DNA of 64,000 nucleotides from Opitutus terrae PB90-1. Its GTDB lineage: Bacteria; Verrucomicrobiota; Verrucomicrobiia; Opitutales; Opitutaceae. Below the pieces are notes generated by a model. The model did not search any database, was not told the origin of the DNA, and saw only the letters and a list, made by a program, of their open reading frames with translations. Location of the stretch: NCBI RefSeq assembly GCF_000019965.1, contig NC_010571.1, positions 3,109,001-3,173,000 on the forward strand, in the 5' to 3' direction. A program made the translations under genes and the position numbers. Shown here piece after piece: positions 1-64,000 of the stretch (position 1 is its first letter; every line of letters starts with the position of its first letter).

Positions 1-1332
1 CGAGGCCATCGAGGTCGAGCCGTTGGAGGCCATGATCTCGGACACGACGCGGATCGAGTAGGGGAACACATCCTCGGGCGGTAGCACCGGGACGAGCGAA
101 CGCTCGGCGAGTGCGCCGTGGCCGATTTCGCGACGGCCCGGACCGGTGAACCGGCCGGTTTCGCCGACGGAGAACGGCGGAAAGTTGTAGTGGAGCAGGA
201 ACGACTTCGACTTCACGCCGCCGGTGAGGGCGTCGAGATCCTGCGCATCCTTGGTGGGACCGAGCGTGGTGAGCGCGATGTTCTGCGTGTCACCGCGCTG
301 GAACATGGCGGAGCCGTGCACGCGCGGGAGCACGCCGACCTGCGCCTGCAGCGGACGGATGTCCTTCTGGCCGCGGCCGTCGGCGCGGACGCCGCGTTCG
401 AGCACCGTCTTGCGGTAGGCCTTGTATTGGAGATCCTCGAACACGACGTTCAAGTCGACGTCGGTGAACTTGCCTTCGCCGAGTTCGGCGGTGAGCGCCG
501 CTTTGGCCTCTTCCTTGAGCAGCTTCACGGCGTTGGCGCGGACGGCCTTTTCCTTGCCGAAGATCGCTTCGATCAGCCGCTCGGTCGGGACGACGCGCTC
601 GATGATGGTGCGGGCCTCGGGCGTGGCGCCGACGAGCGGGAACGTGCCCTTCGGCTTGCCGCACTGGGCGACGAGTTCCTTGATGGCTTTGAGGATCGGC
701 TGGATCGACTCATGGCCGAACGCCAGCGCCTCGATGAAGCGCTCTTCCGGGATCTGGTCCGCGGAGCCTTCGATCATCAGCATGTCCTTTTCGTTGCCGA
801 CGTAGATCAGGTCGAGCGACGAGGCGAACATCTGGTCGATGGTCGGGTTGGCGACGAACTTGCCTTCGATTTCGGCGACGCGGACGGCCGCGATCGGGCC
901 GTTCCACGGAATATCGGAGATGGCGAGTGCGGCGCTGGCGCCGTTGACCATCGAGATGTCGGATTCGTTGACCAGATCGGCGGAGAACAGCTGGCCGATG
1001 ATCTGGACCTCATTGAGGAAACCCTCGGGGAAGAGCGGGCGGCACGGACGGTCGCAGAGCCGGGAGGTGAGGATTTCCTTTTCCGACGGACGGCCTTCGC
1101 GCTTGAAGTAACCACCGGGGAAGCGGCCGGCGGCGGCGTATTTTTCACGGTAGTCGACCGTGAGCGGGAACCAATCCTGGCCCGGCTTGGTGGTCTGCGC
1201 GACGCAGGCGGTAACAAACACGTTGGTCTCGCCGACCTGGACATTGACGGCGCCGTTGGCGAGCTGGGCGATGGAGCCGGTGGAGAACGTGATCCCCAAC
1301 TCGGGGACCGTGACGGAGTATTTCTGATTCAT
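1..1332 (-). CDS. pnp: Polyribonucleotide nucleotidyltransferase (PNPase), N-terminal part
   Basis: PNPase degrades RNA 3' to 5' by phosphorolysis and is part of the RNA degradosome in the cytoplasm. Read on the minus strand from the ATG at 1332, the frame stays open for 444 codons to the left edge, so the C-terminal RNase PH core end and the KH and S1 domains lie outside. The start MNQKYSVTVPELG is followed by the first RNase PH repeat, with TNVFVTACVAQ and the typical stretch FPGGYFKREGRPSEKE, then RLCDRPCRPLFPEGF. The last visible residues include SNGSTSMAS, a conserved PNPase motif of the second RNase PH repeat. It lies downstream of rpsO on the same strand, the usual rpsO-pnp order. Identity is very secure; the length is cut only by the window edge. 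Confidence 0.97.
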   Translation of the reverse strand, partial: MNQKYSVTVPELGITFSTGSIAQLANGAVNVQVGETNVFVTACVAQTTKPGQDWFPLTVDYREKYAAAGRFPGGYFKREGRPSEKEILTSRLCDRPCRPLFPEGFLNEVQIIGQLFSADLVNESDISMVNGASAALAISDIPWNGPIAAVRVAEIEGKFVANPTIDQMFASSLDLIYVGNEKDMLMIEGSADQIPEERFIEALAFGHESIQPILKAIKELVAQCGKPKGTFPLVGATPEARTIIERVVPTERLIEAIFGKEKAVRANAVKLLKEEAKAALTAELGEGKFTDVDLNVVFEDLQYKAYRKTVLERGVRADGRGQKDIRPLQAQVGVLPRVHGSAMFQRGDTQNIALTTLGPTKDAQDLDALTGGVKSKSFLLHYNFPPFSVGETGRFTGPGRREIGHGALAERSLVPVLPPEDVFPYSIRVVSEIMASNGSTSMAS

Positions 1333-1516
1333 TCTATCGATTCGTTTCGGATCGGATGCTGTGTCTGCGGATAGGAACGAGCCGGGCCAGCAACACACGA
1401 CTGGCGGCAACTCGGGTCCCGCAGGTGCGGGACGGCAGCGGCATGGAGCCACTGCGGTGGGGTTCTGGTCGAACTAGGCGACAACCCGCTTCGTCATCCC
1501 CGCTCCAACGCGAGAG

Positions 1517-1610
1517 ATTTCCGTTTGGTGTCTGGCGGGTAGGGCGGATTATCCTTAATCCGCCGCGGCGCGTTAAGGATAACGCGCCCTACCTGGCAAC
1601 AAACGGAAAT
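1517..1610. repeat. Nested palindromic element in the rpsO-pnp spacer
   Basis: The 352-base spacer between pnp and rpsO holds no gene. It holds a nested inverted repeat. The outer arms are ATTTCCGTTTG (1517-1527) and its complement (1600-1610). Inside are the arms GTAGGGCG (1539-1546) and CGCCCTAC (1585-1592), and between these two smaller palindromes built on GGATTATCC and GGATAACGCG. The GTAGGGCG/CGCCCTAC arms recur at 9896-9961. In the rpsO-pnp transcript it would fold into one long structured hairpin ahead of pnp. Confidence 0.8.
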
Positions 1611-1632
1611 GTCCCGGTCGGAATCGAGTGTC

Positions 1633-1672
1633 GGAAAAAACCACGGGCGACCCGCGGATCGGGTCGCCCGTG
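1633..1672 (-). terminator. Rho-independent terminator or attenuator after rpsO
   Basis: On the minus strand, 13 bases after the rpsO stop, a perfect 12-bp stem (1642-1653 paired with 1661-1672, loop of 7) is followed by GG and then six T residues (1636-1641). This is a textbook intrinsic terminator. Because pnp follows on the same strand, it may act as an attenuator that sets the rpsO to pnp ratio, or pnp may have its own promoter further down. Confidence 0.8.
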
Positions 1673-1684
1673 TGACTGAAAGGG

Positions 1685-1951
1685 TTACTTGCGGAGGTTC
1701 AGCTTCTGCAGGAGTTCGGTATACTTCGGCAGGTCGTGCTTCTTGAGGTAATCGAGGAGCTTACGACGACGGCTGGCCATCTGCAGCAGACCGCGGCGCG
1801 AGTGGAAGTCCTTGCGGTGCGTGCGCAGGTGCTCGGTCAAGTGGTTGATCCGGGCGGTGAGCAACGCGACCTGGACCTCGGACGAGCCGGTGTCTTTGTC
1901 GTGAGTCTTATACTGAGCGATGATTTCGGGTTTAACGACGGTCGTGGACAT
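1685..1951 (-). CDS. rpsO: 30S ribosomal protein S15
   Basis: Ribosomal protein S15 binds 16S rRNA in the platform of the small subunit and forms bridge B4 to the 50S subunit. The 88-residue product is the normal family length. It shows the characteristic segments [20 protein letters not shown] and the C-terminal [16 protein letters not shown]. The ATG at 1951 gives [11 protein letters not shown], a usual S15 beginning. It is followed by a strong terminator and then by pnp. In Escherichia coli S15 represses its own translation through a leader pseudoknot; the 5' leader here was not tested for this. Confidence 0.98.
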
Positions 1952-2205
1952 GGTTTATGGGTTGAATTTCACGATTGTAGGGAGCCTCGCGGCTCCGTGC
2001 CGCCCGCTTCGCCTCGACCGTAATCGCGGCTTTGCCGGCGTCACCGTTCCAATCCCGCGGGAGCGGGACCAATCATGGTGGGAGTCCGCAACCGGCGGAC
2101 TTCCACTGACGCAAGGGCGAGACAGTCTGGAATCAGCCGGGATGGAGCAAGCGCAAATTTCGTGAAGAAAGTTTGCGGATGCGAAGTGGCTTAAATGCGG
2201 TCGCG

Positions 2206-2331
2206 GTGGCGCGGGCGTCTCGCCCGTGGACGGCGTTTCCGACTTCGCCTGGTAAGGCTACGACAGGCAAGCCGCGCCGCGATACGCTGGCAAAAGATGC
2301 GCGCCACAGACGGGCGGGACGCCCGTGCCGC
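2206..2331. repeat. Inverted pair of REP-like GGGCGTC palindromes
   Basis: The 390-base gap between rpsO and dciA contains no supported gene. At 2206-2230 lies GTGGCGCGGGCGTCTCGCCC and so on, and at 2309-2331 its inverse, with GACGGGCGGGACGCCCGTG. Each half is itself a hairpin, and the two halves face each other about 80 bases apart. The same paired arrangement is found at 4746-4837, 36387-36468 and 48732-48823. The 2000-2170 stretch shows nothing I can name. Confidence 0.8.
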
Positions 2332-2341
2332 ACCAGCGCCA

Positions 2342-2728
2342 CTACCCCGCGCGCAAATTCAACGACTTGACGCCGCCGCAGCCGGGCAGTTGGCGGATTC
2401 GCTCCACAATCTGCTCGCGGTGATGGAACAGCTCGTTCCGCACGACCGAGTGGCTGGTGAGGACGAGCAGCCGGTTGCGCTCAATGCTCGCGGCATGCGA
2501 GTAGCTGGCGTTGGCGGCGCCGACGATTTCGACCCAGTGATCGCGGATCGTCTGCTCCGCGGATTCCTGGCCGATGTGATACTTGGTGACCAGCTGCTCC
2601 ACGACCGACTTGAGGTCCTGCGTGGGGCGTTTGACCGAGCGACGTGGCTCCGCCGAGCCCAAGCCGCGCAAGTCGCCGACGAGCTCCTCGGCGAGTTTGC
2701 TGAGCTGACGTGGCGGCTCTTCGGGCAT
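2342..2728 (-). CDS. dciA: DciA/DUF721-family protein, putative replicative helicase loader
   Basis: DciA-type proteins (DUF721) are the ancestral loaders of the DnaB replicative helicase in bacteria that lack DnaC or DnaI. The 128-residue product begins MPEEPPRQLSKLAEELVGDL from the ATG at 2728. It contains the family core, with a KH-like fold around IRDHWVEIVGAANASYSHAASI, then NRLLVLTSHSVVRNELFHHR and the C-terminal IRQLPGCGGVKSLNLRAG. The frame stays open further upstream, but the added residues are translated repeat sequence, so the internal ATG is preferred. Assignment rests on motif recognition; family membership is likely, the helicase-loading role is by family. Confidence 0.8.
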   Translation of the reverse strand: MPEEPPRQLSKLAEELVGDLRGLGSAEPRRSVKRPTQDLKSVVEQLVTKYHIGQESAEQTIRDHWVEIVGAANASYSHAASIERNRLLVLTSHSVVRNELFHHREQIVERIRQLPGCGGVKSLNLRAG

Positions 2729-2747
2729 GACAGAAGCAGTAAGCACT

Positions 2748-2908
2748 AGGCGGAAAGCTGAAAGCGGAAAGCGCGGGGCTTGACGTGTCGGGGCGCAGGC
2801 TTGCTGCGCCCGAGGACTCCCACGCTGAACGCCGAGCATCGAAACACCGAACTCAAATCCAGAACCCGGAGCCGAACGTGCGGGCGAGATGCCCGCGCTC
2901 CCAGGCTC
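2748..2908. repeat. Intergenic repeat tract upstream of dciA
   Basis: The gap holds low-information repeat sequence. At 2751-2777 there are alternations of CGGAAAGC and TGAAAGC, and at 2830-2870 a stretch of the CGAAACACCGAACTCAAATC type. At 2878-2908 is a GCGGGCGAGATGCCCGC hairpin. Similar tracts occur at 6815-6850 and 20551-20700. No gene is supported. Confidence 0.6.
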
Positions 2909-2920
2909 CCCCTACACAAC

Positions 2921-4678
2921 CTACAACCCGTTGCCGATCGTCGCGCCGACATTCTGCTGATCGTAGAGCGACTTGTAGAGTTCGTTGCCGGCGTAGAGTT
3001 CGGCGTGGGCGCCGGACGCGACGATCTCGCCGCGGTCGAACACGAGGATCATGGTCGCGTCGCGGATCGTACTAAACCGATGCGCAATGATCAGCACGGT
3101 CTTGCCCACCACGAGCTTCTTGAGTGCCTCCTGAATCATCTGCTCGCTCTGCGAATCGAGCGCCGAGGTCGCCTCATCGAGGATGAGGATGGGGGCGTTG
3201 CGCAGGAACGCGCGGGCCAGCGCGAGCCGCTGCTTTTGTCCGCCCGACAAAAGCGCGCCGCGCTCACCGACGGTCGAGTCGTAGCCGTCGGAAAAGCTGC
3301 GGATGAATTCGTCGGCATGCGCGTCGACGGCCGCGGCGACGACTTCTTCGCGCGTGGCGTCGGGCCGGCCCAGCAAGAGGTTGTTGTAGATGGTGTCGTT
3401 GAACAGCACCGGGTCCTGCGAGACGATCGCGATGTTGCGGCGGAGGTCCGCGAGCCGGAGCGCGCGCACGTCGTGGCCATCAACGGTGACACGGCCGGCA
3501 CCCACTTCGTAGAAGCGCGGCACCAGGTTGGCGAACGTGGTCTTGCCGGCGCCGCTGGGACCGACCAGCGCGCAAACCGTCCCCGCGGGGATGGTGATCG
3601 AAGCATCGCGCAGCGCCGGCTCGCCGCCATTGTAGGCGAATGTCACGTGGTCGAACGCGATGTCGCCGCGGAGCCGGGTGATCGGCACGGGAGTGGCCGG
3701 ATCGGCGATGGCCACGGGGGCGTGAAGGACCGGCTCGAGCCGGTCGAGAGCGGCCGCGCCCCGTTTCAGATCGGTGTTGAGATAACCGAGCTTCTTGACC
3801 GGATCGTAGCACATGTAGAGCGCCAGCAAGACCGCGGTGAGGTCCGTGAGGGTGACGCCGCTCTCGTAGGCGAAGATGAGCGTCAGCGCGATGCCGCCGG
3901 CGGAGATCACCTCGATGATGGGATTCAGCGCCTGGGCATACTTCACGATCTTCAGCTGCGCCGCGAACAGCTCGCGGCTCGTGGCGTGAAAACGCTGCGT
4001 GGAGCGCTCTTCGAGTCCGAAGGCGCGCACCTCGCGCACGGCGGCCAGGTTTTCGGTGACCTGCGAGGACAGCGAGCCGATTTGCGCCTGGGCCTGATGG
4101 GCGCGGCGGAGGACCTTCCGCGCGACGAACCGGATGGGGAATACGCAGAGCGGCACGATGGCGAGGCACAGGACGGCGATGCCGACGTTGCTGTGGAACG
4201 CGGCGTAGATCACGAAACCGACCGCGGCGACCAGCGTGAGCGGGTGCTTGATGCCGTCGTTGGCGAGCGCGGTGATGACGGTCTGGACCTGTTGCGCGTC
4301 GTTGATCACGCGCGAGGTGAAATCACCGGCCGCGTGTTTTTGGAGTTCGGCCAGCGGCAGTACCTGGAGTTTGCGGAAATAATCGAGCCGGATGCCCTCA
4401 AGCACGCGCGTGCCGATGAATTGGAAAAGGTAGGAGCTGAAATAGCCCGAGATGCCGCGGAGGAAGAACACGGCCGGGATGATCATGGCCAATCCGGCAA
4501 TCTCCATGACCGTGAGGTTGCGGGCCTCGGCCTCGAAGATCGGCTTGAATACGATCTGCAGCATCGTGGGCAGACCGAAGCCGCTCGCGGCGGAATAGAT
4601 GCACAAGCAGAACAGCGCCAAGATCAACTGCCCGCGCAGCGGCCGCAGGTAGTGGAAATAGGGGCGGAAGCGTTGCAT
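2921..4678 (-). CDS. MsbA-like ABC exporter (fused permease and ATPase)
   Basis: This is a half-transporter of the type that exports lipids or drugs and works as a homodimer in the inner membrane. Residues 1 to about 310 form a six-helix type 1 exporter domain (helices near LILALFCLCIYSAASGFGL, IAGLAMIIPAVFFLRGI, LTLVAAVGFVIYAAF and IIEVISAGGIALTLIF). The nucleotide-binding domain follows, with Walker A GPSGAGKTT, Q-loop VSQDPVLFNDTIYNNLLLG, signature LSGGQKQR, Walker B LILDEATSALD and the H-loop in IIAHRFSTI. The 585-residue length fits MsbA. The start at 4678 gives MQRFRPYFHYLRP. MsbA (lipid A flippase) is the best guess, but multidrug exporters share this architecture. A repeat-filled gap separates it from oppC. 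Confidence 0.88.
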   Translation of the reverse strand: MQRFRPYFHYLRPLRGQLILALFCLCIYSAASGFGLPTMLQIVFKPIFEAEARNLTVMEIAGLAMIIPAVFFLRGISGYFSSYLFQFIGTRVLEGIRLDYFRKLQVLPLAELQKHAAGDFTSRVINDAQQVQTVITALANDGIKHPLTLVAAVGFVIYAAFHSNVGIAVLCLAIVPLCVFPIRFVARKVLRRAHQAQAQIGSLSSQVTENLAAVREVRAFGLEERSTQRFHATSRELFAAQLKIVKYAQALNPIIEVISAGGIALTLIFAYESGVTLTDLTAVLLALYMCYDPVKKLGYLNTDLKRGAAALDRLEPVLHAPVAIADPATPVPITRLRGDIAFDHVTFAYNGGEPALRDASITIPAGTVCALVGPSGAGKTTFANLVPRFYEVGAGRVTVDGHDVRALRLADLRRNIAIVSQDPVLFNDTIYNNLLLGRPDATREEVVAAAVDAHADEFIRSFSDGYDSTVGERGALLSGGQKQRLALARAFLRNAPILILDEATSALDSQSEQMIQEALKKLVVGKTVLIIAHRFSTIRDATMILVFDRGEIVASGAHAELYAGNELYKSLYDQQNVGATIGNGL

Positions 4679-4745
4679 GTGGGCGAAGGATCAAACGGAG
4701 CTTTCGGGACGTGTGCCAACCCAAAGTTGCGGGGGAATCGGTGCG

Positions 4746-4837
4746 TGGCACGGGCGTCCCGCCCGTGTCGCGTGATCAGGAGCCTTGCTCAAGCTGGCGG
4801 CGCGGAGCGCCGTCCACGGGCGGGACGCCCGTGCCAC
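4746..4837. repeat. Inverted pair of REP-like palindromes (GGCACGGGCGTCCC family)
   Basis: TGGCACGGGCGTCCCGCCCG and on (4746-4767) and the inverse CCACGGGCGGGACGCCCGTG and on (4814-4837) face each other across about 45 bases. Each is itself a perfect hairpin. It sits between the exporter gene and oppC and could stabilise transcript ends. Confidence 0.85.
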
Positions 4838-4846
4838 CTCCGAACC

Positions 4847-5752
4847 TCAATCTTTCGACGAGCGCACGTCGAGCGCGTCGCGCAAGCCGTCGCCCAGGAA
4901 GTTCAGCGAAAACAGCGTGAGCGAAAAAATCCCGCCGGGAAACACCAGCAGCCACCAGAACTCCTCCATCTTTTCCGCGCCGTCCTTGATCAACACGCCC
5001 CACGAGCTCATCGGCGGTTGCACGCCGAGTCCAAGGAAACTGAGGAACGCCTCGAGCAGCATGACCGCCGGAATCGTGAGCGTCGCGTAGACGATGATCG
5101 GGCCGAGGATGTTCGGGATCATGTGGCGGAAAATGATCCGGCGCTTGCCGAAGCCGAGCGAGCGTGCGGCCTCGATGAATTCCATTTTCTTGATCGAGAG
5201 CACCTGACCGCGAACGATCCGCGCCATCGTCAGCCATTCCACTGCGCCGATCGCGAAGAACAGCAGGAAGATGTTCCGACCGAAGAACACCATCAGCAGG
5301 ATCACGAAAATCGTGAACGGCAGCGCGTAGAGGATGTCGACGATCCGCATCATCACGATATCGGTCTTGCCGCCGAAGTAGCCCGCGACCGCGCCGTAGG
5401 TGACGCCGATCGTCAGCGCCACGAACGTCGCGACCAATCCGACCGTGAGCGAGATCCGGCCGCCGTAGAGCACGCGCGAAAAGAGGTCACGGCCGAGCGT
5501 GTCGGTGCCGAGCCAGTGCGCGGCACTGGGCGCCATGGCGCCCAGCTCCAGGTTCTGCTCTTGGTAGGATTGCGCGAACAGCGGGCCGAACGCGCAGAGC
5601 AGTGCGAGCACGAGCAGCACGCCGGCGCCAAAGACCGCCAACCGGTTTTTCCGCAGCCGGTGCAGCGCATCGCTCCACAACGACGAACCCTGCTCGAGCT
5701 GGTCGGGCGCGAGCTCGGCGGAGGGAAGAGAGGCGGGAGAAAGGGAACGCAT
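4847..5752 (-). CDS. oppC: Peptide ABC transporter permease, OppC/DppC type
   Basis: This is one of the two membrane subunits of a dipeptide or oligopeptide importer. The 301-residue protein starts at the ATG at 5752. It has an N-terminal cytoplasmic segment, a first helix RLAVFGAGVLLVLALLCAFG, then the periplasmic part with HWLGTDTLGRDLFSRVLYGG, the hallmark of OppC/DppC proteins. Five more helices follow, with the EAA coupling loop around EAARSLGFGKRRIIFRHMIP. The C-terminal SFLGLGVQPPMSSWG is also typical. It lies 132 bases after oppB on the same strand. No ATPase subunits (oppD, oppF) or binding protein are adjacent; three candidate binding proteins are encoded at 24-31 kb. Confidence 0.95.
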   Translation of the reverse strand: MRSLSPASLPSAELAPDQLEQGSSLWSDALHRLRKNRLAVFGAGVLLVLALLCAFGPLFAQSYQEQNLELGAMAPSAAHWLGTDTLGRDLFSRVLYGGRISLTVGLVATFVALTIGVTYGAVAGYFGGKTDIVMMRIVDILYALPFTIFVILLMVFFGRNIFLLFFAIGAVEWLTMARIVRGQVLSIKKMEFIEAARSLGFGKRRIIFRHMIPNILGPIIVYATLTIPAVMLLEAFLSFLGLGVQPPMSSWGVLIKDGAEKMEEFWWLLVFPGGIFSLTLFSLNFLGDGLRDALDVRSSKD

Positions 5753-5762
5753 CAGAAGGAAG

Positions 5763-5876
5763 CCCGCGAATCACGCGAATCGGCGCGAAAGTGAAAGACA
5801 GCCGGATCGTTGAATCGCGTGTGGACGATCAGCACCGGCGATGACTTTGTTCGCGTGCATTGGCGTGATTCGGGGG
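5763..5876. repeat. CGCGAATCACGCGAAT-type inverted repeat between oppB and oppC
   Basis: The 132-base spacer holds CCCGCGAATCACGCGAAT at its left end and the inverse TTCGCGTGCATTGGCGTGAT at its right end. This belongs to a dispersed family also seen near 16980, 17210, 41996-42200 and 63130-63205. It separates two genes that are normally directly adjacent. Confidence 0.65.
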
Positions 5877-5884
5877 GTGGTTCT

Positions 5885-6802
5885 TCACTCGAACTTCAGC
5901 TTCGGGTTGAGCCAGACCTGAACGACGTCGACGACAAGGTTCATCGCGACGACGAGCACCGCGTAAAGGATGACGGTGCCGAGTACGAGCGTGTAGTCGC
6001 GGTTGAAGGCACTGTTCACGAATTCGCGGCCGAGCCCGGGAATCTGGAAAATCGTCTCGATGACAAACGAGCCGGTGAGAATGCCAGCGATCGCCGGCCC
6101 GAGAAACGACACGACGGGCAGGATGCCGCCGCGCAGCGCATGCCGAAAGATTACGCGGGCTTCGCTGGCGCCCTTGGCGCGCGCCGTGCGAATGTAGTCC
6201 TGGTGCAGCACCTCGAGCATGCCGCCACGAGTGAGACGCATGATGTAGGCCGCGTAAAAGAATCCGAGCACGAGCGAGGGGAGCACGCGATCGACCGGTT
6301 CATACCAGCCGGACGCGTTGACCCAGCGCAGCTGGATCCCGAAGAGCAGAACCAGCAGCGGGCCCATGACGAATGTCGGCACGCAGATTCCGATCATCGC
6401 CGACGAGGAGGCGAGGTAGTCGAGCCAAGTGTTGCGCTTCACCGCCGCCAACACACCGAGCGGCAGCCCGATTCCCAGCGCGACGAGCAACGACCACGCG
6501 CCGAGTTCGAGTGAGGTGGGGAGCTTGTCGGCGATGATCTCGTTGACCGTGCGGTTGGGGTATTTGAAGGACGGCCCGAGATCGCCGTGCAGGAGGCTGC
6601 GGAGGTAGTCGAGATATTGTCGGTGCAGCGGTTGATCGAGTCCGTAGTGGGCCTCGAGGTTGCGCAGCACTTCGGGCGTGACGGCTTTTTCCGCGGTGAA
6701 CGGACCTCCGGGTACGAACCGGATCATGAAAAACGTCGCCGTGATCAGGACCAACAAGACCGGGATGGTCTCGAATAGGCGGCGGGCGATGAAACGGAGC
6801 AT
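5885..6802 (-). CDS. oppB: Peptide ABC transporter permease, OppB/DppB type
   Basis: This is the partner permease of OppC in a peptide importer. The ATG at 6802 gives MLRFIARRLFETIPVLLVLI, the standard OppB beginning: a short basic stretch, then helix 1. The protein is 305 residues long. FFMIRFVPGGPF, HYGLDQPLHRQYLDYL and GDLGPSFKYPNRTVNEII are family hallmarks, and the EAA loop is around RTARAKGASEARVIFRHALR. The C-terminus has FVIETIFQIPGLGREFV. The frame is open for 16 codons upstream, but these are translated from an intergenic repeat and are not counted. It is the first gene of the oppB-oppC pair on the minus strand. Confidence 0.95.
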   Translation of the reverse strand: MLRFIARRLFETIPVLLVLITATFFMIRFVPGGPFTAEKAVTPEVLRNLEAHYGLDQPLHRQYLDYLRSLLHGDLGPSFKYPNRTVNEIIADKLPTSLELGAWSLLVALGIGLPLGVLAAVKRNTWLDYLASSSAMIGICVPTFVMGPLLVLLFGIQLRWVNASGWYEPVDRVLPSLVLGFFYAAYIMRLTRGGMLEVLHQDYIRTARAKGASEARVIFRHALRGGILPVVSFLGPAIAGILTGSFVIETIFQIPGLGREFVNSAFNRDYTLVLGTVILYAVLVVAMNLVVDVVQVWLNPKLKFE

Positions 6803-6972
6803 GGCGTGAGCCTCAAGCTGTAAGCGGAAAGCAAAAGGCGAAAAGCTCAAATGCGGCCTGCGAGCGGGGGCTGCTCGCGTTCCGTTTGGCGTGTGTCCTC
6901 GTAGTCCTTCTCCCGCGCGAGATCCCTGCGCTCCCGCGGCCGGCCCCTACAGGTGGGCGCGACCCGCTCCGC

Positions 6973-7785
6973 CTACTCGCGCTTTCCGGGGCGACGGCTG
7001 CGCAGCAGGTGATCCAGCAGGCGGGCGCGTGGCGCGACTTGCGGCAGCACCGTTGGCGAGGGAGCTTTGGTGGGCGGAGGGACCGCGGCGGTTGCCGGCG
7101 CGGAACTGCTGAGGACCTGCCCGCCGGTAGCGGAGCGGGTCCCGCCGGAATTGTGACTCGCAGGTTGCTCCGACAGGATGGGCGCGGATTCAGAGTCGGT
7201 GGATTCAGCCATGACCGGTCGAATCGAGACAAAGCCGTCGCCTTCCTGGACGTTGGGCCTGGCACTGGGAAATGCGCCCGCATTGTAGCCCGCGCGGTCG
7301 ATCCGGACGTGGTCCGCGAGCGTGCTGTCACTGCGGGTTTCGGCAACCCGCGTCCACTGTGTCGACAGCGCCTGGGTGGTGGCCGGATCAATTTCCGGAT
7401 GCATCATCCAGCCTCCGACATCGGCGGCAATGCTCGCGGCCACCGGCGAAGCGTGCGCCGCTTTGCCGCCGCGCGCGGAAAGCATCAGCTTGATGGGCTG
7501 GGGCAAATCCGACGAACCGGTCCACACCAGCGAGGATCCCCCGCTGCCGCCCAGCAGTTGGTGCGGCGCGTTGGCGGGAGCGCCGCGACGGCCCACGACG
7601 ATCTTGAGGAGGTCGCCTTTCTTGAGAGAAAACATGCCGCTGAGTCGTGCGCCTTTCGCCCCGGAGTCGACTACGGTGGCGCCGGCTTGAGCGCCAGCGG
7701 CTTCAATCGCATACATGCCAGGCATCTCCACGCGATAGGTCTGGATGGTGCCGGTAGCGGAAAAGACGATGGTCGCGGGCTTCAT
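6973..7785 (-). CDS. Glycine-rich domain protein of unknown function
   Basis: The product has 270 residues and no signal peptide or clear membrane helix. The N-terminal 150 residues contain YAIEAAGAQAGATVVDSGAK, then LKKGDLLKIVVGRRG and LLGGSGGSSLVW. This spacing resembles the glycine-rich domain found in ALK-like receptors and many bacterial surface proteins, where a Gly-rich sheet stack is formed. The C-terminal third is low complexity, rich in Ser, Pro and Ala, and ends in a basic stretch (RARLLDHLLRSRRPGKRE). It lies on the minus strand downstream of the ECF sigma gene, with 269 bases between, and might be controlled by it. The function is not known; the domain call is by pattern only. 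Confidence 0.6.
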   Translation of the reverse strand: MKPATIVFSATGTIQTYRVEMPGMYAIEAAGAQAGATVVDSGAKGARLSGMFSLKKGDLLKIVVGRRGAPANAPHQLLGGSGGSSLVWTGSSDLPQPIKLMLSARGGKAAHASPVAASIAADVGGWMMHPEIDPATTQALSTQWTRVAETRSDSTLADHVRIDRAGYNAGAFPSARPNVQEGDGFVSIRPVMAESTDSESAPILSEQPASHNSGGTRSATGGQVLSSSAPATAAVPPPTKAPSPTVLPQVAPRARLLDHLLRSRRPGKRE

Positions 7786-8054
7786 CGAAGCGCGGGCTGG
7801 GGTGAGCTGACCCTGTGGACGAACGCCGTTGGACTCAACACAAAGCGTGAGGGCCGGAACGAAACGCGGTGGTGACGCGCGTTGCCCCGACGCATTGGTT
7901 TGGGGGAGCTGAACGCGTCAGCGTTTCGACGAGAGCTTGGCGGCTTCCACTACACCAGCGGCTTGAGGGCAAGCCGCTCCACCTGGCGCCGCGGCACCCT
8001 TGTCGCGGTTTTCGCCGAAGACGCGACGAGGGCGTCGCGTCCCCATCAGTCAGT

Positions 8055-8636
8055 TTACGCCGAGCCGCGCAGCCGCTGGATTTCATTGAACAGCCAGGCG
8101 CGAGCGTAGGCCCAATCGCGCTTGGCGGTGCGGACCGAAATGCCCAGCACCTCAGCGGCCTCTTCGAGCGTGAGTCCGGCGAAGTATTTCTGTTTCACGA
8201 GTTCGGCCTTGCGGGAATCGTGCGCGGCGAGGGCTTCGAGAGCTTCGTTGATCAACAGCAACTCCTCGTCGTCGGCCTCGGGAGCGGCCACGTCGAAGCC
8301 GGTGGCGCTCGCGCTCACTTTCGCGAGCGAGCCGCCGTGACGCTCCGCCTTTTTGCGTCGGGCATTGTCGATCAGGATACGCCGCATGCTCTCGGCGGCG
8401 GCGGCGAAAAAGTGGGCGCGATTGGCCCACTGCGGCTGGGCGTCGCCGCCCAATCGCAGCCAGGCTTCGTGCACGAGGGCGGTCGGCTGCAACGTCTGCC
8501 CGCCTGCTTCGGCCGCCAGGCGGGCGGCGGCGAGCCGGCGCAGCTCGGCGTAGACGAGAGGCAACAGCTCCTCGGCGGCGTGGGCGTCGCCTTGTTCGAT
8601 CCGCTGCAGCACGCGCGTGATCTCTCCGTCCTTCAC
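8055..8636 (-). CDS. ECF-type RNA polymerase sigma factor (Planctomycete/Verrucomicrobia type)
   Basis: This is a 193-residue alternative sigma factor. Region 2 is seen in AAEELLPLVYAELRRLAAAR through LVHEAWLRL and ANRAHFFAAAAESMRRILID. Region 4 is the C-terminal helix-turn-helix, LTLEEAAEVLGISVRTAKRD followed by WAYARAWL. The spacing and the HEAWLRL and RRILIDNARRKKAE segments are typical of the ECF family that is genetically linked to Ser/Thr kinases in Planctomycetes and Verrucomicrobia. The start is a GTG at 8636. No anti-sigma factor is adjacent; the nearby kinase (10171-13131) is the likely partner by analogy. Confidence 0.9.
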   Translation of the reverse strand: MKDGEITRVLQRIEQGDAHAAEELLPLVYAELRRLAAARLAAEAGGQTLQPTALVHEAWLRLGGDAQPQWANRAHFFAAAAESMRRILIDNARRKKAERHGGSLAKVSASATGFDVAAPEADDEELLLINEALEALAAHDSRKAELVKQKYFAGLTLEEAAEVLGISVRTAKRDWAYARAWLFNEIQRLRGSA

Positions 8637-8689
8637 GCGCCACAGCCTGAGCGCGCGACGGGCGGATGTGAAGCATCGGTTGCGGACTA

Positions 8690-8738
8690 TAGCCGGGGTC
8701 GCTGACCCCGGCGGCCGGCCTCAGCGAGGCCGGCTACA
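8690..8738. repeat. Two-hairpin palindromic element (TAGCCGGGGTCGCTGACC family)
   Basis: Between the divergent sigma and histidine kinase genes. The outer arms TAGCCGG and CCGGCTA enclose two stem-loops, CCGGGGTC-GCT-GACCCCGG and GGCCTC-AGC-GAGGCC. The same architecture recurs at 18660-18709 and, mutated, at 43858-43907. Confidence 0.85.
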
Positions 8739-8792
8739 GCACAGATTTCGCGCGTCTGGCCCCTTTCGCGCGCGAATCGCGCTTTGAAAGGC

Positions 8793-9842
8793 ATGAGCAT
8801 TCTCGAGCCGCTGCCCATTGCCACCGCCGGAAATCCAACCAGCGAAGAATTAGCGTCCGCCTTGTTCACGGCTTCCTCGCAGCCCCGGACCGGCCGGCAC
8901 TGGCTGCGCCGTTGGATCACGTGGCTGGGGCACCGGCTCACGGAACGGTGGATCCTACTGCAACGGGAGAGCACCCGGAAGCGCGAGATTCTGCACGGCA
9001 TCCGCCTTCGCACCGCCGAACTCGAGACCAAGAATGCAGCTCTCTGCGTGGAGATCGGACGGCGGGCGCGGGTGGAGCACGAACTGCGCGCCGCCAAAGA
9101 GACGGCAGAGGCGGCGGACCGCGCGAAGAGCCTGTTTCTGGCGTATCTCAGCCACGAGATCCGGACGCCGGTGAACGGAGTGATCGGAGTGGCGAACCTG
9201 CTCCGCGACACGGCGCTGAACCCTGAGCAGGCGGAGCTGGTTGAGACGCTGCAGGTGAGCAGTGCGGCCTTGCTCGCGATCCTCAACGACGTGCTGGATC
9301 TCGCGAAGATCGAATCCGGGCGGCTGGTGTTGGAGCGAATCGATTTCGACCTCGTCGAGGAGCTGCAGCACGCGATGATGCTGCACGCGGACGCCGCGGC
9401 GTACAAAAAACTCGATCTCTCGCTCGAAATCGACCGTGCCGTGCCGACGCGGGTGCGCGGCGATCCGCTGCGACTCCGGCAGATCGTGCTGAACCTGGTG
9501 GGCAATGCGGTGAAGTTCACCGAGCGCGGACGCGTGGTGGTGAAGGTGCGTTTCGATGGACCGACGGCCGAGGGGCTGCAGCTGCGCTGCGAGGTGATCG
9601 ACACCGGCATTGGCGTGCCGCGATGCGCGCAGGCTTCGCTGTTTCAGCCGTTCGTCCAGGCCGAGTGCTCGACGGCGCGCCGCTACGGCGGCACCGGCTT
9701 GGGGCTCGCGATTTGCAGGCGGCTCGCCGAGCTCATGCACGGCGAAATCGGCGTCACCAGCGTCGAGGGCTGCGGCTCCAATTTCTGGTTCACGGTCGAA
9801 GTGCAGCATGTTACCGCGGAAGCCAGTCAGCTGCGCGAGTGA
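8793..9842 (+). CDS. Soluble histidine kinase without a recognisable sensor domain
   Basis: This is a 349-residue sensor kinase of the type that autophosphorylates on histidine and passes phosphate to a response regulator. Residues 60-115 look like a coiled coil. The HisKA dimerisation domain follows, with the phospho-acceptor His at about residue 121 in [15 protein letters not shown]. The HATPase domain has the N-box [17 protein letters not shown], the G1 box [14 protein letters not shown] and the G2 box [13 protein letters not shown]. There is no transmembrane segment, PAS or receiver domain and no adjacent response regulator, so it is an orphan, probably cytoplasmic. The ATG at 8793 is preferred to a TTG nine bases upstream. 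It resembles the catalytic core of hybrid kinases. Confidence 0.9.
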
Positions 9843-9895
9843 CTGCGCGCTCGCGCCATGGTGTGGTGAATGTCGCCACGACGACGGACGCGGCG

Positions 9896-9961
9896 GTAGG
9901 GCGGGGTCTCCTGCCCCCGCCGCATTCTGCGACCCGGCGAGGTCGGGAGACCCCGCCCTAC
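9896..9961. repeat. GTAGGGCGGGGTCTCC palindromic element
   Basis: GTAGGGCGGGGTCTCC at 9896-9911 pairs with its near complement ending in CGCCCTAC at 9961. A CCCGCCGC...CCGGCGAGG interior lies between. It lies in the 328-base gap between the histidine kinase and the Ser/Thr kinase, which shows no gene. One frame of this element has no stop and reads RAGSPAPAA...SGDPALQ, almost the same peptide as that found inside the TauE permease at 43935-44001. Confidence 0.85.
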
Positions 9962-10170
9962 AATCGTGCCTGCCCGGCTTTCTGCGTGCGGCTCGCCGGC
10001 CCAGATCGAGCCTTGTCATAAAGCCAGCCAATTGTTACATCCACTCTGCGGCGACAGCGCCCGCAGCTCCGCGCTTCACCTTTCGAGCTCTCGGTCGCGC
10101 CTTGGCTTGCGGGCGTGCCGCCGCGCCGCGGCTTCCCTCCCGCTTCTCCCGCTTTGCTGCCCGTCTCGCC

Positions 10171-13131
10171 GTGGATCGCGACGACGAAATCTTCGCTGAC
10201 GCCATCGAGCTGCCAACCGCCGCCCGGGCTGCGCTGCTCGACCAGGCGTGCGCGAGTGATCCCGCGCAGCGGGCGCGGATCGAAGCGTTGCTCGCGGGAC
10301 ATAATGCGGCGGGAGCGTTTCTGGAAAAACCCGCCGGCGCGCCGCTGCCGCTGCCCGACGAGGAAAAGCCCGGCGACGTGATCGGCCGTTATCTGCTGCT
10401 GCAGAAGATCGGGGAGGGCGGCTGCGGGGCGGTTTATCTTGCGGAGCAGAAAATGCCGGTGCACCGACGCGTCGCGCTGAAGGTGATCAAGCTCGGCATG
10501 GATACACGGACGGTGATCGCGCGGTTCGAGGCCGAGCGGCAGGCGCTGGCGTTGATGGACCATCCCGACATCGCGCGGGTGTTCGATGCCGGCGCGACCG
10601 GCGCGGGGAGGCCGTTCTTCGTGATGGAACTGGTCGACGGGCTGCCGATCACGAAGTTCTGCGATGAGCATAGGCTGACAATTCCGGCGCGGCTGGAGCT
10701 GTTCGCGCGGGTGTGCCTGGCGCTGCAGCACGCACACCAGAAGGGAATCATTCACCGCGACGTGAAGCCGTCGAACATCCTCGTGGCGCTGCGCGACGGC
10801 GAACCGGCGCCGAAGGTGATCGACTTCGGCATCGCGAAGGCGACCCAGGACCGGCTGACCGAGCAGACGCTGGTGACGGGCGTGGATCAGTTTATCGGTA
10901 CGCCGGCCTACATGAGCCCGGAGCAGGCGGATCGACGCGATGGCGACATCGACACGCGCAGCGACATCTACGCGCTCGGGATCGTGCTCTACGAGCTGCT
11001 GTGCGGCCGCCTGCCGTTCGATCCGAAGACGCTCAGCCGGGCGGGAGTCGACGAGCTGCGGCGGATCATCCGCGAGGTCGAATCGCCGCGGCCATCGGCG
11101 GTCGTCGGTGTGGCCCTGCCAACCCTGAGTGACCACGGATTACGCGGATCGACACGGATGGATGACGTGAAAGAGGCAGGGAATCCGTGGATATCGGTGA
11201 GATCCGTGGTCGATCGATCCTCGGTTTGGCTGCGGTTTCACCGGCGTGGGAAGCGAACTCCAACCGCGACTCCGCCGAATATCTCGGTGGCCGCTGCTCG
11301 AGGGGTGACACCGAAGCAGCTTTCCTCAGCGCTCCGCGGCGATCTCGACTGGATCGTGATGCGCTGCCTGGAGAAGGACCGCGACCGTCGCTACGGCAGC
11401 GCACGGGAACTGGCCGATGACGTGTTGCGGCACCTGCGGCAGGAGCCCGTGGAGGCGCGGCCGCCGAACGCGGGCTATCGGCTGGAGCGGTTTGTCGCGC
11501 GGAACCGGCTGGCGTGTGCGAGTGCGGCGGCGATCGCGTTGGCGTTGATCGTCGGCACGGTCGTGAGCGTGCGCCAGGCGGTGCGCGCCACCCGCGCGGA
11601 ACGAATTGCGAACGCCGAGCGCGATCTCGCCCAGGCGGCGAGCCGGGCGGAGGCGGTGGCGCGCACCGATGCGCAGCGGCGGCAGGAGCAGGCGGAGGAT
11701 TTGCTCACGTTCATGCTCGGTGATTTTCGGACGGAGTTGCAGAAGATCGGCCGGCTGGCGCTACTGGATTCGGTGGGCGAGAAAGCGATGGCGTATTTCG
11801 CGGCGCTGAAGCCGGAGGAGTTGACGGACACGGCGCTGGCACGGCAGGCGAAAGCTTTGACGCAGATCGGTCAGATCCGGCTCGACCAGAATCGCTACGC
11901 CGACGCCCACGCGGCGTTCACCGCCGGCTACACCCGCGCAGCGGCGCTGGCGTCGCGGCATCCGCGGGATGGCGACATGCTCTTCGAGCGCGCGCAGGCG
12001 GAGTACTGGATCGGGTTCGTGGCACGCAGGCGAGGAGATGCTGTGGCGGAACGCGAGTGGCTCACGCGCTACCGCGATTCGGCGTTCGCTCTTTTGCACA
12101 CTGAAGGTGAAACGCCACGTGCCCAGAGCGAGCTGGCGTGGGGCTACCACAATATCGCCGTGTTGGATGTGGATGCTGAGAATTTCGTGACGGCACGGGC
12201 AGGGTTCGCAGCCGAGGGACGGATGGTTAAGGAGCTGCTGATCGCAGCACCAGGCGACGTACAACTCCAAATGAGGCTGGCGGAGATCGCGTCGTGGCTG
12301 GGGGAGATTTCTCGGCGTGATGGCGACTTTGTCGCGGCGATGGACTGTTATGCGGAGGCCGCGTCCCTATTCGAAAGAATCGCGTCGTTGGAGCCGGCGG
12401 TGCCGCATTGGCGCTATCGCGTGGCCAAAAGCCTGATATTCGCGGGCGAAGTGAAACGGTCACTGGGCCTCCGGATTGCGGCTGATAATTCGTATGCCCG
12501 GGCGATAGGGCTGATGAATGAGTTGGTGGCATTCGATCCGGCAAACAAATGGTGGCGGACGGAGGCCCTGCACGCTCGAATAGTGGGTGGGCGCCCAGGT
12601 TCTGAGGAATATGGCGCTGCTTTGTCGGAAGCGCTGACGGAACTCGAAATGATGGTCAAATCGGAGCCTTCCTCTCGGGCGCTGAAGCGACTTCTTGCGG
12701 AGACACTGCGCATGCAAAGCGCAGACCGTCTGGCGGCTGGTCGAGTTGACCAAGCAGAAGGCGATATTGAGCGAGCGATTGAAGTGGGCGAAGCGCTCGT
12801 TCGAGAGGGGCAGGCCGACGCCAACGTCTGTGCTGAAGCGGCACAGGCTCATCTACTCGCGGGCCGAATCGCGATGGAGCAAAGACGGGTTGCGCGTGCA
12901 CAGGAGCACTGGCGAGAAGTGCTGGCACTCCTTCGCACCCGGTTGGCGACCACCAAAGACTGCCGATTGCTGGACCCAGGCGCACAAGCCTACGTGTTGT
13001 TGGGAATGCTCGACCGGGCAAACCCTTTGGTCGAGCGACTGAGGCAGTGCGGCTATCACTCTTCCGATCCCTTGGCGGCGCCCATTCTGGACGTCGCCTC
13101 GTGGTCAACCAACGAAACCCAAAACCAATAA
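10171..13131 (+). CDS. Membrane Ser/Thr protein kinase with C-terminal repeat region
   Basis: This is a bacterial Hanks-type kinase of 986 residues from the likely GTG start at 10171 (DRDDEIFADAIELP is the usual family N-terminus). The kinase domain spans residues 74-405. It has the Gly loop GEGGCGAVYLA (81), the ATP-binding Lys 104 in VALKVIKLGM, catalytic HRDVKPSN (Asp 197), DFG (Asp 219 region) and GTPAYMSPEQA. A single helix (about 447-467) follows, then a long periplasmic part with TPR-like helices such as QAKALTQIGQIRLDQNRYAD. Residues of about 318-362 are not kinase sequence but a translated dispersed repeat (11129-11222), inserted in frame before KQLSSALRGDLDWIVMRCLE. The kinase lies in the same island as the ECF sigma factor, a common pairing. 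Confidence 0.88.
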   Translation: MDRDDEIFADAIELPTAARAALLDQACASDPAQRARIEALLAGHNAAGAFLEKPAGAPLPLPDEEKPGDVIGRYLLLQKIGEGGCGAVYLAEQKMPVHRRVALKVIKLGMDTRTVIARFEAERQALALMDHPDIARVFDAGATGAGRPFFVMELVDGLPITKFCDEHRLTIPARLELFARVCLALQHAHQKGIIHRDVKPSNILVALRDGEPAPKVIDFGIAKATQDRLTEQTLVTGVDQFIGTPAYMSPEQADRRDGDIDTRSDIYALGIVLYELLCGRLPFDPKTLSRAGVDELRRIIREVESPRPSAVVGVALPTLSDHGLRGSTRMDDVKEAGNPWISVRSVVDRSSVWLRFHRRGKRTPTATPPNISVAAARGVTPKQLSSALRGDLDWIVMRCLEKDRDRRYGSARELADDVLRHLRQEPVEARPPNAGYRLERFVARNRLACASAAAIALALIVGTVVSVRQAVRATRAERIANAERDLAQAASRAEAVARTDAQRRQEQAEDLLTFMLGDFRTELQKIGRLALLDSVGEKAMAYFAALKPEELTDTALARQAKALTQIGQIRLDQNRYADAHAAFTAGYTRAAALASRHPRDGDMLFERAQAEYWIGFVARRRGDAVAEREWLTRYRDSAFALLHTEGETPRAQSELAWGYHNIAVLDVDAENFVTARAGFAAEGRMVKELLIAAPGDVQLQMRLAEIASWLGEISRRDGDFVAAMDCYAEAASLFERIASLEPAVPHWRYRVAKSLIFAGEVKRSLGLRIAADNSYARAIGLMNELVAFDPANKWWRTEALHARIVGGRPGSEEYGAALSEALTELEMMVKSEPSSRALKRLLAETLRMQSADRLAAGRVDQAEGDIERAIEVGEALVREGQADANVCAEAAQAHLLAGRIAMEQRRVARAQEHWREVLALLRTRLATTKDCRLLDPGAQAYVLLGMLDRANPLVERLRQCGYHSSDPLAAPILDVASWSTNETQNQ
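11129..11222. repeat. ACCACGGATT/AATCCGTGG inverted repeat inside the kinase gene
   Basis: GACCACGGATTACGCGGATC and on begins near 11129. Its inverse arms GAATCCGTGG and ATCCGTGGTC lie at about 11189-11220. The element contributes in-frame codons to the kinase. The same vocabulary (ACCACGGATTGCTCGGATT) appears in an intergenic copy at about 44382-44410. Confidence 0.75.
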
Positions 13132-13143
13132 CCCGGAGACGAT

Positions 13144-13674
13144 ATGTACCGCGCAAGAGTCAAACTGACGGTGACGCAGTTCAACAAGACAAGCGGGGAG
13201 TTTGGTCCCGGCGTTGCCGCGCCGTATGTGAAGGCAAAGTTATCCGATCTCGTGGATATATCCGCGAAGCAACGATCGAAGGGCTCGCCATTCAAGCTCG
13301 AGCCGGAAGATCCGCCCGAAGGCGTTCCACAGAAGATCAAAATCAAAGTGGACGAAGGATACCGCAATGGAGCGGAGATTACCTATCAGCTTCCCGCTGG
13401 GACCGGCGCGAACGACAACTACACGATTCTTGGCGTGGCGTTCAGCTCGAGGAACGAGGAGAACAAGAAGGAGGTCGGCCGTCAGGAGTTTCCGCAGGTG
13501 ATGCTGAATCGCGACGAGGATAGCAGCGAGCTGACGATCACGGACATGTGCTCCGAGGTGAGCGAAAACAAAAAGGAGTTCTATTACGGGATCCTGATCC
13601 AGAACGTCAACGAGGGCACCATTGGCATTTACGATCCCGGCATCGTGCACGAACCGGTCGAACGCAGCACGTGA
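13144..13674 (+). CDS. Conserved hypothetical protein with a DP...EP tail motif
   Basis: This is a 176-residue soluble protein, charged and without signal peptide or membrane helix. Several segments suggest a beta-rich fold, such as RARVKLTVTQFN, KIKIKVDEGYRNGAEITYQL and NYTILGVAFSS. The C-terminal part, ITDMCSEVSENKKEFYYGIL, then GTIGIYDPGIVHEP, carries a DP...EP pair. That pattern recalls proteins labelled DP-EP family in databases, but this is from memory and was not checked. The gene starts 12 bases after the kinase stop, so it is probably co-transcribed with it. It may be a substrate or partner of the kinase; no function is known. Confidence 0.7.
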   Translation: MYRARVKLTVTQFNKTSGEFGPGVAAPYVKAKLSDLVDISAKQRSKGSPFKLEPEDPPEGVPQKIKIKVDEGYRNGAEITYQLPAGTGANDNYTILGVAFSSRNEENKKEVGRQEFPQVMLNRDEDSSELTITDMCSEVSENKKEFYYGILIQNVNEGTIGIYDPGIVHEPVERST

Positions 13675-13951
13675 TGGCTTAAGTCAGAACGACGCAGGGA
13701 CGCAAAGCTCAACGAGTCGGCCCGACGCCGGCGGCTTCGCGTCTCGGCGTTAGGTGAGGGATGGGATACGCCCCACGCCAGGGACATTGAGAGCGCGACA
13801 TCGCTGGACGGAATGGTGGGCAAGAGCGAGCCCTCGCCAGAGGCTACGGCGGACAAGTTGCCCGCGTTCCCAGGCGCAAGCGTGTTTTTTTGGGGGAACT
13901 CTGCGTTCCCTGCGATTGAATCGGATCGAGTCAGCGGCCAGGGAGGCACAG
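13675..13951. other. Gene-free tract left of the insertion sequence, repeat remnants
   Basis: No gene is supported here. The tract contains fragments of dispersed repeats: ACGACGCAGGGACGCAAAGC and TTCGCGTCTCGGCGTTAGG near 13690-13755, and GGCTACGGCGGACAAG near 13846. The last is half of a widespread CGAAGGCGGA/TCCGCCGTAGC element that also occurs at 19841-19869. Confidence 0.55.
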
Positions 13952-13973
13952 TGCCACATATTCGTTTACACTT
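13952..13973. repeat. Second, degenerate IS-end sequence outside the left inverted repeat
   Basis: TGCCACATATTCGTTTACACTT matches the adjacent IS end TGCCATAAATCCGCTGACAC and on at 17 of 22 positions, counted by eye. It lies directly outside the left inverted repeat in the same orientation. It may be an old IS end into which the present copy jumped, or an extra transposase binding site. Confidence 0.55.
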
Positions 13974-15281
13974 AGTGCCATAAATCCGCTGACACTTTTT
14001 CTGGGGTGCGATGCCCTGGAAGATCAAAACGGCGGAGCAGCAGCGTCAGGCTCTCGCTCGGGAGATGACGCGAGGCACGGTGTCGGTGACCGCGTTGTGC
14101 GCGCGGTTTGGCGTGAGCCGCACGACCGCTTACAAGTGGGCGGCGAGGTATGTGGCTCAGGGGGTAAACGGGCTGGTTGCGCGACAACCGGGCCGCCCCA
14201 AACAGGTGAGCCAGGCGTTGGCGCGGTGGCACGCGCGCGTGTTGCTCGCGCGTCAGGCGCGGCCCAGTTGGGGTGCGCCCAAGTTGCGGTGGTGGCTCGA
14301 GCGGACGCATCCCGGCGAGCGAGTGCCGTGTAGCCGGACGCTCCACCGGTGGCTGGTAGCCGCCGGTCGCGTGCACCAGCGACGTCGCAAGCTTAGAGCC
14401 GGACCGGGGCGGCCCGCCACCGTGCTCGCCGAGCGAGTGAACGCGGTCTGGACCGCGGACTTCAAGGGAGACTTTTACACCAAAGACGGAGCGTGGATCT
14501 TGGCTTTAACGGTGCGCGATCTGTACAGCCGCTTCATGCTTACGGCCCATCCCGTGCCCCGGCAGAGCGAGCCGGTGGTCCGCCGCGTGTTCGCGCGGCT
14601 GTTCCGCCGCTTCGGCGTGCCGCAGGCGATTCGGGTTGACCGCGGCACGCCGTTTTGCGGCAGCGGGCCGTATGGCCTGACCGCGCTGAGCCTATGGTGG
14701 CAGCGGCTGGGCATCGAAGTGCAGTTTGTCAGCCGCAAACGCCGCCTCGACAACAACGCTCACGAGCAGATGCACCGCATGCTCAAGGCCGAGGCCGCCA
14801 CGCCCGTGTCCCGCTCCTACGGCGCGCAAGTCCGACGCCTGCAGCGCTGGTGCGGCCGGTACAACCACGACCGTCCGCATGAGGGTTTGGCCGGACGCAC
14901 TCCGGCCAGCCTCTACCGCCCGAGCACCCGGCTGCTGCCCCGACTCGTGCCGCCACAGTACCCGCTCGGCTGCGTCACTCGCCGGGTCAGGCCTCACGGC
15001 TACGTGAAGCTGGACGGCAGCCATCGCCACATCGGTCGGGCCTTCGTTGGCCTGACCGTGGCGTTCACCCCTTACCGGCAGCTTTACCGCGTACACTTCG
15101 ATTCCCTCCTGCTGGGCACGATCGACCCGCGGCTAACCAGATCCGGCCTCGTCCCCGTTCGTAGGTTCAGGTGAGGGAGGGGCTGCGCCCCTCCCTCAAC
15201 CCTCCCCAAGCCTCATGGCTTCCTCTTCAAGACAAACGAACCCGGCTTGGTGCGAAAAAGTGTAAGCGGATTTATGTCACT
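13974..15281 (+). mobile_element. IS481-family insertion sequence, complete
   Basis: A 1308-base element carries one intact transposase gene. The left end (13974-14001) reads AGTGCCATAAATCCGCTGAC and on. The right end (15254-15281), reverse complemented, reads AGTGACATAAATCCGCTTAC and on. The two 28-base ends differ at two positions. The flanking bases do not show a target-site duplication that I can see, so the insertion may be old or the exact outer limit differs by a few bases. The interior between the transposase stop and the right end (15175-15253) is non-coding. Confidence 0.88.
14011..15174 (+). CDS. IS481-family transposase
   Basis: This is a 387-residue DDE transposase. The N-terminal helix-turn-helix is SVTALCARFGVSRTTAYKWA (about 25-44). 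A second DNA-binding region with basic residues follows. The catalytic core is of the retroviral integrase type: Asp 150 in VWTADFKGDF, Asp 210 in RVDRGTPF, and Glu 252 in DNNAHEQMHRMLKAE. The last 70 residues form the SH3-like C-terminal domain. The ATG at 14011 lies ten bases inside the left inverted repeat. The gene looks intact and so the element may still be active. Base composition matches the surroundings. Confidence 0.95.
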   Translation: MPWKIKTAEQQRQALAREMTRGTVSVTALCARFGVSRTTAYKWAARYVAQGVNGLVARQPGRPKQVSQALARWHARVLLARQARPSWGAPKLRWWLERTHPGERVPCSRTLHRWLVAAGRVHQRRRKLRAGPGRPATVLAERVNAVWTADFKGDFYTKDGAWILALTVRDLYSRFMLTAHPVPRQSEPVVRRVFARLFRRFGVPQAIRVDRGTPFCGSGPYGLTALSLWWQRLGIEVQFVSRKRRLDNNAHEQMHRMLKAEAATPVSRSYGAQVRRLQRWCGRYNHDRPHEGLAGRTPASLYRPSTRLLPRLVPPQYPLGCVTRRVRPHGYVKLDGSHRHIGRAFVGLTVAFTPYRQLYRVHFDSLLLGTIDPRLTRSGLVPVRRFR

Positions 15282-15404
15282 CCACCGGGACGGCCGCGCT
15301 CCCACGCAGATGCAGTAGCGCGTTTGTCCTGGGTCTACGGTCTTTGGTCGCTGGTCCTTAGGCCCTGATCCCGGTCCTCGATCCCGAGTCCGTGGTGAAG
15401 CTCG

Positions 15405-16343
15405 CTAAATCTGCCAGTCGTAGGCGCGGAGGTCGGTGTGCGAGGGATTCTCGATCAGCGCTTCCTTCTGCCGACGTGAGCGCGTTACGAGGTTCTCGCC
15501 CTTGTTGTAGACGACGGAGTCGGCCGGCACAGATTTGATCAGCCACACGTTGGACCCGATGATCGAGTTCTCGCCGATCTGCGTGTCGCCCCCGAGGATC
15601 GTCGCGTTCGCGTAGATCGTGACGTGGTCGCCGATATCCGGATGCCGTTTCACCCCCTTGATCGGGTCGCCGGCCTCGTCGGTCTCGAACGATTTTGCGC
15701 CGAGCGTAACGCCCTGATACAGTTTGACGTGATGGCCGATCGTCGCGGTCTCGCCGATGACCACGCCGGTGCAGTGGTCGATGAAAAAATGTGAACCGAT
15801 GCGCGCGCCGGGGTGCAGGTCGCAGCCGGTGCGCTCGTGCGCGAACTCGGTGATCATCCGCGGCAGCAGCGGGACGCCGGCGCGATAAAGCTCATGCGCG
15901 AACCGCTGCAGCGAAATCACGAGTACGCACGGGTAGGCGAGGATGATTTCCTCAATGGAGCGCGCCGCGGGATCGCCGCGGTAGGCCGCGGCGACGTCTG
16001 TCTGAATCACTTCGCGCAACGCGGGCAGCTGCGTCAGAATCTTGGTCGTGAGCTGGCGGGCGCTGCTGGCGGGACCGGGGATGCCGGAGAAGCGGAGGCA
16101 TTTCTCAATTTCGCTTTCCAGGCGTTTGTCGAGCTGCGTGAGCAGCTTCGCGACATGCCCGCCGACGGCTTCTTTCGTCAGCTTCGAGTTCTCGAAGAAC
16201 CCGGGAAAGAGCAGGTGCATGCAATCGACGGCGAGCTGGTTCACGGACGACTGCGCGGGGAGGTTGACGCCGTCGAGGTGATTGATGCCGCCGTGCTTCG
16301 CGTAGGATGCGAGCAGCGCCTGTTGGATATCGTCGAGACTCAT
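15405..16343 (-). CDS. cysE: Serine O-acetyltransferase
   Basis: The enzyme makes O-acetylserine from serine and acetyl-CoA, the carbon acceptor for sulfide in cysteine synthesis. The 312-residue protein starts at the ATG at 16343 (MSLDDIQQALLASY). The first 170 residues are the helical domain typical of longer EpsC/SAT forms. The left-handed beta-helix follows, with GARIGSHFFIDHCTGVVIGE (catalytic His and Asp), LYQGVTLGAKSF, KRHPDIGDHVTIYANATILG and a short tail. The open frame extends upstream through a repeat; those codons are ignored. It lies at the end of the sulfate assimilation cluster, 161 bases after the Rrf2 gene, and supplies the acceptor for the sulfide made by CysI. Confidence 0.94.
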   Translation of the reverse strand: MSLDDIQQALLASYAKHGGINHLDGVNLPAQSSVNQLAVDCMHLLFPGFFENSKLTKEAVGGHVAKLLTQLDKRLESEIEKCLRFSGIPGPASSARQLTTKILTQLPALREVIQTDVAAAYRGDPAARSIEEIILAYPCVLVISLQRFAHELYRAGVPLLPRMITEFAHERTGCDLHPGARIGSHFFIDHCTGVVIGETATIGHHVKLYQGVTLGAKSFETDEAGDPIKGVKRHPDIGDHVTIYANATILGGDTQIGENSIIGSNVWLIKSVPADSVVYNKGENLVTRSRRQKEALIENPSHTDLRAYDWQI

Positions 16344-16504
16344 GCCGGACGCCAACAGAAGCGCGACTTGGCCCGATGCGCGAGTGCGAAGAATGACATG
16401 CCGCGGCGGCGGCGCCACCGTGGAAATTCGAAGCACGAAGGCCGAAATTCGAAGCTCGAAATCCAAAAGGCGACCGCGGGCGGCCGCGCTCCCAACTGCG
16501 CGCG

Positions 16505-16918
16505 TCAGATGTAGTACATTTCCTCGGGCGCCTTCGTGACGAGCTGGTCGAGGGTATAACGCTTGGTTTTCTCTTCGAATGATTCGCGGATCTCGAGCCA
16601 CACCTGACGAATCCGCCGGCCGGAGCGACCCTCGTGATTGCCGCTCAGCTCAAGCACGGCGCCATCGATCAGCGTGATGATGTCGTAGAGCGAGATCTGG
16701 TCCGGCGGTCGGGCGAGCGCGTAACCTCCCTGAATGCCGCGGCGGCTGGTGATCAATCCGCCGTTGCGGAGTTCGCTCAGGATCTGCGCGAGAAAATTTG
16801 GCGGCAGCTTCTCCACCCGCGCGAGGTGCTCAATCTGCGCGAGCTCGCCGCTGCCGTGCAGCCGCGCGAGTTCCGCCAACACGCGGCACGCGTAATCGAC
16901 CTTGGTGGAAATCTTCAT
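16505..16918 (-). CDS. Rrf2-family regulator without Fe-S cysteines (CymR-like)
   Basis: This is a 137-residue winged-helix repressor. The start MKISTKVDYACRVLAELARL at 16918 is the classic Rrf2 beginning; the helix-turn-helix covers LARVEKLPPNFLAQILSELR, and the wing is GLITSRRGIQGGYALARPPD. The three clustered cysteines that bind the cluster in IscR and NsrR are absent: the region AVLELSGNHEGRSGRRIRQV has none, and only Cys 11 remains in the whole protein. That and the position between cysN and cysE suggest a CymR-type regulator, which senses cysteine supply through contact with CysK. This role is an inference from context. Confidence 0.88.
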   Translation of the reverse strand: MKISTKVDYACRVLAELARLHGSGELAQIEHLARVEKLPPNFLAQILSELRNGGLITSRRGIQGGYALARPPDQISLYDIITLIDGAVLELSGNHEGRSGRRIRQVWLEIRESFEEKTKRYTLDQLVTKAPEEMYYI

Positions 16919-16968
16919 TGCTGGATCAGCCGCACTAGACACCCGAACGACACGAAAGCCGAGCCAAT

Positions 16969-17241
16969 CGTGAAGACGTGGACCCGCGAATCACACGAAT
17001 GGGCGCTAAGAACGGAACGCCCGAAGGCAGCGTTCGCGGAACGATGGTGAAAAAACACAGATGGACACGGATGCACCCAGCAGAAGTTCAGCATCAGCCG
17101 CTGAGGCCCGGCAGGGGCCGTTCGGATCTGTGTCGATCGGTGTTCATCTGTGGCTGGTTCGCGGCTTGCGGACGGCTCGGAGAGCCGCCCTACCACGACC
17201 TTCGGTGTTCGCGTGATTTCGCGTTATTCGCGGGCACGCCG
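16969..17241. repeat. Composite repeat region between cysN and the Rrf2 gene
   Basis: The 324-base gap contains no gene but several repeats. Near 16980 there is CGCGAATCACACGAATGGGC. At 17056-17153 is a long inverted repeat with arms CACAGATGGACACGGAT and, inverted, GTGTTCATCTGTG. At 17171-17195 lies ACGGCTCGGAGAGCCGCCCT and on, the same element found in the hyfC1 tail (51788-51813). At 17205-17235 is a CGCGTGATTTCGCGTTATTC fragment. Confidence 0.75.
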
Positions 17242-17242
17242 C

Positions 17243-18631
17243 TCAGATCACGTAGTCGCCGGTCTCGGGACGGGCGAGTTCGGCGGGCGGCATGAGCATG
17301 CCGGCGCCGACGGTGGCGTGGGTGCCCGGCTCGATCAGGATGAACGAGCCCGTGAGCCGGTTCGTCGCGTAACCGTCGTAGTAAATCGGTTTCGCGGTGC
17401 GGATGCGGATTTCGCCGAGATCATTCATGGCGAGCTCGGTCGGCCCGTTCGCGCGTTCGAGCGTGCTGATATCGAGCCGGTGTTCGATCTCACTCACGAC
17501 CGCCTGCACGGTGTTGGTGCTGTGCTTGAGCAGATACTTCCGTCCGCGCTGCAGCGGGCGCGGGTGCATCCAGCAGATTTTTGCGTGCAGCTCGGTGGCG
17601 GCGCCGATGCGCGGCTCCAGCCCGGTAATGATGCTGCCACGGCTGATATCGATATCATCCGCGAGCACGAGCGTGACCGATTGCGGGCAAAACGCCTCCT
17701 CGACCGTGCCGTCGTAGGTCCAGATTTCCTTCACCGTCGAGACGATGCCAGCCGGCAGCGCGAGCACCTTCTGTCCGACGCGCACGATGCCGCCGGCGAT
17801 CTGACCGCTGAAGCCCCGGAAGTCGTGCAACCGCGGATCGGTGGGAGTGTTGGGTCGGTTGACCCACTGCACCGGCAGGCGGAAGCCGCTGAGGTTCCAG
17901 TCGCTCGCGATGTGCACCGTCTCGAGATGCCCGAGCAGCGTGGGCCCGTCGTACCACGGCGTGTGCGTCGAAGGCGTGACGACGTTGTCGCCGTTGAGCG
18001 CGCTGATCGGAATGAACTTCACGTCCTTGATCCCGAGCCGCGGAAGAAACTCCTCAAATTGCGCGCGGATTTCGTTGAACCGCGTCTCGCTCCACTCGAC
18101 GAGGTCCATCTTGTTCACCGCGACGACGAGGTGCGGAATGCGGAGCAACGAAGCGATGGCCGTGTGCCGGCGGCTCTGCTCGATCACGCCGGCGCGGGCG
18201 TCGACGAGGATGATCGACAGGTTCGCCGTGCTCGCGCCGGTGACCATGTTGCGCGTGTATTGGACGTGGCCAGGAGTGTCGGCGATGATGAACTTCCGGC
18301 GCGGCGTGGCGAAGTAGCGATAGGCGACGTCGATGGTGATGCCCTGCTCGCGTTCGGCACGGAGCCCGTCGGTGAGGTTGGCGAGATTGATCTGGCCGCC
18401 GCCGGTGATGTCCGCGGAACGCTCGAGCGCTTCGAGCTGGTCCTCCATGATCGATTTTGAATCGAAGAGCAGCCGGCCGATCAGCGTGGACTTGCCATCA
18501 TCGACGCTGCCGCAGGTGTTGAAGCGGAGAATGTCGACCGGCGGAGTCACCGTTCGCGGCTCGGGGATCGGCGGCGCGAGTTCGGGAAATACGAATCGCG
18601 AATCCTGGGAGGGAGAGGCAGTGGCGGACAT
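17243..18631 (-). CDS. cysN: Sulfate adenylyltransferase subunit 1 (GTPase)
   Basis: CysN is the GTPase that drives CysD to form adenosine phosphosulfate from sulfate and ATP. The 462-residue protein has the EF-Tu-like G domain with G1 GSVDDGKS, the effector EREQGITIDVAYRYF, G3 DTPGH and G4 NKMD, then two beta-barrel domains. The C-terminal extension that would be the APS kinase CysC in the CysNC fusion is absent. No cysC is found in the window, though the CysH here looks like the PAPS type, so the kinase must be encoded elsewhere. It follows cysD on the same strand with a palindromic element between. The ATG at 18631 gives MSATASPSQDSRFVFPEL. Confidence 0.97.
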   Translation of the reverse strand: MSATASPSQDSRFVFPELAPPIPEPRTVTPPVDILRFNTCGSVDDGKSTLIGRLLFDSKSIMEDQLEALERSADITGGGQINLANLTDGLRAEREQGITIDVAYRYFATPRRKFIIADTPGHVQYTRNMVTGASTANLSIILVDARAGVIEQSRRHTAIASLLRIPHLVVAVNKMDLVEWSETRFNEIRAQFEEFLPRLGIKDVKFIPISALNGDNVVTPSTHTPWYDGPTLLGHLETVHIASDWNLSGFRLPVQWVNRPNTPTDPRLHDFRGFSGQIAGGIVRVGQKVLALPAGIVSTVKEIWTYDGTVEEAFCPQSVTLVLADDIDISRGSIITGLEPRIGAATELHAKICWMHPRPLQRGRKYLLKHSTNTVQAVVSEIEHRLDISTLERANGPTELAMNDLGEIRIRTAKPIYYDGYATNRLTGSFILIEPGTHATVGAGMLMPPAELARPETGDYVI

Positions 18632-18659
18632 GAAAAATTTCAGGAGGATGCTGGTTCGA

Positions 18660-18709
18660 TGTAGCCGCGGTCGCTGACCGCGGCGCCGGGCTCAGTGAGC
18701 CCGGCTACA
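18660..18709. repeat. Two-hairpin palindromic element between cysD and cysN
   Basis: The outer arms GTAGCCG and CGGCTAC enclose CCGCGGTC-GCT-GACCGCGG and CCGGGCTC-AGT-GAGCCCGG. It is built like the element at 8690-8738 with compensating base changes in both stems, so the structure is kept while the sequence drifts. Confidence 0.88.
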
Positions 18710-18729
18710 ATCCCAAGCTTCGCGGCGCA

Positions 18730-19632
18730 TCAAAAATACCCCGCCTTCTTGCGATCTTCCATCGCGGCTTCGGACGTGCGGTCGTCGGCGCGCGCGCCGC
18801 GCTCCGTGACGCGCGCGGCCGCGATCTCGGCGATGATGTCGTCGACGTCATCGGCGGGTGATTCGATCATGCCGGTGCTGATGATGTCGCCGATGGTGCG
18901 GACGCGCACCACGAGTTCGCGTACGGTTTCGTTGGGCTTGGGGGGCACGATGCCGTTTACCGGCAGCCATTGGCCGCCGCGGCGGACGCAGGTGCGGCGA
19001 TGGCTGAAGTAGATGCTGGGCACGTCGAGCTTCTCGCGGCGGATGTATTCCCAGACGTCCATTTCCGTCCAGTTGCTGAGCGGAAACACGCGCATGTTTT
19101 CGCCCGGATTCAGCCGGCCATTGAAGAGATTCCAGATTTCCGGCCGCTGGTTTTTCGGATCCCACTGACCAAAGCTGTCGCGGAAACTGAAGAACCGCTC
19201 CTTGGCGCGCGCCTTTTCCTCATCACGCCGCGCGCCGCCGATGCAGCAGTCGAAGCGGAACTCTTCGATCGCGGCGAGCAGCGTGGGGATCTGCAGCCGG
19301 TTGCGGCTGACCTCGCCGGGCGCGGGTGTGGCGATGCCGGTGGCGATCGCGTCCTCGACTTTCCGGATGATCAGTTTCGCGCCAAGTTGGGCGGCGCGAC
19401 GGTCGCGGAATTCGTTCAACTCGGGAAAATGGTGACCGGTGTCGACGTTCAGCAACGGCAGCGGCAGTTCGGCGGGACGGAAGGCTTTCTCGGCGAGCCG
19501 CAGCAGGCAGATCGAATCCTTGCCGCCGGAGAAGAGCAGCGCGGGGCGTTCGAATTCGCCCGCGACTTCGCGCATCACGTGGATCGCTTCGGTTTCGAGG
19601 TGCTGCAGGTGATCGAGGTGGTAGTTGGGCAC
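18730..19632 (-). CDS. cysD: Sulfate adenylyltransferase subunit 2
   Basis: CysD is the catalytic subunit that joins sulfate to AMP from ATP. The 300-residue product belongs to the PP-loop ATP pyrophosphatases: LLFSGGKDSICLLRL (residues 32-46) is the PP-loop. PLLNVDTGHHFPELNEFRD, CCIGGARRDEEKARAKER, then RVFPLSNWTEMDVWEYI and IYFSHRR are standard CysD segments. The C-terminus ends DRKKAGYF, as in most CysD proteins. The start is a GTG at 19632. It is transcribed before cysN and together with it forms the heterodimeric CysDN enzyme. Confidence 0.97.
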   Translation of the reverse strand: MPNYHLDHLQHLETEAIHVMREVAGEFERPALLFSGGKDSICLLRLAEKAFRPAELPLPLLNVDTGHHFPELNEFRDRRAAQLGAKLIIRKVEDAIATGIATPAPGEVSRNRLQIPTLLAAIEEFRFDCCIGGARRDEEKARAKERFFSFRDSFGQWDPKNQRPEIWNLFNGRLNPGENMRVFPLSNWTEMDVWEYIRREKLDVPSIYFSHRRTCVRRGGQWLPVNGIVPPKPNETVRELVVRVRTIGDIISTGMIESPADDVDDIIAEIAAARVTERGARADDRTSEAAMEDRKKAGYF

Positions 19633-19636
19633 GGGA

Positions 19637-19875
19637 GCGCGCCGCGACGGCGCGAGGTGAGGGTTGAGAGGTGAGCGGCGGAGTTCGGAACTAGGAAATC
19701 GGAGGTCGAGAATCGGAGATCGAAGATCGGGTGCGGACGCTGTGCGTGGGAGCGCGGCCGTCCTCGGCCGCAGGTTGGGGGGATCGAAGTTCGAAGATCG
19801 GATTCGGGGATTGGTGTTTGCCGTTGACGGACAGCCGGCTCGTCCGCCGTAGCTTTAGCGAAGGCGGAAGAGCGG
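19637..19875. repeat. Repeat tract between cysH and cysD
   Basis: The 252-base gap is filled with repeats. GAGGTGAGGGTTGAGAGGTG and related strings lie near 19650, and a run of ATCGGAGATCGAAGATCGG units lies at 19690-19735. The element CGTCCGCCGTAGCTTTAGCG plus AAGGCGGA lies at 19841-19869. No gene is supported. Confidence 0.65.
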
Positions 19876-19884
19876 TCCCTACCA

Positions 19885-20544
19885 TCATACCGTGGCCACC
19901 GCTTGGGCGCCCCACGATGCATGCAGACCGCACTCGCGCTTCTCGTCGGCCTTCGCCGGATCGAAATAGTCCCACTCGTTCGGCAGGCCGTGCTTCGTGA
20001 GATATGCCTCCATCTCCGCGTCGCTCGAGTGGAAGACGGGACTCACCTTGAGCGTGCCGAAGTTTCCGTCGGGCGAGACGATGTCGAGCTCTGCGCGGTT
20101 CGGATTCTGCACCTTGCGCAACGCGGTGATCCACACGGTAGGCGCGAGTTCCTTCATGCCGCGTTGAAACGGCTCGAGCTTCATGACGGCGCTGAATTGT
20201 TTGAGCGCGTCCTCGTCGGCGGGCGTCGGGATCTCGCCGTGAATTGCGTCGCGATGGGCGGGGCTGATCCGCGGCAGGTAAGCTTTCAGGTTGAGTCCAA
20301 GCTGCGCCCGCAGCTGCTCGGCGTGGCGATACGTGGCGGCGCGGTTGTAGCCATGGTCGACCCAGAGGACGGGAATGTCCGGCTGCACCTGGGTGGCGAG
20401 GTGGAGGACGACAGCTTCGTAAGGACGAAAATTGGTTGAGACGATTGCGCGGCCGTTGGCTTTCGCGATGGCCCAGCGGACGATTTCCAGCGGCGACTGC
20501 GAGCGAAGCGCGAGGTTCCAGTGGTGAATTTCGGTCGGGGACAT
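19885..20544 (-). CDS. cysH: Phosphoadenylyl-sulfate (PAPS) reductase
   Basis: The enzyme reduces activated sulfate to sulfite using thioredoxin. The 219-residue protein has the PAPS-reductase P-loop region STNFRPYEAVVLHLATQVQP, the substrate segment LWVDHGYNRAATYRHAEQL, and the C-terminal ECGLH motif whose Cys is catalytic. The cysteine pairs that hold a 4Fe-4S cluster in APS reductases are missing: the equivalent of the CC...RKVxP region reads TALRKVQNPNRAELD. It is therefore probably of the PAPS type and would need APS kinase, which is not in the window. It lies between cysI and cysD in the minus-strand cluster, starting with the ATG at 20544. Confidence 0.93.
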   Translation of the reverse strand: MSPTEIHHWNLALRSQSPLEIVRWAIAKANGRAIVSTNFRPYEAVVLHLATQVQPDIPVLWVDHGYNRAATYRHAEQLRAQLGLNLKAYLPRISPAHRDAIHGEIPTPADEDALKQFSAVMKLEPFQRGMKELAPTVWITALRKVQNPNRAELDIVSPDGNFGTLKVSPVFHSSDAEMEAYLTKHGLPNEWDYFDPAKADEKRECGLHASWGAQAVATV

Positions 20545-20550
20545 GGGTGG

Positions 20551-20700
20551 TGTGGGAGCTGAGAGCTAAGAGCTGAGAGGCTGGAGTTGAGAGCGCGGAA
20601 AGGAGTTGAGAGGTGAGGGTTGAGCGCCGAAGGCCCTGAGCTTGTCGAAGGGTTGAGAGGACGGAGATCGGGTTTCGGAGTTCGAAGATCGTGATCGGAG
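20551..20700. repeat. GAGAGCTGAGAG/GGTTGAGAGG tract upstream of cysH
   Basis: The 256-base gap between cysI and cysH holds a degenerate tandem tract of purine-rich units such as GAGCTGAGAGCTAAGAGCTG and GGTGAGGGTTGAG. It includes CCCTGAGCTTGTCGAAGGG (20634-20652), a dispersed motif I recall from many unrelated genomes. No gene is supported. Confidence 0.65.
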
Positions 20701-20773
20701 CTCGGGGGGAGTCGTTGCAGGTGAGTGAGGGCGTTCGCGTGGGCGCGCGGCCCGTCCTCGGTCGCAGGATCTG

Positions 20774-20798
20774 AAAGCCCGCCGAGATGGCGGGCTTC
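20774..20798 (-). terminator. Terminator-like hairpin after cysI
   Basis: AAGCCCGCC (20775-20783) pairs with GGCGGGCTT (20789-20797) around a 5-base loop. Read on the minus strand this directly follows the cysI stop and continues into TTTC. The short T run makes it weak, so read-through into cysH is possible. Confidence 0.55.
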
Positions 20799-20800
20799 AC

Positions 20801-22546
20801 TTAAACGGCGACGAGGGCGGGCTGAGGCTTGGGTGCTGCGGGGGCAGACGCGGAAGCGAGGGCGGCTTTGGCCGCGGCGATCTCCGGCCAGAGGACACGC
20901 GCGGCGAAATCGCCGAACCGCTCGCCGGCCACGCGCTCGTTTTTCCAGCGCGTGAGCAGCGGTCGCAGCTCGGTCTCGATCTCCGGATCCTTCACGGTGT
21001 CGCGGTAGAGCCGGTTGAGTCGCGTGCCGGCCGCATCGCCGCCGAGCCAGAGTTGGTAGCGGCCAGGCGCCTTGCCGACGAAGGCGATCTCGGCCATGTA
21101 CGGCCGCGCGCAGCCGTTCGGGCAACCGGTCGAGCGAATGATGATCTCTTCGCCGGCGATGCCGATCTCTGCGCCGAGCTTTTCAATCCGGTCGATGAGT
21201 CCGGGCAGCATCCGCTCCGACTCGGCGAGTGCGAGCCCACAGGTCGGGAGTGCGGGGCAGGCCATTGCGACGGCGTGCAGCGGCGAAGCCTGGTCGGTGG
21301 TTTTCACGCCGTGAGCGGCGAGGATCGCGTCGATCGTGGCACGGTCGGCGTCGGGAATGTTCGCCAGGATGATGTTCTGGTTCGCGCTGAGCCGGAATTC
21401 GATGTGCGGGAGCTTTTGGGCGATCTCGCGGAGCGCGGTCTTCTGCCGGCGCCCGTCAGCGTCCTTCACCCGGCCGGTTTCGACGAAGAGCGTGAGAAAC
21501 CACGAGCCGTCGACGGCGCGATTCCAGCCGTAGACGTCGCCCGTCGTGGTGAACTCGTAGCGGCGCACGGCGGAAAGCACACCGCCGGCGCGGCGGTTGA
21601 CCTCGGCGAAGGTCCACGCGGTGCCGCGTTCCTCGATGACATACTTCAGGCGCGCGTGCTTGCGATTCACGCGGTCGCCGAAATCGCGGTGGATCGTGAG
21701 CACCGCCTTCGCGACGTCGATGACGTGCTCCGGTTGGACAAAACCGATCACGTCGGCCAGCCGGGGGAACGTCTGCTCGTTGCCATGACTGCGACCCATG
21801 CCGCCGCCGACCGCGACGTTGTAGCCGAGCAAGCGGTCGTTCTCGATGATCGCAATGAATCCGAGGTCGTTCGTGTAGATGTCCATGTCGTTCACCGGGG
21901 GAACAACGAAGGACACCTTGAATTTTCGCGGGAGGTAGGTGGGACCGTAGAGCGGATCGACGAAGTCCTTGTTGGCGGGCTCGTCGAGGTTCAGCTGCAC
22001 GTGGTCGATCCAGATCGAGTGGTAAGCCTTGGTCTTCGGCGCGAGCGCGAGCGCGACCCGGACGGCGTCGGCGTAGGCCTGCTCGCGGACCTTGCTGGTG
22101 GCGGGAGTGGGCGACGCGGTGACGTTGCGACTGACGTCGCCGCAGGCAGCGAGCGTGGAGAGCAGCGAGGCGTTGATGCCCTTGATCAAGGCGCCGAGGC
22201 CGGACTTCAGCACGCCGTGGAACTGGATGCTCTGGCGGGTGGTAATCCGGAGCGTGTTGTTGCCGTGGCGCGTGGCGAGGTCGTCGAACGCGATCCATTG
22301 CGCCGGCGTCATCACGCCGCCGGGAATCCGGCCGCGCACCATCATCAGGTATTTCTTGCCGGTTTTGCGGACGTCGCGGTCGTCCTGTTGATAGCATCCG
22401 TGGAATTTGAGGAACTGCGTGTCGTCGTCGGAGAAACGATCGGCCGCGGAATCGGCAAGCGTGGCGGCGATCGTGCCGGCGAGCAGCGGATCGTTCTGTT
22501 TCAGGACCTCGTTGGCGGAGACTGGTGTGGGAGCTGCTTCTGGCAT
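20801..22546 (-). CDS. cysI: Assimilatory sulfite reductase hemoprotein subunit
   Basis: The enzyme reduces sulfite to sulfide by six electrons with siroheme and a 4Fe-4S cluster. The 581-residue product shows TQFLKFHGCYQQDDRD, GNNTLRITTRQSIQFHG and RNVTASP in the N-terminal half. In the C-terminal half the cluster and siroheme cysteines are in ACPALPTCGLALAE and STGCPNGCARPYMAE, with the expected C-x5-C and C-x3-C spacing. Length and motifs fit CysI rather than a short ferredoxin type. The flavoprotein CysJ is not in the window, so the electron donor is unknown. It is the first gene of the minus-strand cluster, divergent from cobA, which provides the siroheme precursor. Confidence 0.95.
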   Translation of the reverse strand: MPEAAPTPVSANEVLKQNDPLLAGTIAATLADSAADRFSDDDTQFLKFHGCYQQDDRDVRKTGKKYLMMVRGRIPGGVMTPAQWIAFDDLATRHGNNTLRITTRQSIQFHGVLKSGLGALIKGINASLLSTLAACGDVSRNVTASPTPATSKVREQAYADAVRVALALAPKTKAYHSIWIDHVQLNLDEPANKDFVDPLYGPTYLPRKFKVSFVVPPVNDMDIYTNDLGFIAIIENDRLLGYNVAVGGGMGRSHGNEQTFPRLADVIGFVQPEHVIDVAKAVLTIHRDFGDRVNRKHARLKYVIEERGTAWTFAEVNRRAGGVLSAVRRYEFTTTGDVYGWNRAVDGSWFLTLFVETGRVKDADGRRQKTALREIAQKLPHIEFRLSANQNIILANIPDADRATIDAILAAHGVKTTDQASPLHAVAMACPALPTCGLALAESERMLPGLIDRIEKLGAEIGIAGEEIIIRSTGCPNGCARPYMAEIAFVGKAPGRYQLWLGGDAAGTRLNRLYRDTVKDPEIETELRPLLTRWKNERVAGERFGDFAARVLWPEIAAAKAALASASAPAAPKPQPALVAV

Positions 22547-22564
22547 GGAAAGGAAAACCTTTAG

Positions 22565-22590
22565 TTGACTACTTCAGTAAACAAGTAAAC
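22565..22590. promoter_or_regulatory. AT-rich divergent control region with AGTAAAC direct repeat
   Basis: The 58-base gap between the divergent cysI and cobA genes must hold both promoters. It contains TTGACT (22565-22570), a possible -35 box toward cobA, and a direct repeat AGTAAAC-A-AGTAAAC (22576-22590). It is strikingly AT-rich for this genome. It is a candidate operator for the Rrf2 regulator of the cluster; this link is a guess. Confidence 0.4.
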
Positions 22591-22604
22591 AGAAATCCGC
22601 AACC

Positions 22605-23402
22605 ATGACGTTTTCTCTTTCTGCCGAGTCGTCGACAGCCCCCGGTCGCGTGCTCCTGGTTGGCGCAGGCCCCGGCGCACCGGACCTGATCACGTTGCGC
22701 GGCGTGCAGGCGCTGCAGCATGCGCAGGTGGTTCTCTACGACGATCTTGCCAACGCCGCGTTGCTCGAGCACTGCCCGGCGCCAGCGGAGCGAATCTATG
22801 TTGGCAAGCGGCTGGGCAGCCACAGCGCGACGCAGGATCACATTTGCGACTTGCTCATCGAAAAAGCGCGCACCGGCCGGCGCGTGGTCCGGCTCAAGGG
22901 GGGCGATCCGATGATCTTTGGCCGCGTCGGCGAGGAGCTCGCTGCGCTGACGGAAGCCGGCATTCCGTGGGAAATCGTGCCGGGCGTCACGGCCGCGTCG
23001 GCGGCGGGCGCGATGGCGGGGATTCCGCTCACGCAGCGCGGCGTGAGCTCGACGATGGTTTTCGTGACGGGCCACCCCTGCGGCGGACAAACCACCACGC
23101 CGGTGGATTGGCGGGCGCTGGCGGGATTGCAGGCGACGTTGTGCGTCTACATGGGGACGCAGCGATTCGGCGAGATCGCCGACGAACTCATGGCCGGTGG
23201 CCGGCGCCGCGACACGGCAGTGGCCGTGATCTCGAATGCGACACTCAGCTCGCAGCACGTGCGGATCGGCACGCTGGCGGACGGCGACGAGCTGACGAAT
23301 GATCCGCAGCGGCGCCCGGCGCTGATCCTCATCGGCGAGGTCGTGCGTTGGAGCGAGATGCTGAAAGCGGCTGAACTCGCCGGCGCGGCGTGTGAGGTTT
23401 GA
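22605..23402 (+). CDS. cobA: Uroporphyrinogen-III C-methyltransferase (SUMT)
   Basis: The enzyme methylates uroporphyrinogen III twice with S-adenosylmethionine to give precorrin-2, the branch point to siroheme and cobalamin. The 265-residue protein has the SUMT motifs VLLVGAGPGAPDLITLRG near the N-terminus, VVLYDDLAN, RLKGGDPMIFGRVGEE and PGVTAASAAGAMAGIPLTQR, followed by FVTGH. It is the stand-alone form, without the CysG dehydrogenase/ferrochelatase domain. It diverges from cysI and is followed 91 bases later by a chelatase gene. Together they would make siroheme for sulfite reductase, although the precorrin-2 dehydrogenase is not seen here. Confidence 0.95.
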   Translation: MTFSLSAESSTAPGRVLLVGAGPGAPDLITLRGVQALQHAQVVLYDDLANAALLEHCPAPAERIYVGKRLGSHSATQDHICDLLIEKARTGRRVVRLKGGDPMIFGRVGEELAALTEAGIPWEIVPGVTAASAAGAMAGIPLTQRGVSSTMVFVTGHPCGGQTTTPVDWRALAGLQATLCVYMGTQRFGEIADELMAGGRRRDTAVAVISNATLSSQHVRIGTLADGDELTNDPQRRPALILIGEVVRWSEMLKAAELAGAACEV

Positions 23403-23493
23403 ACGGAACAGCCGTTCCATTTATGTTCATCCGTCGTCTCCCCTTCGACCTGCAACTGATCTCAGCCTGAGCGACGGACAGCGAGGATGTCTG

Positions 23494-24387
23494 ATGAATG
23501 CCGATTCACGAATACTGCTGGTCGACAACGGCTCGCTCGAACCGGCGAGCACTCAGCAGCTACGCCGGCTCGCGGCGGGGCTGACGGAACGCGTCAGGGT
23601 GGAAGTCGTGCCCGCGTCCGTGGCCCACTCGTCCAAGATCCCCGCGGAGCAGCTCGATGGCCGGCCGGCGGAGTTGTTCGAAGCGGCGCTTGACCGCGTG
23701 CTCCGCGAAGGAGCGATCGATGTGCGCGTCGTGCCACTATTCGTCGGCCCGTCGTATGCGATCGTGCGACACGTGCCGGCGGTGATTGCGGAGCAGCAAA
23801 CCCGGTTCCCACAGGTGCGGATCGCGCTCGCAGATCCTTTGGCCGTGGCTGGCGAGCCGCGGCTGGCGCAAATCCTGGCGGCGCATGTTCGCGAGATCCT
23901 CACTTCCACGGCGATGAATGGCGAAGCGGGCGCCAGGGGCGGGACGAAGGTCAGGGTGGCGGTGGTCGATCACGGGAGTCCGTCGCGCGCGGTGACGGAC
24001 GTGCGCGATGCCGTGGCAGCGCAGGCGCGCGACTTGCTCGGGGACGAAGTGGCGGCGGTGACGGCGTGCAGCATGGAGCGGCGCGACGGGCCGGAGTACG
24101 CGTTCAACGAACCGCTGCTCGCGAACCTGCTGCGCGAAGACGGCTGGCGCGATGGTCCCGTGGTCGTCGCGCTGCTGTTCATCGCGCCGGGGAAGCACGC
24201 GGGGGACGAAGGCGACGTCGCGCAGATCGTGCGGCGGGCGCGTCCGGATGGCGGCGCTGGAGTCCGCTTTACGCCGGTGCTCGGCGCGCATCCGTTGCTG
24301 CTGGAGGTGCTGGCAGATCGAGCGCGGGACGTGCGCTGCTCCCGACTCGAGCCAACCGCCGTCGCGGGCGCCGTCGGCACCCTGTAA
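23494..24387 (+). CDS. Sirohydrochlorin chelatase, CbiX/SirB-like two-domain protein
   Basis: CbiX/SirB proteins insert Co2+ or Fe2+ into sirohydrochlorin. The 297-residue protein starts at ATG 23494 (MNADSRILLVDNGSLEPAST) and consists of two related halves. The second half begins VRVAVVDHGSPSRAVTDVRD with the metal-binding His of the family. In the first half the matching position reads VDNGS, so the His is lost. The family features VRVVPLFVGPSYAIVRHVP and VVALLFIAPGKHAGDEGD follow in each half. The context next to cobA and opposite cysI argues for siroheme ferrochelatase. The stop codon overlaps a GTAACCT palindrome. Confidence 0.8.
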   Translation: MNADSRILLVDNGSLEPASTQQLRRLAAGLTERVRVEVVPASVAHSSKIPAEQLDGRPAELFEAALDRVLREGAIDVRVVPLFVGPSYAIVRHVPAVIAEQQTRFPQVRIALADPLAVAGEPRLAQILAAHVREILTSTAMNGEAGARGGTKVRVAVVDHGSPSRAVTDVRDAVAAQARDLLGDEVAAVTACSMERRDGPEYAFNEPLLANLLREDGWRDGPVVVALLFIAPGKHAGDEGDVAQIVRRARPDGGAGVRFTPVLGAHPLLLEVLADRARDVRCSRLEPTAVAGAVGTL

Positions 24388-24400
24388 CCTGTTAGGTTAC
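24384..24400. repeat. GTAACCT-GTT-AGGTTAC palindrome, copy 1
   Basis: The 7-base arms GTAACCT and AGGTTAC are separated by GTT. The left arm includes the TAA stop codon of the chelatase gene. Identical or near-identical copies occur at 38430, 39873 and 39918. The AT-rich arms stand out in this genome. Confidence 0.8.
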
Positions 24401-24450
24401 ATAGTCACCCGCGGGTGGATGCCCGCGCCTCCAAGGGGCAATCGCGCGGG

Positions 24451-26100
24451 TCACTCGGCGAGGTCGAGTTCCTTCCAAGGATGCAGATCGAGCAGCGTGG
24501 GGAAGAAATTGATCAGCTTCGGGCTGACGAGGTGCACGCGATTGTAGTAGTAAATCGGCATGACCGGCAGCTCGTCGACGAGGATCTGATCCAGCTGCTG
24601 ATAGATTTCGTAGCGCTCCTCGGTCGTCTTGGCGTGGAGCGAGGCGGCGAGCAGCCGGTCGTATTCGGCGCTGCCCCAGCCGGTGTCGTTGTTGCCGCTG
24701 GTGGTTTCCCACAGATCCAAAAACACGTGCGGGTCGACGTAGTCGGCGATCCAGCCGGCGCGCTGAATGTCGAAATTCTTCGTGTGCTGTGCGTCGATGT
24801 AGACCTTCCACTCTTGGTTCGAGAGGGCGATGTCGATGCCGAGGTTGCGCCGCCACATCTGCTGGATCGCCTCGGCGATGAGCCGGTTGTTCTGCTGCGT
24901 GTTGTACATCAGCGTCAGCGGCGGAAAGCCGCGGCCTTCTGGAAAACCGGCTTCGGCGAGCAGCCGGCGGGCCTCCTCGACCGTGCCCTGCAAGCGCGCG
25001 CGGGGCGTATAGCCCTGATTGCCCGGATAACTCACCGCGTAGGCGGGACGTTCGTCGCCGCGGACGACGTTGTTCACGAGGCTCTCGCGATCGATGGCGA
25101 GCGCCAGCGCACGGCGCACGCGGACATCGTTCAACGGTGGTCGCGTGACGTTGAACCGGTAAAAGTAGGTACCGAGATATGGTGCGATCCGCAGCGCGGC
25201 CGGATTCTCGCGCCGATAGACGTCGATCTTGGCGCTCGGCACCTCGTAGGTGACGTGGAGCTGGCCGGTCCGAAACATCCGCTCCTCGGTGTCGAGATTA
25301 TCGACGGGGAAGAAATGAATTTCGTCGAGCTTCACGCGAGCGCGGTCCCAATAGGTGGGCGAGCGTTGCACGACGAAGGCTTGGTTCGGTCGCCAGGACT
25401 TGATCACGAACGCGCCGTTGCCGACGAAGTTCTCCGGTCGCGTCCAGTTGGTGCCGCGCCGCGCGAGTCCGTCGAATTTCGCCACGGTGGCGAGGTGAAC
25501 GGGAAACCACGCGTAGTGGTTCATCGCGTTGAGCAGATACGGCGTTGGCTGGAGCAGTCGGATCTCCAGCGTGCGATCGTCGAGCGCGCGGAAGCCGACT
25601 TGGGAAAAGTCCGTCAGCTTGCCGTCGTAGTAGTCTTTCGCGCCGACGATGTAATTGTAGAGCATGTAGGCGTATTCCGCGGCGAGCGCAGGCGTGAGGA
25701 TCCTTTGATAGGAGCCCACGAAGTCACGCGCGGTGACCGGATCGCCATTGGCCCAGCGGGCGTCGGCGCGCAGGTGAAACGTGTAGGTGAGCCCTTCGGC
25801 GGAAATCTCCCACGACTCGGCGACACCCGGCACCGGATGCAGATCGCGCGCGTCGTAGCTCACGAGGCCCTCGCCGAGCGCGGTGACCACCATGTGCTCG
25901 GGGAGGCCGGTGACGATTTGCGGATCGATATCCTGCACCTCGGCGCCGTTGCCGTAGAGGAGGATTTTCGGCGCAGGTTTGGCAGAACCGCCAGAGCCGT
26001 CGGCGGCCTGAACCGGCGCGCCTTCGCGTTTGCCGCAGCCGGTCAGAGCGAGAACAAGGGCCGCCAGCGTGAGCCAGAGCCGGCAGGAGTGAACGTTCAT
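24451..26100 (-). CDS. oppA: Oligopeptide-binding lipoprotein (OppA family), copy 1
   Basis: This is a solute-binding protein of the family 5 type that delivers peptides to an Opp importer. The 549-residue precursor has a lipoprotein signal with the lipobox LTGC near residue 21. The mature part shows LTYTFHLRADARWANGDPVT, GNGAFVIKSWRPNQ, VRRALALAIDRESLV and ARRLLAEAGFPEGRGFPP, all standard family 5 segments. The ATG at 26100 is preferred over a TTG three codons earlier. It is the last of a set of four minus-strand genes (oppA3, oppA2, peptidase, oppA1). The permease pair most likely to use it is at 4.8-6.8 kb. Confidence 0.93.
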   Translation of the reverse strand: MNVHSCRLWLTLAALVLALTGCGKREGAPVQAADGSGGSAKPAPKILLYGNGAEVQDIDPQIVTGLPEHMVVTALGEGLVSYDARDLHPVPGVAESWEISAEGLTYTFHLRADARWANGDPVTARDFVGSYQRILTPALAAEYAYMLYNYIVGAKDYYDGKLTDFSQVGFRALDDRTLEIRLLQPTPYLLNAMNHYAWFPVHLATVAKFDGLARRGTNWTRPENFVGNGAFVIKSWRPNQAFVVQRSPTYWDRARVKLDEIHFFPVDNLDTEERMFRTGQLHVTYEVPSAKIDVYRRENPAALRIAPYLGTYFYRFNVTRPPLNDVRVRRALALAIDRESLVNNVVRGDERPAYAVSYPGNQGYTPRARLQGTVEEARRLLAEAGFPEGRGFPPLTLMYNTQQNNRLIAEAIQQMWRRNLGIDIALSNQEWKVYIDAQHTKNFDIQRAGWIADYVDPHVFLDLWETTSGNNDTGWGSAEYDRLLAASLHAKTTEERYEIYQQLDQILVDELPVMPIYYYNRVHLVSPKLINFFPTLLDLHPWKELDLAE

Positions 26101-26192
26101 CGAGAACAAAAGCGGAAGAAGAAGTGGGAAAAGGAAACGGCAACGAGCGACCGTACAAAGCCGTCGCTGGTCAGGCGATCATCACCACAGCG

Positions 26193-27920
26193 TCAGTTGA
26201 TTCCGGCGGATTGGAGCATCGCCTCGCGCCGGGCCTTGAACTCGCTGCCAGACTTCCATTGCGGACGGCCTGAGTCGTTGGCGACGCGCAGGCCAACCCG
26301 GAACATGAACTCGGCGTCTTGCACGGCGCCCTCGAACGTCCAGTCCGACTGAACCTCGTCGCTCACCTTGTGGTAATGCTTGTTGATATATTCCTGCGTG
26401 AGTTTTTCGCCGAAATCGGCCGGCTGGTCCAGGTAGGTTCGGCCGGCTTTCGGGTAAAATGCCGGCACTCCAACCTTCGCGAACTCGAAGTGGTCGCTGC
26501 GATAATACGAGCCGTGTTCGGGATGTTCCTCCGGCGTGAGCTGACGGCCCTGCGCCTGAGCGACGGCCAGGCCAAGGTCATCGAGCGTGGAAGCGCCGAG
26601 GCCAACCACGGCGATGTCGCTCGTCCGACCGTAAGTGTTGGCACCGTCCATGTTGATATTCGCGACGGTGTGCGTGAGCGGGTAGAGCGGATGCTCGGCG
26701 TAGTAGCGCGAACCGAGCAACCCTTTTTCCTCCGCCGTGACGGACAAGAAAAGGATGCTGCGCTTGGCGCGCTGGTCGGCGGGCAACTCGGCGAACGCCC
26801 GCGCGAGTTCGATCAGCACCGCGACTCCGCTGGCGTTGTCGAGCGCGCCATTGAAAATCTGATCGCCGGCGAGCGACGCGTCGCGGCCGAGGTGATCCCA
26901 GTGCGCGGAATAAACGACGTATTCGTGGCGCAGCGTGGGATCGGCGCCCTCGAGTTTCGCGACGACGTTGCGCGAATTCACGTCGCGGAGCGTGCTGTCG
27001 ATCGTTAACGAGGCCCGCGCGTCGAGCGGCACCGGCCGAAACTCGCGCGTGGCGGCGGCTTTTTTCAGCCTTTCGTAGTTCTGGCCGGCGGCGGCGAAGA
27101 TCGACTTCGCCGCGTCGTAGGTGAGCCAGCCTTCCATCGCCGCATGGCCGGCGTTGCCGTCGGGCGTGCGGAGTTCGAAATTTTCACGGCTGCGACTGCC
27201 GGTCACGACGGCCCACGGATAGGCCGCGGGTTCGGTCTCGTGCACGATCAGGCAGCCGGCGGCGCCCTTCGCCGCGGCGATCTCGTATTTGTAGGTCCAG
27301 CGGCCGTAGTAGGTCATCGCCTTGCCGCCGAACACCTGCGGATCGAGCGTGCCAGTCGCGGCGTCGCGCACTGGCGGATCGTTGATCAGCATCACGATGG
27401 TTTTGCCGCGCACGTCCACATCCTTGTAGTCGTCCCAACCAAACTCGGGCGCGACGATGCCGTAGCCGACGAAGATGAGTTCGCTGTTCTTCACCTCGAT
27501 GTGCGACGTGATGCGGCTCGTGGGGCCGACGAATTCTTCGACGTGCTTCAAGGTGCGCGTCTCTCCGCCGACCTCGATCGAGAGCGTGGGACGCGAAGTG
27601 ATGCCGACGAGCGGCACGGCCTGCACGAACGTTCCGTCCGGATTGCCCGGCTGCAGTCCGAGTTTTTTGAATTCCTGCGTCAGATAAGCGACCGTCTTCT
27701 CCTCGCCAGCTGAGCCGGGCGCGCGGCCCTCGAATTCGTCGGAGGCGAGCACCTTCGTGTGCGCGAGCATCCGCTCGGCAGAGAACGACGTGCCGGCGGC
27801 GGACAGGGCGGGCAGCGGCAGCACGGCCAGTGCGAGCATCAGCGCAGCGGCCCGACGTGGTGGCGGAGGGCGATGGAACGTGACGCGCGGGGTATCAGCG
27901 GGGAGGTGTGATTTCGACAT
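26193..27920 (-). CDS. Secreted M28-family aminopeptidase
   Basis: This is a zinc exopeptidase that removes N-terminal residues from peptides. The 575-residue protein starts at the ATG at 27920 (MSKSHLPADTPRVTF) and has a signal peptide, RAAALMLALAVLPLPALSAA. A PA (protease-associated) domain lies in the middle, around KGAAGCLIVHETEP. The di-zinc ligands are all visible: His and Asp in YSAHWDHLG, Asp in GALDNASGVAV, Glu in SVTAEEKGLLGS, Asp in NINMDG and His in YRSDHFEFAKVGVPAF. Its start overlaps the end of oppA2 by 26 bases. A periplasmic peptidase beside peptide-binding proteins suggests peptide scavenging. Confidence 0.93.
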   Translation of the reverse strand: MSKSHLPADTPRVTFHRPPPPRRAAALMLALAVLPLPALSAAGTSFSAERMLAHTKVLASDEFEGRAPGSAGEEKTVAYLTQEFKKLGLQPGNPDGTFVQAVPLVGITSRPTLSIEVGGETRTLKHVEEFVGPTSRITSHIEVKNSELIFVGYGIVAPEFGWDDYKDVDVRGKTIVMLINDPPVRDAATGTLDPQVFGGKAMTYYGRWTYKYEIAAAKGAAGCLIVHETEPAAYPWAVVTGSRSRENFELRTPDGNAGHAAMEGWLTYDAAKSIFAAAGQNYERLKKAAATREFRPVPLDARASLTIDSTLRDVNSRNVVAKLEGADPTLRHEYVVYSAHWDHLGRDASLAGDQIFNGALDNASGVAVLIELARAFAELPADQRAKRSILFLSVTAEEKGLLGSRYYAEHPLYPLTHTVANINMDGANTYGRTSDIAVVGLGASTLDDLGLAVAQAQGRQLTPEEHPEHGSYYRSDHFEFAKVGVPAFYPKAGRTYLDQPADFGEKLTQEYINKHYHKVSDEVQSDWTFEGAVQDAEFMFRVGLRVANDSGRPQWKSGSEFKARREAMLQSAGIN

Positions 27921-29559
27921 CGAGGTAGAAGCGTGTCCAAAGAGCGTCAGGTTGCCAGCCGCGGACGCGAGGCGACATGAGCCAGTTGATGGAGTTGAAA
28001 TAGAGCGGAGTGAGCGGGCATTCATCAAGCAGCCTCGCTTCCGCGGCGTCCAGCTGCGCCTGCCGCGGGATGGGCTCGGAACTCGCGTGGGCGGCGGCGA
28101 GGAGCGCGTCGTAGCGCGCATCGGACCAGTGCGGGTAGTTGGCCGGCGCGGCGGAAAGAAAGTCCTTGAGAACGTCGGCGGGGTCGGCGACGTCGGGGAT
28201 CGTGTTAACGAGTGCGATGTCGTAGCGTGCCTCACGCAGCGCGGCGAGATGGACGCGGGCTTCGCGAATCGTGATGGCGACGCGCACACCGAGTTCCTTC
28301 TGCCACATCTGCTGCACGGCTTCGATGAGCTGTGGCGTCACGCCCCACGCGGACAATTCCAGCTGCGGGAAACCGCGGCCGTCGGCGAATCCCGCCTCGG
28401 CGAGCAACTGCCGCGCAGCGGCGGGATCGAAGGAAATCGGACGGTTCAGGGAGCTGTTCCGACCGCGCAGCAGCGGTGAGACGAGCGTGTCGGCTGGCTG
28501 CTGGCCGCCGCGGAGGACGGAGTGGACAAGTTGTTCGCGATCGAGCGCGAGAGAGAGTGCGCGGCGAACGCGTGGATTGTCGAGTGGCGGGCGCGTGGTG
28601 TTGAACGAGAGATAGCGCGTCTCGGCGAGCGGTGCGCGGTGGAGCTCGGCAGGGCGCTCCGCGGCGTAGACGTCGAGCTTGCTGAACGGCACCGACATCG
28701 TGACGTCGATCTGGCCGGCGCGATAGGCGCGCTCCTCGGTGTCGCCGCTGTCGAAGGCGATGAACTGGATCTCGTCGAGCCGAACGCGTTGGGGCGAATG
28801 ATAGTGCGGGTTGCGACGAACGACGATCCGCTGGTTCGGTCGCCACTCTTCGAGCGTGAACGGGCCGTTGCCGACGAAGTTTTCCGGGCGAGTCCAATCG
28901 CGTCCGTGCTGCTCCACCGTGCGGGGATGGACGGGCAGCCAGGGTCCGCTGGCGGCGTAGACCAGAAAATTCGGCTCCGGCCGCTCCAGCGTGATCACGA
29001 ACGTGCGCGGATCGGGCGCGGCGAAGCCGACGCCTGCAAAGTCGGTTAGCGCACCCGACGCGAACGCGCGGGCGTTTTTCACGAGATGAAAGAGCGGAGC
29101 CTTCGACGCGGCGGTTGCCGGCTGAAGCGCGCGGCGGTAGGACGCGAGGAAATCCTCGGCGGTGACGGGATCGCCGTTGGACCAGCGCGCGTCGGCGCGA
29201 AGATGAAACGTGACGATGAGTCCGTCGGCGGAAGTCTCCCAGCGTTCGGCGACGCCCGGCGCGACGCCGGCGACTGCGCCGGTGGAGGAGGTTAGCGGGA
29301 GCGGGTTGACGAGGCCCTCGCTCAACGCGCGGAGAATGAAGAATTCGTCAGGGAGCGTGGCGCGTGCCGGATCGAGATCGGCGGGTTCGTTGCGCTGACT
29401 GATCCGGAGAACGCGCGCGGAGGAATCGGTAGCCGCTGGTGGATCGCGGCGGGCGCAGCCTGAAGAGAGAGCGATAGAGAGGCAGAGCAACGCGCCGAAG
29501 GTGCGGCCGAGGGCGGCCGCGCGCCCACGCGCGCCACGACGACTGTTTCCGACGCTCAC
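27895..29559 (-). CDS. oppA: Oligopeptide-binding lipoprotein (OppA family), copy 2
   Basis: This is a family 5 solute-binding protein of 554 residues. A GTG at 29559 overlaps the stop of oppA3 by four bases (GTGA), which fixes the start: SVGNSRRGARGRAAALGR, then a lipoprotein signal, TFGALLCLSIALSSGCARRD. Core segments include GLIVTFHLRADARWSNGDPV, NGPFTLEEWRPNQRIVVRRN, VRRALSLALDREQLV and RQLLAEAGFADGRGFPQ. It is more divergent than copies 1 and 3: the C-terminal half ends LTPLYFNSINWLMSPRVRGW. It is probably translationally coupled to oppA3, and it overlaps the peptidase gene. Confidence 0.9.
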   Translation of the reverse strand: MSVGNSRRGARGRAAALGRTFGALLCLSIALSSGCARRDPPAATDSSARVLRISQRNEPADLDPARATLPDEFFILRALSEGLVNPLPLTSSTGAVAGVAPGVAERWETSADGLIVTFHLRADARWSNGDPVTAEDFLASYRRALQPATAASKAPLFHLVKNARAFASGALTDFAGVGFAAPDPRTFVITLERPEPNFLVYAASGPWLPVHPRTVEQHGRDWTRPENFVGNGPFTLEEWRPNQRIVVRRNPHYHSPQRVRLDEIQFIAFDSGDTEERAYRAGQIDVTMSVPFSKLDVYAAERPAELHRAPLAETRYLSFNTTRPPLDNPRVRRALSLALDREQLVHSVLRGGQQPADTLVSPLLRGRNSSLNRPISFDPAAARQLLAEAGFADGRGFPQLELSAWGVTPQLIEAVQQMWQKELGVRVAITIREARVHLAALREARYDIALVNTIPDVADPADVLKDFLSAAPANYPHWSDARYDALLAAAHASSEPIPRQAQLDAAEARLLDECPLTPLYFNSINWLMSPRVRGWQPDALWTRFYLDVEITPPR

Positions 29560-31205
29560 GGTTTCGGCTCGAGCCACACGTGCTTGTAGGGGTGGTGGTC
29601 GAGGAGCGTCGGATGCCAGCCGCGCACGGACGGGCGAATCAGGAACGCGTGCGTGTTGTAGTAGAGCGGAACGATCGGCGCCGCCGCGAGCATCGCAGCT
29701 TCGGCTTCGCGCAACTGCGCCGCACGCGCGGTGGGATCGAGATTGCGGGCGGCGGCGAAGAGGAGCGAATCGTACGCGGCGCTCGACCAGCCGGTGTAGT
29801 TGTTGCCGCTGTTGCTGCGCATGATCTCCAAAAACGTGAGCGGATCGAGGTAGTCGCCGACCCAATCGGAGAATAGAATTTGGAATCGGCCGGCGCGGCG
29901 CTCGGACTGCACGACCTTCAGCTCCTGATTCACCAGTCGCACGTCGAGCCCGAGTTCGCGGCGCCACATTTCCTGCAGCGCTTCCGCGATGACGCGGTGA
30001 TTCTCGGAACTGTTGTAGAGAAACTCGAGCGGCGGGAACCCCTTGCCGCCGGGATACCCGGCTTCCGCGAGCAAGCGGCGGGCTTCCGCGGGATCGCTCA
30101 ACGGCAGGGCCGGCGGCACGTAGCCCGGCAGATCCGGCGGGGTCAGCGCTGCGGCCGGACGCTGACCGGCGCGGAGGATTTTTTCGACGATGGCGGTGCG
30201 GTCGATCGCGAGCGAGAGGGCACGTCGCACGCGCGCATCGCCGAGGCTGGGATGCCGGAGGTTTAGTCGCAGGAAATAAGTGTTGAGATACGGATCGGTA
30301 CGGAGGAGCTGCGGCTCGGAGTGGCGGTAGCTGTCGACCTTTCCCGCCGGCAGCACATACGTGAGGTGGAGCTGGTTCGCGCGAAACATGCGCTCTTCGG
30401 CGTCGCGGCTGTCGACGGGATAAAAGCGGATGCCACGCAGCCGGACCTTCGCGGCATCCCAGTAGGTGTCGGAACGCTCGACGGCGATAAACTGGTTCGG
30501 CTTCCAGGTTTTCAGGACAAAAGGGCCGTTGCCGACGAACCGGTCCGGGCGGGTCCAGTTGGTGCCACGTTCGTAGGGCGAGCCGTGCTTTCCGATCGCG
30601 GCGAGATGGACCGGGAGCCAGACGGCGTGCGTGAGCAGCGAGAGGAAATGCGGCGCGGGGTGCTCGAGCGTGACGCGCAGCGTGCGCGCATCCAGCGCGG
30701 CGGCACCCACGTGGGCGAAGTCCTTGCCCGTGCCGGAATGAAAGGCCTCGGCACCCTGCAGTACGTACAGCAGGCTGGCGTTGTCCGCCGCGAGCGACGG
30801 CGTGAGCACGCGCTGCCACGAGGCGACGAAATCACCGGCGGTGACGGGCTCGCCGTTGGACCAGCGCGTGTCGCTGCGCAGGTGGAACGTGTAGATCAAG
30901 CCATCCGGCGAAACTTCCCAACGCTCGGCCACGCCGGGGACGGGATGAAGATCGACCGGATCCTCCGACACGAGGCCTTCGAACAGTGCGGACGCCACGT
31001 CCATCTCGGTGATGTTCACCGCGAGATGAGGATCGAGATCGGCGACGTCGTGACCGACGCCGCGGTGTAGCACGCGTTCGGCATCGCCGCGCTCGACGGA
31101 GGATTCGCGCGGACCGCAACCCGCGGCGAAAATCATCGCCGCAAAAAGGCCCAGAAGGCGTAAAAGGAGCGAAGGCTGAAACGCTGTGCGAGAACCGGTG
31201 GGCAT
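29556..31205 (-). CDS. oppA: Oligopeptide-binding lipoprotein (OppA family), copy 3
   Basis: This is a family 5 solute-binding protein of 549 residues and the first gene of the peptide-binding set. The lipoprotein signal is LLRLLGLFAAMIFAAGCGPR. Core segments are GLIYTFHLRSDTRWSNGEPV, GNGPFVLKTWKPNQFIAVER, VRRALSLAIDRTAIVEKIL and ARRLLAEAGYPGGKGFPPLE. The end, YYNTHAFLIRPSVRGWHPTL, is close to copy 1. It starts five bases after the ispF stop, so it may be read from the isp promoter. Confidence 0.93.
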   Translation of the reverse strand: MPTGSRTAFQPSLLLRLLGLFAAMIFAAGCGPRESSVERGDAERVLHRGVGHDVADLDPHLAVNITEMDVASALFEGLVSEDPVDLHPVPGVAERWEVSPDGLIYTFHLRSDTRWSNGEPVTAGDFVASWQRVLTPSLAADNASLLYVLQGAEAFHSGTGKDFAHVGAAALDARTLRVTLEHPAPHFLSLLTHAVWLPVHLAAIGKHGSPYERGTNWTRPDRFVGNGPFVLKTWKPNQFIAVERSDTYWDAAKVRLRGIRFYPVDSRDAEERMFRANQLHLTYVLPAGKVDSYRHSEPQLLRTDPYLNTYFLRLNLRHPSLGDARVRRALSLAIDRTAIVEKILRAGQRPAAALTPPDLPGYVPPALPLSDPAEARRLLAEAGYPGGKGFPPLEFLYNSSENHRVIAEALQEMWRRELGLDVRLVNQELKVVQSERRAGRFQILFSDWVGDYLDPLTFLEIMRSNSGNNYTGWSSAAYDSLLFAAARNLDPTARAAQLREAEAAMLAAAPIVPLYYNTHAFLIRPSVRGWHPTLLDHHPYKHVWLEPKP

Positions 31206-31209
31206 CGCG

Positions 31210-31689
31210 TTAGCTCCGTTTCAGCAACGCGACCGCGTGCGCGGCAATCGCGAGCCCGCGGCCGAGGTCGTCGATCCCTTCGTTGGTGGTGGCTTTGAGG
31301 CCGATCTCGTCTGGGAGCAGCCCGGCGGATTTCGCCAGCGTCGACTTCATCTCCGTGAGCCGGGGCTGGAGCTTGGGTTTTTCGGCAATGACGGTGGCGT
31401 CGATGTTCACGATTTCGAAACCGCGTTGGCGGATTTCGGCGCGGACGCGCTGCAGCAGCACCTGCGAATCGATGTTCTTGAAGGCAGGATCGGTGTTAGG
31501 GAAAAAGTGTCCGATATCCGGCAGACCGGCGGCGCCTAGCAGCGCGTCGCAAATCGCGTGGGTGAGGCAATCGGCGTCGGAGTGACCCTCGAGGCCGAAA
31601 TCCACCTCAAACCGCACGCCTCCGAGGATGAGCGGCCGGCCGGCGACGATCCGGTGGATGTCGTAGCCGTGGCCGATGCGAAGGTTCAT
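31210..31689 (-). CDS. ispF: 2-C-methyl-D-erythritol 2,4-cyclodiphosphate synthase
   Basis: IspF makes the cyclic diphosphate in the non-mevalonate isoprenoid pathway. The 159-residue product is of normal length and shows the metal-binding motif GYDIH at residues 8-12 and GLEGHSDADCLTHAICDALL. It then has LPDIGHFFPNTDPAFKNIDS and the C-terminal KATTNEGIDDLGRGLAIAAH. The ATG at 31689 begins MNLRIGHGYDIHR. IspD lies upstream on the same strand and ispE is nearby on the other strand, so three MEP-pathway steps are grouped here. Confidence 0.97.
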   Translation of the reverse strand: MNLRIGHGYDIHRIVAGRPLILGGVRFEVDFGLEGHSDADCLTHAICDALLGAAGLPDIGHFFPNTDPAFKNIDSQVLLQRVRAEIRQRGFEIVNIDATVIAEKPKLQPRLTEMKSTLAKSAGLLPDEIGLKATTNEGIDDLGRGLAIAAHAVALLKRS

Positions 31690-31748
31690 GCGGCGATCTT
31701 CACCGCCGCGCGCGCAAAAACCACGAAAAAGTGTGGGGAGGCAGCCGC

Positions 31749-31860
31749 GTAGGGCCGCCGTTCACCGGCGGCCGGGAACGAGAACGAGAGCGAGCGCATG
31801 TCGAATTCGCGGCCGGTGGCGGATTCGACCAGCTCACCGCAGGCGAGCGCCGGCCCTACG
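31749..31860. repeat. GTAGGGCCGCC...GGCCCTAC inverted repeat between ispD and ispF
   Basis: CGTAGGGCCGCCGTTCACCG and on (31749-31773) faces CGCCGGCCCTACG (31848-31860). The interior contains GAACGAGAACGAGAGCGAGC, a short tandem tract. It is related by its GTAGGGC/GCCCTAC ends to the elements at 1539-1592 and 9896-9961. Confidence 0.7.
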
Positions 31861-31875
31861 GCTGAGAAGGCCGCG

Positions 31876-32571
31876 TCAGCGGCTCAGCAGAAACTCCAGA
31901 TACGCCAGATCGGCGGGCGTGGTGAGCTTCGGGTTCGGATAAGGATTCTCCAGCAGGGCGACGGGTTCGCGCAGCAGCTCGACCGCCGCGGCATCATCCG
32001 TGATCCGTCGGCCGAGCGAGACAACCTTGGCGTAGGCGCGGACGATGAGTTCGCGCGAGAAAACCTGCGGTGTCTCCATCGCCCAAAGCTTGGCGCGATC
32101 CAGCGTACGCAGCCGCGAGCTGTCGCCAGCTTTGCCGCGGCTCATGATCGTGTGCTCCTTGATCGTGTCGGTGACGCGATGCGCGAGCACAACGGCGTTT
32201 TCGCGGCGGACGATCTTGTGCAAAGCGACCAGTTGTTCGGGACGAATCAGCGGCCGCGCGCAGTCGTGGATGAACACGTAGTCGATATCGCCGGGCAGCG
32301 AGGAAAGCGCGTTCATCACGGAGTCCTGCCGCTCGCGACCGCCGGCGACGAGCGCGGACGGCGTGGGCGCGTAGGCTGCCAGCTCGGTCATCTGCCGCTG
32401 GTCCCGGTAGACCACGACGTAGAAATCCGCGATGCCGCTCGCCATGAAAGCGACGGCGGAGTGAGCGAACACGGGTCGGCCGGCGAGGGGCGCGAGGACC
32501 TTGTCGTCGACCGTGCCTTGCATGCGAGAACCGGTTCCGGCGGCGAGAAGGATGGCGGCGGTGCGACTCAT
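31876..32571 (-). CDS. ispD: 2-C-methyl-D-erythritol 4-phosphate cytidylyltransferase
   Basis: IspD transfers CMP from CTP to methylerythritol phosphate, the third step of the MEP pathway. The 231-residue protein has the nucleotide-binding loop AAILLAAGTGSRM at its N-terminus, LVAGGRERQDSVMNAL, the conserved VFIHDCARPLI and VTDTIKE. Close to the C-terminus are ETPQVF and ITDDAAAVE. These match the family at the expected spacing. It starts at the ATG at 32571 and precedes ispF by 186 bases that contain a palindromic repeat. Confidence 0.96.
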   Translation of the reverse strand: MSRTAAILLAAGTGSRMQGTVDDKVLAPLAGRPVFAHSAVAFMASGIADFYVVVYRDQRQMTELAAYAPTPSALVAGGRERQDSVMNALSSLPGDIDYVFIHDCARPLIRPEQLVALHKIVRRENAVVLAHRVTDTIKEHTIMSRGKAGDSSRLRTLDRAKLWAMETPQVFSRELIVRAYAKVVSLGRRITDDAAAVELLREPVALLENPYPNPKLTTPADLAYLEFLLSR

Positions 32572-32617
32572 GATGAAGTGCGTGAGGTGCGGGGTTGGGG
32601 CTGGGGACGAACGAACG

Positions 32618-32643
32618 TGCCGGCGATCAGCCGGCGTTTTTTT
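32618..32643 (+). terminator. Hairpin followed by a T run, plus orientation
   Basis: GCCGGC-GATCA-GCCGGC is followed by G and seven T residues on the plus strand. The genes on both sides are on the minus strand, so it would stop antisense transcription entering pyrF from ispD. It is listed for its sequence; the role is uncertain. Confidence 0.35.
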
Positions 32644-32660
32644 AACCTCGGAACGATTCG

Positions 32661-33353
32661 CTAGGACTTGAGCTCTGCGAGGATGTCGCGGGCGGCCGCG
32701 ACCGGGTCCGGCGCCTTGAAGATGGGTCGGCCGATGACGAGGAAATTGGCGCCGGTGCGCGCAGCTTCGGCGGGCGTCATCACGCGGGTCTGATCATCGG
32801 CCGCGGCGTCGCGCGGCCGGATGCCGGGGGTGACGAGCGTGACGTCCGACGGCAACGCGGCGCGGAGCGGCGCGATTTCGAGCGGCGAGCAGACAAGGCC
32901 GCGCAACCCGGCGTCGACGGCGAGCCGGCCGAGCCGGACCACCTGGGCCTCGGGCGAATCCGGCACGCCGACCTCGTGGAGGTGCACCGCACTCATGGAC
33001 GTGAGCACGGTGACGCCGAGCAGCAGGAGTTCGGGCGCGTGCTGCTGCTGTGCCTTGGCGGCCCAAGACATCATTTCGCGGCCGCCGCAGGTGTGCAGCG
33101 TGAGCATCTTGATGGGGAGGCGGGCGGCGGATTCGACGGCCTTCGCGACGGTGTTCGGGATGTCGTGAAGCTTCAAATCCAGGAAGACGTTATAACCCAG
33201 GTCTGCGACCTCGCGCACGCAGTCCGGTCCGCAGGCGGTATACATCTCGAGTCCGATCTTGGCCCAGCGCACGGTGCCGGAGAGTCGCTTCAGTACCGGG
33301 GCAATATCGCGCGGAGAGGGTGCGTCGAGGACGAGGATCAGATCGCAAGCCAT
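32661..33353 (-). CDS. pyrF: Orotidine 5'-phosphate decarboxylase
   Basis: PyrF converts OMP to UMP in the last step of pyrimidine synthesis. The 230-residue protein is a TIM barrel with the substrate Asp in LILVLDAPS and Lys in WAKIGLEMYT. The catalytic array is in FLDLKLHDIPNTVAKAV (D-x-K-x2-D). The phosphate-binding end is TPGIRPRDAAADDQTR and GANFLVIGRPIF. This is the group 1 (bacterial) form. It starts with the ATG at 33353. It sits between ispD and the divergent ispE with no obvious functional link. Confidence 0.97.
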   Translation of the reverse strand: MACDLILVLDAPSPRDIAPVLKRLSGTVRWAKIGLEMYTACGPDCVREVADLGYNVFLDLKLHDIPNTVAKAVESAARLPIKMLTLHTCGGREMMSWAAKAQQQHAPELLLLGVTVLTSMSAVHLHEVGVPDSPEAQVVRLGRLAVDAGLRGLVCSPLEIAPLRAALPSDVTLVTPGIRPRDAAADDQTRVMTPAEAARTGANFLVIGRPIFKAPDPVAAARDILAELKS

Positions 33354-33441
33354 GGCGTGGGGGATCAGTCATGACGGGAATTTGGTCACAAACGAAGCCG
33401 AAAAACCGGCGGCGGCGTGGCAAACAATCCTCCGGCGAGGA

Positions 33442-33538
33442 TTTGTAGGGGCGTCGCGTGCGGCGCCCTGACGCATTGAGATGCGCATCTCGATGGCGCG
33501 GACTCTAGGACGGGCGCCGCAAGCGGCGCCCCTACAAT
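33442..33538. repeat. TTGTAGGGGCG...GGCGCCCCTACAA palindromic element
   Basis: The gap between the divergent pyrF and ispE holds an element with ends TTTGTAGGGGCGTCGCGTGC at 33443 and GCAAGCGGCGCCCCTACAA at 33519-33537. In the middle is a small palindrome, GAGATGCGCATCTC. The ends resemble those of the GTAGGGCG family but with an extra G. Confidence 0.8.
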
Positions 33539-33616
33539 TGACGGCCGGTGTGCAGCGGCAGCCAAACCCGGGATTGAAGCGCGGCACGGGGTGTGCGGTA
33601 GTTTTCCCCAACCTCT

Positions 33617-34531
33617 GTGCGCACGCTGACGCTGCAGTCTCCTGCCAAGATCAACCTGATGCTCGCCATCACGGGCCGGCGCGCCGATGGATTTCACGAT
33701 CTCGTGTCGGTCGTTGCGCCGCTCGCGTGGGGCGACACGCTGGTCGTCGAAGAAGTCGCGGCGGCGAACCACGAGCGCAGCGCCTTTACGCTGACCTGTG
33801 ACGACCCGGGCGTGCCCATCGATCAGGCGAACCTCATTCTGAAAGCGGCCGAGGCGTTTCGCGCGGCGACCGGGTGGTTGGGTGGGGCGCGGTTCGCACT
33901 GACAAAACGCATCCCGGTGGGCGCGGGGCTTGGCGGCGGCAGCAGCAACGCCGCGACGGCCCTGCGCGCGCTCAACACCTTGGCAGCCACGCCGCTGGAT
34001 GCGGTCGAGCTCGCACGCCTCGCGGCGAGCGTGGGTTCGGATTGCGCGCTATTCCTGCACGATGGACCGGTGGTGATGCGTGGCCGGGGCGACCGCGTGG
34101 AGCCGCTGCCGGAGCGGGCCGCGGCGCGATTGCGCGGGCGTGGGTTGCTCGTCTTCAAACCGGCTTTTGCGATTTCGACCGCGTGGGCCTACGGCCGGCT
34201 GGTCGCAGCGGCGCCTGGCGGCTACGCCACCGCCACCGCCGCGGAGGAGCGGCTGGCGCGGTGGATGGACGTAGCGGGCGATCGGTCGCGCGACCCGATC
34301 GCTGAGCTCGTGTTCAACAACATGGAATCCGCGGCATTTGCGAAGTTTCCGGCGCTGCCGCTGATGTTGGAACGCCTCCTCCGGGAGTTCGGCCTGGCGA
34401 CCGGAATGAGCGGCAGCGGCAGCGCGTGTTTCGCCTTTCTGCCGGACGACGCGCCGGTCGCGGAGATCTGCGCGGCGGTACGTCGAGCATGGGGAGAATC
34501 TGCATTTGTCATTCAGACGCATTTGCAATAA
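33617..34531 (+). CDS. ispE: 4-diphosphocytidyl-2-C-methyl-D-erythritol kinase
   Basis: IspE phosphorylates CDP-methylerythritol with ATP, the fourth step of the MEP pathway, between IspD and IspF. The 304-residue GHMP kinase starts with a GTG at 33617 (RTLTLQSPAKINLMLAITGR). The substrate segment GFHDLVSVVAPL, the ATP loop IPVGAGLGGGSSNAATALRA and the C-terminal MSGSGSACFAFL are all present. It is on the plus strand, divergent from pyrF. Confidence 0.97.
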   Translation: MRTLTLQSPAKINLMLAITGRRADGFHDLVSVVAPLAWGDTLVVEEVAAANHERSAFTLTCDDPGVPIDQANLILKAAEAFRAATGWLGGARFALTKRIPVGAGLGGGSSNAATALRALNTLAATPLDAVELARLAASVGSDCALFLHDGPVVMRGRGDRVEPLPERAAARLRGRGLLVFKPAFAISTAWAYGRLVAAAPGGYATATAAEERLARWMDVAGDRSRDPIAELVFNNMESAAFAKFPALPLMLERLLREFGLATGMSGSGSACFAFLPDDAPVAEICAAVRRAWGESAFVIQTHLQ

Positions 34532-34538
34532 ATCCGAA

Positions 34539-34567
34539 TTGACCCCGTCTGCCCCCAACCGCGTTAT
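34539..34567 (+). promoter_or_regulatory. Possible ptsI promoter
   Basis: TTGACC (34539-34544) is followed 17 bases later by CGTTAT (34562-34567) in the 86-base gap before ptsI. The -35 box is good and the -10 box poor. Offered as a candidate only. Confidence 0.25.
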
Positions 34568-34617
34568 GGTCGGGCACTGCCGTCGCCACCCCGAAGCCGT
34601 CGGTTCAGGGCTTCTTA

Positions 34618-36381
34618 ATGGATACTAGCGTCAAAAACGAATTCACGGTCCAAGGCATCGCCGCCTCGCAGGGCATCGCCTACGGCCAGATCTTCGTTTA
34701 CATCCAGAGCGACGTCGAGGTGCCGAGTTATCAGGTCGAACCGGAGAAGCGGATCGAGGAGGTCGCGCGGTTCGAGAAGGCGCTGCTGGTGACGCGGCAG
34801 CAGATCGCAAAAATCCAGGACGAGGTGGAGCGCAACCTCGGACCCGAGGAGGCACTCATCTTCGATGCCCATCTGCTCGTGCTCGAAGACCAGGCGCTGA
34901 TCGGCGAGACGATCCGCGAATTCGAGACCACGGGCCGCAACATCGAGACCTGCTTCAACAAAGTCTCGCAGCGCTACATCAAGGCGTTCTCCGAAATCGA
35001 CGACGAATACCTGCGCGAGCGCGCCGGCGACATCCGCGACGTCGCGCAACGCGTGTTGCAGAACCTGCTCGGCCAGGCGGAGAACTCGCTCACGCGACTG
35101 GCCGACAAGCGGATCGTCGTGGCCAACGACATCTCGCCCTCCGATTCCGCCAGCATCGATCGCAGCGCGGCGCTCGGGATCGTCACCGACACCGGCAGCA
35201 AGACCAGCCACGCGGTGATCGTGGCGCGTTCGATGAAAGTGCCGGCGGTCGTTGGGCTGCGCGACCTGTCGCACCGCGTGAAGCACGGCGACTGGGCGAT
35301 CATCGACGGCTACGATGGCGTGGTGATTGTCAACCCGTCGGAGAGCACGCTCTTCCGGTACGGCAAGATTCAGGAGCAGAAGAAGACCTTCGAGAGCCGG
35401 CTGCTCAAAGCCAACCAGGAGCCGGCGGTCACGCTCGACGGCGTGCCCGTGACGCTGATGGCGAACATCGAGAAGCCGGACGAGGTGAAGCTCGTGCGCG
35501 ACTACAATGCCGCCGGCGTCGGGCTGTACCGGACCGAGTATCTGTTCCTCAGCTCATCCCGCGTGCCGAGCGAGCAGGAGCAGTTTCTCGCCTACAAGGC
35601 CGTGGCGGAGGGCCTCGCGCCGAACCCGGTGGTGATCCGCACGCTCGATCTCGGCGGCGACAAGCCGATGGCGGGCAATCCGGAGCTGTTCCCGAAGGAG
35701 GACAACCCGTTCATGGGTTTCCGGGCGATCCGGTTCTGCCTCGAGCACCAGGATATTTTCCGCGACCAGTTGCGCGCCATCCTGATGGCGAGCGCCTACG
35801 GGAAGGTGAAGATCATGTACCCCATGATCAGCGGGCACGAGGAGCTCGCGCGGGCGAATGCGGTTTTGGCGGATTGCATGAGCGACCTGAAGTCGCGCGG
35901 CGTGCCATTTGATGAAAACATCCCGGTGGGCGCGATGATCGAGGTGCCGAGCGCGGCCGAGACCGCGGATCTGCTGGCGCCGGATTGCGCGTTCTTCAGC
36001 ATCGGGACCAATGACCTCATCCAGTATATCCTCGCGATCGATCGCGTGAACGACCGGATTGCGCACCTCTACGAACCGACGCATTGCGCGGTGCTGCGAA
36101 CGCTGCGGCGGATCGTCGCCGAAGGTCATCGCGGCAAGTTGGAGGTGAGCGTGTGCGGCGAGATGGCCGGGGATCCGGTCTACGCGCCGCTGCTGCTGGG
36201 CATGGGCATCGATTGCCTGAGCATGGCGCCGCCGTGGATTCCGTCGGTGAAATACATCGTGCGGGCCATGACCATGGCGGATGCGCGAGCGCTGGCGGAA
36301 GAAGCGCTGCAGATGAATTCGCCCCGCGAAATCTACGCCAAGTGCGAGGCGTTTTACCGCGCGCGCGTTTCAGTGGATTGA
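34618..36381 (+). CDS. ptsI: Phosphoenolpyruvate-protein phosphotransferase (enzyme I)
   Basis: Enzyme I of the phosphotransferase system takes phosphate from phosphoenolpyruvate and passes it to HPr. The 587-residue protein has the N-terminal HPr-binding and phosphohistidine domains, with the active His at about residue 198 in TDTGSKTSHAVIVARSMKVP. The PEP-binding barrel has YRTEYLFLSS, TLDLGGDKPM, FMGFRAIRF and VPSAAETADLLAPDCAFFSI, and the active-site Cys is in VSVCGEMAGDP. The length is normal. No ptsH is next to it. A fused HTH-EIIA gene at 47.8 kb could belong to the same phosphorelay, perhaps a regulatory one. Confidence 0.96.
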   Translation: MDTSVKNEFTVQGIAASQGIAYGQIFVYIQSDVEVPSYQVEPEKRIEEVARFEKALLVTRQQIAKIQDEVERNLGPEEALIFDAHLLVLEDQALIGETIREFETTGRNIETCFNKVSQRYIKAFSEIDDEYLRERAGDIRDVAQRVLQNLLGQAENSLTRLADKRIVVANDISPSDSASIDRSAALGIVTDTGSKTSHAVIVARSMKVPAVVGLRDLSHRVKHGDWAIIDGYDGVVIVNPSESTLFRYGKIQEQKKTFESRLLKANQEPAVTLDGVPVTLMANIEKPDEVKLVRDYNAAGVGLYRTEYLFLSSSRVPSEQEQFLAYKAVAEGLAPNPVVIRTLDLGGDKPMAGNPELFPKEDNPFMGFRAIRFCLEHQDIFRDQLRAILMASAYGKVKIMYPMISGHEELARANAVLADCMSDLKSRGVPFDENIPVGAMIEVPSAAETADLLAPDCAFFSIGTNDLIQYILAIDRVNDRIAHLYEPTHCAVLRTLRRIVAEGHRGKLEVSVCGEMAGDPVYAPLLLGMGIDCLSMAPPWIPSVKYIVRAMTMADARALAEEALQMNSPREIYAKCEAFYRARVSVD

Positions 36382-36386
36382 GAAAC

Positions 36387-36468
36387 GGTGGCACGGGCGT
36401 CTCGCCCGTGCAGGTCGCGGATTGGGAACGGCGGCCCACCAGAATCACGGGCGGGACGCCCGTGCCAC
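36387..36468. repeat. Inverted pair of REP-like palindromes after ptsI
   Basis: GGTGGCACGGGCGTCTCGCC and on (36387-36410) faces CACGGGCGGGACGCCCGTGC and on (36446-36468). A spacer of 35 bases includes CCACCAGAATCACGGGCGGG. This copy is the closest intact relative of the decayed element within the final hydrogenase-like gene at 63459-63485. Confidence 0.88.
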
Positions 36469-36565
36469 TCTGCCCGTCTGCCGGCGAAAAGATTCCATCT
36501 TCGCACTTCAATTGTGCGCGGTTCGGGCCTAGACTACGGCCAACCCCGAAAGAAAGGAGGTTGTG

Positions 36566-37279
36566 ATGCACCTACAACCCTCGCTCGGCCACGCCGAGGC
36601 CTACCTGAACGTTCACCTGAGCCGCGCGGGTCGCCGCCCCTCCGGCCACGAATCCGGACCGTTTGTAACCGTCTCCCGCGAATCCGGCGCCAGCGGGTCG
36701 ACGTTTGCGCGCGCGCTCGCCACGCGGCTCGATCGCGACCTGCCGGGCGAAACGCCTTGGACGGTGTTCGATCGTAACCTCGTCGAAACGATGCTGCAAT
36801 CGGAGCATCTCTCGCCGCGGCTCGCGCGTTTCCTGCCCGAAGACCACGTGTCCGAGATCGACGCGTCGATTGGCGAGTTGCTCGGGCTGCATCCGAGCAT
36901 CTGGAACCTGATTCAGCAAACCAACGAGTTGATGCGGCAGATTGCGCGCACCGGCTACGCGATCCTGGTTGGTCGCGGCGCCAATTGCGCGACCGACGGC
37001 ATCGGAGGCGGGCTGCATGTGAGACTGGTCGCGCCGGCGGTCGTTCGCTCCGAGCGCACCGCGGCGGAAATGGGGCTCACACCGGAAGGAGCGGTCCACT
37101 ACAATCTCCGGGTCGAAGCGGCGCGGCGCAATTACGTCCGTTCGGTATTCGCGACCGACATCGATCGGGCGAGCGCCTACGATCTGTTGATCAACGTTGC
37201 GACCGTGGATCCGGACCTCGCGGTGGATCTCGCGGTGCGGACGCTGCTGAATCGCGTGGGCGTTCCGACGGTCGCGTGA
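36566..37279 (+). CDS. Cytidylate kinase-like protein
   Basis: The 237-residue protein matches the cytidylate kinase-like family (Cytidylate_kin2), a P-loop kinase family with unclear substrate. The loop is at TVSRESGASGSTFARALATR, followed by TPWTVFDRNLVETML. The region TGYAILVGRGANCATD is a family hallmark, then VRLVAPAVVRSERTAAEMGL and a C-terminal YDLLINVATVDPDLAVDLAV. The ATG at 36566 follows a strong ribosome binding site, AAAGGAGG, at 36553-36560 with a 5-base gap, and is better than the GTG one codon earlier. No partner gene is adjacent. Confidence 0.85.
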   Translation: MHLQPSLGHAEAYLNVHLSRAGRRPSGHESGPFVTVSRESGASGSTFARALATRLDRDLPGETPWTVFDRNLVETMLQSEHLSPRLARFLPEDHVSEIDASIGELLGLHPSIWNLIQQTNELMRQIARTGYAILVGRGANCATDGIGGGLHVRLVAPAVVRSERTAAEMGLTPEGAVHYNLRVEAARRNYVRSVFATDIDRASAYDLLINVATVDPDLAVDLAVRTLLNRVGVPTVA

Positions 37280-37597
37280 GCGCACGTCCCACCGACGCGA
37301 AAGGTGGAGCGCGTGGCCTCCCAGGCGCTCGCTCGTCGCCGCGTGGCTTTCGCCGTACGGACCGCGTTGTCGTCAACGCCGCGACGAACCGAGACCGCGC
37401 TTGGCGGACAAGGCGATCTGCCACGCCAGGCATGTGACGTTGGCAGGAAACGTTCGCGTGCGGGACCGATGCGAGCGCCCGATTTCCGGGCGCCGGTCTA
37501 CAACTGCGCACGCTGGGTAGCCCGACACGGCGCTCGGGCCGGCTCCCGATGGTGAGCTGACGAACGCCGGCCTATGGTGGTACCAACCACTCCCGTC
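37280..37597. other. Gene-free 318-base gap with one strong hairpin
   Basis: No gene is seen. GCGCCCG-ATTTC-CGGGCGC at 37475-37493 is a perfect 7-bp hairpin, followed by CGGTCTACAACTG, which resembles the CCTACAATTG end of the element at 33442-33538. CGGCGCTCGGGCCGGCTCCC at 37527-37546 is another GC-rich repeat fragment. Confidence 0.5.
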
Positions 37598-37741
37598 ATG
37601 GGTATCGAAACCATTTTGATCGTTCTTGGCGTCGCCATCGTGATTGCTGTCGCCGTTGGCGCGAGCCGCGCGAAGCGCAACGCGCCGGCCACCCAGGCGC
37701 CGAAGACCAACGTGCCGTCGTCCGTGCGGAAAAAGCCGTGA
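37598..37741 (+). CDS. Small single-helix membrane protein, hypothetical
   Basis: This is a 47-residue open frame: MGIETILIVLGVAIVIAVAV, then a basic tail with SRAKRN, Pro-rich linker and VRKKP. The pattern of a hydrophobic helix at the very N-terminus and a positive cytoplasmic tail is typical of real small membrane proteins and unlikely in shadow frames. An in-frame ATG eight codons upstream is also possible. No strong ribosome binding site is visible. The function is unknown. Confidence 0.5.
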   Translation: MGIETILIVLGVAIVIAVAVGASRAKRNAPATQAPKTNVPSSVRKKP

Positions 37742-37841
37742 TGCGCGACAGCAAGAGCGGGAGACCGTGGACTAGGCGGCGACCTGGGGCCGCCTCATTG
37801 CGGTGGCTCGCAGCGCTGTGGCTTCACTCAAACCAGCGACG

Positions 37842-38336
37842 CTACGCTCGTGCCAGCGTGAAGAACGTGTAGCGGTAGTTCTCGTCCCCACCTTCCCGTT
37901 GCTCCAGTACGCGCGGAAACTCGTGCCGCCATTCAGGGAACGTGCGATCGCCGTCAACGTGTGCGTGGATCAGCGTGAGGTAGAGTCGCGTGGCGGAAGG
38001 CAACGCGATCGCCTCCGCGAACACGCGTTGTCCGCCGCAAACATAGATTTCCCGCCCGTGCGCGCCGGCGGCGGCCAAGCCCGCGGTCAGCGAATGCGCA
38101 ACCTCGACGCGATCCCCGGCGAGGGAGGTGTTGCGAGTCAGCACCACGGCGCGCCGCTCATCCTCGAGCACGCTGCGCCACGACTGAAAACTGATTCGCC
38201 CGAGCACGACGGTGGAGCGTGCGGTGCGCTGCCGGAAAAAGCTCCAGTCTTCGGGAATGCGCCACGGGAGCCGGCCCGCGCGCCCGATCACGCGGTTTTC
38301 CGAGCAGGCGACGATCACGTTAAAGGCGGGGAGCAT
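37842..38336 (-). CDS. folA: Dihydrofolate reductase
   Basis: The enzyme reduces dihydrofolate to tetrahydrofolate with NADPH. The 164-residue protein begins at ATG 38336 (MLPAFNVIVACSENRVIGRA). The substrate Asp is replaced by Glu in the RLPWRIPEDWSFFR region, where the P-E-D still supplies acidic residues. The NADPH-binding parts TVVLGRISFQSW, RAVVLTRN and IYVCGGQRVFAEAI are present. The end YRYTFFTLARA fits. A GTG five codons upstream is the alternative start. It stands alone, without thyA nearby. Confidence 0.9.
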   Translation of the reverse strand: MLPAFNVIVACSENRVIGRAGRLPWRIPEDWSFFRQRTARSTVVLGRISFQSWRSVLEDERRAVVLTRNTSLAGDRVEVAHSLTAGLAAAGAHGREIYVCGGQRVFAEAIALPSATRLYLTLIHAHVDGDRTFPEWRHEFPRVLEQREGGDENYRYTFFTLARA

Positions 38337-38429
38337 GAAAGGCTGGGCCACACCAAAGCCGTCGGCGGCGTCGAGCGCAATCTTCGCCCGCCACGTCCGT
38401 CGTCCTCACGATCGCCGTCCGACCATCGG

Positions 38430-38446
38430 GTAACCTGTTAGGTTAC
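38430..38446. repeat. GTAACCT-GTT-AGGTTAC palindrome, copy 2
   Basis: Identical over all 17 bases to the copy at 24384-24400. It lies in the gap between folA and the GIDE-LemA gene, 12 bases past the latter's stop. Confidence 0.8.
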
Positions 38447-38458
38447 ATGGTGCGGAGA

Positions 38459-39772
38459 TCACGCGGCATCGGCGAACTGCACGTCGACGCGGGCGCGCTC
38501 GAAGTCTGCAGCGGCGAGCAGGGGCTGAGGTTTCATCGCGGCGAGCCGCGCGACCCAACCGTCGGGAATCCGTTCGAGTCGCGTCGCGAACTGCGTGGCG
38601 ATGTCGTTGTAGTACGACCGCGCGAGCGCGATCCGCTGCTCAGTGGTGACGAGTTCGCGCTGCAGCCGGGCGAACGAGTCCTGCGCGGTCAGCTCGGGAT
38701 AGGCTTCCGCCACGCCGCGGAGAGCGGCCGCGACCCCCGCGAAGTCCGGGCCGGCCACGCCGGGCGGAGTCGCCTGGATCTGGCTGCGCAGCGCGCTGAC
38801 CGCGGTCTGCGTTGAGCGTTCATGCGTGCTCAGCGCCGACACGACGGAGGTGAGGCTCGGCAGCAAGTCGTGCCGCCGCTTCAGCTGCACCTCGATGAGC
38901 GACCACGCTTGCCGGACCCGATTGCGCAGCGAGACAAGGCTGTTGAACACCATCCAGGTCCAGCCCAGCGCCCAGCCGCCGAGATAGCCGCCGAGCGCGA
39001 TGGCCAGCGGAGCGAACGACCCCGGGGGAAGATTTTGCATCGCGAACAACGCAGCGCCGACCGCTGCGACGAGTCCCAGCGCCCAGCAAACCCAGGAACC
39101 GACGGCGAGCCGCGTCTGCACGCTTCTTTCGGTGCGCGTGCTGATCAGGAACAGCGGTGCGTTGCGGTCCTGCGCGATCTCCGGCGCGACCACGTCGGCC
39201 CGCTCGCGGGCTTGCCCGACGACGTAAAGTGACGTGTGCAGCGCCAGCCCGCGCTCGACAAACCGCCGTCGATGATCGGAGTTTGCCACCGCGTGATCCG
39301 GACCTTTGGCGTAGTAAAGCGGATCGCCACGATTCACCGTCTGCTCGAAGAGGGTCTGCGCTTCGACCTTCGCGCCGGCGGGGCGGATGAGCACGGCGCC
39401 CGTGTCGTCGCGCAGATAAAAATCCTGCGTCTCGCCGCCATGCGCGACGGTGGTCCAGCCGCTCTCGTGCCGCGTGCGGGTCCGGCTTTTGCCCTCCTTG
39501 TCGGTGTAGGTCTCCGTCACCGTGCGGGACCAATGTTCCTGCACCTCGTAGTCGAAGTGCACGCAGGTCGCGCCGCTGAGATAACCGCGCAGGGGCGCCG
39601 ACGATTCGGCGGTGCCGGCGACCTCAACGAGCCCGATGAATACGCCCTGGGTCTTCGACGTGGGCAGATCATGCAGCAGCCGCTGCTTCCGCCGCAGGTG
39701 CAGACTCCCGAGGAGAAACGCGCCCGCGGCGACGCCGCACAGCACGACGGGAAGCGGATTGGAACCGTCCAT
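38459..39772 (-). CDS. GIDE-domain and LemA-domain fusion membrane protein
   Basis: The 437-residue protein joins two domains. The N-terminal half has an N-terminal helix (VVLCGVAAGAFLLGSLHL) and a GIDE-like domain, with LRGYLSGATCVHFDYEVQEH, a DKEGKSRTRTRHESGW segment and DFYLRDDTGAVLIRPAGAKV. The same fold lies in the mitochondrial ubiquitin ligase MAPL/MULAN. Two helices follow (GSWVCWALGLVAAVGAALFA and SFAPLAIALGGYLGGWALGW). The C-terminal 150 residues are LemA-like: FNSLVSLRNRVRQAWSLIEV, LKRRHDLLPSLTSVVSALST and SYYNDIATQFATRLERIP. The function is unknown for both. It is flanked on both sides by GTAACCT palindromes. Confidence 0.82.
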   Translation of the reverse strand: MDGSNPLPVVLCGVAAGAFLLGSLHLRRKQRLLHDLPTSKTQGVFIGLVEVAGTAESSAPLRGYLSGATCVHFDYEVQEHWSRTVTETYTDKEGKSRTRTRHESGWTTVAHGGETQDFYLRDDTGAVLIRPAGAKVEAQTLFEQTVNRGDPLYYAKGPDHAVANSDHRRRFVERGLALHTSLYVVGQARERADVVAPEIAQDRNAPLFLISTRTERSVQTRLAVGSWVCWALGLVAAVGAALFAMQNLPPGSFAPLAIALGGYLGGWALGWTWMVFNSLVSLRNRVRQAWSLIEVQLKRRHDLLPSLTSVVSALSTHERSTQTAVSALRSQIQATPPGVAGPDFAGVAAALRGVAEAYPELTAQDSFARLQRELVTTEQRIALARSYYNDIATQFATRLERIPDGWVARLAAMKPQPLLAAADFERARVDVQFADAA

Positions 39773-39872
39773 ACGCGAAGGTTGTGGCGCACCGCGGGGA
39801 TTTTTCCAAGCGCGACCAGTGCATCGCGCACCGAAGTTCCCCTTGAGGGCTCTCTTCAATCACGTCCAAAGA

Positions 39873-39934
39873 GTAACCTAATAGGTTACTTCGCCTAAGG
39901 AGAAGCCGCTGCGAAGAGTAACCTAATAGGTTAC
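39873..39934. repeat. Two GTAACCT-AAT-AGGTTAC palindromes, copies 3 and 4
   Basis: Two identical 17-base palindromes (39873-39889 and 39918-39934) are 28 bases apart. Both are preceded by GA, and the second is in GAAGAGTAACC...GGTTACTCTTTT, so it has longer arms. They lie in the 290-base gap between the divergent GIDE-LemA gene and ald and could be operators. Otherwise the gap shows no gene. Confidence 0.8.
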
Positions 39935-40062
39935 TCTTTTGCGGCGCGCTGGAGAGCTGGGAGGCGCAGGGCGGCGGGAGGGAAGGTGGGCGGAAAGCGC
40001 GGCCAGTCGCGAAGCTGCGGCCTTGCGCTTGTGTCGGCGCACAACGTTCGCAAGCTCCCGCC

Positions 40063-41163
40063 ATGCTTATCGGAATCCCCAAAGAGATCAAAACCGGCGA
40101 GACGCGTGTCTCGATGACGCCCAGCCTTTGCCGCCGCTGCGTGAAGAGCGGAGCCAAAGTGCTGGTGGAAAAATCGGCGGGCGTGCGCGCCGGCTTCGCG
40201 GATGCGGAGTATCGCGCCGCCGGCGCCACGCTCGTCGGCTCGGCCGCGAAAGTCTGGAAATCGGTCGACCTGATTTTGAAGGTCAAGGAGCCACTAGCTT
40301 CTGAATACGACCTCATGCAGGAGGGCCAGACACTGTTTACCTACCTGCATCTCGCCGCGGGGCCGGAACTCGCGAAGGCGCTGCAGCGCAAACGTATCCT
40401 CGGGATCGCGTATGAAACGGTTGAGACCGCGGATGGACAATTTCCGCTGTTGAAGCCGATGTCGCACATCGCCGGCCGGCTCTCGATCCAGATTGGCGCG
40501 TATTTCCTCCAGACCCAGCACGGCGGCTCGGGTGTGTTGCTCGGTGGCATTCCCGGCACGATGCCCGGTCACGTGGTGGTCGTGGGCGCGGGCAACTCCG
40601 GCGCGCATGCGGTGCAGATGGCGGCCGGGATGGGCGCGCGCGTGACGGTGCTCGATCTCGAAACCCGCAAGCTCGAGGCGCTCGACATGGAATATCGCGG
40701 GCGCGTGGTCACCCTGGTCGCGAATCCGGCGAACATCGAAGCGGCGGTAGCCGATGCCGATCTGCTCGTGGGCGCGGTGCTGATTCCCGCGGCGAAGGCA
40801 CCGATCGTGGTGACGCGCAAGATGGTCGCTCGCATGCGGCCGGGCAGCGTGATCGTCGACATCGCGATCGACCAGGGCGGCTGCATTGAAACGGTTCGTC
40901 CAACCTCGCACGAGAAGCCGGTGTACCAGGAACTCGGCGTCATCCACTACGCGGTGCCGAACATGCCGGCGCTGGTGGGCCGCACCTCGACGCTGGGGCT
41001 CACGCAGGCGACGGAACGCTACGTCGCGATGCTCGTGGAAAAAGGCCCGGAACGGGCGCTAGCCGAGTCTCCCGGTCTCGCCAAAGGCGTGAACACGCGC
41101 GACGGCCGGATCGTGAACGAAGCCGTGGCACACGCGCTGGGCTATGGCCGGGCGGAGAGCTGA
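40063..41163 (+). CDS. ald: Alanine dehydrogenase
   Basis: The enzyme interconverts alanine and pyruvate plus ammonia with NAD. The 366-residue protein begins MLIGIPKEIKTGETRVSMTP, a classic start. Conserved parts include LILKVKEP and LFTYLHLAAGPELAKAL, then LPM-like PLLKPMSHIAGRLSIQIGA. The NAD-binding Rossmann fold is VVVVGAGNSGAHAVQMAAGM, and the end has VDIAIDQGGCIET and HYAVPNMPALVGRTST. The length is normal. It is preceded by two GTAACCT palindromes that may regulate it. Confidence 0.96.
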   Translation: MLIGIPKEIKTGETRVSMTPSLCRRCVKSGAKVLVEKSAGVRAGFADAEYRAAGATLVGSAAKVWKSVDLILKVKEPLASEYDLMQEGQTLFTYLHLAAGPELAKALQRKRILGIAYETVETADGQFPLLKPMSHIAGRLSIQIGAYFLQTQHGGSGVLLGGIPGTMPGHVVVVGAGNSGAHAVQMAAGMGARVTVLDLETRKLEALDMEYRGRVVTLVANPANIEAAVADADLLVGAVLIPAAKAPIVVTRKMVARMRPGSVIVDIAIDQGGCIETVRPTSHEKPVYQELGVIHYAVPNMPALVGRTSTLGLTQATERYVAMLVEKGPERALAESPGLAKGVNTRDGRIVNEAVAHALGYGRAES

Positions 41164-41303
41164 GCGTCCCGAGCTTAGAGCCGATCGGGTTGAGCGTTCA
41201 GGGTTGAGAGTTGAGGATCCGAGCCTGGCTGCGGGCGGCGCGCGGCGAAGGCTGCGCCCGTCGAGCGCGGCTCCATCGGATCGGCTGTAGGCTGGCGATG
41301 GAA

Positions 41304-41331
41304 CGAAAAAGCCCGCCGGGTACGGCGGGCT
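41304..41331 (-). terminator. Rho-independent terminator after the cyclophilin gene
   Basis: AGCCCGCC (41310-41317) pairs with GGCGGGCT (41324-41331) around GGGTAC. Read on the minus strand the hairpin is followed by TTTTTC. It lies 80 bases after the stop of the minus-strand peptidyl-prolyl isomerase and faces the end of ald. Confidence 0.75.
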
Positions 41332-41411
41332 GTCTCTGCAAATGAGCCGGCGTGAAAACCGGAGACTCCACGGATCGAGGCGTTGCGGACGAGACGCCCG
41401 CGCTGCCCGCC

Positions 41412-41933
41412 TCAGTTCGCCGGGACGATCGTGATGCTCTCGATCTCGACGCGGTCGATCGGCGTGCTCTTTTCACCGCCACCGCCGTGCTCGGTCGGGA
41501 CCGTCGCGATCCGCTCCAAAACGTCGTCGCCTTTCACGAGTTCGCCGAACGCGGTGTATTGCCGGTCGAGGAACTTGGCGTCGCCATGGCAGATGAAGAA
41601 CTGGCTGCCGGCCGAATCGGGATGCGCCGAGCGCGCCATCGAGATGACGCCGCGGACGTGCGACTTGGTGTTGAACTCGGCCTTGATCTTGTAGCCCGGG
41701 CCGCCGGTGCCTGGCATGCCGGTCTCGCCCTGGCGCGTGTTGGGACAGCCGCCCTGGATCATGAAGCCCTTGATGATCCGGTGAAACGCTGTGCCGTCAT
41801 AGAACTTCTCGCGCGCGAGTTTCTTGAAGTTCTCGACCGTCTTCGGTGCGACGTCGGGCCAGAAGGCGAGTTCCATTTCGCCGTACGTGGTCTTGATGAT
41901 GGCGTGTTCCTTGGCGGGTGCGGAGGTGCTCAT
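41412..41933 (-). CDS. Peptidyl-prolyl cis-trans isomerase, cyclophilin type
   Basis: The 173-residue protein is a cyclophilin that speeds proline isomerisation in protein folding. It starts at the ATG at 41933 (MSTSAPAKEHAIIKTTYGEM). The catalytic Arg and Phe are in FYDGTAFHRIIKGFMIQGG, followed by GGPGYKIKAEFN, ISMARSAHPDSAGSQFFICH and YTAFGELVKGDDVLERI. No signal peptide is seen, so it is probably cytoplasmic (PpiB-like). The frame is open upstream through a repeat; those codons are ignored. Confidence 0.95.
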   Translation of the reverse strand: MSTSAPAKEHAIIKTTYGEMELAFWPDVAPKTVENFKKLAREKFYDGTAFHRIIKGFMIQGGCPNTRQGETGMPGTGGPGYKIKAEFNTKSHVRGVISMARSAHPDSAGSQFFICHGDAKFLDRQYTAFGELVKGDDVLERIATVPTEHGGGGEKSTPIDRVEIESITIVPAN

Positions 41934-41995
41934 GAAGGCGGCAAGGAACGCAGGCCCGCATGTCCGCGCAAGAACCAAATCGGATCCGTCGATCT

Positions 41996-42200
41996 TGGCC
42001 CGCGAATCACGCGAATGGCCGCGAATGAACCGCCATGGGCCGCGTCGCGAGAGGCTCGCCGCGCCTCCGACCGAAGGGTGGCGAGTTGCGTCGGTGAACC
42101 AGCGCCTTCGCGCCCGTTCGTGTGATTCGCGGGCAGCTCCGATTGCGTCCGCCAATTGCGTCTCGTTTTCGTGCCTGTCGTGTGTTTCGTGGTGGGCGCT
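41996..42200. repeat. CGCGAATCACGCGAATGGCC / CGTGTGTTTCGTGG repeat region
   Basis: The 272-base gap between the divergent cyclophilin and recF genes contains GGCCCGCGAATCACGCGAAT at 41997 and the inverse CGTTCGTGTGATTCGCGGGC at 42116-42135. TGCCTGTCGTGTGTTTCGTG follows at 42173-42192. The same word set recurs at 5763, 16969 and 63130. No gene is supported. Confidence 0.7.
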
Positions 42201-42205
42201 TCCTC

Positions 42206-43306
42206 ATGCGGCTTCGGCATCTCACGCTCCGGCATTTCCGCAACGTCGGGTTTGCCGCGCTCGCATTCAGCGGGCGGCAGCAGTTCCTGGTCGGGCTGAA
42301 CGGTCAGGGGAAGACGAACCTGCTCGAAGCAGCGGGATTTCTCACCGCGCTACGCTCGTTTCGCACGACTGACAACAAGCTGCTGATCCAGCACGGACAG
42401 CACACCGGCGCAATCAGCAGCGAGCTGACGCATGAACAGCTCGGAGACACGAAGCTCACGATTAAGCTGCGCCGTGACGGCAAGGAACTTTGGAGTGATG
42501 CCACGCGCGTAACGCGGCTGGCCGATCACCTCGGCCGGTTTCCCACCGTCGTGTTTTCGTCGCAGGACCTGCATCTGGTCCGCGGCGCGCCGGCGCTGCG
42601 GCGGCGCTGGCTGGACCTGACGCTCGCGTCGATGGACGCCGGCTATCTGCGCGCATTGCAGACGTATTCGCGTGCGCTTGCCGACCGCAATGCGCTCCTC
42701 AAACGCGGCAACGCGGCAGATGCCGAGCTCGACGCCTTCGAGCAGCAACTCGCGCCGGCGGCAGTCGCGCTGCTGGCGACGCGCACGGCGGCCCTCGCGC
42801 TGCTCGGCGCGAAACTTGCCGTCGCCTACGACCGGCTGTGCGCTGGTGACGCGGCCGAAAAGGTGGGATTGCACTACGAACCGAGTTTTGACGGACCCTC
42901 GACCGAGGCGTGGCTCGCGCGATTCGAGTCGAGTCGGGGGCGCGACGCGCAGTTTCGTACCACGCTGGTCGGGCCGCATCGCGATGATTTCAGTTTCGTC
43001 GTGCGCGGGACGGCGGCGAAGGATTTTGCATCGGAAGGCCAGCAGCGCTCGCTCGTGCTGGCGTTGCGACTGGCGCAGGCGGAGTGGGGACACGAGAAGA
43101 GCGGCACACGGCCGGTGTTGCTGGCGGACGACGTGCTCGGAGAACTCGACCCGCTGCGCCGCCGCCGTTTCTGGGCGAGCATCGATCCGGAATCACAGAT
43201 CCTCGCCACCGGCACGAGTCTGCCGGACGCCGAGCTCGGCGAATGGCAGGTGTTCGAGGTGAAGAGCGGGGAATTCGAGGCCGCGGCCGAGACGCCCGAG
43301 TTGTAG
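42206..43306 (+). CDS. recF: DNA replication and repair protein RecF
   Basis: RecF is an SMC-like ATPase that guides RecA loading at gapped DNA. The 366-residue protein starts at ATG 42206 ([20 protein letters not shown]). The Walker A motif is [20 protein letters not shown]. The conserved [36 protein letters not shown] and [12 protein letters not shown] follow. The signature is [17 protein letters not shown], Walker B is [20 protein letters not shown], and TGTSLPD closes the core. The genes usually next to recF (dnaA, dnaN, gyrB) are not here. Confidence 0.96.
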
Positions 43307-43460
43307 GATTGGCTTTATGTCGCGGAAAGCGTGACGAGGGAGTCGCGCTCCCAATCGAGCCCGCAGCTTCGTAGGCGCGTCGGTTTCGAAGCGAACGGCA
43401 CGGCGATGCCGTGCGGCTGCGCTGCAACTTGTCAGCCAGGAGAACGACAGGCAGAGGCAG

Positions 43461-44369
43461 ATGATGCATTTCGAACTCTGGCAATGGGTGCTCGCGGTGA
43501 TCGGGGCGCTGCTGGTGGGCGTTTCCAAGACGGGCATTGCCGGGCTCGGCATGCTGTTCGTGGTGATTTTCGCGCAGATCATGCCGGCGAAGCAGGCGAC
43601 CGGCGTGGTGCTGCCGCTACTGATCTTCGGCGATATCATTGCGGTTGCATCGTATCGGCAGCACACGCAATGGCGGTTCCTGTGGCGGCTGTTCCCGTGG
43701 ACGGCGATCGGCGTGGTGATCGGATTCGTTGCGCTGGGCCGGATCGACGACCGGCAGGCGCAGGTGATGATCGGGCTGATCGTGCTCAGCTTGCTGGCGC
43801 TGCATGTGGGACGGCGCGTGATAAAGCCGAAGGCAGCAGGGATCAAACCGCAGAATGTAGCCGCGTCGGTTACGGCGCGGTCCGCACCGCGGAGCGGTGC
43901 GGCTACGGGGCAGAATGATACGAGCGTTTGGAGGGCGGGGTCGCCTGACCCCGCCGCGAAAACGGTGATCACGGCGGGGTCGGGCGATCCAGCCGTACAA
44001 CCGCAAGAGGCGTCGCACGGCTGGTGGTTCGCGCCGACCATTGGTGTGCTCGCGGGGTTCACGACACTCGTGGCGAACGCCGCCGGGCCGCTGATGGTCA
44101 TTTACCTGCTGGCGATGCGGCTGCCGAAGATGGAGTTCGTCGGCACGGGCGCGGTGTTCTTCCTGTTGCTGAACCTGTTCAAGGTGCCGTTCATGGTGAA
44201 CCTCGGATTGATCAATGGCGGCAGCTTCGCGCTGAATCTCTGGCTCGCGCCGGCGGTGTTTCTCGGCGCGTGGATCGGGCGCAAGATTCTCCTGCGCATC
44301 AATCAGCGGCTGTTCGAGAATCTTGCGTTGGCATTGAGCGCGGCGGCGGGGGTGAAGCTGTTGTGTTAA
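43461..44369 (+). CDS. TauE/SafE-family permease carrying an in-frame palindromic insertion
   Basis: TauE/SafE proteins are membrane exporters of sulfite, sulfoacetate or related anions. The 302-residue protein has the N-terminal half with LAVIGALLVGVSKTGIAGLG and ATGVVLPLLIFGDIIAVASY and the C-terminal half with APTIGVLAGFTTLVANAAGP, each with about four helices. Between the halves, residues of about 131-182 are not family sequence: they are translations of two palindromic elements (43858-43907 and 43935-44001), both in frame. They enlarge the central cytoplasmic loop and probably do not abolish folding. The sulfur locus is distant. A GCAGAGGCAG upstream is a modest ribosome binding site. 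Confidence 0.88.
   Translation: MMHFELWQWVLAVIGALLVGVSKTGIAGLGMLFVVIFAQIMPAKQATGVVLPLLIFGDIIAVASYRQHTQWRFLWRLFPWTAIGVVIGFVALGRIDDRQAQVMIGLIVLSLLALHVGRRVIKPKAAGIKPQNVAASVTARSAPRSGAATGQNDTSVWRAGSPDPAAKTVITAGSGDPAVQPQEASHGWWFAPTIGVLAGFTTLVANAAGPLMVIYLLAMRLPKMEFVGTGAVFFLLLNLFKVPFMVNLGLINGGSFALNLWLAPAVFLGAWIGRKILLRINQRLFENLALALSAAAGVKLLC
43858..44001. repeat. Two adjacent palindromic elements inside the TauE/SafE gene
   Basis: The first has GTAGCCGC (43858) and GCGGCTAC (to 43907) arms and an inner CCGCACCG/CGGTGCGG hairpin. It is a changed copy of the element at 8690 and 18660. The second has GAGGGCGGGGTCGCCTGACC at about 43933 and a right end in GGGGTCGGGCGATCCAGCCG followed by TACAA, a copy of the element at 9896. 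Both are read without stops. Confidence 0.82.
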
Positions 44370-44561
44370 GCCCGGAAACCACCACGGATTGCTCGGATTG
44401 CCGCGGATGGACGAGGTGCGGATGCGGACCGTCCTGTGCCAGGCCGCGGAAACCGGGAGATACTCGATGGTGATTCGCGCCGAGTTTTTGCCACGTGAAG
44501 AGCGCGGAGGAGGTGATTTTCTTCTTCGCGTTCTCCGCGGTCTCTGCGTTTAAGGGTTGTC
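44370..44561. repeat. Repeat fragments between the TauE gene and ruvC
   Basis: The 192-base gap has ACCACCACGGATTGCTCGGA at 44379, related to the kinase insert at 11129, and CTTCTTCGCGTTCTCCGCGG then TCTCTGCGTTTAAG at 44521-44554. The latter is a dispersed unit I recall from many genomes. No gene is supported. Confidence 0.55.
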
Positions 44562-45173
44562 ATGGCGCGCATGAATGTCCGGCAGATGTGGGCGGCGAAG
44601 CTCGCGGGGAAACCTCTCCCGGCGCCCTCGCGACTGCCCGTCGGCGCGGCCGCGACGGCCGAAGCGGCGCTCGGGTTGCGTCCGCGAACCGCGTTTGCCG
44701 GTCGCGTGCTCGGGATCGATCCGTCGCTGCGCGGTACCGGGCTGGCGTTGATCGAGTTCGCGCCGGGCCGGGCGCCGGTGCTGCTGCGCTGCCAGACGGT
44801 GCGCGTTTCGGCGCGGCTGCCGATGGCGCAGGCGCTGGCGGAAATCCACCGTGCGGTGCTCGCGTTTTTGGACGGCACGGAGGTGCGGCATGTTGCGCTC
44901 GAGCAGACGATCTTCGTGCAGAACTTCCAGACGGCACAAATCCTCGGCGCCGCGCGCGGCGCGGCGATGGCGGTCGCGGCGTTGCAGGGCCGGCCGGTGT
45001 TTGAGTATGCGCCGCTCCGCGTGAAGCAGGCGGTGGTCGGCGCGGGCCGCGCGAGCAAGGAACAGATGGCGCGGACCGTGATGGCCCTGCTCGGCCATGG
45101 CCGGCCGCTGGCGTCGGACGAAGCCGATGCCGCGGGCGTGGCGCTCTGCCACGCGTTCACTTGGCGGGAGTAG
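44562..45173 (+). CDS. ruvC: Crossover junction endodeoxyribonuclease RuvC
   Basis: RuvC cuts Holliday junctions during recombination. The 203-residue protein has an N-terminal extension of about 45 residues ([20 protein letters not shown] and on) before the core begins at [18 protein letters not shown]. The four acidic residues are seen in GIDPS (Asp), [10 protein letters not shown] (Glu) and [15 protein letters not shown] (two Asp). [21 protein letters not shown] is the DNA-binding part. The extension is unusual; no good later start is seen before the core, so it may be genuine. RuvA and RuvB are not next to it. Confidence 0.93.
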
Positions 45174-45183
45174 AGCCTCTGCC

Positions 45184-45885
45184 ATGCGGTGCCTCAACTG
45201 CAGCGAGGAATTCACCGGCCGGTATTGTCCCCACTGCGGCCAGCGCAGCGGCGTCACACGGCTGACGATGCGCACGTTGCTCGACTACGTGACTGAACTG
45301 GCGAACTGGGAACGCGGTTTGATGCACACGGCGGCCGCGCTGCTGCGGCGACCGGGCGGCACGATCGAGGACTACCTCGCGGGCAAGCGGGCGGATTACG
45401 TGAATCCGGCAAAGTTTCTGGCGCTCATGGTTTCACTCGCATTGATCGCCTTTTGGTTCGCCAGCATTCCGCCGGAGGCGAACCAGCAGCACGCCGAAAT
45501 CGCGGCGGGCATTGCGCGGGCGATGGACCGGTTCGGCAACGCGCTGCTGCTGCTCACCGTGCCGTGGTTCGCGCTCGGCACGCGCTGGTGCTTCCGTGCG
45601 AAAAGGCTGAATTATGCGGAGCATCTTGCGATGAACGCCTATGTGTTCGGCGAACAGAATCTGTTTTCGCTGGCGGTGCTGCCGTTCCATCATTTCGGCC
45701 AAACAGCCGCGGGGATCGCGGACGCCGTCTACTTCACGGTGATCGTCGGCTATTTCGCCGTGGTGCTGCGCGGTGTGGTCGCGAAGGCGTGGTGGTCGGC
45801 GATCACCGGCGCGGTGCTGATCACGGCGGTCGTTTACGCGATTTTCTACGCTGCGCTCGCTGCGGTTGTGTGGGTGATCCTGTAA
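45184..45885 (+). CDS. DUF3667-type membrane protein with N-terminal zinc ribbon
   Basis: The 233-residue protein begins MRCLNCSEEFTGRYCPHCGQ, a CxxC...CxxC zinc ribbon, followed by a conserved soluble part (RTLLDYVTELANWERGLMHT, RRPGGTIEDYLAGKRADYVN). Four or five helices then follow, such as FLALMVSLALIAFWFASI and ITGAVLITAVVYAIFYAALA. This layout matches the DUF3667 family of unknown function. It begins 10 bases after the ruvC stop and may be co-transcribed with it. Confidence 0.82.
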   Translation: MRCLNCSEEFTGRYCPHCGQRSGVTRLTMRTLLDYVTELANWERGLMHTAAALLRRPGGTIEDYLAGKRADYVNPAKFLALMVSLALIAFWFASIPPEANQQHAEIAAGIARAMDRFGNALLLLTVPWFALGTRWCFRAKRLNYAEHLAMNAYVFGEQNLFSLAVLPFHHFGQTAAGIADAVYFTVIVGYFAVVLRGVVAKAWWSAITGAVLITAVVYAIFYAALAAVVWVIL

Positions 45886-45992
45886 CTCATTATGTATGCA
45901 ACGGTTAAATGCCTGGCGGCAATCCGTGCGCAGCGAAAGACAAGGCGGGGTATTGCCGTGCGCGCACGAGAAGCGCATGCTCGCCAACTCAC

Positions 45993-47813
<1,821 letters not shown>

Positions 47814-47852
47814 TCGCGCCCGGCGGCCGACAGCGGTAACGCGAGTTCGACG

Positions 47853-48554
47853 ATGTATCTCAACGTCATCCAACTCGCGGAGTCCTTCGGCGTCGCCGAG
47901 AGCGTCGTCGAGAGCTGGATCCGCGACGAAGGGCTGCCGTGTGTGCGCGACAGCGGTCGGTTGATGTTCGATCGCGCGCAAGTCGTGGCGTGGGCGGCGG
48001 AGCGCGGGCTGGTGGCGAAGGCTGGCTTCCTGGCGGACCAACCTGCCGCGGCCGGACCGGCCAGCCGGCTGGAATCTTGGCTGCGGATCGGCGGCATTTG
48101 GCGCGACGTGCCCGCGGGCAGCGTGCGCGACGTGCTGAGCCGCGTCGTGGAAAAGCTGCCGGGGGCGACACCGACGGTGCGACAATTTCTGGCCCAGCGC
48201 GTGCAGGCGCCGGGCGGGATCACTTGGGCGGCGGTCGGCCACGGGCTCGCGCTGCCGCACCTGCGCTCGCATGTCGCGCTTGGCCGCGAAGCCGGCCTGC
48301 TCGCGATGCTGTTCTTGCGTGACCCGGTGTCGCTTGACGGCGAGGAAGCGCCGGACGGCGTGCCGGTAAACCGGCTGCTGTTTTTCGTCGCGCCGACGCC
48401 GCGGGCGCATCTCGAGTTGCTGGCGCATCTGAGCGCGGCGTTGTCGCGCGGATCGTTGCGGCAGCTCGTGCGTGACGCGGCGGGCGATCAGGAAATTTTC
48501 GCTGCGGTGGCCGCGGCGGAAGCCGAGGCGGCGCACCGGAGCCGGAAAGCCTGA
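47853..48554 (+). CDS. Helix-turn-helix and PTS EIIA (type 2) fusion protein
   Basis: The 233-residue protein combines an N-terminal excisionase/MerR-like helix-turn-helix (MYLNVIQLAESFGVAESVVE, then SGRLMFDRAQVVAWAAERGL) with an EIIA domain of the fructose/PtsN type. The phosphorylatable His is in AAVGHGLALPHLRSHVALGR. Further family parts are LLFFVAPTPRAHLELLAHLS and LVRDAAGDQEIFAAV. It is probably regulatory, receiving phosphate from EI (ptsI at 34.6 kb) through an HPr not seen here. It lies between SulP and the hydrogenase-like operon and could control one of them. Confidence 0.85.
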   Translation: MYLNVIQLAESFGVAESVVESWIRDEGLPCVRDSGRLMFDRAQVVAWAAERGLVAKAGFLADQPAAAGPASRLESWLRIGGIWRDVPAGSVRDVLSRVVEKLPGATPTVRQFLAQRVQAPGGITWAAVGHGLALPHLRSHVALGREAGLLAMLFLRDPVSLDGEEAPDGVPVNRLLFFVAPTPRAHLELLAHLSAALSRGSLRQLVRDAAGDQEIFAAVAAAEAEAAHRSRKA

Positions 48555-48731
48555 GCCGGATGAGCGAGCCGCAAACCGAACCAGAACCTATTCGGCCGGC
48601 GGTCCTCGCCGGCCGAGCGAGCGCGCAGGGCGCCGCGGCCGCCCGGCGGTCGCTAACAGTGAAGCGAGTTGGGTTCGGAAGCCCGGCCGGCGGCGAGCGC
48701 CGGCCCGAGAGCACTGGGTTGAAGGGAGTGT

Positions 48732-48823
48732 GTGGCACGGGCGTCCCGCCCGTGGAGGGTGGTTCACGCAATCGGCATGGGCTGGAGGCCCATGCCACGA
48801 CACGGGCGGGACGCCCGTGCCAC
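48732..48823. repeat. REP-like inverted pair just before the hydrogenase-like operon
   Basis: GTGGCACGGGCGTCCCGCCC and on (48732-48755) faces CACGGGCGGGACGCCCGTGC and on (48801-48823). Between them lies a further hairpin, GGCATGGGC-TGGA-GGCCCATGCC (about 48774-48796). The right element ends 11 bases before the first start codon of the operon and so occupies its leader. The rest of the 280-base gap, 48555-48731, has only a GGCCGGCGGTCCTCGCCGGC hairpin near 48594. Confidence 0.85.
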
Positions 48824-48834
48824 GACGAACATCG

Positions 48835-50823
48835 ATGAGCATCGGAATCCTGCTGCTGTTCGCCGCCATCGCGTTCGCCGGAGCGATTGCGGTCGCGTGG
48901 CGCGCGCCGCGCGCCTGGCTGGGCTTCACGTTGCTCGGAGCGGCGGCGGCGTTCGTGGCTGGCGCCCGCGTGCTGGTGAGCGGCGCGGCGTGGGACTGGC
49001 GCTCGACCTGGGTGCTCGGCGGCGAGAACCTGCACGTGCGGCTCGACGCGGTGAGTGCATTTTTCCTGGTGCTGCTCGCGGTGGTGGGCGGCGCGGCGAG
49101 CGTGTATTCGCGCGAATACTGGTCGGACCGCGCGCATCCGCGGTCGGCGCGGTCGGGCCGCGCGTGGTGGACGCTGCTGCTGGCCACCATGGGCGCGGTG
49201 CTCGTGGCGGCCAACGGGCTCCATTTTCTGATCGCGTGGGAACTGTTCGCGGTCAGCGGGTATTTTCTGATCACGCGCGAGCGCCAGCGGCGCGAGGTGC
49301 GGGCGGCGGGCTGGCTGTATTTCGCGGCGTCGCATGCGGGCACGCTGTGTCTATTCGGGTTTTTCACGCTGCTGGCGGCGCGGACGGGCAGCTGGGATCT
49401 CGGTGCGATGCAGGACCGGCGCGAACTCGCGCCGCTGTTCTGGCTCGCGCTGGTGGGCTTCGGAGTGAAGGCGGGACTTTTCCCCCTGCACATCTGGCTG
49501 CCATCGGCGCATGCGAACGCGCCGAGCCACGTGTCGGCGATTCTGTCCGGAGTGGCCCTGAAGATGGGGATCTATGGACTGGTGCGGTTCAGCGGCTGGC
49601 TGCCGGTGCCGGTGGCGGCGGGCTGGGTGATCGCGCTGCTCGGCGTGGCGAGTGCCGTGCTCGGCGTGGCGTTCGCGCTGGGCCAGCACGATCTGAAGCG
49701 GCTGCTGGCTTATCACAGCGTCGAGAACATCGGGATTATTCTGATCGGACTCGGATTCGCGCTGGTGGCGACGGCCAATGGCGAACCGGCGTGGGGTCGG
49801 CTGGCGCTGGCGGGCGGGTTGCTGCACATCTGGAATCACGGGCTGTTCAAGGCGCTGTTGTTTCTCGGCGCCGGTTCGGTGCTGCACGCCACCGGCACGC
49901 GCGAAATGAGCCGACTCGGCGGACTCTGGCGGACGATGCCGTGGACGGCGGGCTGCTTCACGCTCGGCGCGGTGGCAATTTCCGGGCTGCCGCCGCTCAA
50001 CGGGTTCGTGAGCGAGTGGCTGGTGTTCCTCGGACTCTTCGATGCGGCGGGTGCGGGCGGATTGCCGGCCTGGGCGGCGGTGCCGGCGGCGATCCTGCTC
50101 GGCATGACGGGTGCGCTGGCGCTGGCGTGTTTCGCGAAAGTCTGCGGCGTCGTCTTCCTCGGGCTGCCGCGGAGTGCCGTGGCCGAGCACGCGCACGAGT
50201 CGGGCCCGCTGATGCGCGGACCGATGCTACTGCTTGCGGCGTGCTGCGTCGCGATCGGACTCGCGCCGGTGTTCTTCTGGCCGGCGCTGGCGCATGCGAT
50301 CGATGCGTGGCGGCCGGCGTGGAGTGGGGCGGTGGCGCTGGCCAACGACGCGGGCGGCGCGCGACTCAACCCGGAGCAGGCGCCGCTGGCCGCGCTCGGG
50401 GCGTGTCACGTGGCGCTGGCGGGATTGGGCGTGGTGCTGGCGTGGGTATTGTGGCGGCAGGTGCGGCGCAACGGGGTGACGCGGTTCATGACGTGGGACT
50501 GCGGCTATGCGGCGCCGACGCCGCGGATGCAGTATACCGCGGGCTCGTTCGCGGAAATCCTCACCGGCTGGTTCAGCTGGATCCTGCGGCCGCAGGCGCA
50601 TGTGGAGCGGCCAGTCGGGCCGTTTCCGAAGCGCGCCGAACATCGCGTGCACACGCCAGAGACGGTGTTGGAGTTCGTGATTGAGCCGGTGGGACGCGTG
50701 GTGCTCGCGATTTCGGGCGCGGTGCGGAGGCTGCAGCACGGCCGGCTGCAGTTCTACATTCTCTATTTGTTTGTCGGTGTGGTCGCGATCGCGCTGCTGG
50801 CACTGACGGGAGGTGGAGGATGA
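48835..50823 (+). CDS. hyfB: Hydrogenase-4 subunit B-like antiporter subunit, copy 1
   Basis: HyfB/NuoL-type proteins are ion-translocating membrane subunits of group 4 hydrogenases and complex I. The 662-residue protein has about 15 helices. The key Glu of helix 5 is in GLHFLIAWELFAVSGYFLIT and the key Lys of helix 7 in FGVKAGLFPLHIWLPSAHAN. The second half has GQHDLKRLLAYHSVENIG and HNHGLFKALLF-like WNHGLFKALLFLGAGSVLH. The C-terminal TWDCGYAAPTPRMQYTAGSF is the HyfB/HycC hallmark. No ribosome binding site is clear before ATG 48835. First gene of the operon; repeated as copy 2 at 54042. Confidence 0.9.
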   Translation: MSIGILLLFAAIAFAGAIAVAWRAPRAWLGFTLLGAAAAFVAGARVLVSGAAWDWRSTWVLGGENLHVRLDAVSAFFLVLLAVVGGAASVYSREYWSDRAHPRSARSGRAWWTLLLATMGAVLVAANGLHFLIAWELFAVSGYFLITRERQRREVRAAGWLYFAASHAGTLCLFGFFTLLAARTGSWDLGAMQDRRELAPLFWLALVGFGVKAGLFPLHIWLPSAHANAPSHVSAILSGVALKMGIYGLVRFSGWLPVPVAAGWVIALLGVASAVLGVAFALGQHDLKRLLAYHSVENIGIILIGLGFALVATANGEPAWGRLALAGGLLHIWNHGLFKALLFLGAGSVLHATGTREMSRLGGLWRTMPWTAGCFTLGAVAISGLPPLNGFVSEWLVFLGLFDAAGAGGLPAWAAVPAAILLGMTGALALACFAKVCGVVFLGLPRSAVAEHAHESGPLMRGPMLLLAACCVAIGLAPVFFWPALAHAIDAWRPAWSGAVALANDAGGARLNPEQAPLAALGACHVALAGLGVVLAWVLWRQVRRNGVTRFMTWDCGYAAPTPRMQYTAGSFAEILTGWFSWILRPQAHVERPVGPFPKRAEHRVHTPETVLEFVIEPVGRVVLAISGAVRRLQHGRLQFYILYLFVGVVAIALLALTGGGG

Positions 50824-50845
50824 ACGTTAGGCTGGGAGGTACGCG

Positions 50846-51895
50846 ATGAGACTGGCGTTCGATCTGATCTTCCGGCTGGCGCTGTGGCTGCTGATCGCGC
50901 CGTTGATTCCCGGCATCATCAACAAGGTGAAGGCCTGGGTGGCGGGCCGGCGCGGTCCGCCGGTGCTGCAGCTCTATTATGACCTCGGGCGGTTGTGGCA
51001 AAAAGGCGTGGTGCTGAGCACGGTCGTTTCGCCCGGCCATGTGACCGGACCGGCGATCGCGTGGGTGGCGTTGGCGGGGGCGGCGATGTTGCTGCCGGTG
51101 GGTTCGCTGTGGTCGACCGTGGTGTTCCGCGGGGATGCGTTTCTGTTCATTTATCTGCTCGCGCTGGCGCGATTTTGCACGGTGAGTGCGGCGCTCGACA
51201 CCGGCTCCGCCTTCGAAGGCATGGGCGCGGCGCGCGAGGTGAGTTATGCGGTGATCGCGGAGGCGGCGCTGATCGCGGGACTGCTGGCGCTCGCGCGGCA
51301 GAGCGGCAGTTTGGCGCTGGCGGAGATGTTGGCGCCGTCGGCGGGGGCCGGTGCGGCGCTGCTGGGCGCGGGATTGTTCACGGTCCTGCTCGCCGAAAAC
51401 AGCCGCGTGCCGTTCGACGATCCGAACACGCATCTCGAGCTGACGATGGTGCACGAGGCGATGGTGCTGGATCACAGCGGTCCGCCGTTGGCGGCGATCC
51501 TGCACGGCGCGGCGCTGAAATTATTGATCTTCTCCGTGCTGCTGGCGGAGGCGGTGCTGCCGATCGGAAAACTGCCGCCTCTCGCCGCATTCGCGGCGCT
51601 GGGCGCGGCGGTGCTGGCGATCGCGGTGGCGGTTGGGCTGGTCGAGTCTCTGATGGCGCGCGCGGCGTTCAAGCGCGTGCCGCTGCTGCTGACGACCGGT
51701 TTCTTGCTGTGCCTGTTTGCGCTGCTCGCCGCGTGGAAGAGCGCGGAAGCGACGCGGGATGAAGTGCGGCGCGATCAGGCGGTTTCCGGCGCGCTCGGAG
51801 AGCGCGCCCTACCGACGCTGCCGCGCCCGGGAGATTTCAGAGTCGTAACGCGACCTTCTGGTGGAGGTGGCAGAGTGGAAGGAGGATGTTCATGA
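50846..51895 (+). CDS. hyfC: Hydrogenase-4 subunit C-like (NuoH-like) membrane subunit, copy 1
   Basis: NuoH-type subunits anchor the peripheral arm to the membrane arm. The 349-residue protein has about eight helices. The conserved loops are GIINKVKAWVAGRRGPPVLQ and LYYDLGRLWQKG, FEGMGAAREVSY, and the acidic loop FTVLLAENSRVPFDDPNTHL with ELTMVHEAMVLDHSG. Residues after about 314 have no match in copy 2, which is 314 residues long. They come from a palindromic element at 51788-51813 and form a basic tail. GGGAGG six bases before ATG 50846 is a good ribosome binding site. The stop overlaps the hyfE1 start (ATGA). Confidence 0.9.
   Translation: MRLAFDLIFRLALWLLIAPLIPGIINKVKAWVAGRRGPPVLQLYYDLGRLWQKGVVLSTVVSPGHVTGPAIAWVALAGAAMLLPVGSLWSTVVFRGDAFLFIYLLALARFCTVSAALDTGSAFEGMGAAREVSYAVIAEAALIAGLLALARQSGSLALAEMLAPSAGAGAALLGAGLFTVLLAENSRVPFDDPNTHLELTMVHEAMVLDHSGPPLAAILHGAALKLLIFSVLLAEAVLPIGKLPPLAAFAALGAAVLAIAVAVGLVESLMARAAFKRVPLLLTTGFLLCLFALLAAWKSAEATRDEVRRDQAVSGALGERALPTLPRPGDFRVVTRPSGGGGRVEGGCS
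51788..51813. repeat. GGCGCGCTC-GGA-GAGCGCGCC element in the hyfC1 tail
   Basis: A perfect 9-bp stem with loop GGA is followed by CTACC. The intergenic copy at 17171-17195 has the same layout (CGGCTC-GGA-GAGCCG then CCCTACC). Here it is translated as part of the C-terminal extension. Confidence 0.75.
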
Positions 51896-52533
51896 ACAGC
51901 ACGCTGAATCTTCTCATCGGATTGGCGATGGGGCTAAACCTGCTCGCGCTCGCGAGCGGGCGGTTGCCGTCGGTGATTCGTGCGGTCGCCGTGCAGGGCA
52001 TGGTGCTGGGCGTGCTGCCGCTGTTGAGCGAAGGTCATGCGCACTGGTTGGTCTGGCTGGTGGCGGCGGGCACGGTCGTCGTGAAAGGTTTCGTGATTCC
52101 GAACCTGCTCACGCGAGCGATGCGCGCGGCGAATATCGATCGCGAGATCGAGCCCTTCCTCGGGTTCGTGCCCTCGCTGCTGCTCGGCGCGGCGGGCACG
52201 ATCGCCGCCGTCGCGGGCGCGCGGGCGCTGCCGCTCCTGCCGCAACACGCGGACACGCTGCTCGTGCCCGGCGCATTGGCGACGGTGTTGACGGGGCTCC
52301 TGCTGCTGATCGGCCGCTCGAAGGCGATTTTGCAGGTGTGCGGCTATTTGATGCTCGAGAATGGCGTCTACCTGTTCGGGCTCCTGCTGATCGAATCCAC
52401 GCCGCTACTCGTCGAGTCGGGCATCCTGCTCGACCTGACGGTGGGCGTGTTCGTGATCGGAATCATCGTCGACCGGATCCAGCGCGAGTTCGATACGCTG
52501 GATACGCGGAAGCTGACGGTGCTGCGAGAGTGA
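51892..52533 (+). CDS. hyfE: Hydrogenase-4 subunit E-like membrane subunit, copy 1
   Basis: HyfE-type subunits are small membrane proteins with a NuoK-like C-terminal part. The 213-residue product has six or seven helices, such as LNLLIGLAMGLNLLALASG and LVWLVAAGTVVVKGFVIPNL. The second half has SKAILQVCGYLMLENGVYLF, with a Glu that aligns with NuoK, and GVFVIGIIVDRIQREFDTLD. ATG 51892 is chosen because AGGAGG (51880-51885) is six bases upstream and the codon overlaps the hyfC1 stop. An ATG at 51886 touches the AGGAGG itself and is unlikely. Confidence 0.88.
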   Translation: MNSTLNLLIGLAMGLNLLALASGRLPSVIRAVAVQGMVLGVLPLLSEGHAHWLVWLVAAGTVVVKGFVIPNLLTRAMRAANIDREIEPFLGFVPSLLLGAAGTIAAVAGARALPLLPQHADTLLVPGALATVLTGLLLLIGRSKAILQVCGYLMLENGVYLFGLLLIESTPLLVESGILLDLTVGVFVIGIIVDRIQREFDTLDTRKLTVLRE

Positions 52534-52540
52534 AGGGAAT

Positions 52541-52577
52541 GAGACTTATGGGACTTATAGGACGAATGGGACCTATA
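52541..52577. repeat. GGGACTTATAGGAC short tandem tract between hyfE1 and hyfF1
   Basis: GAGACTTATG-GGACTTATAG-GACGAATGG-GACCTATA consists of four imperfect 9-10 base units. It interrupts what is otherwise a tightly packed operon. Confidence 0.75.
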
Positions 52578-52602
52578 TCCGGAAAACCGGGGAGACACGG
52601 CC

Positions 52603-54045
52603 GTGCGTGAAATCGGGCTCATCGTCGTGCCGCTGGTGGCGGCGGTGATCGCGTTCGCCTGGCGCAGCGAGCGGGGACGGCCATGGCTGCTGCCGATCGG
52701 GGGCGCGGTGCACACGCTGCTCTCCTTCTGGCTCCTGGTGCGGCCGCCGACGGTCGCGGCCGGCGCGTGGTTCGGTTTCGATCCCGTCGCGCGTGCGGTG
52801 CTGCCGGCGGTATCGTTGTTGTTCCTGGTGTGCTCCGCGTACGGCGTCGCTTACCTGCGGCTGCGGCCGGAGCGGAAGAACCGGGTTTTCGTCGCGGCGA
52901 TGCTGGCCGTGCTGGGCTTGCTCAGCGCCGGTCATCAGGCGCGACATCTGGGCGCGCTCTGGATTGCGACGGAGGCGGTCACACTCGCGGCGGTGCCGTT
53001 GCTGCACTTCAACGGCACGGGCCGTGCGTTCGAGGCCACTTGGAAATACCTGCTCGTGGGCGGCACGGGCATCGCGCTCTCGCTGCTCGGCTCGTTCTGC
53101 CTCGGCTACGCATCGCTGCATGGCGGGGGTGAAGGGGACCTTACCTTCGCGGCATTGATCGCGCAGGGACCAGGATTGTCGCGCGCGTGGGTGATCGCGG
53201 CGTGGGTGCTGCTGCTCGCCGGCTACGGCACGAAGATGGGGCTCGCGCCGATGCACACCTGGAAACCGGACGCGTATGGCGAGGCGCCGGCGATTGTCGG
53301 AGCGATGCTCGCGGGTGGCGTGACGACAGTGGCGTTCACCGCGGTGTTGCGCGTGCGCGCTGTGATGGACGCGGCGGGGGTGGGTTTGGTCGCGGACCGG
53401 ACGCTGCTGGCGATCGGACTGTTTTCGATGATTATTGCGGCGCTGTTCCTGCTGGGCACACGCGATTTCAAACGGATGCTGGCTTACTCCAGCGTCGAGC
53501 ACATGGGGATTCTGAGCGTTGGCGCGGCGCTCGGCGGCGCGGGCGTGGCGGCGGCGCTGTTTCATGTGTGGAGCAACAGCCTCACCAAAGGCGCGCTGTT
53601 TCTCAGCGCCGGCAACATCCGCCGGGCGGCGGGCGGCCGGACGCAGGATGACGTTGCCGGGATGGCGCTGCTCACGCCGGTGTCGGCGCGAATTTTCGTG
53701 ATCGCGTTGCTCGCGATCACGGCGTGTCCGCCGTTCGGACCTTTTTTCAGCGAACTCCGGATCGTGCGCACGGCGTTCGCGACGGGGCACACGACGGGCG
53801 CGGCCATGTTTCTGGGCGGGTTGCTCTTCGCATTCCTGGGGCTGACGCGGCTGGTATTTGCGATCGTCGATGGGCGGCCGAAAACCGCTACGCAGCCCAT
53901 GACGCAGCGGTTTCGTGAAACGGCGAGTGTGATCGTGCCGCCGCTCATCCTGTTGGCGCTGTCGCTATGGGTGGGTGTGGCGACGCCGCAGGTGTTGCGC
54001 GAGGCGTGGACCACCGCGGCGCAAGCGATCTTCCCCACGCCATGA
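52603..54045 (+). CDS. hyfF: Hydrogenase-4 subunit F-like (NuoN/NuoM-like) antiporter subunit, copy 1
   Basis: This is an antiporter-like, proton-channel subunit of 480 residues with about 14 helices. The helix 5 Glu is in GALWIATEAVTLAAVPLLHF. The helix 7 Lys is in LLAGYGTKMGLAPMHTWKPD. FLLGTRDFKRMLAYSSVEHM, HVWSNSLTKGALFLSAGN and CPPFGPFFSELRI are HyfF-type motifs. The start is a GTG at 52603 with GGGGAGA seven bases upstream. Its stop overlaps the start of hyfB2 by four bases, so the two blocks are translationally linked. Confidence 0.9.
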   Translation: MREIGLIVVPLVAAVIAFAWRSERGRPWLLPIGGAVHTLLSFWLLVRPPTVAAGAWFGFDPVARAVLPAVSLLFLVCSAYGVAYLRLRPERKNRVFVAAMLAVLGLLSAGHQARHLGALWIATEAVTLAAVPLLHFNGTGRAFEATWKYLLVGGTGIALSLLGSFCLGYASLHGGGEGDLTFAALIAQGPGLSRAWVIAAWVLLLAGYGTKMGLAPMHTWKPDAYGEAPAIVGAMLAGGVTTVAFTAVLRVRAVMDAAGVGLVADRTLLAIGLFSMIIAALFLLGTRDFKRMLAYSSVEHMGILSVGAALGGAGVAAALFHVWSNSLTKGALFLSAGNIRRAAGGRTQDDVAGMALLTPVSARIFVIALLAITACPPFGPFFSELRIVRTAFATGHTTGAAMFLGGLLFAFLGLTRLVFAIVDGRPKTATQPMTQRFRETASVIVPPLILLALSLWVGVATPQVLREAWTTAAQAIFPTP

Positions 54046-56093
54046 AGCTGCCGCTGGAAAACCTGTTGCTGCTGGGCTCGCTCGCCGGCTACGCGGCGGG
54101 GGTGGTGCTGGCGTTGCTCTGCGTGCGGCGGGAACGGCTGGCGGCGCTGGTCGGTTTCGGTGCTCCGGCGCTCGCGGCGCTGGCCGGACTCGTGGCGGCG
54201 CTGCGATTGCTCTTGGGCGGGGTGGGCGCTCCGCTGCCGCGGTTCGAATTCATCCCGCCACTGTTTCCCTTTCTCACGCTGACGGTGCGGGTCGATGCGC
54301 TCGGCGCGTTTTTCCTCGTCGTCTCGTCGCTGGCGGGACTGGCGATTTCGATCTACTCGATCGGCGCGGCGAAAGGGCTGGCGGGTCGCGGCAACGTCGG
54401 CGTGCTCGCGGCACTGTTCAACGCGTTGTTGTTGGCGACCGCGCTGGTGTTCATGGCGGGTGACCTCTGGCTGTTTCTCGGGGCTTGGGAACTCATGGCC
54501 CTGACCGCCTACGGGCTGGTGAGCTTCGCGCATGAACAGCCAGAGACGCGCCGGGCCGGCGTGCTCTACTTCATCATGTCGCACCTCGATGCCGCGTGCG
54601 TCGTGCTCGGGCTGCTGCTGCTGTTTCAGGCCTCAGGCTCGACGAGCTTTGACAGCTTGCACGCGATCGGCGGGCACATGGCGCCGGGCAAGCGCGACGC
54701 GGCGTTCGTGTTGTTCCTGCTCGGCTTCGGCATCAAGGCCGGCATCGTGCCGCTGCACATCTGGCTGCCTGCGGCGCATCCGGTCGCGCCGAGCAACGTG
54801 TCCGCGTTCATGTCCGGGGTGCTGATCAAGTCCGGCATCTACGGATTGATCCGGGTCAGTTTCGATTTTCTCGGCACGCCGCCCGGCTGGTGGGGCATGA
54901 CGGTGCTCGTGATCGGAACCGTCAGCGCGGTGCTGGGCGTGCTCTACGCGCTGATGGAGCATGACCTGAAGCGGCTGCTCGCTTATCACAGCATCGAGAA
55001 CATCGGGATCATCCTGATGGGCGTGGGGACGTCGTTGCTGTTCCTGCACAGCGGCCACACGGCGCTCGCGACGCTGGCGCTGATCGCGGGGCTATACCAC
55101 ACGATCAACCACGCGACGTTCAAGGGACTCCTCTTCCTGGGCGCCGGCGCGGTGCTGCACGCGACGCACACCCACAACATGGAGGAGATGGGTGGGCTGG
55201 CGAAGCGGATGCCGCAGACGGCGTTCTGCTTCCTGATTGGCGCGGTTGCGATCTCCGCCCTGCCGCCGCTCAATGGATTCGTCAGCGAGTGGCTCACGTA
55301 TCAGTCGCTGCTGCAGGGCTTCGATGCCTCGCAAAGCCTGGAGCGGCTTGTGCTGCCGTTGAGCGGTGCGATGCTGGCGCTGACGGGAGCGCTCGCGGCG
55401 GCCTGCTTCGTCAAGGCTTACGGCGTCACGTTTCTCGCGCAGCCGCGCAGCGAGGCCGCGGCGCACGCGCAGGAAGCCGGCCCGATGCTGCGGTTCGGCA
55501 TGGCGGTGCTGGTCGTCGCATGTGTGCTGCTCGGACTTTTCCCGACGACGGTCATCCGGCTGCTCGACCCGGTGACGCAGCTGCTCACCGGCCAGCAACT
55601 CAGCGGGCAGCTCAGCCTCGCCAATGGGCTGGTGCTGACGTCGCTCACCGAAAAGACCGGCACGATCTCGACGCTCGGGCTGGTGCTGCTGGCGATCGGG
55701 CTGCTGCCGATTCCGTTTGTCCTCCGGTGGGTGTTGGCGCGGAACACCCGGACGCGGCGGGCGCCGACGTGGGATTGTGGGCTGCGCGGACTCACGCCGC
55801 AGATGGAATACACGGCGACCGGATTCTCGAAGCCGATCCGGATGATCTTCAAGGCGCTGTTCCTGCCGCGGCGCGACGTGCAGCGCGAATACGACTTTTC
55901 GCCGCATTTCGCCACGAAGCTCCAGTTCGAGAGTCACGTGGAAGAGGTTTTCGAATCGCACTTCTACCGGCCGGTGCGGCTGCAGATCCTCCGCGCGTCG
56001 CGCCGGATCCGGACCCTGCAGGCGGGCAGCATCCACGCCTACCTGCTCTACATGTTCGTCACCCTGGTGGCGCTGCTGCTGTTCGCCCGATGA
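54042..56093 (+). CDS. hyfB: Hydrogenase-4 subunit B-like antiporter subunit, copy 2
   Basis: This is the second NuoL-type subunit of the operon, with 683 residues. It has the same layout as copy 1: the Glu of helix 5 in LWLFLGAWELMALTAYGLVS, the Lys of helix 7 in FGIKAGIVPLHIWLPAAHPV and MEHDLKRLLAYHSIENIGII. NHATFKGLLFLGAGAVLHAT follows. The C-terminal TWDCGLRGLTPQMEYTATGF corresponds to the HyfB hallmark, and a longer charged tail precedes the last helix. ATG 54042 overlaps the hyfF1 stop. Divergence from copy 1 is large, so the duplication is old. Confidence 0.92.
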   Translation: MKLPLENLLLLGSLAGYAAGVVLALLCVRRERLAALVGFGAPALAALAGLVAALRLLLGGVGAPLPRFEFIPPLFPFLTLTVRVDALGAFFLVVSSLAGLAISIYSIGAAKGLAGRGNVGVLAALFNALLLATALVFMAGDLWLFLGAWELMALTAYGLVSFAHEQPETRRAGVLYFIMSHLDAACVVLGLLLLFQASGSTSFDSLHAIGGHMAPGKRDAAFVLFLLGFGIKAGIVPLHIWLPAAHPVAPSNVSAFMSGVLIKSGIYGLIRVSFDFLGTPPGWWGMTVLVIGTVSAVLGVLYALMEHDLKRLLAYHSIENIGIILMGVGTSLLFLHSGHTALATLALIAGLYHTINHATFKGLLFLGAGAVLHATHTHNMEEMGGLAKRMPQTAFCFLIGAVAISALPPLNGFVSEWLTYQSLLQGFDASQSLERLVLPLSGAMLALTGALAAACFVKAYGVTFLAQPRSEAAAHAQEAGPMLRFGMAVLVVACVLLGLFPTTVIRLLDPVTQLLTGQQLSGQLSLANGLVLTSLTEKTGTISTLGLVLLAIGLLPIPFVLRWVLARNTRTRRAPTWDCGLRGLTPQMEYTATGFSKPIRMIFKALFLPRRDVQREYDFSPHFATKLQFESHVEEVFESHFYRPVRLQILRASRRIRTLQAGSIHAYLLYMFVTLVALLLFAR

Positions 56094-57034
56094 AACTGGA
56101 ACTCATCGGTCTCGTCGGGCAAACGGCGCTGTTACTCGGGCTGGCGCCGCTGGTCAGCGGGGTGATCAAGAACTGGAAGGCGAAGCTCCAGAACCGCCGT
56201 GGGCCGCGCGTGTGGCAGCCGTATCTGGACCTGTTGAAATTCCTGCGGAAGGACATGGTCGTGTCGGAACACGTCTCGTGGATTTTCGGGGTGACGCCGG
56301 TGGTGCTGCTCCTCACGGCGCTCGCGGCTGGGCTGCTGGTGCCGATGATCACGGTGCAGGCGCCGATGGACCTGTTCGGGGATGCGCTGGCGTTGGTTGG
56401 GTTGCTGGCGCTGGGTCGGTTCTGCCTCGCGCTGAGCGGGCTCGATCCGGCCAGCACGTTCGGGGGAATGGGCAGCAGTCGCGAGATGACGATTTCCGCG
56501 GTCGCCGAGCCGGCGATGATGCTGGCGATCTTCGCCGTGGCGCTCACGGCGGGTTCGACGAATCTCAGTCACATCGTGCAGGCGAGCGAGGGGTTCGGCT
56601 GGAACTTCCTCGATCCGGCCCACGCGCTGGCCTTCGCGGCCATGTTCGTGGTGTTGCTGGCCGAGACCGGACGGATTCCGGTGGATAACCCGGCGACGCA
56701 CCTCGAACTGACGATGATCCACGAGGCGATGTTGCTCGAATATTCCGGCCGGCATCTGGCGCTGATCGAGTGGGCCGTGTCGGTCAAGCAACTGGTGTTG
56801 ATGGCGCTGCTGGCGAACATCTTTTTCCCGCTTGGATTGGCCGGGGAGGCGACCCCGGCGGCGCTGGCCCTCGGGCTGGGGTTCTTCGCGGTGAAGCTGC
56901 TCCTGCTGGCCGGTGCGATCGTGCTGGTCGAGTTCACCAACGCGAAGCTGAGGCTGTTCCGCGTGCCGGACCTGCTGAGCACCGCGTTCATCCTCGCGAC
57001 GCTCGCGCTCGTCTCGAGTTTTCTCTTCCGATGA
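56090..57034 (+). CDS. hyfC: Hydrogenase-4 subunit C-like (NuoH-like) membrane subunit, copy 2
   Basis: The 314-residue NuoH-type protein has GVIKNWKAKLQNRRGPRVWQ and PYLDLLKFLRKDMVVSEHVS in its first loop, then FGGMGSSREMTISAVAEPAM and the acidic loop FVVLLAETGRIPVDNPATHL with ELTMIHEAMLLEYSGRHLAL. Eight helices are predicted by eye. It matches HycD/HyfC more closely than copy 1 and lacks the extra tail. ATG 56090 overlaps the hyfB2 stop. Confidence 0.93.
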   Translation: MKLELIGLVGQTALLLGLAPLVSGVIKNWKAKLQNRRGPRVWQPYLDLLKFLRKDMVVSEHVSWIFGVTPVVLLLTALAAGLLVPMITVQAPMDLFGDALALVGLLALGRFCLALSGLDPASTFGGMGSSREMTISAVAEPAMMLAIFAVALTAGSTNLSHIVQASEGFGWNFLDPAHALAFAAMFVVLLAETGRIPVDNPATHLELTMIHEAMLLEYSGRHLALIEWAVSVKQLVLMALLANIFFPLGLAGEATPAALALGLGFFAVKLLLLAGAIVLVEFTNAKLRLFRVPDLLSTAFILATLALVSSFLFR

Positions 57035-57699
57035 ACCCGCCCGTCGCCGACACCAGTTCCCAACTCATCACGCTCTTTGCCTCCGTGATGCTGGTGCTGC
57101 AGCTGCTCATTGTGGTGCAGCGGATGCTGATCACGAACATCCGGCTGTTCGCGATGCAGTCGCTGCTGCTGGCCGCCATCGCGGCGGTGGTGGGCTACAC
57201 CTATGGCGCCTGGCACGTGTATGTCGTGGCGGTGCTGACGCTCCTGGGCAAGGTGCTGTTTCTGCCCTGGTGGCTGCACCGGCTCGTGCGTCAGATGAAG
57301 GTGGAGCAGGAAGTGCAGCCGTTTGTGAACATGCCGGCCTCGATGCTGATCTGTGGGGCGCTCACGGTGTTGGCCTGCGTGGTCGCGCGGCCGTTCACCT
57401 CACTCGAGCGCCTCGGCAGCAACACCCTGGCGGTCGCGCTCGCGCTGCTCCTGACTGGTTTTTTCCTGATGATCAACCGGCGGAAGGCGATCACCCAGGT
57501 GCTGGCGCTGCTCACGATGGAAAACGGCATGATGCTCGCGGCGATCGCGCTGACGACCTACGGCATGCCGTTCGTGGTCGAGATCGGCATTTTCTTCGAC
57601 GTCGTCGTCGCAGTGATGGTGCTGGGCATCCTCGTGTTCAGGATACGAGAATCGTTCGCCTCGATGGATGTGAGCAAGCTGAACAAACTGAAGTGGTGA
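57031..57699 (+). CDS. hyfE: Hydrogenase-4 subunit E-like membrane subunit, copy 2
   Basis: The 222-residue membrane protein has about seven helices. LITLFASVMLVLQLLIVVQR starts the membrane part, and VVAVLTLLGKVLFLPWWLHR and RRKAITQVLALLTMENGMML follow. The last holds the NuoK-like Glu. The C-terminal FDVVVAVMVLGILVFRIRES matches the end of copy 1. ATG 57031 overlaps the hyfC2 stop. Block order is the same as in block 1. Confidence 0.9.
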   Translation: MNPPVADTSSQLITLFASVMLVLQLLIVVQRMLITNIRLFAMQSLLLAAIAAVVGYTYGAWHVYVVAVLTLLGKVLFLPWWLHRLVRQMKVEQEVQPFVNMPASMLICGALTVLACVVARPFTSLERLGSNTLAVALALLLTGFFLMINRRKAITQVLALLTMENGMMLAAIALTTYGMPFVVEIGIFFDVVVAVMVLGILVFRIRESFASMDVSKLNKLKW

Positions 57700-57703
57700 A
57701 CTC

Positions 57704-59185
57704 ATGCTGTTGACCGCGCTCATCTGCATTCCCTTCCTGATCGGGCTCGCTGGCCTGGTCGCGCGGCCGCGCGCCGTGCTGGAGGCGGGGAACGTGGCGG
57801 GGTTTGTGGCGGTGCTGGCGGGTGGGATCGAGCTGCTGCGGCGCGTGCTCGTCGCGCCGGGTGGCGCGGTGACGGAGTGGGGCGGTTTTCTGCGCGCGGA
57901 CGCGTTGAGCGTGTGGATGGTGCTGCTCATCGCCATCGTCTCGCTTGCCACGTCGGTCTACGCGGTCGGCTACTTCCGCCGCGATCTCGCGGAGGGCGCA
58001 GTGAACGAGCATCGCTTCCGTGAATTCTACGTGCTCACGCCGCTGTTTGCGACCGGCATGCTGGTGGTGGTGCTCGCCAACAATCTCGGCGTGATGTGGG
58101 TCGCGGTCGAGGGCACGGCGCTCGCCTCGGTGCTGCTGGTGGCGCTCTACAACCGGAAGACCTCGCTCGAGGCGGCGTGGAAATACGTGATGCTCGGCGG
58201 CGTGGGGTTGGTGCTGGCGCTGTTCGGGACGATTTTCACCTACGCGGCGGCGATCGACAAGACGGGCGGCGCGGTGATGCCGAGCTTCAACTGGTCGAGC
58301 CTGCTCGCCATCGCACCGCAGCTCGATCCGAGCCTCGTGACGCTGGCGTTCATTTTTGTGCTGGTCGGTTACGGCACCAAGGCGGGACTCGCGCCGATGC
58401 ACCCGTGGCTGCCGGATGCGCACAGCGAGGCGCCGTCGCCCACCAGCGCGATGCTTTCGGGGGTGTCACTCAAGATCGCCGTCTACGCGTTGCTCCGGTT
58501 CCACATTCTGACGACGGCCTGCCTGGGGACCCAATTCAGCGGCCGGATGCTGCTCGGGTTTGGACTCGGCTCCATGCTGCTGGCGGGTCCGTTCATTCTG
58601 GTGCAGAAAAACCTGAAGCGGATGCTGGCCTACTCGAGCCTGGAGCATGTTGGACTGATCTGCGTGGCGATCGGGCTGAACGCCCCGCTCGCCGTTTTTG
58701 GCGCGTTGCTGCACATGGGCTATCACGCGCTGACGAAGCCGGTGCTGTTCTTTGCAGCGGGCAACATCCATCAGCATTGTCACACGCTTGACTTTCGCCG
58801 GCTCGGCGGCGGGTTGGGACGCAACATGCCGGTGACGGCGGTGGTGCTCGGCGTCGGGGCGGTGGCCGTGTGCGGACTGCCGCCGTTCGGACTGTTCGTG
58901 AGCGAGCTGACCATCATCGCCGGCGGGTTTGGGGCGCAGCAGCTTTGGGTTAGCGTGATCGTCGTCGTGTCGCTCACCGTGGTGTTTTGTGGCGTGCTCA
59001 GCAGACTCTCCCGACTCTTGCTCGGTCCCGCCGTCGCCGGACGTCCGACTGAACCGGTCTCGCCCGGACGACTCGCGGTCATCGGCCTCCCGCTCGTCGC
59101 GCTGCTGGTGTTCACCGTCTGGCTGCCGGAGCCGGTGTTCGAAGTGATGAACCGGGCGGCGGCGATCATAGGGGGGGCGCCATGA
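57704..59185 (+). CDS. hyfF: Hydrogenase-4 subunit F-like (NuoN/NuoM-like) antiporter subunit, copy 2
   Basis: The 493-residue antiporter-like subunit has the helix 5 Glu in LGVMWVAVEGTALASVLLVA and the helix 7 Lys in LVGYGTKAGLAPMHPWLPDA, followed by HSEAPSPTSAMLSGVSLKIA. QKNLKRMLAYSSLEHVGLIC and HALTKPVLFFAAGNIHQH are in the second half. It has the conserved CGLPPFGLFVSELTIIAGGF. Compared with copy 1 it is closer to classical HyfF. It starts four bases after hyfE2, and its stop overlaps the start of large subunit A. Confidence 0.93.
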   Translation: MLLTALICIPFLIGLAGLVARPRAVLEAGNVAGFVAVLAGGIELLRRVLVAPGGAVTEWGGFLRADALSVWMVLLIAIVSLATSVYAVGYFRRDLAEGAVNEHRFREFYVLTPLFATGMLVVVLANNLGVMWVAVEGTALASVLLVALYNRKTSLEAAWKYVMLGGVGLVLALFGTIFTYAAAIDKTGGAVMPSFNWSSLLAIAPQLDPSLVTLAFIFVLVGYGTKAGLAPMHPWLPDAHSEAPSPTSAMLSGVSLKIAVYALLRFHILTTACLGTQFSGRMLLGFGLGSMLLAGPFILVQKNLKRMLAYSSLEHVGLICVAIGLNAPLAVFGALLHMGYHALTKPVLFFAAGNIHQHCHTLDFRRLGGGLGRNMPVTAVVLGVGAVAVCGLPPFGLFVSELTIIAGGFGAQQLWVSVIVVVSLTVVFCGVLSRLSRLLLGPAVAGRPTEPVSPGRLAVIGLPLVALLVFTVWLPEPVFEVMNRAAAIIGGAP

Positions 59186-60777
59186 ATCTGATCCCGTCAC
59201 TCCTCCCGGTGTTCGACGAGCTGCAGCAGCGGTTCGAAGGACAGCTCCAGCGCGTCGACGCGTCCCAGCCGGATGAACTCCACCTGCACGCGCCGCTCGA
59301 GCTGGCGAGCGCGCTATGCTCGACGCTTTACCGCAAGTCTGGCGGCCGGCTGGTGAGCGTGTTCGCCGAGGATGGGCGCGCCGGCGGCGCCGGGTTTTAT
59401 GTCTATTACCTTTATGCGGTCGATGCCGCGCACGGTTTCGTCCTGGTGCGGGTGGTCGTGCCGGCGGAGCGGCCGGAGTTGATCTCACTGACCAATGCGG
59501 TGCACGCGGTCAACTGGCAGGAGCGCGAAATCCAGGATCTGTTCGGCCTCAAGCTGGTGGGGCATCCCAATCCCCGGCGCTGCGTGCTGCACGACGACTG
59601 GCCCGAGGTGTTTCCGCTGCGGAAGGATTTCGATCTGCAGACGCAGTTGCCGCCGTTCAGCGGCGAGCGGCACAAATTCCGCGAGGTGGCGGGCGAGGGC
59701 GTGTTCCAGGTGCCCGTGGGGCCAGTGCATGCCGGCGTCATCGAGCCGGGGCATTTCCTCTTCAGCGTCGCGGGCGAGCCCGTGCTTTATCTCCAGCTCC
59801 GGATGTTTTATGTGCACAAAGGCACGGAGAAACTTTTCGAAAGCCTGCCGATCACGCACGGCGTGCGACTGGCGGAAAGCATTTCCGGCGATTCCGCGTT
59901 CGCCCATGCCACGGCCTTCTGTCATGCGATCGAACGCGCCGCCGGTGTCGCAGCGCCCCCGCGCGGACGCGCGCTCCGCACGCTCTGCCTCGAACTGGAG
60001 CGGATCTCCAATCACGTGGCCGACATCGGCGCGATCTGCACCGACGTTGCGTTCGTGACGGCACAGATGCACGCCCTGCGGCTCAAGGAGCAGGTGCTGC
60101 GGTGGAACGAACAACTGACCGGCAACCGGCTGCTGCGGGGGATGGCGTGCCTTGGCGGAGTGCGATTCGATTTCGACTCCGCGCAGCTCGACGCGCTGGC
60201 CGCGTTCGTCGACACGCTGGAGCAGCAGTTCAAGGATCTGGTCGAATTGATACGGTCACATTCGGGCACGCGCGACCGGCTGGAAACGACGGGCGTGCTG
60301 GCGCCGGCGGTCGCGCGCGATCTCGGAATCGTGGGCATCGCGGGTCGGGCGTCGGGAATCGACCACGATCTGCGGCGCGATTGCCCGACGGATTTCTACG
60401 ACCAGGTGCAGTTCACGGTGCCCGTGTTCACTGAAGGCGACGTGCAGCGGCGGATGGTGGTGCGGCGCGAAGAGCTGTTTCAGTCGCTCGGGATCATCCG
60501 GCAGGTGCTGGCGAAGATGCCGGGCGGAGCGATCGCGACTCCGGTGGGCGACGTGCCCGCGGATCGGATCGCGCTCGGTTACGTGGAAGGCTGGCGCGGC
60601 GAGATTTTCCACTGGGTGCACACGGCGCCGGGCAACCGGCTCGCGCGCTGCAAGATCAAGGATCCCTCGCTGCAGAACTGGCCGGCGTTGAGCGAGGCGA
60701 TTTTGGGCAACATCATCCCGGATTTTCCGGTGGTGAACAAGAGCTTCAACTTGTCCTATTCCGGGACGGATCGCTGA
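59182..60777 (+). CDS. NuoCD-like large subunit A, NiFe ligands lost
   Basis: The 531-residue protein joins a NuoC-like domain (residues 1-165, with EREIQDLFGLKLVGHPNPRR) and a NuoD/HycE-like domain, with GPVHAGVIEPGHFLFSVAGE and TLCLELERISNHVADIGAIC. In active group 4 hydrogenases the NiFe centre is held by two CxxC pairs. Here the first pair is replaced by Ser 235 and Ser 238 (ESISGDSAFAH) and the second by Ser 525 and Gly 528 (NLSYSGTDR). The protein ends at that motif, so there is no C-terminal peptide for maturation. It is therefore a hydrogenase-like core of the Ehr type without a NiFe site. Confidence 0.9.
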   Translation: MNLIPSLLPVFDELQQRFEGQLQRVDASQPDELHLHAPLELASALCSTLYRKSGGRLVSVFAEDGRAGGAGFYVYYLYAVDAAHGFVLVRVVVPAERPELISLTNAVHAVNWQEREIQDLFGLKLVGHPNPRRCVLHDDWPEVFPLRKDFDLQTQLPPFSGERHKFREVAGEGVFQVPVGPVHAGVIEPGHFLFSVAGEPVLYLQLRMFYVHKGTEKLFESLPITHGVRLAESISGDSAFAHATAFCHAIERAAGVAAPPRGRALRTLCLELERISNHVADIGAICTDVAFVTAQMHALRLKEQVLRWNEQLTGNRLLRGMACLGGVRFDFDSAQLDALAAFVDTLEQQFKDLVELIRSHSGTRDRLETTGVLAPAVARDLGIVGIAGRASGIDHDLRRDCPTDFYDQVQFTVPVFTEGDVQRRMVVRREELFQSLGIIRQVLAKMPGGAIATPVGDVPADRIALGYVEGWRGEIFHWVHTAPGNRLARCKIKDPSLQNWPALSEAILGNIIPDFPVVNKSFNLSYSGTDR

Positions 60778-60778
60778 C

Positions 60779-61618
60779 ATGTTCGAAACCCTGCGCCAAA
60801 GCCTCAACGTCGGAGTCGCGACGACCGCTTATCCGGCCACGCCGCCGGAGGTTTCGACCCGTGCGCGCGGCCGGCCGGAGATCGACTGGCCGGCGTGGCA
60901 GGACGCCCGGCCGGCCGCGGCGATCTGTCCGACCGGCGCGATCAACTGCCGCGACGAAGCGGGAGTGCGGACGGCGGAGCTCGACCTCGGGAAATGCATT
61001 TTTTGCGGGCTGTGCGCAGACGTGGACCGTGCGATCCGGATGACGAATCAGTGCGAGCTGGCCGTCCGGACGCGGGAGCGGCTGCGCTCGACTGCGCGCT
61101 ACGAGCTGAGGCCCGACGGCACGCAGGCGCGGATGATCGAAGCGCCGCAAATCTCTGAGACAGGAGAGAAAACGGAGGCGTTGGGCCGGGAACTGCAGAA
61201 CCGGATTCATTCGTTGTTGGGCCGTTCGCTGCACATTCGGGAAGTTGATGCCGGTTCGTGCAACGGCTGCGAAGTCGAGATCAACGCCCTGAGCGGTCCG
61301 ATCTACGACTTGGAGCGGTTTGGCATTCATCTCGTGGCCTCGCCCCGGCATGCCGATATGCTGCTCGTGACGGGCCCGGTCACGCGCAACATGGAACTCG
61401 CCCTGCGCAAGACCTACGATGCGACACCCGAACCGCGGCTCGTCGTCGCGGTGGGCGCCTGTGGTTGCAGTGGCGGGATGTTCGGCCGAAACTACGCCAC
61501 TTGCGGCAGCGTCGACTCGGTGCTGCCGGTGGACGTCTACATTCCCGGTTGTCCGCCCAATCCATTTGCACTGCTGCACGGAATTTTGCTGGCGGTGGGC
61601 CGGCTGGAAAAACGATGA
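60779..61618 (+). CDS. Ferredoxin and NuoB-like fusion, small subunit A
   Basis: The 279-residue protein joins an N-terminal ferredoxin-like part and a NuoB/HycG-like part. In the ferredoxin part only Cys 50 (ICPTGA), Cys 73, Cys 76 and Cys 79 (GKCIFCGLCADVD) remain. These four are exactly the ligands of one of the two clusters in a 2[4Fe-4S] ferredoxin, so one cluster is kept and the other lost. The NuoB part keeps its ligands: Cys 161 and Cys 164 (GSCNGCEVEI), Cys 228 (VGACGCSGG) and Cys 258 (PGCPPNP). It would pass electrons to large subunit A. It lies one base past that gene's stop codon. Confidence 0.92.
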   Translation: MFETLRQSLNVGVATTAYPATPPEVSTRARGRPEIDWPAWQDARPAAAICPTGAINCRDEAGVRTAELDLGKCIFCGLCADVDRAIRMTNQCELAVRTRERLRSTARYELRPDGTQARMIEAPQISETGEKTEALGRELQNRIHSLLGRSLHIREVDAGSCNGCEVEINALSGPIYDLERFGIHLVASPRHADMLLVTGPVTRNMELALRKTYDATPEPRLVVAVGACGCSGGMFGRNYATCGSVDSVLPVDVYIPGCPPNPFALLHGILLAVGRLEKR

Positions 61619-63114
61619 GCGCTCCACTTGAGTTTACCTGGCTGAACAACGGCACGAGCGTGGCGTGGCCGAGCGTGCCTGAGTGGCCGGTCGAACAGTT
61701 GGTCGAGGCGACCGCGGCCGAGCTGTCGCGTGGCGGTCGGCTGTGCGCGTGGTTTGGCGTGCCGGAGCCGGGCGGCGAAACCACACGGCTGGTCGCAGTC
61801 GTCGCCGCGGATGCGGAAAACACCTTGATGGTCGGACGCAGTGAACCGTTGCGGGGAAGTTATCCCGCCCTGACGGCACGCTGCCCGCAGGCGCATTTGT
61901 TCGAGCGCGAAGTGTGGGAGCAGCACGGACTCGTGCCCGAGGGGCACCCGTGGCTCAAGCCGGTGCGTCGGCCGCAGGACCTCCCGCGCGATGCGGCGCC
62001 AGTGAACGGCGAATTTTTCCGCGTGGCGGGCGGCGAGGTGCACGAGGTGGCAGTGGGACCGGTGCACGCGGGCATCATCGAGCCCGGACATTTCCGTTTC
62101 CAATGTGCGGGCGAGGAGGTGCTGCATCTGGAGATTGCGCTCGGCTATCAGCACCGTGGGATCGAGGCGGCGCTGGTGGGCGGGCCGCATCCGCGGACCG
62201 AGCTGCAGATGCAGGTGGTGGCGGGTGACGCGTCGATTGCGCACAGCACGGCCCATGCGCTCGTCTCGGAAGTGCTCGCGGGGAGCGAGGCGCCGCTGCG
62301 CGCGCAGTGGCTGCGGGCGATTGCACTCGAGCTCGAGCGGCTGGCGAATCACACCGGCGATCTGGGCGCGCTGGCGAACGACGTGGCGTTTCTGCCGACG
62401 TCATCGGCGTGCGGGAAGATTCGCGGGGACTTTCTCAATCTCACGGCGCTGATCTGCGGGAACCGGTTTGGTCGCGGGCTGGTGCGCCCGGGCGGTTGCC
62501 GTTACGAACTCGATCCGGCGCGGCTGGGCCAGCTGCGGGAACGGCTGAAGACCGCTTTGGACGACGTGGAGGCGGCGCTGGGCTGGTTGTGGGACGCGGC
62601 GTCGGTGCGCGCGCGGTTCGAGGATGTCGGTGTGGTGAGCGACGAGCAGGCGGCGGAGATCGGCCTCGTGGGTCCGGCGGCGCGGGCGAGCGGATTGGTG
62701 CGCGACGTGCGCTACGATCACCCGGCGGGCTGGCACCGGTTCGCGCAGATGCCGGTGGCGGTGTGGCCGGGTGGCGACGTGCTGGCGCGGGCCCGGGTGC
62801 GTGCGCTCGAGATCCAGCGCTCCGGCGCGTTTATTTTGGAACAGCTCGGCGGCGCGCCCGAAGGTGAACTCGTCGCCACGCTGGATGCGCCAGCGGCCGA
62901 CACGCTGTCGGTGGCATTGGTGGAAGGCTGGCGCGGCGAGGTGTGCCACGTGGCGTTGACCGATGTCGCGCGGCGGTTCCGATGCTACAAGATCGTCGAT
63001 CCGTCGTTCCACAACTGGACCGGGATGGCGCTCGCGCTGCGCGGACAGGCAATCTCGGATTTTCCGATCTGCAACAAGAGCTTCAACCTGTCGTATTGCG
63101 GGTTCGATTTGTGA
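61615..63114 (+). CDS. NuoCD-like large subunit B, NiFe ligands lost
   Basis: The 499-residue protein has a shorter NuoC-like part (FEREVWEQHGLVPEGHPWLK) and a NuoD-like part, with VGPVHAGIIEPGHFRFQCAG and IALELERLANHTGDLGALAN. The first NiFe pair is replaced by Ala 203 and Ala 206 (VVAGDASIAH), the second by Ser 493 and Gly 496 (NLSYCGFDL). As in subunit A, the chain ends at the motif. The replacements differ from those in A at the first pair (Ala rather than Ser), which points to long separate evolution. ATG 61615 overlaps the stop of small subunit A. Confidence 0.9.
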   Translation: MSAPLEFTWLNNGTSVAWPSVPEWPVEQLVEATAAELSRGGRLCAWFGVPEPGGETTRLVAVVAADAENTLMVGRSEPLRGSYPALTARCPQAHLFEREVWEQHGLVPEGHPWLKPVRRPQDLPRDAAPVNGEFFRVAGGEVHEVAVGPVHAGIIEPGHFRFQCAGEEVLHLEIALGYQHRGIEAALVGGPHPRTELQMQVVAGDASIAHSTAHALVSEVLAGSEAPLRAQWLRAIALELERLANHTGDLGALANDVAFLPTSSACGKIRGDFLNLTALICGNRFGRGLVRPGGCRYELDPARLGQLRERLKTALDDVEAALGWLWDAASVRARFEDVGVVSDEQAAEIGLVGPAARASGLVRDVRYDHPAGWHRFAQMPVAVWPGGDVLARARVRALEIQRSGAFILEQLGGAPEGELVATLDAPAADTLSVALVEGWRGEVCHVALTDVARRFRCYKIVDPSFHNWTGMALALRGQAISDFPICNKSFNLSYCGFDL

Positions 63115-63129
63115 ACTCGAACCGGAGGA

Positions 63130-63205
63130 GATACCACGAAACACACGAAAGACACGAAAGCACACCGGCCGCGAATCACGCGAATGACCGCGAATGCGAC
63201 CGGAG
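63130..63205. repeat. CACGAAACACACGAAAGACA / CGCGAATCACGCGAATG repeat
   Basis: The 134-base gap before the last gene contains CCACGAAACACACGAAAGAC followed by ACGAAAGCAC, then CCGCGAATCACGCGAATGAC. It belongs to the family seen at 5763 and 41996. It breaks an operon in which most other genes overlap. Confidence 0.75.
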
Positions 63206-63248
63206 ATCTGCGGGCGGAAACGCGGCGCGAACAACCTGAATTCCAATC

Positions 63249-64000
63249 ATGTTTGTGGTCGATACACTGATTCACCGGCTGAAGCGCGGACGGGAAACGA
63301 TGGCGTTCCCGAACGGGCCGGCCCCGGCGCTGCCGGACCGGCACGGGGGTGCGTTGCGCGTTGACGCCTCGAAATGTGCCGACGGCTGCGCGGCGTGCGC
63401 GGAGGTGTGTCCGACGCAGGCCATCACCGTGGCGGATTCCAAGGTCGCACCACCCGGAATCACGGACGGGACGCCCGGGCCACGGGGGAATGCGTCCGCG
63501 CTCCCGAAGATTACGCTCGATCTGGGGCGCTGTGTGTTCTGTGCCGAGTGTGTGAAGACCTGTCCGGCGGGAGCGATCACGCAGACGGGCGATCATCGGA
63601 TGGCGGTGCGGCGGCGCGAGGATCTCGTGCTGGGCGCACCGGGGCAGGAGGAAGTGCGACTGGCGGCTGCGCTCGACGAAAAGCTGCGGAAGATGTTTGG
63701 CCGTTCGCTGCGGCTGCGCCAAGTGAGCGCCGGCGGCAGTGGCGCCGAGGAGGCGGATTTGAACGTGCTCGGGACGATCGGCTGGGATCTGGGCCGGTTT
63801 GGAATTCAGTTCGTCGCTTCGCCGCGGCACGCGGATGGCCTTGTCGTGACCGGGCCAGTTTCGAAAGGGATGGAGCTGGCGCTGCGGAAGACGTGGGAGG
63901 CGATGCCGGCGCCGAAGATCGTGATCGCGGTGGGCGCCGAGGCGATTTCGGGGGGCGTGTTTGCGGGCCATCCGCAGGTGCGGAACGGCGTGGATGCGAT
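63249..64000 (+). CDS. Ferredoxin and NuoB-like fusion, small subunit B, 5' part
   Basis: The gene runs off the right edge; 250 residues are visible from ATG 63249 (MFVVDTLIHRLKRGRETMAF). The ferredoxin part has both cluster motifs: Cys 43, 47, 50, 54 (KCADGCAACAEVCP, with one extra residue after the first Cys) and Cys 95, 98, 101, 105 (RCVFCAECVKTCP). The NuoB part lacks its first ligands: the CxxC is Ser 164 and Glu 167 (GGSGAEEAD), and the third is Glu 231 (VGAEAISGG). Residues 66-83 between the two ferredoxin motifs are translated from a decayed REP-like element. It pairs with large subunit B. Confidence 0.9.
   Translation, partial: MFVVDTLIHRLKRGRETMAFPNGPAPALPDRHGGALRVDASKCADGCAACAEVCPTQAITVADSKVAPPGITDGTPGPRGNASALPKITLDLGRCVFCAECVKTCPAGAITQTGDHRMAVRRREDLVLGAPGQEEVRLAAALDEKLRKMFGRSLRLRQVSAGGSGAEEADLNVLGTIGWDLGRFGIQFVASPRHADGLVVTGPVSKGMELALRKTWEAMPAPKIVIAVGAEAISGGVFAGHPQVRNGVDA
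63455..63495. repeat. Decayed REP-like element inside small subunit B
   Basis: CCGGAATCACGGACGGGACG and on, through CGGGCCACGG, matches the intergenic half-element at 36441-36468 (AGAATCACGGGCGGGACGCC and on) with few changes. It is read in frame between two Fe-S motifs. Confidence 0.75.

Follow-up and report, generated by a model that had tools for sequence, protein, structure and literature searches.

How can a gene contain two different palindromic repeats, one after the other, and still encode an apparently complete membrane protein? The question is raised by a TauE/SafE permease gene in a 64,000-nucleotide stretch of the Opitutus terrae PB90-1 genome (contig NC_010571.1, positions 3,109,001 to 3,173,000; hereafter the window, to which the coordinates in Table 1 refer). 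I consider it very probable that the repeats are dimers from two distinct REP families, of the type moved by RAYT transposases, which were inserted in the linker between the two halves of the permease and left the gene intact.

This places the locus in a known process, the entry of REPs into coding regions of the O. terrae genome, and intragenic REPs in this very genome have already been published. According to the main text of Di Nocera et al. (2013, PMC3733652), O. terrae has the most intragenic GTAG REPs; more than half of the intragenic copies are dimers or groups, which encode 20-30 residues, and some ORFs are hit twice, both uvrA genes among them. The same main text uses the word "frame" four times, never of a preferred frame, and does not contain the word "permease", although this gene may still figure in the gene list of its Additional file 3. 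A literature search by title and abstract found no other work on intragenic REPs in Opitutus.

Table 1. Features of the window discussed in the text
Feature	Position	Strand	Basis
TauE/SafE permease gene hosting both insertions, 302 aa	43461..44369	+	ORF; PF01925 match
Element A, GTAG-foot REP dimer, GTAG...CTAC ends, 1-nt spacer; codes VAASVTARSAPRSGAAT	43857..43906	+	R2 model, fold
Element B, REP dimer with degenerate feet (GGAG; GTAC); codes WRAGSPDPAAKTVITAGSGDPAVQ including bordering codons	43930..43998	+	R1 model, fold
B head unit; palindrome 43934-43955 equals the searched consensus, 0 mismatches	43930..43955	+	R1 model, palindrome search
B tail unit, inverted; palindrome with 2 mismatches	43973..43998	-	R1 model, palindrome search
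Full-length B dimer outside the permease gene, intact GTAG...CTAC ends	9896..9961	+	fold, sequence
F-family palindromic units in the window, GTGG foot	4747-4835, 36390-36466, 48734-48821		

An intact permease with a long linker

PF01925 (TauE) covers permease residues 13-300 (E 2.3e-28; 99.9 bits against a cut-off of 32.6), and the match is full-length, spanning profile positions 2-237 of 237. Codon-usage scores are positive on both flanks of the insert and in the same frame (0.48 and 0.75). Among the matches listed, the permease halves are 54-83% identical to those of relatives and free of internal stops. A permease match is present in 103 of 120 same-family genomes (O. terrae included), mostly as two or more pieces which, among the matches listed, usually split around residues 120 and 181; in one genome of the same genus (G003) the two pieces are separated by 9 nt.

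I compared the linker, measured from the last conserved arginine to the WWFAP-like motif, across 30 of the best matches, namely the window gene plus 29 relatives drawn from as many genomes. It is 68 residues long in the window permease versus 9-45 in all 29 fetched orthologues, in 28 of which it does not exceed 22 (median 11), and the block formed by A and B is missing from every one of the 29. The elements lie where the original prediction had put them, in the loop between the permease halves. Only one of the 29 orthologues, L065, comes near to having this loop free of a repeat, and only loosely: its 45-residue linker is unrelated in sequence and by eye contains no REP, so this loop can lengthen by other routes too. 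The orthologue comparison is the strong evidence for insertion. A search for a solved TauE homologue gave a single match, to a non-transporter, at E 0.44.

Two REP dimers of different families

Two different palindromic elements in tandem had been predicted within the permease, and both were found at the expected coordinates. Element A spans codons 133-149 in phase 0 and element B codons 157-180; both are open in the frame of the permease and are presumably translated with it. A folds into two perfect adjacent hairpins with stems of 8 and 9 bp, the form of a head-to-head REP dimer (z-score -4.6; none of 200 shuffles folds equally well). Its covariance model, R2, finds the in-gene copy in the 5.96 Mb genome at E ~8.6e-6, a value due partly to construction because the model counts this copy among its 10 seeds. 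The genome has 11 other full or partial matches to A, and the model finds at least 23 single units with an E of 1 or less (best 150 candidates scored).

B folds into a single long imperfect hairpin (z-score -6.6; again 0 of 200 shuffles) built of units with a 9-bp stem. The in-gene copy is outside the 18 seeds of model R1, which finds its head in the same genome at E 1.8e-6 and its tail weakly, at 0.56. Calibration of the covariance models was rough, and with the best 150 candidates scored per search the copy counts are lower bounds. For an exact 13-mer of the B head the genome has 22 occurrences, with 2 for a reversed control; the B palindrome with up to three mismatches is found at 79 places and the control at 5; and the model finds at least 108 single units with an E of 1 or less (best 150 candidates scored). 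The dimer outside the permease gene, read in the frame that corresponds to that of the in-gene copy, encodes RAGSPAPAAFCDPARSGDPAL, so the predicted likeness of the two peptides was borne out.

It had further been claimed that one frame of each element has no stop. On the coding strand this is right for this copy of B and wrong for A, which has two open frames. A bare B unit is also open in two of three frames because its TAG and TGA fall in one frame. Since A and the bare B unit are each open in two frames, an open frame alone is weak evidence.

A and B together supply 41 of the ~57 extra linker residues, and ~16 lie outside both elements (43818-43856, VIKPKAAGIKPQN; 43907-43929, GQNDTSV); these too are lacking in the 29 orthologues. 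A genome search for a wider repeat, with A and its flanking stretch as query, returned essentially A alone, and the 11 other A matches extend at most 9 bases past the element. An 8-bp direct repeat, GCAGAATG, flanks A at 43850-43857 and 43910-43917 and shares the first base of A. Target duplication is not expected from RAYT-type insertion, so the repeat may be due to chance.

B is also found beyond O. terrae: if up to one mismatch is allowed, 36 of 150 genomes of the family carry it (O. terrae included). An exact scan of named genomes gave at least 120 loci; among the 80 rows listed, about 51 bear the label of Opitutia or one of its genera, 7 that of Verrucomicrobia and 22 those of other phyla (18 Gemmiger, 2 Armatimonadetes/Armatimonadota, 1 Coatesbacteria and 1 Hebobacteria). 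The exact B units labelled Gemmiger come from two MAGs (L156, L158, L165, L223 and other CANRBN/CANRCB records), which are possibly mislabelled or mis-binned.

The GTAG foot and RAYT genes

Across 270 hairpin sites in the window, GTAG stands immediately 5' of the hairpin 9 times against 0.54 expected, third by ratio of observed to expected behind TGTA (4 sites, overlapping with GTAG where a T comes first) and one TATA; for GTGG the count is 8 against 1.4 expected. A ends on either side in an unpaired GTAG foot, as does the B copy at 9896-9961, and the CGTC foot of the RPE-4/RPE-6 type is found in neither. Both families also have a short GC-rich hairpin adjoining the foot and many dispersed copies, frequently as inverted dimers, as GTAG REPs do.

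A further GTAG REP feature, association with a RAYT gene, was found for B at five loci in relatives (L169, L345, L367, L388 and L314; L281, L234 and L276 are the same sequences as L345, L367 and L314), where B units lie on both sides of the gene. These RAYT genes are 52-54% identical to the RAYT of L003 in O. terrae, and the three that were scanned (L169, L367 and L388) exceed the NCBIfam REP_Tyr_transpos cut-off. Because B units flank RAYT genes in relatives, B is a REP family linked to RAYTs. For A, neither O. terrae nor the relatives yielded a RAYT with such flanks.

The O. terrae genome has four Y1 transposase genes, three of them above the Pfam cut-off; L002 and L003 also pass the NCBIfam cut-off for REP-associated tyrosine transposases, and L001 and L004 match below it. 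None of the four has an A or B unit within 1.5 kb on either side. L002 and L003 each have a GTAG-hairpin family of their own at their flanks, different from A and B; L004 is flanked by unlike inverted repeats, and by eye L001 has no such unit beside it.

Copies inside genes and their frame

How often do such elements lie in genes, and in which frame? Gene calls were taken from a codon model trained on the window rather than from annotation. Of 65 B loci in O. terrae, 11 then sit inside a gene and in its frame and 45 are not coding on both sides; 8 have coding stretches on opposite strands around them, and 1 lies between same-strand stretches in different frames. The weak matches in this set (up to four mismatches) perhaps take in other families as well: 2139086 belongs to the C family, and 4110607 is doubtful. 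In relatives, a term that here includes records labelled outside Opitutales, 221 B rows were found and 193 classified, 28 being too near an edge: 25 are in frame, 134 not coding on both sides, 25 between opposite strands, 7 between same-strand stretches that differ in frame, and 2 contain an internal stop, both at the end of an ORF. The F family has 114 matches in the genome against 1 for the control. Among 98 F loci, drawn from the matches listed and from sequence fetched for other comparisons, 14 are in frame and 1 lies between same-strand coding stretches in different frames. The same-strand, different-frame loci of B and F (7 in relatives and 1 in O. terrae for B, 1 for F) could be broken genes or neighbouring genes. 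A scatter of in-gene copies over random frames with stops, the pattern of simple pseudogenes, was not seen.

The hosts of B in O. terrae include a DEAD/DEAH helicase, a TonB receptor, an EamA transporter, PdxA and a Wzy_C ligase. The helicase carries two copies, of which that at 13854 is counted among the 11 in-frame loci and that at 11253 is left out. A Pfam match was found for 9 of 10 scanned in-frame ORFs of O. terrae and for 17 of 20 scanned in relatives, where 25 exist (L163, L174 and L305 have none).

The B heads in genes favour one of their two open frames: 23 read as RAGSPDPA-like and 9 as VGRGLLTP-like peptides, or 18 and 6 (n=24) after repeated gene sites were collapsed by hand (L155 with L262, L170 with L305, L354 with L382, L386 with the O. 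terrae PdxA, and the kinases L243 with L389 on the first side; L319 with L327, and L323 with L336 and L372, on the other). Against one half, 18 of 24 gives p 0.023 (two-sided binomial). Outside genes a T precedes the B foot in 187 of 201 copies; when only the two open phases are considered and weighted for such targets, the preferred one has a chance of 0.56 from single bases and 0.46 from dinucleotides, and the corresponding two-sided p values are 0.066 and 0.0065, so target preference does not clearly explain the bias. The B result is partly exploratory, as the preference was first seen on the O. terrae copies and 80 listed loci and then extended to a set of at least 120 exact-scan loci, part of the one-mismatch loci listed, and 100 fetched stretches. 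The B tails, whose consensus is stop-free in all frames, fall 18, 11 and 3 over the three phases, counts that are not independent of the heads.

The F unit is stop-free in every frame. Of its 14 in-frame elements 13 have a head unit, and these read GTGVPPV 10 times, WHGRPAR 3 times and VARASRP never, where shares of 0.32, 0.31 and 0.37 are expected (exact p 0.0005). The first six in-frame elements, all GTGVPPV, had prompted the idea, and the peptide had been noticed by eye earlier in three of those genes; the later seven head-bearing elements alone give a weaker result, 4:3:0 (exact p 0.07). F tails are mixed over the phases (4, 4 and 1), and in both families tails are more mixed than heads. 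The favoured frame is the same in B and F, the first two foot bases ending a codon (RAGSPDPA, GTGVPPV). The frame preference of in-gene copies is likely to be real, though not settled, and it is the sole part of this work that may be new.

Several B insertions lie at the same place in the same gene in different genomes. B units follow the same ...LEELGA... motif in the HA2/OB-domain helicases of L354, L382 and O. terrae, and precede ...RIGVCGLNPHAGE in PdxA of L386 and O. terrae (5852522), where the O. terrae protein has 38 residues between aligned parts versus 15 in the solved chain 1ps7_A. The class I/II aminotransferases L155 and L262 share a site, as do the PUA/SAM methyltransferases L323 and L372 (L336 is alike by eye), the SpoU methylase-like L319 and L327 (the latter by eye), and L170 (OGG_N) and L305 (by eye, without a Pfam match). 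These common sites may be either independent insertions or inherited ones.

How the elements came to lie in the gene

What process would produce such a gene? Non-autonomous dimers A and B would have been moved by RAYT-type single-strand transposition, presumably in two separate events, each landing in a stop-free frame with the net frame kept; a permissive loop would have accepted the ~57 extra residues and the permease gene would have stayed intact, frame-breaking insertions being removed by selection. Four observations weigh against this account: the degenerate feet and weak tail of the in-gene B, the lack of an A- or B-flanked RAYT among those found in O. terrae itself, the ~16 linker residues outside both elements, and the REP-free long linker of L065. 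The inserts most likely have no function and are tolerated, probably as neutral additions. They might instead be retained for a role, either as an exapted loop in regulation or partner binding or as an mRNA hairpin that tunes expression, and both the favoured frame of in-gene copies and the places hit repeatedly across genomes (the helicases, with the O. terrae copy at 11253, PdxA and the aminotransferases) speak for this. However, the same peptides occur in proteins as unrelated as helicases, PdxA, transporters and kinases, all 29 fetched permease orthologues do without the insert, and frame bias and common sites would also arise if selection merely let through harmless peptides in permissive loops; a retained role is improbable.

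That the gene is a pseudogene, or the palindromes a chance product of a GC-rich linker, would fit the decay of B in feet and tail, but I reject both readings: there is no stop or frameshift, the TauE profile covers residues 13-300, coding scores are positive on both sides, the model E-values are near 1e-6 to 1e-5, and the linker is far longer than in the orthologues. I attach very little probability to either. The original prediction had drawn a parallel with the Rickettsia palindromic elements, which are noted for their spread into coding sequence, and in outcome the parallel stands, since palindromic elements are here inserted in frame in many genes. As a statement about the kind of element it fails, and actual kinship is highly unlikely: the elements have GTAG feet, B is linked to RAYT genes, in-frame copies within genes are a minority of B loci (11 of 65 in O. 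terrae, 25 of 193 classified in relatives), and RPE-4 and RPE-6 of R. conorii are of the CGTC type in the main text of PMC3733652. Insertion of RAYT-type REPs is probably the mechanism, with only the outcome Rickettsia-like.

A bolder and tentative idea, which I think rather less probable than its negation, is that Opitutaceae REP families have been shaped or filtered to read as harmless flexible peptides, and that RAYT activity carries out a natural in-frame linker scanning which marks permissive loops, sometimes the same loop across genomes. Should the frame preference hold, REP insertions found in nature could be used to map which loops of bacterial proteins tolerate extra residues, and the preference would bear on whether such elements evolve coding compatibility.

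Relation to known elements

A and B share the GTAG foot, the hairpin and head-to-head dimers with the GTAG REP superfamily as the main text of PMC3733652 describes it, and A fits the GTAG-17 head-to-head dimers of O. terrae, whose units are 1-2 bp apart. With the Rickettsia elements, which that text discusses side by side with the intragenic REPs of O. terrae, they share in-frame insertion in protein-coding genes; RPE-4 and RPE-6 differ from the GTAG-type A and B in belonging to the CGTC repeats, which according to the same source apparently have no dedicated transposase. The enterobacterial RU-1/2/3 elements (PMC2759123) are likewise small mobile repeats read within genes, but are described there as longer, MITE-like units of 103-168 bp.

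In the REPtron or TnpAREP (RAYT) systems described in PMC8266576 and PMC6006769, a REP and an inverted REP surround a tyrosine transposase gene, as B does, and in one subclass REPs have entered the transposase gene itself and left its reading frame intact. Unlike in those accounts, the targets here are unrelated host genes, and B-flanked RAYTs were seen only in relatives. Two of the transposase genes of O. terrae have features of their own. L004 (G000:C1:5390221-5390376) is a RAYT-like gene, frameshifted by eye, and its flanking inverted repeats are without a GTAG foot. L002 (G000:C1:3173458-3173688) lies just past the end of the window, flanked by another REP family (GTAGGGCCGGCG...), and its TAG stop codon is supplied by the GTAG of the downstream REP.
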